DNA of 11,687 nt, taken from an uncultured bacterium (lineage in GTDB: Bacteria > CALINM01). Where the stretch lies: positions 1 through 11,687 of the forward strand of contig CALINM010000140.1 of NCBI GenBank assembly GCA_938045315.1. The letters are read 5' to 3'. The position numbers and the translations under genes are program-made. Positions within the stretch are counted from its first letter, which is position 1. Each line of letters starts with the position of its first letter. Under the pieces are notes generated by a model that was not told where the DNA came from, did not search any database, and worked only from the letters and a program-made list of their open reading frames with translations. Of this stretch, positions 1 to 11,687 are shown one piece after another.

Positions 1-917
1 CTGCGCAGGTCTTATCGCTATTCATGGTTATTGTGGCCCTATAACCACTACCACTGCAGCCGCCACCCCAGCTTTCTAATTCTGAGTCTGGATCAGGTAC
101 TGCTGTAAGGGTTACTAATGTACCATAATTATAAACCTCACTACAGTCACTACCACAGTTTATGCCTAAAGGACTACTTGTTATCTCTCCACCACCTGTA
201 CCCGCTTTGGTAACTGTAAGAGTATGAGTGTTTATACCAAAGTTAACTACTACTGTACAGTCCGAGGTTATTTGATTTGTCACATACGTGCTCCCACTCA
301 ACATACCTCCACAAGTTCCACCTACACTCTCAATATGATAACCTGTACCAGAAACTATCGCGCAAGTAGTACTAAAATTGTATTGCACTGGATTAGGACT
401 ACATGAAACTACCCCCCCATATGAGGGATTTTTATCTATACTAACGAAATATATTTCCCTCTCAAAGTCTACAACTAAAGTACAATCAGCTGTTATTGGT
501 ACTGTAGTGTAATAACCACTATTAAAAGTGCCTTGACAACCTGATATGTTTGAAATCTTGTAACCTTGATTTGGTATTATTCTAAAAATTAATCTTTCAC
601 CATAATTTACTGTTTGAGGCGTATTTGGTAAAACGCTTCCTCCTTCTCCTAGAGTTACATTTACAGTAAACCTATAAATATCAAAATTAGCAACTATATT
701 TTTGTTTGAATCAAGGTTTAAGGTGATCGGGTTCTGTGATGAATTTATAACTCCAGACCAATGGCTAAAGTATGTGGCAGGTGAAGAATTATATGCGGTA
801 ATTGTTATCTGTTGTGTTGTAAATTCATTAGAACAAACTCGAGATGGACAATTGATGCCTTCTCCTAAAACAAAACCATAGTCGATATTAGGCATTATAG
901 AGATATTTACAGTAACT
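1..917 (-). repeat. InlB-like (divergent bacterial surface) repeats
   Basis: At least four units of about 75 residues follow one another, starting near 917, 687, 460 and 235. Each begins with a beta strand, carries a G-G-x-[IV]-x-x-x-P segment, and ends with D-x-x-[ILV]-V-x-F-like strands such as NIVANF, TLVVDF and TVVVNF. The last visible unit has the familiar GINCGSDCSE and GGCSG cysteine motifs and runs off the left edge, so more units may follow. The cysteine pairs suggest disulfides, consistent with export. Confidence 0.75.
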
Positions 918-1239
918 TTCCCAACACCAGAAACATTTATATAGTGATCGCTTAGTAAGGCATCAGAATTAAAGCTAAAATTAGCAGTTCTTATGCCAGC
1001 AAGTGAAGGGCTAAATTTTATTTGAATATTGCCTTGTTCTAATTGATTTATTTCGTTATCTAAACAATTAGTATTTATTGGGAAATCATGAATATCACCT
1101 GTCTTTATAAATTCATTAATATTCAAGCTTCTAAAACCTGTATTATAGAGGATAAAGGATTCCTCTTGTGAAAAATAACCAAGATAAACTGTGCCAAAAT
1201 CTTTTATTGATGGTTCAATATAAATATCGGAATAACCAA

Positions 1240-2330
1240 TTTGTGTAGGTGTCTGTTTATACGTATCATTTGTTCCATCTCCAATTTGCCCAGACCTGTT
1301 ATCTCCCCATGTCCAAAGAGTATAATCTGATGAAGATGGAGATGAAGTTTTTATCCCTATAACATTTTTACCACCCACAGCAACTATAACCCAATTATTT
1401 TCTGTATCTATATTTTTGGGATATAAACTGGCTTCTGGTGCATTTCCATCACCAAGCTGTCCAAAATCATTTATCCCCCATATCCAGAGTCTACCGGCGT
1501 TCAAAGCAACACCATTATATAATCCTGCACTTATAACGGTCCTGAAAGAACTTAAATCAAGGGCTTAAAGATTTGAGTTTAATGTGGGAGTTGAAAAAGC
1601 AATACCCGCATACATACCAAGTGCTCCTGTGTTATGACCCCAAACATATAGCCTACCATTATTTTTAACCCCATATGAAAACTGCCATCCCGCCGACACA
1701 AGTACCCAATCATTATCTAAACCTACCTTTTGTGGCATGCCCACATCATTAAAACCAGCATCCCCATTCCCAATTTGGCCATACAAATTTCCACCCCAAG
1801 CATAAAGTTCGCCATTATTTGAAATTGCTAATACATGATCATAACCAGCAGAGATTTTATTAAATGAAACACCAGTGGGAAGAGTTACCTGAACAGGAAC
1901 TCTACTGGATGTAAATAAACCATTACCCAATTGACCTGATGCTCCATCACCAAAAGCCCATAAAGAACCATCAATTTTTTTGCAATGGTAAAATATCCAC
2001 CTGCATAGACTTCAACCCAGTCACTTTCATTACCAATTTGTGTAGGAACATTTACCCTGTAATAATCTTTTCCTAACCCTAACTGTCCAAAAGAATTATC
2101 CCCCCAGCCCCACAATGTACCATCATTTTTTATAGCTACAGTGTGACTCCACCCTGCAGAAACATCTTTCCATCGTGATTGCCCATCAATAAGAACAGGT
2201 AAATTTTTATCTACATTTGTTCCATCTCCAACCTGTCCGTTATTGTTCTTCCCCCATGACCATAATTTACCATCAGGCTTAAGGACAAGGATATGTGAGC
2301 TATTTAGGTTACTAACTCCATCACCACTAA
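1240..2330 (-). repeat. RCC1-type propeller repeats within the exported protein
   Basis: About seven units recur at roughly 150-190 bases. Each contains a WVxVSAG-like strand, an alanine/valine-rich strand, a G-x-L-W/Y-x-W-G turn and a GQLG- or GQIG-like end. Examples are LWSWGKNNNGQVGDG near 2225-2265, LWGWGDNSFGQLGLG near 2070-2115, LYAWGGNLYGQIGNG near 1765-1810 and LWTWGDNRSGQIGDG near 1275-1320. A set of about seven fits the number of blades in an RCC1 propeller. The unit near 1565-1660 is the most diverged and holds the in-frame stop. Confidence 0.8.
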
Positions 2331-2452
2331 CAACGATTTTAGGTTGTATTGGCTGAAATGGAAAAATATATGAAGCTTTTATAAAAAAAATAAGTAAAAT
2401 TAAGAAGATTTTTTTAGCATATTTTAATTTTACTCAAGTTTTAAAAAAATAA

Positions 2453-3313
2453 CTACTTTCTCTCTAATGGAAAAATCTGATACTCCGGTGGATTTTCTAA
2501 TCCCCTCACCACCCTATCGAAATATGAACCTTCCCTAACACTCGATTTTGGAAAATTAACAATAGGCAATGGTTCTTGTGATATGCCCATTTTTTTTAAC
2601 CCCTCTAAACCTAATTTGATTATGAGAGCACTCTCAGCTACTGTTTTACCTAAATTTCTAAGGCTCCTTAAATTTAATATTCCACCAATGGGTGGTTTTG
2701 TTCTTGATGAATCTGGAAGAAAACCCATTTCACCTAAAGGAATTTTAGAATCGCTCGTATCCACGAGCCCTCCTAAAAAAGAAGCCTGCGGAGGTGGATC
2801 AGATTTATGAGGTTTTGCACCAACTACAAAGCTACTTCCTATGGATAAAGCCCATTTATGGATAGTAGAAAGCGCTGATTCCTGTCCACCCCTTCTTTCA
2901 AAGGCAACTACAACCCCTCCTACAACTTTATTTCTTATTGCACCGCTCAATGATGATCCAGCATAATGACAGAATGGCGCTCCCCTTTCGAAAAGTGCTT
3001 TAAGTTTTGCAGACACATCAAAAGCATATGAGGGAGTACCAATGATGATTCCATCTGCATCTGCAATCTCTTTATAAATTTCTCCCACATCGTCTTTGTG
3101 AACAAAACACACATTTTCCCAGCTTGCACCTTTGTTAAATCCATAGCATTGATAACACCCTTCACAGGGATAAATTTTTTTATCCGCAAGGCTAATGAAT
3201 GACGTTTCTATATTTTTATAAACTTCTTTTGAAGCTTCTAAAGCTATTTTTATAGCTGTTTCAGTATTGCCTTTTCTCGGACTCCCAGAAATACCAAGAA
3301 TTTTAACTTTCAT
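2453..3313 (-). CDS. Flavodoxin-fold NAD(P)H-dependent oxidoreductase / iron-sulfur flavoprotein-like
   Basis: This 286-residue protein begins with a flavodoxin-like strand and FMN-phosphate loop (GISGSPRKGNTE, residues 8-18) and has a second FMN loop at GTPSY (92-96). Cysteines at 50, 53, 56 and 69 form C-x2-C-x2-C-x12-C. That resembles the cluster-binding motif of iron-sulfur flavoproteins (Isf), but with wider spacing before the last Cys. By family, a cytoplasmic FMN enzyme moving electrons from NAD(P)H or ferredoxin is likely; the substrate is unknown. The C-terminal part, from about residue 165, is longer than in typical 190-220-residue relatives and is rich in Pro and Gly. I chose ATG 3311-3313 because GGAG lies about eight bases upstream. 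An in-frame start 24 bases earlier has no such support. It overlaps the preceding gene by 11 bases, so the two are probably translationally coupled. Confidence 0.85.
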   Translation of the reverse strand: MKVKILGISGSPRKGNTETAIKIALEASKEVYKNIETSFISLADKKIYPCEGCYQCYGFNKGASWENVCFVHKDDVGEIYKEIADADGIIIGTPSYAFDVSAKLKALFERGAPFCHYAGSSLSGAIRNKVVGGVVVAFERRGGQESALSTIHKWALSIGSSFVVGAKPHKSDPPPQASFLGGLVDTSDSKIPLGEMGFLPDSSRTKPPIGGILNLRSLRNLGKTVAESALIIKLGLEGLKKMGISQEPLPIVNFPKSSVREGSYFDRVVRGLENPPEYQIFPLERK

Positions 3314-3953
3314 TTGTAATCTCCATGTTTTTTTCAATATAATTTTTCAAATCATAAAATGTGAAAAAAGGACGTCCTATAAATCTTTTTATATCTAAGA
3401 ATTCTTCTTGTAAAGAACACAAGACATTGGCTACAATACAATCGAGTCTCAAATTTTTTGAATCATCATTATAATAAATGAGGGGGTGTAAATACTTCCA
3501 GCTATTTTTTAACCTATCGTACATTGATGTAAAGCATTTTTCAATTGTAGTTTTAATTTTATCTATATCATTATAATAAAAATTTTGAAAACTTTCTAAA
3601 TAGTCTCTTTTAATTTTATTGCTTAATAGTTTATCCTTTCGTATGACAAAACTGCTAAACTCTCCATTATTTAAAATGATGTAAAAAATAAAATTTTTGT
3701 ACTTTGAATTTAAAACTGTAAATGGTAAAAAAGGCTCTCCATATTTTTCAACAAAGGTAATGTTAATAAAATAATTTTCAAACCTTTTTTTGTTCTGAAA
3801 AGCCTCTATCACGCCATCTTTTAACTCTTTAATTGAAGGGAATTTTAAAAATAAATTACTGTTCTTTATCTCTGCAGATATAATATTAGTTAGAAAAACT
3901 TCTAACCCCGACCTTTCTAATGTAAGCTTATTTAAGATTTCTAAAACATTCAT
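3303..3953 (-). CDS. Hypothetical protein
   Basis: A 216-residue protein I do not recognise. It looks soluble: there is no signal peptide or convincing membrane segment. It is rich in Lys, Asn, Phe and Tyr, with a cluster of aromatics near the C terminus (RPFFTFYDLKNY). The start is placed at ATG 3951-3953. A longer version using TTG at 3990-3992 would run through a perfect inverted repeat (3965-3993) and is less likely to be translated. No Shine-Dalgarno is visible before the ATG. The 3' end overlaps the flavoprotein start by 11 bases, so the two probably act in one operon and may be functionally linked, for example as partner and redox enzyme; this is inference from arrangement only. Confidence 0.7.
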   Translation of the reverse strand: MNVLEILNKLTLERSGLEVFLTNIISAEIKNSNLFLKFPSIKELKDGVIEAFQNKKRFENYFINITFVEKYGEPFLPFTVLNSKYKNFIFYIILNNGEFSSFVIRKDKLLSNKIKRDYLESFQNFYYNDIDKIKTTIEKCFTSMYDRLKNSWKYLHPLIYYNDDSKNLRLDCIVANVLCSLQEEFLDIKRFIGRPFFTFYDLKNYIEKNMEITNES

Positions 3954-3993
3954 AATAATAAAACTTTGGGAGCGGTAAATAGCCGCTCCCAAA
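3954..3993 (-). terminator. Perfect GC-rich hairpin with T-rich tail
   Basis: TTTGGGAGCGG (3965-3975) and CCGCTCCCAAA (3983-3993) pair perfectly over 11 bp around a seven-base loop. On the minus strand it is followed by GTTTTATTATT, a tolerable U-tract for Rho-independent termination. It would end the nadB-aroQ transcript. It lies only about a dozen bases before the ATG of the hypothetical gene, so it could instead work as an attenuator or 5' UTR hairpin for that gene. Confidence 0.55.
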
Positions 3994-4016
3994 CCCGGGA
4001 ATAAATCAAGTTTAAA

Positions 4017-4040
4017 GACCCCAAAGGGGTCAGCACCCCT
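4017..4040 (-). promoter_or_regulatory. Two mutually exclusive hairpins (attenuator-like)
   Basis: Two perfect 6-bp stems share the same bases. On the plus strand, GACCCC (4017-4022) pairs with GGGGTC (4026-4031) around AAA. Alternatively, AGGGGT (4025-4030) pairs with ACCCCT (4035-4040) around CAGC. Only one can form at a time, as in terminator/antiterminator switches. The T-tract after the minus-strand GACCCC hairpin is short (TCTTTAAA), so termination there would be weak. Function is inferred from geometry alone. Confidence 0.35.
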
Positions 4041-4089
4041 CTTTACAATGGGTTACAGGTCGTAACATATATTTTGCTCTTGCTACCAT
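4030..4089 (-). CDS. Possible 19-residue small ORF or leader peptide
   Basis: ATG 4087-4089 opens a 20-codon frame ending in TGA and encoding MVARAKYMLRPVTHCKEGC. It is preceded by AAGGGGGTGA, a near-perfect anti-SD match, about six bases upstream. This is the strongest ribosome-binding site in the window. The preceding gene stops within that site, which fits coupled translation. Its last codons and stop fall inside the alternative hairpins at 4017-4040, as in a leader peptide, but the codon content suggests no particular amino acid (two Cys, three Arg). Alternatively, adding one A to the A7 tract at 4103-4109 fuses it in frame to the upstream gene as a C-terminal tail. I know of no homologue. 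Confidence 0.35.
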   Translation of the reverse strand: MVARAKYMLRPVTHCKEGC

Positions 4090-4094
4090 ACTTT

Positions 4095-4313
4095 TCACCC
4101 CCTTTTTTTGTATTCAGTTATTTTCACAACCTGCTGAACACCCGGCATTTTCTCAAGATCTGTAACATCAAAACCAACGACATCACCTATAACTCCTATT
4201 ATTACATGTTTCATACCCGTGGATTGATGAATATCAAAATTATTTGATATAAGATAATCTTTTACCCGCTCAATGTCCTCCTGAGTAGCAGTAGATTCCA
4301 TTATAACTAGCAT
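4095..4313 (-). CDS. Stand-alone DAHP synthase N-terminal (ferredoxin-like) domain protein
   Basis: The 72 residues match the N-terminal regulatory domain of AroF/AroH-type 3-deoxy-7-phosphoheptulonate synthases: an MLVIMESTATQEDIERV-like start, then an HVIIGVIGD strand, then LEKMPGVQQVVKITEYK. In full-length enzymes this is followed by the (beta/alpha)8 catalytic domain with GPC-ES and KPRTS-like motifs, and none of that is present downstream. The domain ends near the usual linker (PYKL becomes EYKK). It is either a free ACT-like regulatory subunit or the remnant of a truncated aroF. ATG 4311-4313 follows the aroQ stop by four bases, with AAGGGAGA about nine bases upstream. The chorismate mutase next door supports a link to the shikimate pathway, perhaps as a feedback or assembly subunit acting with a synthase encoded elsewhere. 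Confidence 0.75.
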   Translation of the reverse strand: MLVIMESTATQEDIERVKDYLISNNFDIHQSTGMKHVIIGVIGDVVGFDVTDLEKMPGVQQVVKITEYKKRG

Positions 4314-4317
4314 TTAT

Positions 4318-4599
4318 TTAGTCTCCCTTAGCCCTTATTCTTTCTAATCTTCTTGCTTCATCAATTATACGCTCGAATAATCTTATTATAGCATTGTTTT
4401 CAAGGGGACCGGTATTTTCTTTTATTAATTTCTCAATTATTTTTTTCTCACGTTCTGGATCGTAAACAGGTAAATTATATTTTTTCTTTATTTCTCCTAT
4501 TGCCAAAGCTATTTTAGATCGCTCATTTAAAAGCTGAAGGAGTTTACTATCTATTTTATCAATTTCCTCTCTCAATACTTCTATTTCAGATAACATCAT
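4318..4599 (-). CDS. aroQ: Chorismate mutase, AroQ class
   Basis: A 93-residue all-helical protein of the size of monofunctional AroQ chorismate mutases, converting chorismate to prephenate for Phe and Tyr synthesis in the cytoplasm. Visible family residues include R10 in LREEIDKID, R27 in LLNERSKIA, K38/K39, D47 and R50-E51 in VYDPEREKKI. The position usually held by Gln88 in the E. coli enzyme appears to be Glu86 (ARRLERI), a substitution also known from the yeast enzyme. The start overlaps the nadB stop in an ATGA (4596-4599). A second ATG follows immediately, so the true start may be three bases later. It lies in one transcription unit with nadB and the DAHP-synthase-like domain. Confidence 0.92.
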   Translation of the reverse strand: MMLSEIEVLREEIDKIDSKLLQLLNERSKIALAIGEIKKKYNLPVYDPEREKKIIEKLIKENTGPLENNAIIRLFERIIDEARRLERIRAKGD

Positions 4600-6212
4600 A
4601 AATAACCACCAGGTTTTCTAAAAATAATTGTGTCCTTTAACCACATAGAATCATCGGTAGTTGGATAATCAAGATTATAATGTAATCCTCGTGATTCTTT
4701 TCTCATTGATGCACAGGTAATTATTAGATCCGCAATATTGGTAAGGTTTCTTAATTCCAATAAATCTGTATTTGGTTTAAAATGAATATAATATTCTCTT
4801 ATCTCATCTTTTAAAAGCTCGATACGCCTTTTTGCCCTTTCTAATCTTTTATCAGTTCTAACAATACCAACATAATTCCACATAAGTCTTTTAATTTCAT
4901 CCCAATTATGCTTAATCATAATCATTTCTTCAGGATCAATGTAAGTATAGTATTTCCATGGTGCTACAAGATCAATCTTTACTGTTTTTGTTTCATGAAG
5001 CTTTTTAACACAATCTTCATAAGCATTATGTGCAAACACAACTGCTTCTAAAAGAGAATTGCTTGCCAGCCTATTTGCTCCATGTAAGCCTGTACATGCA
5101 ACTTCTCCAATTGCATAAAGATTAGAAAGTGTAGATTCACCATTCTTATCTGTTAGAACACCACCACACATATAATGAGCTGATGGAACAACAGGTATCC
5201 AATCTTTTCTAATATCAATGCCATTGGAAAGGCAATGTTCAAAAATTTGAGGGAATCGTTTTATTATAAAATCTCCATTAAGGTGTGTTATATCAAGATA
5301 AACATGTTTTAAACCATATTTTTTCATCTCCACATCAATAGCTCTTGCCACTATGTCCCTCGGTGCTAAATCTTTTAAGGGATGATATTTCTCCATAAAA
5401 GTTTTTCCATCAGGGAGTCTCAATACACCACCTTCCCCCCTTACCGCTTCAGAGATCAAAAAAGATTGAACACCATTAGATTGATACAGAGCAGTTGGAT
5501 GAAATTGAAAAAATTCCATATTTGCAATTTTTGCACCTGCACGGTATGCCATTGCAACACCATCACCTGTAGCAATAGTGGGATTTGTTGTATGTAGGTA
5601 CACTTGTCCACCACCACCTGTAGCAAGCACTACAAATTTAGCAACAAAGGTTTTTACTTCACCTGTTGATTCATCAAGCACATAAGCACCAAAACATCTA
5701 TCTTTGTTAGGGACTTGTTTTGTTAGTTTAGACTCAATTAATAAATCTATAGCAAAATGATTCTCTAAAAGTAGAATATTTGGTATTTGCTTAATTCTAT
5801 CCACAAGAGTTTTTTCTATCTCTCTGCCTGTAAAATCTCCAGAATGGAGAATTCTTCTATGTGAATGCCCACCTTCTTTACCTAGATCAAACCTTTTTTT
5901 CTCCTCAGATAAAGTAAAACTCATTCCCATATTAATTAAATCTTTGATTCTATCGGGAGCGGATTTTACCACCATCTCTACCACATCTTCATGACAAAGA
6001 CCAGCACCAGCAATAATAGTATCCCTTATATGATTTTCAAAAGAATCATCTTCATCAAATACTGCTGCAATGCCACCTTGAGCAAAGTTGGTACTCGAAT
6101 CAGTTCTCTTCTTTTTAGTTATTACACATACATCTCCATAGTTAGAGGCTTTAATAGCGAAAAAAAGACCTGCAATACCACTCCCTATGACAAGAAAATC
6201 TGTTACTATCAT
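4596..6212 (-). CDS. nadB: L-aspartate oxidase
   Basis: A full-length 538-residue FAD enzyme that oxidises L-aspartate to iminoaspartate, the first step of de novo NAD synthesis; in anaerobes fumarate can serve as electron acceptor. It shows the FAD dinucleotide fold (GSGIAGL, residues 10-16), NFAQGGIAAV (42-51), GGHSHRRILHSGD (114-126), the second FAD segment ATGGGGQVYLHTTNP, the active-site block FFQFHPTALY with SEAVRGEGG, the APRDIVARAI helix, and HYMCGGVLTD with GEVACTGLHGANRLASNSLLE. Together these distinguish it from succinate dehydrogenase flavoprotein, which it resembles in fold. The C-terminal helical domain is complete. It leads the nadB-aroQ operon; nadA and nadC are not in view. 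No Shine-Dalgarno precedes the ATG, and a -10-like TATAAT sits nine bases upstream. Confidence 0.95.
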   Translation of the reverse strand: MIVTDFLVIGSGIAGLFFAIKASNYGDVCVITKKKRTDSSTNFAQGGIAAVFDEDDSFENHIRDTIIAGAGLCHEDVVEMVVKSAPDRIKDLINMGMSFTLSEEKKRFDLGKEGGHSHRRILHSGDFTGREIEKTLVDRIKQIPNILLLENHFAIDLLIESKLTKQVPNKDRCFGAYVLDESTGEVKTFVAKFVVLATGGGGQVYLHTTNPTIATGDGVAMAYRAGAKIANMEFFQFHPTALYQSNGVQSFLISEAVRGEGGVLRLPDGKTFMEKYHPLKDLAPRDIVARAIDVEMKKYGLKHVYLDITHLNGDFIIKRFPQIFEHCLSNGIDIRKDWIPVVPSAHYMCGGVLTDKNGESTLSNLYAIGEVACTGLHGANRLASNSLLEAVVFAHNAYEDCVKKLHETKTVKIDLVAPWKYYTYIDPEEMIMIKHNWDEIKRLMWNYVGIVRTDKRLERAKRRIELLKDEIREYYIHFKPNTDLLELRNLTNIADLIITCASMRKESRGLHYNLDYPTTDDSMWLKDTIIFRKPGGYL

Positions 6213-6221
6213 TTAATTTTC

Positions 6222-6249
6222 ATTATAACAAAACAAAGACTCTATACAA
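6222..6249 (-). promoter_or_regulatory. Candidate sigma70-type promoter of nadB operon
   Basis: On the minus strand, TTGTAT (6249-6244), a 16-base spacer and TATAAT (6227-6222) lie nine bases before the nadB ATG. Transcription would begin at or just before the start codon, implying a leaderless message, and no Shine-Dalgarno is present. The AT-rich background makes chance matches likely. Confidence 0.45.
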
Positions 6250-6303
6250 AATAATATTATGTTAGAGAGGAGATGAAATATACTTAAATCTACAATTTAA
6301 AAT

Positions 6304-6331
6304 TTGAATTTTTTAAAAAAAATGTTAAAAT
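6304..6331 (+). promoter_or_regulatory. Candidate sigma70-type promoter of the flavodoxin gene
   Basis: TTGAAT (6304-6309), a 16-base spacer and TAAAAT (6326-6331) precede the flavodoxin ATG. The predicted start near 6338 leaves a leader of about 28 bases with a GGAGG ribosome site. The divergent nadB promoter lies about 55 bases to the left. Confidence 0.4.
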
Positions 6332-6365
6332 TAGACTAAAAAAATTCTATTTGGAGGTATTAACT

Positions 6366-6809
6366 ATGGGTAAGGTCTTAATTGTATATTTTAGTGTAAC
6401 TGGTAAAACAAAAACTATGGCTGAATTTATAGCTGAAGGAGTAAGATTTACAGGTAACGAAGGGGAAATAAAAAAAATAAATGAAATTAAAGATGTAAAT
6501 GCTTTAAACGGATATGATGCCTATATATTTGGCTGCCCAACTTATCATAAAGACATCACAGAAAATATGAAAACTTTTCTCTTTTTAGCAAAAAATGCTA
6601 ATTTAGAAGGGAAAATAGGGGGAGCTTTCGGCTCTCATACTCACAGTGGAGAGGCTCCAAAGATTATATACGAAACAATGGAACATGTTTATAAAATGAA
6701 TATGGTAAATTTAGGATATCTTCTTTTAAAGGAAGGGCAGGTTGGTACCTTTGAAGGCAATCGGGCTTGTCAGGATTATGGTAGAGCAGTGGGGAATATG
6801 ATTGTATAG
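6366..6809 (+). CDS. Flavodoxin
   Basis: A 147-residue protein of classic short-chain flavodoxin length, predicted to bind FMN and carry electrons in the cytoplasm. The phosphate loop is S-V-T-G-K-T-K-T (residues 10-17), close to the T-x-T-G-N-T consensus but with Lys where Asn is usual. The second FMN loop is GCPTY (56-60) and the third FGSHTHSGEA (88-97). The GNRACQDYGRAVG tail (131-143) matches the terminal helix of flavodoxins and short WrbA-like proteins. The start is ATG 6366-6368, because GGAGG at 6353-6357 is correctly spaced from it; an upstream in-frame start would remove that site. It is transcribed divergently from nadB. A role as electron partner for NadB or for the Isf-like flavoprotein is possible but not shown. 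Confidence 0.88.
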   Translation: MGKVLIVYFSVTGKTKTMAEFIAEGVRFTGNEGEIKKINEIKDVNALNGYDAYIFGCPTYHKDITENMKTFLFLAKNANLEGKIGGAFGSHTHSGEAPKIIYETMEHVYKMNMVNLGYLLLKEGQVGTFEGNRACQDYGRAVGNMIV

Positions 6810-6830
6810 TTTACTTTAATCTTTTTACTG

Positions 6831-6860
6831 TTGCCTTTTATTGAGTAAGTTTCATAGAAT
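6831..6860 (+). promoter_or_regulatory. Candidate promoter before the lipoprotein start
   Basis: TTGCCT (6831-6836), an 18-base spacer and TAGAAT (6855-6860) end seven bases before the ATG at 6868. No Shine-Dalgarno follows, so transcription would be leaderless, as proposed for nadB. The match is modest. Confidence 0.3.
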
Positions 6861-6867
6861 TTATAAT

Positions 6868-6954
6868 ATGAAAAGATTTCTTTTTTTTATTATAATTTTT
6901 ATATTTAATGCTTGTGGGAAAAAGGATATCGAAAAAAGGTCGATTATCTTTTAA
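6868..6954 (+). other. Lipoprotein signal peptide out of frame with the HEAT/TPR gene
   Basis: ATG 6868 opens a 28-codon frame reading MKRFLFFIIIFIFNACGKKD and then ending at TAA 6952-6954. It has a Lys-Arg n-region, a hydrophobic core and a lipobox-like F-N-A-C before Gly, so it is a convincing type II signal peptide. The downstream body, which starts with KKVDYLLKARDYEKA, lies in another frame over the same bases. The A6 tract at 6932-6937 is one base short: with seven A residues the reading becomes CGKKDIEKKVDYLLK without a break. The likely real product is therefore one lipoprotein of about 396 residues spanning 6868-8057. Confidence 0.65.
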
Positions 6955-8057
6955 AAGCCAGAGATTATGAAAAAGCGATAAATATTTTAGACGACAAAAT
7001 AAAAGAAGATCCATCTAAGGAAATATATAGAGTTCTAAAAATAAAAGTTTATGCTCGCTCAGGTAATATCGATTTAGCCTTTAAAGAATATGAAAAATAT
7101 TACTCCCTTTCAAATAAAATCAATAAAGATCTACTAAAAGAATTAGGATTAAGTCCCCTCAATGCTCAAATATCACCCTATAAATTTATGGTACTACTTA
7201 CACTCGCTGATTTTAAAAAACTCCCAGAAGATGTGAAGAAAATTGCTTATAACTCTCTATCAGATGGCGATGAGATTGTTCGAGTAGGCGGATGCTGGCT
7301 TGCTGGAAGGCATACAATAAGAGAGTGGAGTAAAGATCTTATAAAGTTGACGGCTGACGGGAAAACTGCCGTTGTCTGGAATGCTATATGGGCACTGGGT
7401 GAAATTAGAGATGAAAAATTTTTGAACCATCTTTCTTCACTTCTCGCTAATGCAAAAGATCCCTCAATAATAACTGAAACGATAAATGCAATAGGTAAAT
7501 ATAAAGATAAAAGCTCTTTAATAACGTTAAAAAAGTTCTTGAACCACTCCGGTAAAACCCTCTCAACAGCTTCACTGGCTGCTGTAGAATATATAGAAAA
7601 AGGCACTATAAAAGATACTTACAACTTCATAAAAAATCAAAAAGATGAACAATTGATGGGATTTTTATATTTGTTAATTGGAGAATACAAACAAAAAGAC
7701 CTATACAATGAGATTGTTGCTGCATTAAAGGATAGGGATAGACAATTTAAAGAAAATGCTATTAGAGCCTTAGGTGAAATGGGAGATAAAAAAGATTTTA
7801 AAATCCTGGAAACTTACTTATCATCAAAAAATCAAGCAGAGCGAATTCATGCCTATTTTTCTGCTTATAAACTTGGTATTGAAGATGTCGAAATATTCAA
7901 AAAAGGGCTTGATGACTCTGCTATAGAGATAAGAAGAATAAGCGCTATAGCTTTAAGACAAAAAAAAGATAGAGAATTAGAAAAAATGCTTCACGATAAG
8001 TTGTTAAGATCCTCGATTTTAGATAGAATTTATCTCGCATTAGCAATAACACAATAG
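6912..8057 (+). CDS. TPR/HEAT-repeat protein, probably a lipoprotein with a frameshifted N terminus
   Basis: The open frame of 381 codons starts with TTG 6912, but no ribosome site supports that start. It more likely forms the body of the lipoprotein beginning at 6868. Residues from about 8 to 70 form TPR-like helices (YLLKARDYEKAINILDDKI; IKVYARSGNIDLAFKEYEKY). From about residue 95 to the end come five to seven HEAT-like units, for example VVWNAIWALGEIRDEKFLNHL, ENAIRALGEMGDKKDFKILE and IRRISAIALRQKK. Such alpha-solenoids bind other proteins, here perhaps anchored to a membrane facing the periplasm. No enzyme motif is visible. The TPR part resembles the decayed TPR gene at 9064-9997, suggesting related surface proteins. 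An A8 tract at 7960-7967 inside the body is in frame. The stop lies four bases from the convergent SLOG gene. Confidence 0.75.
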   Translation: MWEKGYRKKVDYLLKARDYEKAINILDDKIKEDPSKEIYRVLKIKVYARSGNIDLAFKEYEKYYSLSNKINKDLLKELGLSPLNAQISPYKFMVLLTLADFKKLPEDVKKIAYNSLSDGDEIVRVGGCWLAGRHTIREWSKDLIKLTADGKTAVVWNAIWALGEIRDEKFLNHLSSLLANAKDPSIITETINAIGKYKDKSSLITLKKFLNHSGKTLSTASLAAVEYIEKGTIKDTYNFIKNQKDEQLMGFLYLLIGEYKQKDLYNEIVAALKDRDRQFKENAIRALGEMGDKKDFKILETYLSSKNQAERIHAYFSAYKLGIEDVEIFKKGLDDSAIEIRRISAIALRQKKDRELEKMLHDKLLRSSILDRIYLALAITQ

Positions 8058-8061
8058 ATAA

Positions 8062-8535
8062 TCAGCTTTTTGATAAACTCTTAAATAATTCTGATAAAAT
8101 AATACATGTTTTTTCATATATCCCTTTACACTTAGACTCCCTCGGTCCAGCAATATTCAAAATAGAAGGTTTAATATTGCCAAGCCAATTTAGAATCTTA
8201 TTGACGGGATCACTTTCTTTGTCAAGATTAACAACTAAACATGGTTTATTGAGCATAATTGCAAATTTATAAGTCTGGGCAGTACCACCATCTAATACAC
8301 CTTCGTTTATAATTAATGTGGCATCGGAAGTCTCAACATTTCTCTTAGTTCTAACTTCATAGTTGCTGGATTCAAGTTCTTGTAAAAACTCATACTTTTC
8401 ATCAATTATCCCATCTTCTGCAATTCTACCCTTTGGGATCGCTCCACCATAGGGAAGTCCATACTTTATAGCAGTATCAAGCGCTGCTCTATCAACCCCT
8501 GTTTGCCCGCCAGAAATTATTTTTAGATATTTCAT
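8062..8535 (-). CDS. SLOG-superfamily protein, YpsA-related / putative molybdenum-cofactor-carrier-like
   Basis: The 157-residue protein has the Rossmann-like SLOG fold signatures of the family once called molybdenum cofactor carrier-like: IISGGQTGVDRAALD (residues 6-20), IPKGRIAEDG (33-42), RTKRNVETSDATLII (62-76) and GGTAQT (83-88), followed by KPCLVVNLD. Members bind nucleotides or nucleotide-derived ligands; the cellular role is not settled and the carrier name should not be taken literally. It is cytoplasmic with no signal peptide. It is divergent from the CNB-domain gene 60 bases away, which hints at shared control or at nucleotide signalling. The start is ATG 8533-8535; no Shine-Dalgarno, with TATAAT seven bases upstream. 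Confidence 0.85.
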   Translation of the reverse strand: MKYLKIISGGQTGVDRAALDTAIKYGLPYGGAIPKGRIAEDGIIDEKYEFLQELESSNYEVRTKRNVETSDATLIINEGVLDGGTAQTYKFAIMLNKPCLVVNLDKESDPVNKILNWLGNIKPSILNIAGPRESKCKGIYEKTCIILSELFKSLSKS

Positions 8536-8542
8536 ATTTTAA

Positions 8543-8572
8543 ATTATATTATTCAATGGTATGATTAATCAA
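8543..8572 (-). promoter_or_regulatory. Candidate promoter of the SLOG gene
   Basis: On the minus strand, TTGATT (8572-8567), an 18-base spacer and a perfect TATAAT (8548-8543) end seven bases before the ATG. This places the transcription start at the start codon, so a leaderless transcript is predicted. Confidence 0.45.
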
Positions 8573-8595
8573 TATAGTTATATGGCTGAATATTA

Positions 8596-9048
8596 ATGGT
8601 ACAATCTTATTTTTTTAAAAATATCTATACTTTCAAAGAGTTTACAGAGGATGAAATTAATAAAATTATACAAATAATAAATCAGATCCAATTAAAAACA
8701 GGGGAAAAATTATTTTCAGAAAACGATGAAAGTGATGCATTGTATATAATTATAAATAGTAGTGCTATGATTAAAAAAGGATCAATGGTCCTCTCAATTT
8801 TAACTCAGGGAGAATGCATAGGTGAAATAACCTTTCTGAACAAAGAAAAAAGAACCGCTACTGTAACTGCAATTGAAGACTCAGAGATAATCAAGATAAA
8901 ATATGATGATCTTTATAGATTGATGGAAGAAAATTCTCAAATCGCTTCAAAGATTTACAAATCAATTGCTATAATATTGAGTAAGAGACTGGTTGAAATA
9001 AGTAATACCATAGAAACGAGATTTCAACCACTAAAATTCCTGTGTTAA
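8596..9048 (+). CDS. Single-domain cyclic-nucleotide-binding protein
   Basis: A 150-residue protein consisting of a CNB (cNMP-binding) beta-roll and flanking helices. Key parts are the N-terminal helix (FTEDEINKIIQIIN), GEKLFSENDESDALYIIINSSA, and the phosphate-binding cassette GECIGEITFLNKEKRTATVTA (72-92). In the cassette, G76, E77 and the R86-T87-A88 triplet match the residues that hold the cyclic phosphate and ribose, so ligand binding is plausible. There is no DNA-binding domain as in Crp, and no fused kinase or channel, so it is a free sensor domain or regulates a partner. No Shine-Dalgarno is visible; a weak TATAGT (8573-8578) is 17 bases upstream. The decayed TPR gene follows in the same direction 15 bases later and may once have been its partner. 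Confidence 0.82.
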   Translation: MVQSYFFKNIYTFKEFTEDEINKIIQIINQIQLKTGEKLFSENDESDALYIIINSSAMIKKGSMVLSILTQGECIGEITFLNKEKRTATVTAIEDSEIIKIKYDDLYRLMEENSQIASKIYKSIAIILSKRLVEISNTIETRFQPLKFLC

Positions 9049-9063
9049 CGAGAAATTGTTTGA

Positions 9064-9997
9064 ATAAATTTACTTATTCTTTTATCTTTTTTAACAATTC
9101 CTATAGCTTTTAAAATTATAATCTTATTAGCTATTTATTAGATTCAGGAAAAATCTGTGCATTAGCAAAAAATTTAATAGATCAGGGCAAATACAGAGAA
9201 TCAATAGAACATTTAAATAGAGCTATAGAAAAAGATAAAAAGAGCGAATATTTCTTTGTACGGACAGTGGCATATAAACAATCAGGAGAATTAGATAAAG
9301 CATTAGAGAATTTTGAATATTTTATAAAAACTGATAAAAAAATATTGAAGCTTACAAAAACACAAGTGAAATATATTTTCAAAAGGGTAAATTATATCAT
9401 GCTATTCAAAGCATAAATAAGGCACTTAATATAGAACAACAAAATACAGAGCTACTTCATATAAAAGTACGTTTATATTTACATAGTGGTATGATAGATG
9501 AAGCTTTTCAAGTATATATGGGATAGTACAATGCGATCCCAAAGATGGAGAGAGTTATTCAATGTTAGGAATATTGTATACTGCCCGGGCTGAGTATGAT
9601 AAAGCGCTAACCATGTATAATAAAGCAATAAAAATTTAACCAGAGATTGGAAACTTTATTACACAGAGGCACAAATTATATTACAATAGAATAAAAAATA
9701 TGCTTAAGCTATAAGTGATTTAATACTGCATTAAGTTTTTACAATGGCTTCACCAAAATCTATCTTCAAAGAGGCTATGCATACTAACATTCAAAAGAAT
9801 ATCTTAAAGTTATAGACGATTTTAAATTAGTACTCTCTAAAGACAATCAAAATGTGGAAGCTATCTATTATTTATTGGGTATGGCCTATAAGAATATGAG
9901 AATAATAAACGAAGTAGTAGAAATATATAAAAACTTTTTGAAAATAAAGAAATCAGAATCTTTTCAAGAACATGAAAAATACATCTGCAGAAAATAG
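9064..9997 (+). pseudogene. Decayed exported TPR-repeat protein gene
   Basis: All three plus frames carry parts of one TPR protein of about 300 residues. The order is: a hydrophobic export segment NLLILLSFLTIPIAF (from 9064, ATA where ATG is expected); AKNLIDQGKYRESIEHLNRAI (9160-9230); AYKQSGELDKALENFEYFIK (9270-9335); IYFQKGKLYHAIQSINKAL (9370-9430); VRLYLHSGMIDEAFQVY (9465-9520); LYTARAEYDKALTMYNKAI (9575-9630); and KEYLKVIDDFKLVLSKDNQ with IYYLLGMAYKNM (9795-9900). Frame changes occur near 9138, 9336-9342 (A7), 9526, 9630-9634 (A5) and 9722. In-frame stops lie at 9687, 9705 and 9785. This is too many for one switch, so the gene is dead. The parts remain recognisable, so loss looks recent. 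A LYLHSGMIDEAF segment resembles VYARSGNIDLAF of the HEAT/TPR protein at 6912. Confidence 0.85.
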
Positions 9998-10029
9998 AAG
10001 AAATATAAAATAAAAAATAGTTTTTCTGA

Positions 10030-10035
10030 TATAAT
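10030..10035 (+). promoter_or_regulatory. Candidate -10 element of the Nudix gene
   Basis: A perfect TATAAT ends seven bases before ATG 10043, with no recognisable -35 at the expected distance and no properly spaced Shine-Dalgarno. The geometry is the same as before the SLOG gene, so a leaderless transcript is suggested. It directly follows the decayed TPR gene. Confidence 0.35.
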
Positions 10036-10042
10036 ATTGAAG

Positions 10043-10627
10043 ATGGAATACAGAATTTTACAAGAATATTTAAGCTCAAGGAAGCGTAATATTATACCTG
10101 AAAAGGGCTTTAAACTGGCATCGGTTTTGATACCCTTAACTGAAAACGGTAGAATTTATATACTTCTTACAAAACGAGCAAAACATTTATCAAATCATCC
10201 AGGTGAAATCTCATTTCCAGGTGGAAGGGTAGACATATCAGACAATAATAGATTGGATACTGCATTAAGAGAGTTAGAAGAAGAAGTTGGCATACCCAGA
10301 CAAGAAGTTACAGTAATAGGAGCTCTCGATGACGCAATAAGTATTACTGACTTTCACATTATACCATATGTAGGTATTATTCCCTTTTTTTGCCCCTACA
10401 ATTACAATAGGTCAGAAATTGATGAAATTGTCTTAACCCCTCTTGCATTTTTTTTAAATGAGCCTAAACGTGAAGTATACGAAAAAGGCAATATTAAAAA
10501 AGATAATTTAATTTACACCTATGGAGATAAAAAAATTTTTGGTTTGACTGCCTTTTTATTAAAAAAACTTGTTGAAATTCTCGATGAATCAGGTTTCCTC
10601 AAAGAAAATAGAGAGCTTATTTTCTAA
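10043..10627 (+). CDS. nudL: Nudix hydrolase, CoA pyrophosphatase (NudL) family
   Basis: A 194-residue protein with the CoA-type Nudix signature LLTKRAKHLSNHPGEISFPGG (residues 41-61), matching the L-L-T-x-R...G-x3-F-P-G-G pattern. The Nudix helix RELEEEVGI (76-84) supplies the metal-binding glutamates. The spacing between FPGG and the REL helix is one residue off the classic Nudix box, as also seen in NudL proteins. By family it splits CoA or oxidised CoA into 3',5'-ADP and 4'-phosphopantetheine, in the cytoplasm; substrate preference is not proven here. I prefer ATG 10043 to the in-frame TTG at 10037. The 3' end overlaps the convergent thioesterase gene by 39 bases. Both neighbours may act on CoA compounds. 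Confidence 0.85.
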   Translation: MEYRILQEYLSSRKRNIIPEKGFKLASVLIPLTENGRIYILLTKRAKHLSNHPGEISFPGGRVDISDNNRLDTALRELEEEVGIPRQEVTVIGALDDAISITDFHIIPYVGIIPFFCPYNYNRSEIDEIVLTPLAFFLNEPKREVYEKGNIKKDNLIYTYGDKKIFGLTAFLLKKLVEILDESGFLKENRELIF

Positions 10628-11029
10628 ATTTTTACTCTCATAAAACTCACCGATAGCAAATGCATAAACTTTTTGCTCATAATCGAAAAGGGTAGCCTTT
10701 CCACTCCATAAATTACCTTTTAGTTTTTTTATGACCTCTCCTTTTACTAAAATTGGAAAATCAATAGGCACACTTTTCTTAAAAGTAACATTAAGTTTTC
10801 TGGTAAAAGTGAACAAACCTTTAAAATAAAAGGCATACCATAGTGCCTCATCTAAAAGAGTAGATACAATACCGCCATGCACAATGCCCGGATAACTTTC
10901 ATATTCAGAGGGAATAGTACATTTAATTAAAGAACAATCTCCATCCTTTGTTATTAAAACAGAAAGTCCTTTTACGTTTTTAGTACCGCAGCAAAAACAG
11001 CTTTCCGTATAAAAAATTTTATTACTCAT
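10589..11029 (-). CDS. Hotdog-fold thioesterase, PaaI-like
   Basis: A 146-residue single-hotdog protein of the PaaI/acyl-CoA thioesterase superfamily. It has the N-terminal C-F-C-C-G-x-x-N-x-x-G-L segment (residues 11-22) of one PaaI subgroup, followed by PGIVHGGIVSTLLDEALWYA (47-66), where the H-G-G turn and the D60-E61 pair on the central helix correspond to substrate- and catalysis-related positions. It should hydrolyse acyl-CoA thioesters, probably as a dimer or tetramer in the cytoplasm; the acyl group is unknown. Its ATG overlaps the stop of the RDD gene by eight bases, with no strong Shine-Dalgarno, so translational coupling is likely. The C terminus is encoded in the 39-base overlap with the convergent Nudix gene. 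Confidence 0.85.
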   Translation of the reverse strand: MSNKIFYTESCFCCGTKNVKGLSVLITKDGDCSLIKCTIPSEYESYPGIVHGGIVSTLLDEALWYAFYFKGLFTFTRKLNVTFKKSVPIDFPILVKGEVIKKLKGNLWSGKATLFDYEQKVYAFAIGEFYESKNLENKLSIFFEET

Positions 11030-11675
11030 ATACTACAAATGATCGGGCAATTTTATCATGCCAGCCTTGTTTTTTATCATCAATGGCTATCATAATCCCA
11101 AGAGCGATATAAAACAAAACTCCCAAATAAGGTATTATACCCGGTAAAAAATAGCCCATCAACCATCTTAAAAAAGCCTTTCCTGTAGAAATATTTCTAC
11201 CCTCATAACTAATAACCTTAATTCCAAGAATTTTCATCCCCAAAGTTTTACCCCATTTACTCCATGAGATAATATAATATCCAATACTAATAATAATAAT
11301 GATCAAAATTGTTAGTAGAAAAAAAGAAATGTTGAATAAAACTGACACATCACCAGTTTCAACTCTTTCAATAATATTTTCAGTAACAAAACTATTCTTA
11401 TAGAATACTATTGGTACAGAGAATATTACAAGCAATAAAAGACTATCAATAATATATGCAATAAATCTTACCCAGAAACCAGCATATTTGAACCCTTGAC
11501 AGGTTATATTATCTTTCTTATCTTCTAAAATTATTTCACTAAAAAGGAAATCACCTTTCTCATAATCAAAAGTTTTATCACATTTAGGGCATTTAACTTT
11601 TATTTTTCCTGGTGGAATGATTTGATCATTCACTTCTTTTTCATAATAACAATAGGGACATTTAACTAAAGCCAT
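11022..11675 (-). CDS. Zinc-ribbon RDD-family membrane protein
   Basis: A 217-residue protein. The N terminus is a zinc ribbon of the MJ0042 kind: C6-P-Y-C9 and C29-P-K-C32 with a P-P-G-K-I-K-V-K-C strand. It is followed by an RDD domain with three hydrophobic segments at about residues 70-92 (VRFIAYIIDSLLLLVIF), 113-140 and 165-195. The conserved Arg (WVRF), Asp (YIIDS) and Asp-Asp near the end (IAIDDKKQGWHDKIA) name the family. The zinc ribbon should face the cytoplasm. RDD proteins are poorly characterised; some have been linked to ion transport, but nothing here fixes a substrate. It overlaps the thioesterase gene by eight bases. TATTAT at the right edge (11687-11682) lies six bases before the ATG, and the window ends there. 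Confidence 0.85.
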   Translation of the reverse strand: MALVKCPYCYYEKEVNDQIIPPGKIKVKCPKCDKTFDYEKGDFLFSEIILEDKKDNITCQGFKYAGFWVRFIAYIIDSLLLLVIFSVPIVFYKNSFVTENIIERVETGDVSVLFNISFFLLTILIIIIISIGYYIISWSKWGKTLGMKILGIKVISYEGRNISTGKAFLRWLMGYFLPGIIPYLGVLFYIALGIMIAIDDKKQGWHDKIARSFVVYE

Positions 11676-11687
11676 ATCTTAATAATA

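Follow-up and report, generated by a model that had tools for sequence, protein, structure and literature searches.

In a contig of an uncultured bacterium, genes for an RCC1-repeat surface protein, a HEAT-repeat lipoprotein and a TPR protein are out of frame at short A/T tracts. Do such tracts switch surface proteins on and off, or are these genes being lost? The window, i.e., the whole stretch of 11,687 nucleotides that was analyzed, is contig C140 of genome G000 (1.86 Mb, 244 contigs, 91.8% complete), whose G+C content is 32%. As a same-genus reference we used G001 (MAG SKW176), in which contig JAOABK010000005.1 matches the window, and as a same-family reference G002. We found no paper on isolate SKW176. 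Synteny between G001 and the window spans almost the full window length, and therefore each break could be read against an orthologue. Lesions were called from aligned DNA and from frameshift-aware protein alignments against G001 orthologues; same-genus divergence between G000 and G001 (pS ~0.7) makes rate tests coarse. An Rfam search of the window gave no matches.

Lesions in three repeat-protein genes

The preliminary description proposed that surface-protein genes are broken in homopolymers, each one base short. The tracts it listed were all found in place, and a one-base loss at four of them (2409-2415, 1975-1981, 6932-6937 and 9336-9342) was borne out by intact G001 orthologues. The tracts that it named as controls in metabolic and other gene bodies are indeed in frame. 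At the control run in the housekeeping gene nadB (5894-5900), the two genomes differ by one codon with the frame kept: the protein reads EEKKRF in the window and is a residue longer in G001 (EEKVERF).

The exported RCC1-repeat surface protein gene (1-2433, minus strand) is broken by comparison with G001 and runs off the contig end; its G001 orthologue is open over 1461 aa, up to the contig edge. Three lesions were detected. Two are A7 runs (T7 on the plus strand) at which the reading frame is shifted by one base against G001, one where the signal peptide begins (2409-2415) and one within an RCC1 unit (1975-1981); the longest A-run at the equivalent G001 positions is 3 for the first, and the second is an A4. 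The third is an in-frame TAA at 1564-1566 on the minus strand, which lies outside homopolymers and corresponds to a Pro codon in G001. A gene on contig C138 of G000 was considered as the remainder of the RCC1 gene and rejected, as it is a different exported gene, open over 1100 aa. Its intact 1100 aa product (L169:1-3338), in which LamG-like and DUF1566-like parts were recognized by eye, has domains in common with the C-terminal portion of the RCC1 protein in G001.

The TPR gene (9060-10016, plus strand) is heavily decayed, with about ten lesions, and has an intact 335 aa orthologue in G001. At the A7 at 9336-9342 (plus strand), the frame is off by one base compared with G001, which has A5. 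The N-terminus is divergent and contains one or more stops. The stretch from 9518 to 9986 (plus strand) adds a minimum of four further frame changes (near 9518, 9637, 9663 and 9986) and of three in-frame stops (near 9692, 9716 and 9785). These were missing from the earlier list and mostly lie outside runs of 6 or more. It is doubtful that the A5 at 9630-9634, which was on that list, is a break: two alignments put the frame change a few bases later (CCAGA-GATTGG), and in both a TAA is read in the codon just before it. Thus, the placement of breaks in homopolymers held for four sites, but the list was selective, since the TPR lesions are mostly outside tracts and the RCC1 gene has the TAA at 1564-1566. 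Directly upstream of the TPR remnant, a cNMP-binding-like gene (8596-9048, plus strand; named by eye) is still open.

The HEAT-repeat lipoprotein gene (6869-8057, plus strand) has a single lesion and intact orthologues in both references, with 397 aa open in G001 and an open frame of 405 aa in G002. Directly after the lipobox, at its A6 at 6932-6937 (plus strand), the frame departs by one base from that of G001, which reads AAAAGAAA at this position and has no long run. A flavodoxin-like gene at 6351-6809, between nadB and the HEAT gene, is absent from the syntenic position in G001.

Compared with a median pN/pS of 0.15 over 201 stretches, the value was 0.42-0.49 for RCC1, 0.43 for TPR and 0.21 for HEAT (pairwise estimates only, with synonymous sites near saturation). 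These values agree with old decay of the TPR gene and an intermediate stage of decay of the RCC1 gene, although for RCC1 the raised value might also reflect fast evolution without decay, as in surface proteins. The HEAT body has retained constraint. HEAT is at most a very recent inactivation, and its single lesion and pN/pS of 0.21, which is not clearly raised, leave decay undemonstrated.

Broken genes across the genome

A census of 212 orthologous stretches (57,904 aa), covering ~523 kb of G000 and 899 kb of G001, was carried out and then rerun in the reverse direction. L098, L107, L120:1947 and L150 were left out of the count as paralogues, partial matches or unclear ORFs. About 5% of the compared genes are broken in G000, with lesions clustered in about a dozen genes, and the reverse comparison flagged only three short ORFs in G001 as candidate breaks. 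The breaks extend beyond surface genes, on which the preliminary description had focused: a HAMP-GGDEF sensor protein (L048) has one deletion and a TGA, and a response-regulator/PAS protein (L133) has one lesion, an insertion outside any run. Nor are tracts one base short as a rule, because insertions at A8 runs were found both in an outer-membrane-type protein (L053, named by eye), which also has a TAA, and in a multiheme-cytochrome cluster (L060), whose many lesions are mostly outside runs. In this cluster (L060:1110-6617, contig C31), multiheme c-type cytochrome genes carry many frameshifts and stops and are intact in G001 (L147); loss of an electron-transfer pathway is likely. A multiheme-cytochrome remnant is also present in L054.

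Assembly or base-calling errors at homopolymers, at all sites or in HEAT only, could in principle produce such breaks. HEAT, L133 and the adenylate kinase gene adk have one lesion each. The last of these (L061:10389-11045, contig C32) is 91% identical to G001, is the sole copy found in G000 and is expected to be essential; it contains an in-frame TAA at codon ~100, which may be a base error, a minority allele or something odder. The G000 assembly or population consensus therefore includes false or minority alleles, and isolated single-base lesions such as that of HEAT may be of this kind. On the other hand, 818 A/T tracts of 6 or more are in frame across 200 unbroken orthologous stretches (163 kb), which disfavors general homopolymer miscalling. 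Because these stretches were chosen as unbroken, what carries the information is the concentration of lesions in few genes. In addition, the TPR and cytochrome genes have many lesions each, mostly outside runs, and pN/pS is raised in RCC1 and TPR. We consider sequence error an unlikely explanation.

Tracts, switching and frameshifting

A/T tracts with at least 6 bases account for 2.5% of the sequence in these genes but contain four of the eight one-base deletions (binomial P ~2e-5). Runs are known to be biased toward mutation in this way, as expected of replication slippage, and the preference by itself does not imply a switch. It has been proposed that 5' poly(A) runs of 6-7 are sites of reversible inactivation, with an A7 to A6 deletion in listerial inlA (PMC2831843), and by this precedent surface proteins might be switched reversibly by slipped-strand mispairing in the HEAT A6 and the RCC1 A7 near the 5' end. 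Exported genes are broken at their extreme 5' end in two cases, and HEAT combines one lesion with a conserved body. However, the RCC1 and TPR genes have lesions outside tracts, and changing one tract cannot restore either of them. At the four lesion sites no A-run longer than 5 was found in G001 (its runs are A3-A5), and thus there is no conserved switch tract. Runs of 6-7 are commonplace, as the 818 in-frame tracts illustrate, and the exported gene on contig C138 is intact even though it contains seven tracts of at least 6. Broken genes are not enriched in tracts, the density of runs of at least 7 being 1.3 per kb versus 2.2 in intact genes. Phase variation is therefore very unlikely as an account of these genes.

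Another possibility is that the A-runs induce slippage of RNA polymerase or -1 frameshifting on the ribosome, which would yield some full-length protein. Poly-A/T frameshifts in Buchnera and Blochmannia offer a precedent (PMC3017870), and inspection by eye shows A_AAA_AAA at both RCC1 runs, in the phase that a -1 shift requires. However, the frequency of insertions in transcription climbs exponentially with run length, such that little product is expected from runs of only 6-7, and no transcription error restoring a frame was found in that study (PMC5574713). Predicted downstream structure that might stimulate -1 frameshifting was no better than shuffles at the three sites analyzed (z-scores 0.51, -1.03 and 0.90). 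The RCC1 stop lies beyond the runs, the frameshift is absent in G001 and only HEAT is otherwise intact. Such a rescue appears extremely improbable.

Switching, slippage, decay and miscalling had all been listed as possible explanations, with emphasis on breaks at the signal peptides of surface genes. Decay is supported, while the other three are disfavored as general explanations; HEAT is the exception, being the only gene of the three compatible with switching, slippage or base error. In this uncultured bacterium, whose family is poorly sampled, reversible switching of the HEAT lipoprotein at a short A6/A7 run right after its lipobox is highly improbable.

Probable gene decay and known systems

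The breaks are real, and we consider it probable that they reflect ordinary pseudogenization in an AT-rich genome whose A/T runs are hit preferentially but not exclusively. The three genes have intact orthologues in close relatives and are inactivated in the window, as is typical of pseudogenes. Extra lesions elsewhere in the gene, which the preliminary description had named as evidence against switching, were found in TPR and RCC1: both have multiple independent lesions, including some outside repeats, whereas HEAT has only one. Lesion counts are graded (about ten in TPR, three in RCC1 and one in HEAT), and the genes are probably pseudogenes at different stages, with TPR the oldest, RCC1 intermediate and HEAT very recent. 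Replication slippage in short A/T runs would be a common first inactivating hit at 32% G+C, and under relaxed selection later deletions, insertions and nonsense changes would accumulate. The genome would thereby be losing envelope, electron-transfer and sensory genes. The lesions relative to intact orthologues, their number, their genome-wide spread and the absence of conserved tracts were observed directly; relaxed selection would be the cause, and the losses are presumably irreversible. That ~5% of genes (envelope, multiheme cytochrome, sensory) are broken beside a nearly unbroken same-genus G001 suggests that lifestyle or population size changed recently. A further implication is one of caution: in AT-rich genomes early decay can mimic a switching system, with genes broken at A/T runs.

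Like swrA of Bacillus and inlA of Listeria (PMC2831843), the window has a surface-protein gene whose frame is shifted by one base at a short A-run near the 5' end; here, however, there is no sign of reversibility, the tract is not conserved in a relative and two of the three genes have extra lesions. With the slippage rescue in Buchnera and Blochmannia (PMC3017870, PMC5574713), HEAT alone shares an A-run frameshift in an otherwise conserved gene; its run is shorter and not conserved, and other genes have more lesions. Decay with A/T runs as preferred targets has a precedent: indels in poly-A/T tracts are key or initial gene-inactivation events in AT-rich genomes (PMC3017870). Our genome differs from those of Buchnera and Blochmannia in being a 1.9 Mb metagenome-assembled genome rather than that of a reduced insect symbiont, in its runs of 6-8 instead of 9 or more, and in the genes hit, which are envelope, cytochrome and signaling genes. 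What it has in common with their poly-A/T pseudogenes (PMC3017870) is a low G+C content and one-base indels in short A/T runs, with some genes carrying a single hit and others far decayed.

Follow-up and report, generated by a model that had tools for sequence, protein, structure and literature searches.

A multi-phylum family of His/Cys micro-genes, mostly followed at a fixed distance by an RNA pseudoknot, with an outlying hairpin-type member in an uncultured bacterium

The stretch of DNA that we analysed (11,687 nucleotides from an uncultured bacterium, hereafter the window) contains a 19-codon open reading frame that, judged from codon comparison with a relative, is a genuine gene for a tiny Cys-containing peptide. 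It belongs to a conserved peptide family in which most members are followed, at a fixed distance from the last Cys codon, by a pseudoknot that the reading frame overlaps, and whose neighbours are genes of redox, metal, NO and Fe-S metabolism. The members in the window and its congener are outliers, with a plain hairpin containing the stop codon in place of the pseudoknot; because the pseudoknot is missing there, our observations on the window itself are the peptide, the stop-codon hairpin and the terminator only. We tentatively favour the view that the nascent micro-peptide gates the pseudoknot in redox and metal stress operons, a scheme in which we infer the pausing, the signal and the output.

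An earlier note had pointed to a hairpin cluster with a 19-codon ORF in the window, and every item of it was found in place when we re-read the sequence. The features of the locus are the following.

3303..3953, minus strand: protein of unknown family, the gene beyond the terminator, with a homologue at the equivalent place in the congener
3955..3993, minus strand: intrinsic terminator (11-bp stem and U-rich tail) at the operon end, 3' of the micro-ORF
3965-3993: the hairpin itself, 11 bp, terminator-like with its U-rich tail on the minus strand
4017-4031, minus strand: hairpin GACCCC-UUU-GGGGUC, which includes two bases of the UGA stop and occupies the position of the pseudoknot of other members
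4025-4040: pairing exclusive with 4017-4031
4030..4089, minus strand: micro-ORF MVARAKYMLRPVTHCKEGC, 19 codons, ATG at 4089, stop UGA at 4032-4030, belonging to the peptide family [YFW]M[LI]RPVAHC-x-EGC
4052-4066: hairpin GTTAC/GTAAC
4095..4102, minus strand: ribosome-binding site GGGGGTGA, 5 nt ahead of the micro-ORF ATG, kept in the congener
4095..4313, minus strand: FXD gene, a stand-alone DAHP synthase ferredoxin-like domain of 72 aa (PF18152, 3.3e-19), upstream of the micro-ORF
4318..4599, minus strand: chorismate mutase type II (AroQ; PF01817, 8.6e-26), upstream of the micro-ORF
4596..6212, minus strand: FAD-dependent oxidoreductase (PF00890/PF02910), which we take to be L-aspartate oxidase NadB, upstream of the micro-ORF

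The micro-ORF is thus the last cistron of a nadB-aroQ-FXD operon in the window. The TGA inside GGGGGTGA is the stop codon of the FXD gene, and translational coupling of the micro-ORF to that gene is possible. The FXD domain (4095-4313) shares its operon with the chorismate mutase, while a frame of the length of a fused FXD-DAHP synthase is present on another contig of the same genome. Elsewhere in the window, an RCC1-repeat gene (1565-2115, minus strand) is split into two overlapping frames (1565-1930 and 1885-2115), each recognised as RCC1 in Pfam, which could reflect a frameshift, a pseudogene or an assembly error.

Stem density at the locus was uncommon within the window, though neither extreme nor unique: an equal number of stems of at least 6 bp was found in 7 of 170 overlapping 136-nt segments, and 2 of these 170 contained an 11-bp stem. 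The shuffle z was -2.2 on the minus and -3.5 on the plus strand. The hairpin at 3965-3993, listed in the earlier note as part of the cluster, has a GC-rich stem followed by a U-rich tail and is an ordinary intrinsic terminator. The GTTAC/GTAAC stem (4052-4066), also listed there, is a by-product of the L-R-P-V-T codons. As to the mutually exclusive hairpins, the 4025-4040 pairing was shorter in the congener (G001, the one same-genus genome with the same locus) and absent from homologues; the pair is not conserved beyond the genus.

The peptide itself was 100% identical in the congener: its 20 codons differed by no amino acid and by two silent substitutions, whereas the adjoining FXD gene had 33 changed codons out of 73 (p 0.004). 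This comparison indicates that the peptide is under coding selection. The stem of the 4017-4031 hairpin was also identical in the congener, with a different loop, and the terminator was found at the same place in other letters (GGAGCGG..CCGCTCC TTTTATT). A search of the genome for other copies, as had been proposed, revealed no second micro-ORF; a single further peptide match (THCKEGC, contig C11) was due to chance, being antisense and inside a permease gene.

When 386 broadly sampled genomes were searched with the 19-mer as a protein query, relatives turned up in 8 genomes beyond the genus. With a profile built from 49 peptides (A6), there were 20 clear matches in 19 of the 386 genomes, window and congener included; four weak matches had the Cys-Cys layout AHCC[EG]G. 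The whole element was also modelled without the window, and this model (R1) matched the window with 32.9 bits (E 7.8e-7), as well as 71 of 193 genomes from the phylum of genome G286, which we read as Omnitrophota because the G286 locus agrees in every letter with a named Omnitrophota record. With a DNA pattern, at least 117 loci were found among 84,980 species genomes, in Omnitrophota, Zixibacteria, Deltaproteobacteria, Peptococcaceae, Firmicutes (Moorella stamsii and M. sulfitireducens), Formimonas warabiya, KSB1, Actinomycetota and others. There was mostly one copy of the element per genome. Third codon positions were free to vary across phyla while the residues were constant, and it is therefore the peptide that is kept. 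The family has the conserved nascent sequence expected of an arrest peptide. The cysteines were retained in differing layouts (HCxEGC, HCC, HCCGGKC), and the tails past the last Cys (0-9 residues) were not conserved. A vicinal-Cys subfamily (AHCC) comprises L401, L402, L404, L399 and L400, several of them without a pseudoknot.

In most members the last Cys codon is followed by an H-type pseudoknot, GUCC-Y-GGGCA-N-GAC-NNN-AAAC-UGCCC, which starts exactly 8 nt past that codon, the 8 bases in between being variable. For alignment A2, the search pattern had itself imposed the 8-nt spacing, stem 1 and several bases of the pseudoknot, a bias that only the smaller sets, those found with the peptide alone or with a model, escape. 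When the search was made with the peptide only, ignoring the RNA, the pseudoknot was found in 16 of 20 clear homologues, with the 8-nt distance to the Cys codon in every case. A simple hairpin was present instead in the remaining four (the window, G001, L051 and L386), the hairpin type outside the genus being represented by L051/L190 and L386/L197; the pseudoknot was also lost in a few Omnitrophota members. Since some members, the window among them, keep the peptide without the pseudoknot, the peptide can work alone.

Covariation in relatives, suggested earlier as a check of the stems, was found for the pseudoknot of the family, while the exclusive pair of the window was absent. Stem 2 (GGGCA/UGCCC) showed compensatory changes at four of its five pairs (20 cells versus 4.7 in shuffles), and stem 1 (GUC/GAC) at two of its three pairs in sequences not chosen by the pattern: among 55 sequences found by profile or model, CUC/GAG occurred five times and GCC/GGC twice, with pairing always kept. 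A consistent fourth and fifth pair for stem 1 was not found. The family element therefore has the two interleaved stems with compensatory changes of an H-type pseudoknot, and the window a plain hairpin. The pseudoknot carries no U tract. A separate terminator often lies 3' of it (0-40 nt away in many loci), and in the loci that we read the two structures occupied separate bases.

Of 94 distinct loci, 93 had the ORF stop ahead of the pseudoknot or within it, at most nine codons past the last Cys; other frames were often open. A U preceding the AAA, which provides the last possible UAA, was present in 28 of 29 loci without an earlier stop versus 42 of 65 with one (p 7e-4). With the ORF ending at such a place, a ribosome at the stop codon would disrupt the pseudoknot, and a ribosome held at the last Cys codon would leave it intact. 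The same pseudoknot was found alone in viral contigs, in at least 120 stretches (L208-L327, IMG/VR). A distance of 6-8 nt past the stop codon of an ordinary gene was the commonest there (21 of 50 protein families), and one of 0-5 nt never occurred; the viral pseudoknot stays clear of a terminating ribosome. All three stop codons were found ahead of phage pseudoknots, in places as double stops. We took this difference in placement as the main clue: the pseudoknot of the micro-gene would survive only with a ribosome waiting at or before the last Cys codon.

Among the further viral loci (L328-L333) are intergenic pseudoknots of Moorella phage MTATph1, Corynebacterium phages phi673/674, Nostoc phage NMeng1 and phage D6E. 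Lactobacillus phage phiEF-1.1 (L333 1500-1530) carried a variant in which stem 1 is GAC/GUC instead of GUC/GAC, one more compensatory change. BLAST of two long viral-locus queries against named phages gave no match. The viral pseudoknots (L208-L333) sometimes adjoin tRNA genes or sit between terminator and capsid genes. In genome G259, two pseudoknots (L202 1029-1094 and 2108-2135) flank one gene of a phage-like region, and a micro-gene is found elsewhere in that genome.

Neighbouring genes varied and lay on either side, but their theme was narrow: redox, metal, NO and Fe-S. Rrf2, similar to Fe-S regulators, accounted for 20 of 63 downstream genes, a link that comes largely from Omnitrophota, where the rrf2 start lies about 25-35 nt past the pseudoknot; P-type ATPase genes come next in Moorella. 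Other neighbours were Hcp (hybrid cluster protein), HMA, YHS, Metal_resist, P-type ATPase, ArsP, MarR/ArsR, the methionine sulfoxide reductases SelR/MsrA, redoxin (peroxiredoxin), desulfoferrodoxin and hemerythrin. The Cys-Cys members L401 and L402 lie 86-96 nt upstream of nadA, one of the two adjoins a NifU-like gene, and the window member is 3' of a nadB-like gene. At L187, an elongation factor P gene (EFP_N) comes directly after the micro-gene.

In the gating scheme that we favour, the micro-gene encodes a peptide of 16-20 residues ending in H-C-x-E-G-C, has a ribosome site of its own and lies in stress operons (redox, metal, NO and Fe-S), and the pseudoknot, 8 nt on, would sit just outside a ribosome holding the last Cys codon. 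If the ribosome paused on the completed His/Cys peptide, the pseudoknot would stay folded; if it continued to the stop codon, the pseudoknot would be pulled apart. The nascent peptide would set the pause according to a thiol-reactive or metal signal, be it metal, NO, oxidant or Fe-S state, and the pseudoknot would relay this state, with mRNA stability or neighbouring genes as possible targets. The window keeps the peptide, with a plain hairpin containing the stop codon instead of the pseudoknot, followed by a normal terminator. A point against gating is that a same-strand gene is frequently absent downstream, and an output in cis is therefore not obvious. The members that retain the peptide but have no pseudoknot, the window among them, and the variability of the neighbours also count against it. 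One candidate output, blocking of RNase J by the pseudoknot, was rejected, RNase J being present in about half of the carriers and of the non-carriers.

A more doubtful but serious reading is that the peptide is a micro-protein acting in trans, which after release binds a metal, an Fe-S cluster or a thiol ligand through its His and Cys residues, the pseudoknot only guarding the mRNA 3' end or slowing the ribosome. The placement is indeed that of a cistron, often the last of its operon, and in 90 of 107 loci a gene on the same strand precedes it; the peptide persists in hairpin-type members and those without a pseudoknot, its cysteines are retained despite varied layouts, and the neighbours point to stress and metals. 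Yet the released product would have an arbitrary C-terminal tail, its 0-9 residues being dictated by the RNA, and the strict 8-nt distance and the overlap of ORF and pseudoknot would be left unexplained.

The earlier note had envisaged a leader-peptide attenuator or an uncharacterised structured RNA. Its direction, 'leader-peptide-like or uncharacterised structured RNA', was right, since the ORF is conserved and its family is paired with a conserved RNA structure, but neither the position nor the hairpins of an attenuator were borne out. A classical attenuator, in which competing terminator and antiterminator hairpins would control the next gene upon sensing Cys-tRNA or a ligand, is unlikely in our view. 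A short ORF is combined with structure, terminators lie close behind the pseudoknot, and rrf2 or P-type ATPase genes may follow. However, a same-strand gene was less common downstream (83 of 111 loci, so that a quarter have none) than upstream, as would not be expected of a plain 5' attenuator; in the examples read, no bases were common to pseudoknot and terminator; and there are two Cys codons only, the whole peptide being conserved rather than a codon run. Consistent placement upstream of a same-strand regulated gene and conserved exclusive hairpins including a terminator were not found, those of the window not being conserved.

A pseudoknot 8 nt after a codon has the usual geometry of a recoding signal, and in the gag-pol of murine leukaemia virus a stop-proximal pseudoknot lies a few nt past the codon, at the ribosome entry. 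Recoding by the pseudoknot, be it a frameshift, stop read-through or selenocysteine insertion, is nevertheless very improbable: there is no slippery heptamer, no UGA followed by a conserved extension and no extended conserved ORF in the other frames, the codon ahead of the pseudoknot is Cys and not UGA, and phage pseudoknots are preceded by all three stops, double in places. The likeness to gag-pol is limited to the spacing; the sequence is unrelated, and a read-through product of the micro-gene is impossible. Hardly credible at all are chance hairpins or a functionless dispersed repeat, the GC-rich repeat element also considered earlier: hairpins of similar size do occur elsewhere in the window, and a lack of function remains a valid reading solely for those at 4025-4040 and 4052-4066, but conservation of peptide and pseudoknot across phyla, mostly as a single copy per genome, refutes it for the ORF.

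Neither the peptide nor the pseudoknot was present in the family libraries or the open-access papers that we searched. Rfam covariance models gave no match at the element, nor did Pfam and NCBIfam, DUF2946/CruR included, at E <= 10, such short queries being hard for models; the open-access literature, preprints not included, gave no match by peptide, pseudoknot letters or topic. CruR (DUF2946) is a known case of copper reporting by a nascent Cys motif (PMC9426467). The micro-gene resembles it in its Cys-motif peptide, its association with metal genes and the nascent read-out that we propose. CruR, 145 aa long, carries CXXC together with a RAPP arrest motif and stands first in its operon (PMC9426467); the micro-gene, in contrast, encodes 16-20 aa without RAPP, has a pseudoknot at a fixed distance and is often the last gene of its operon. 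As with the arrest and leader peptides SecM, TnaC and ErmCL, a short conserved peptide is followed by an RNA structure whose folding would depend on the ribosome. Unlike these, the micro-gene shows no common arrest motif and no constant regulated gene downstream, it has a pseudoknot rather than alternative hairpins, and stalling is putative. Intrinsic terminators, of which the 3965-3993 stem of the window is one, differ from the family pseudoknot, which lacks a U tract.

It is conceivable, though we hold this somewhat less firmly than gating as such, that these loci form an undescribed multi-phylum gene class, in which the His/Cys end of a peptide of about 16 residues senses metal, NO or Fe-S state on the ribosome and translation opens or spares a pseudoknot at the ribosome's edge; phages would employ the same pseudoknot directly behind stop codons, as a general module that has to remain folded next to a terminating ribosome. 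If true, a micro-gene of about 100 nt, common to anaerobes of many phyla, would tie translation to redox, metal or Fe-S stress. The pseudoknot at viral gene ends would make the role of a structure beside a terminating or pausing ribosome testable in the culturable Moorella and Formimonas and their phages.
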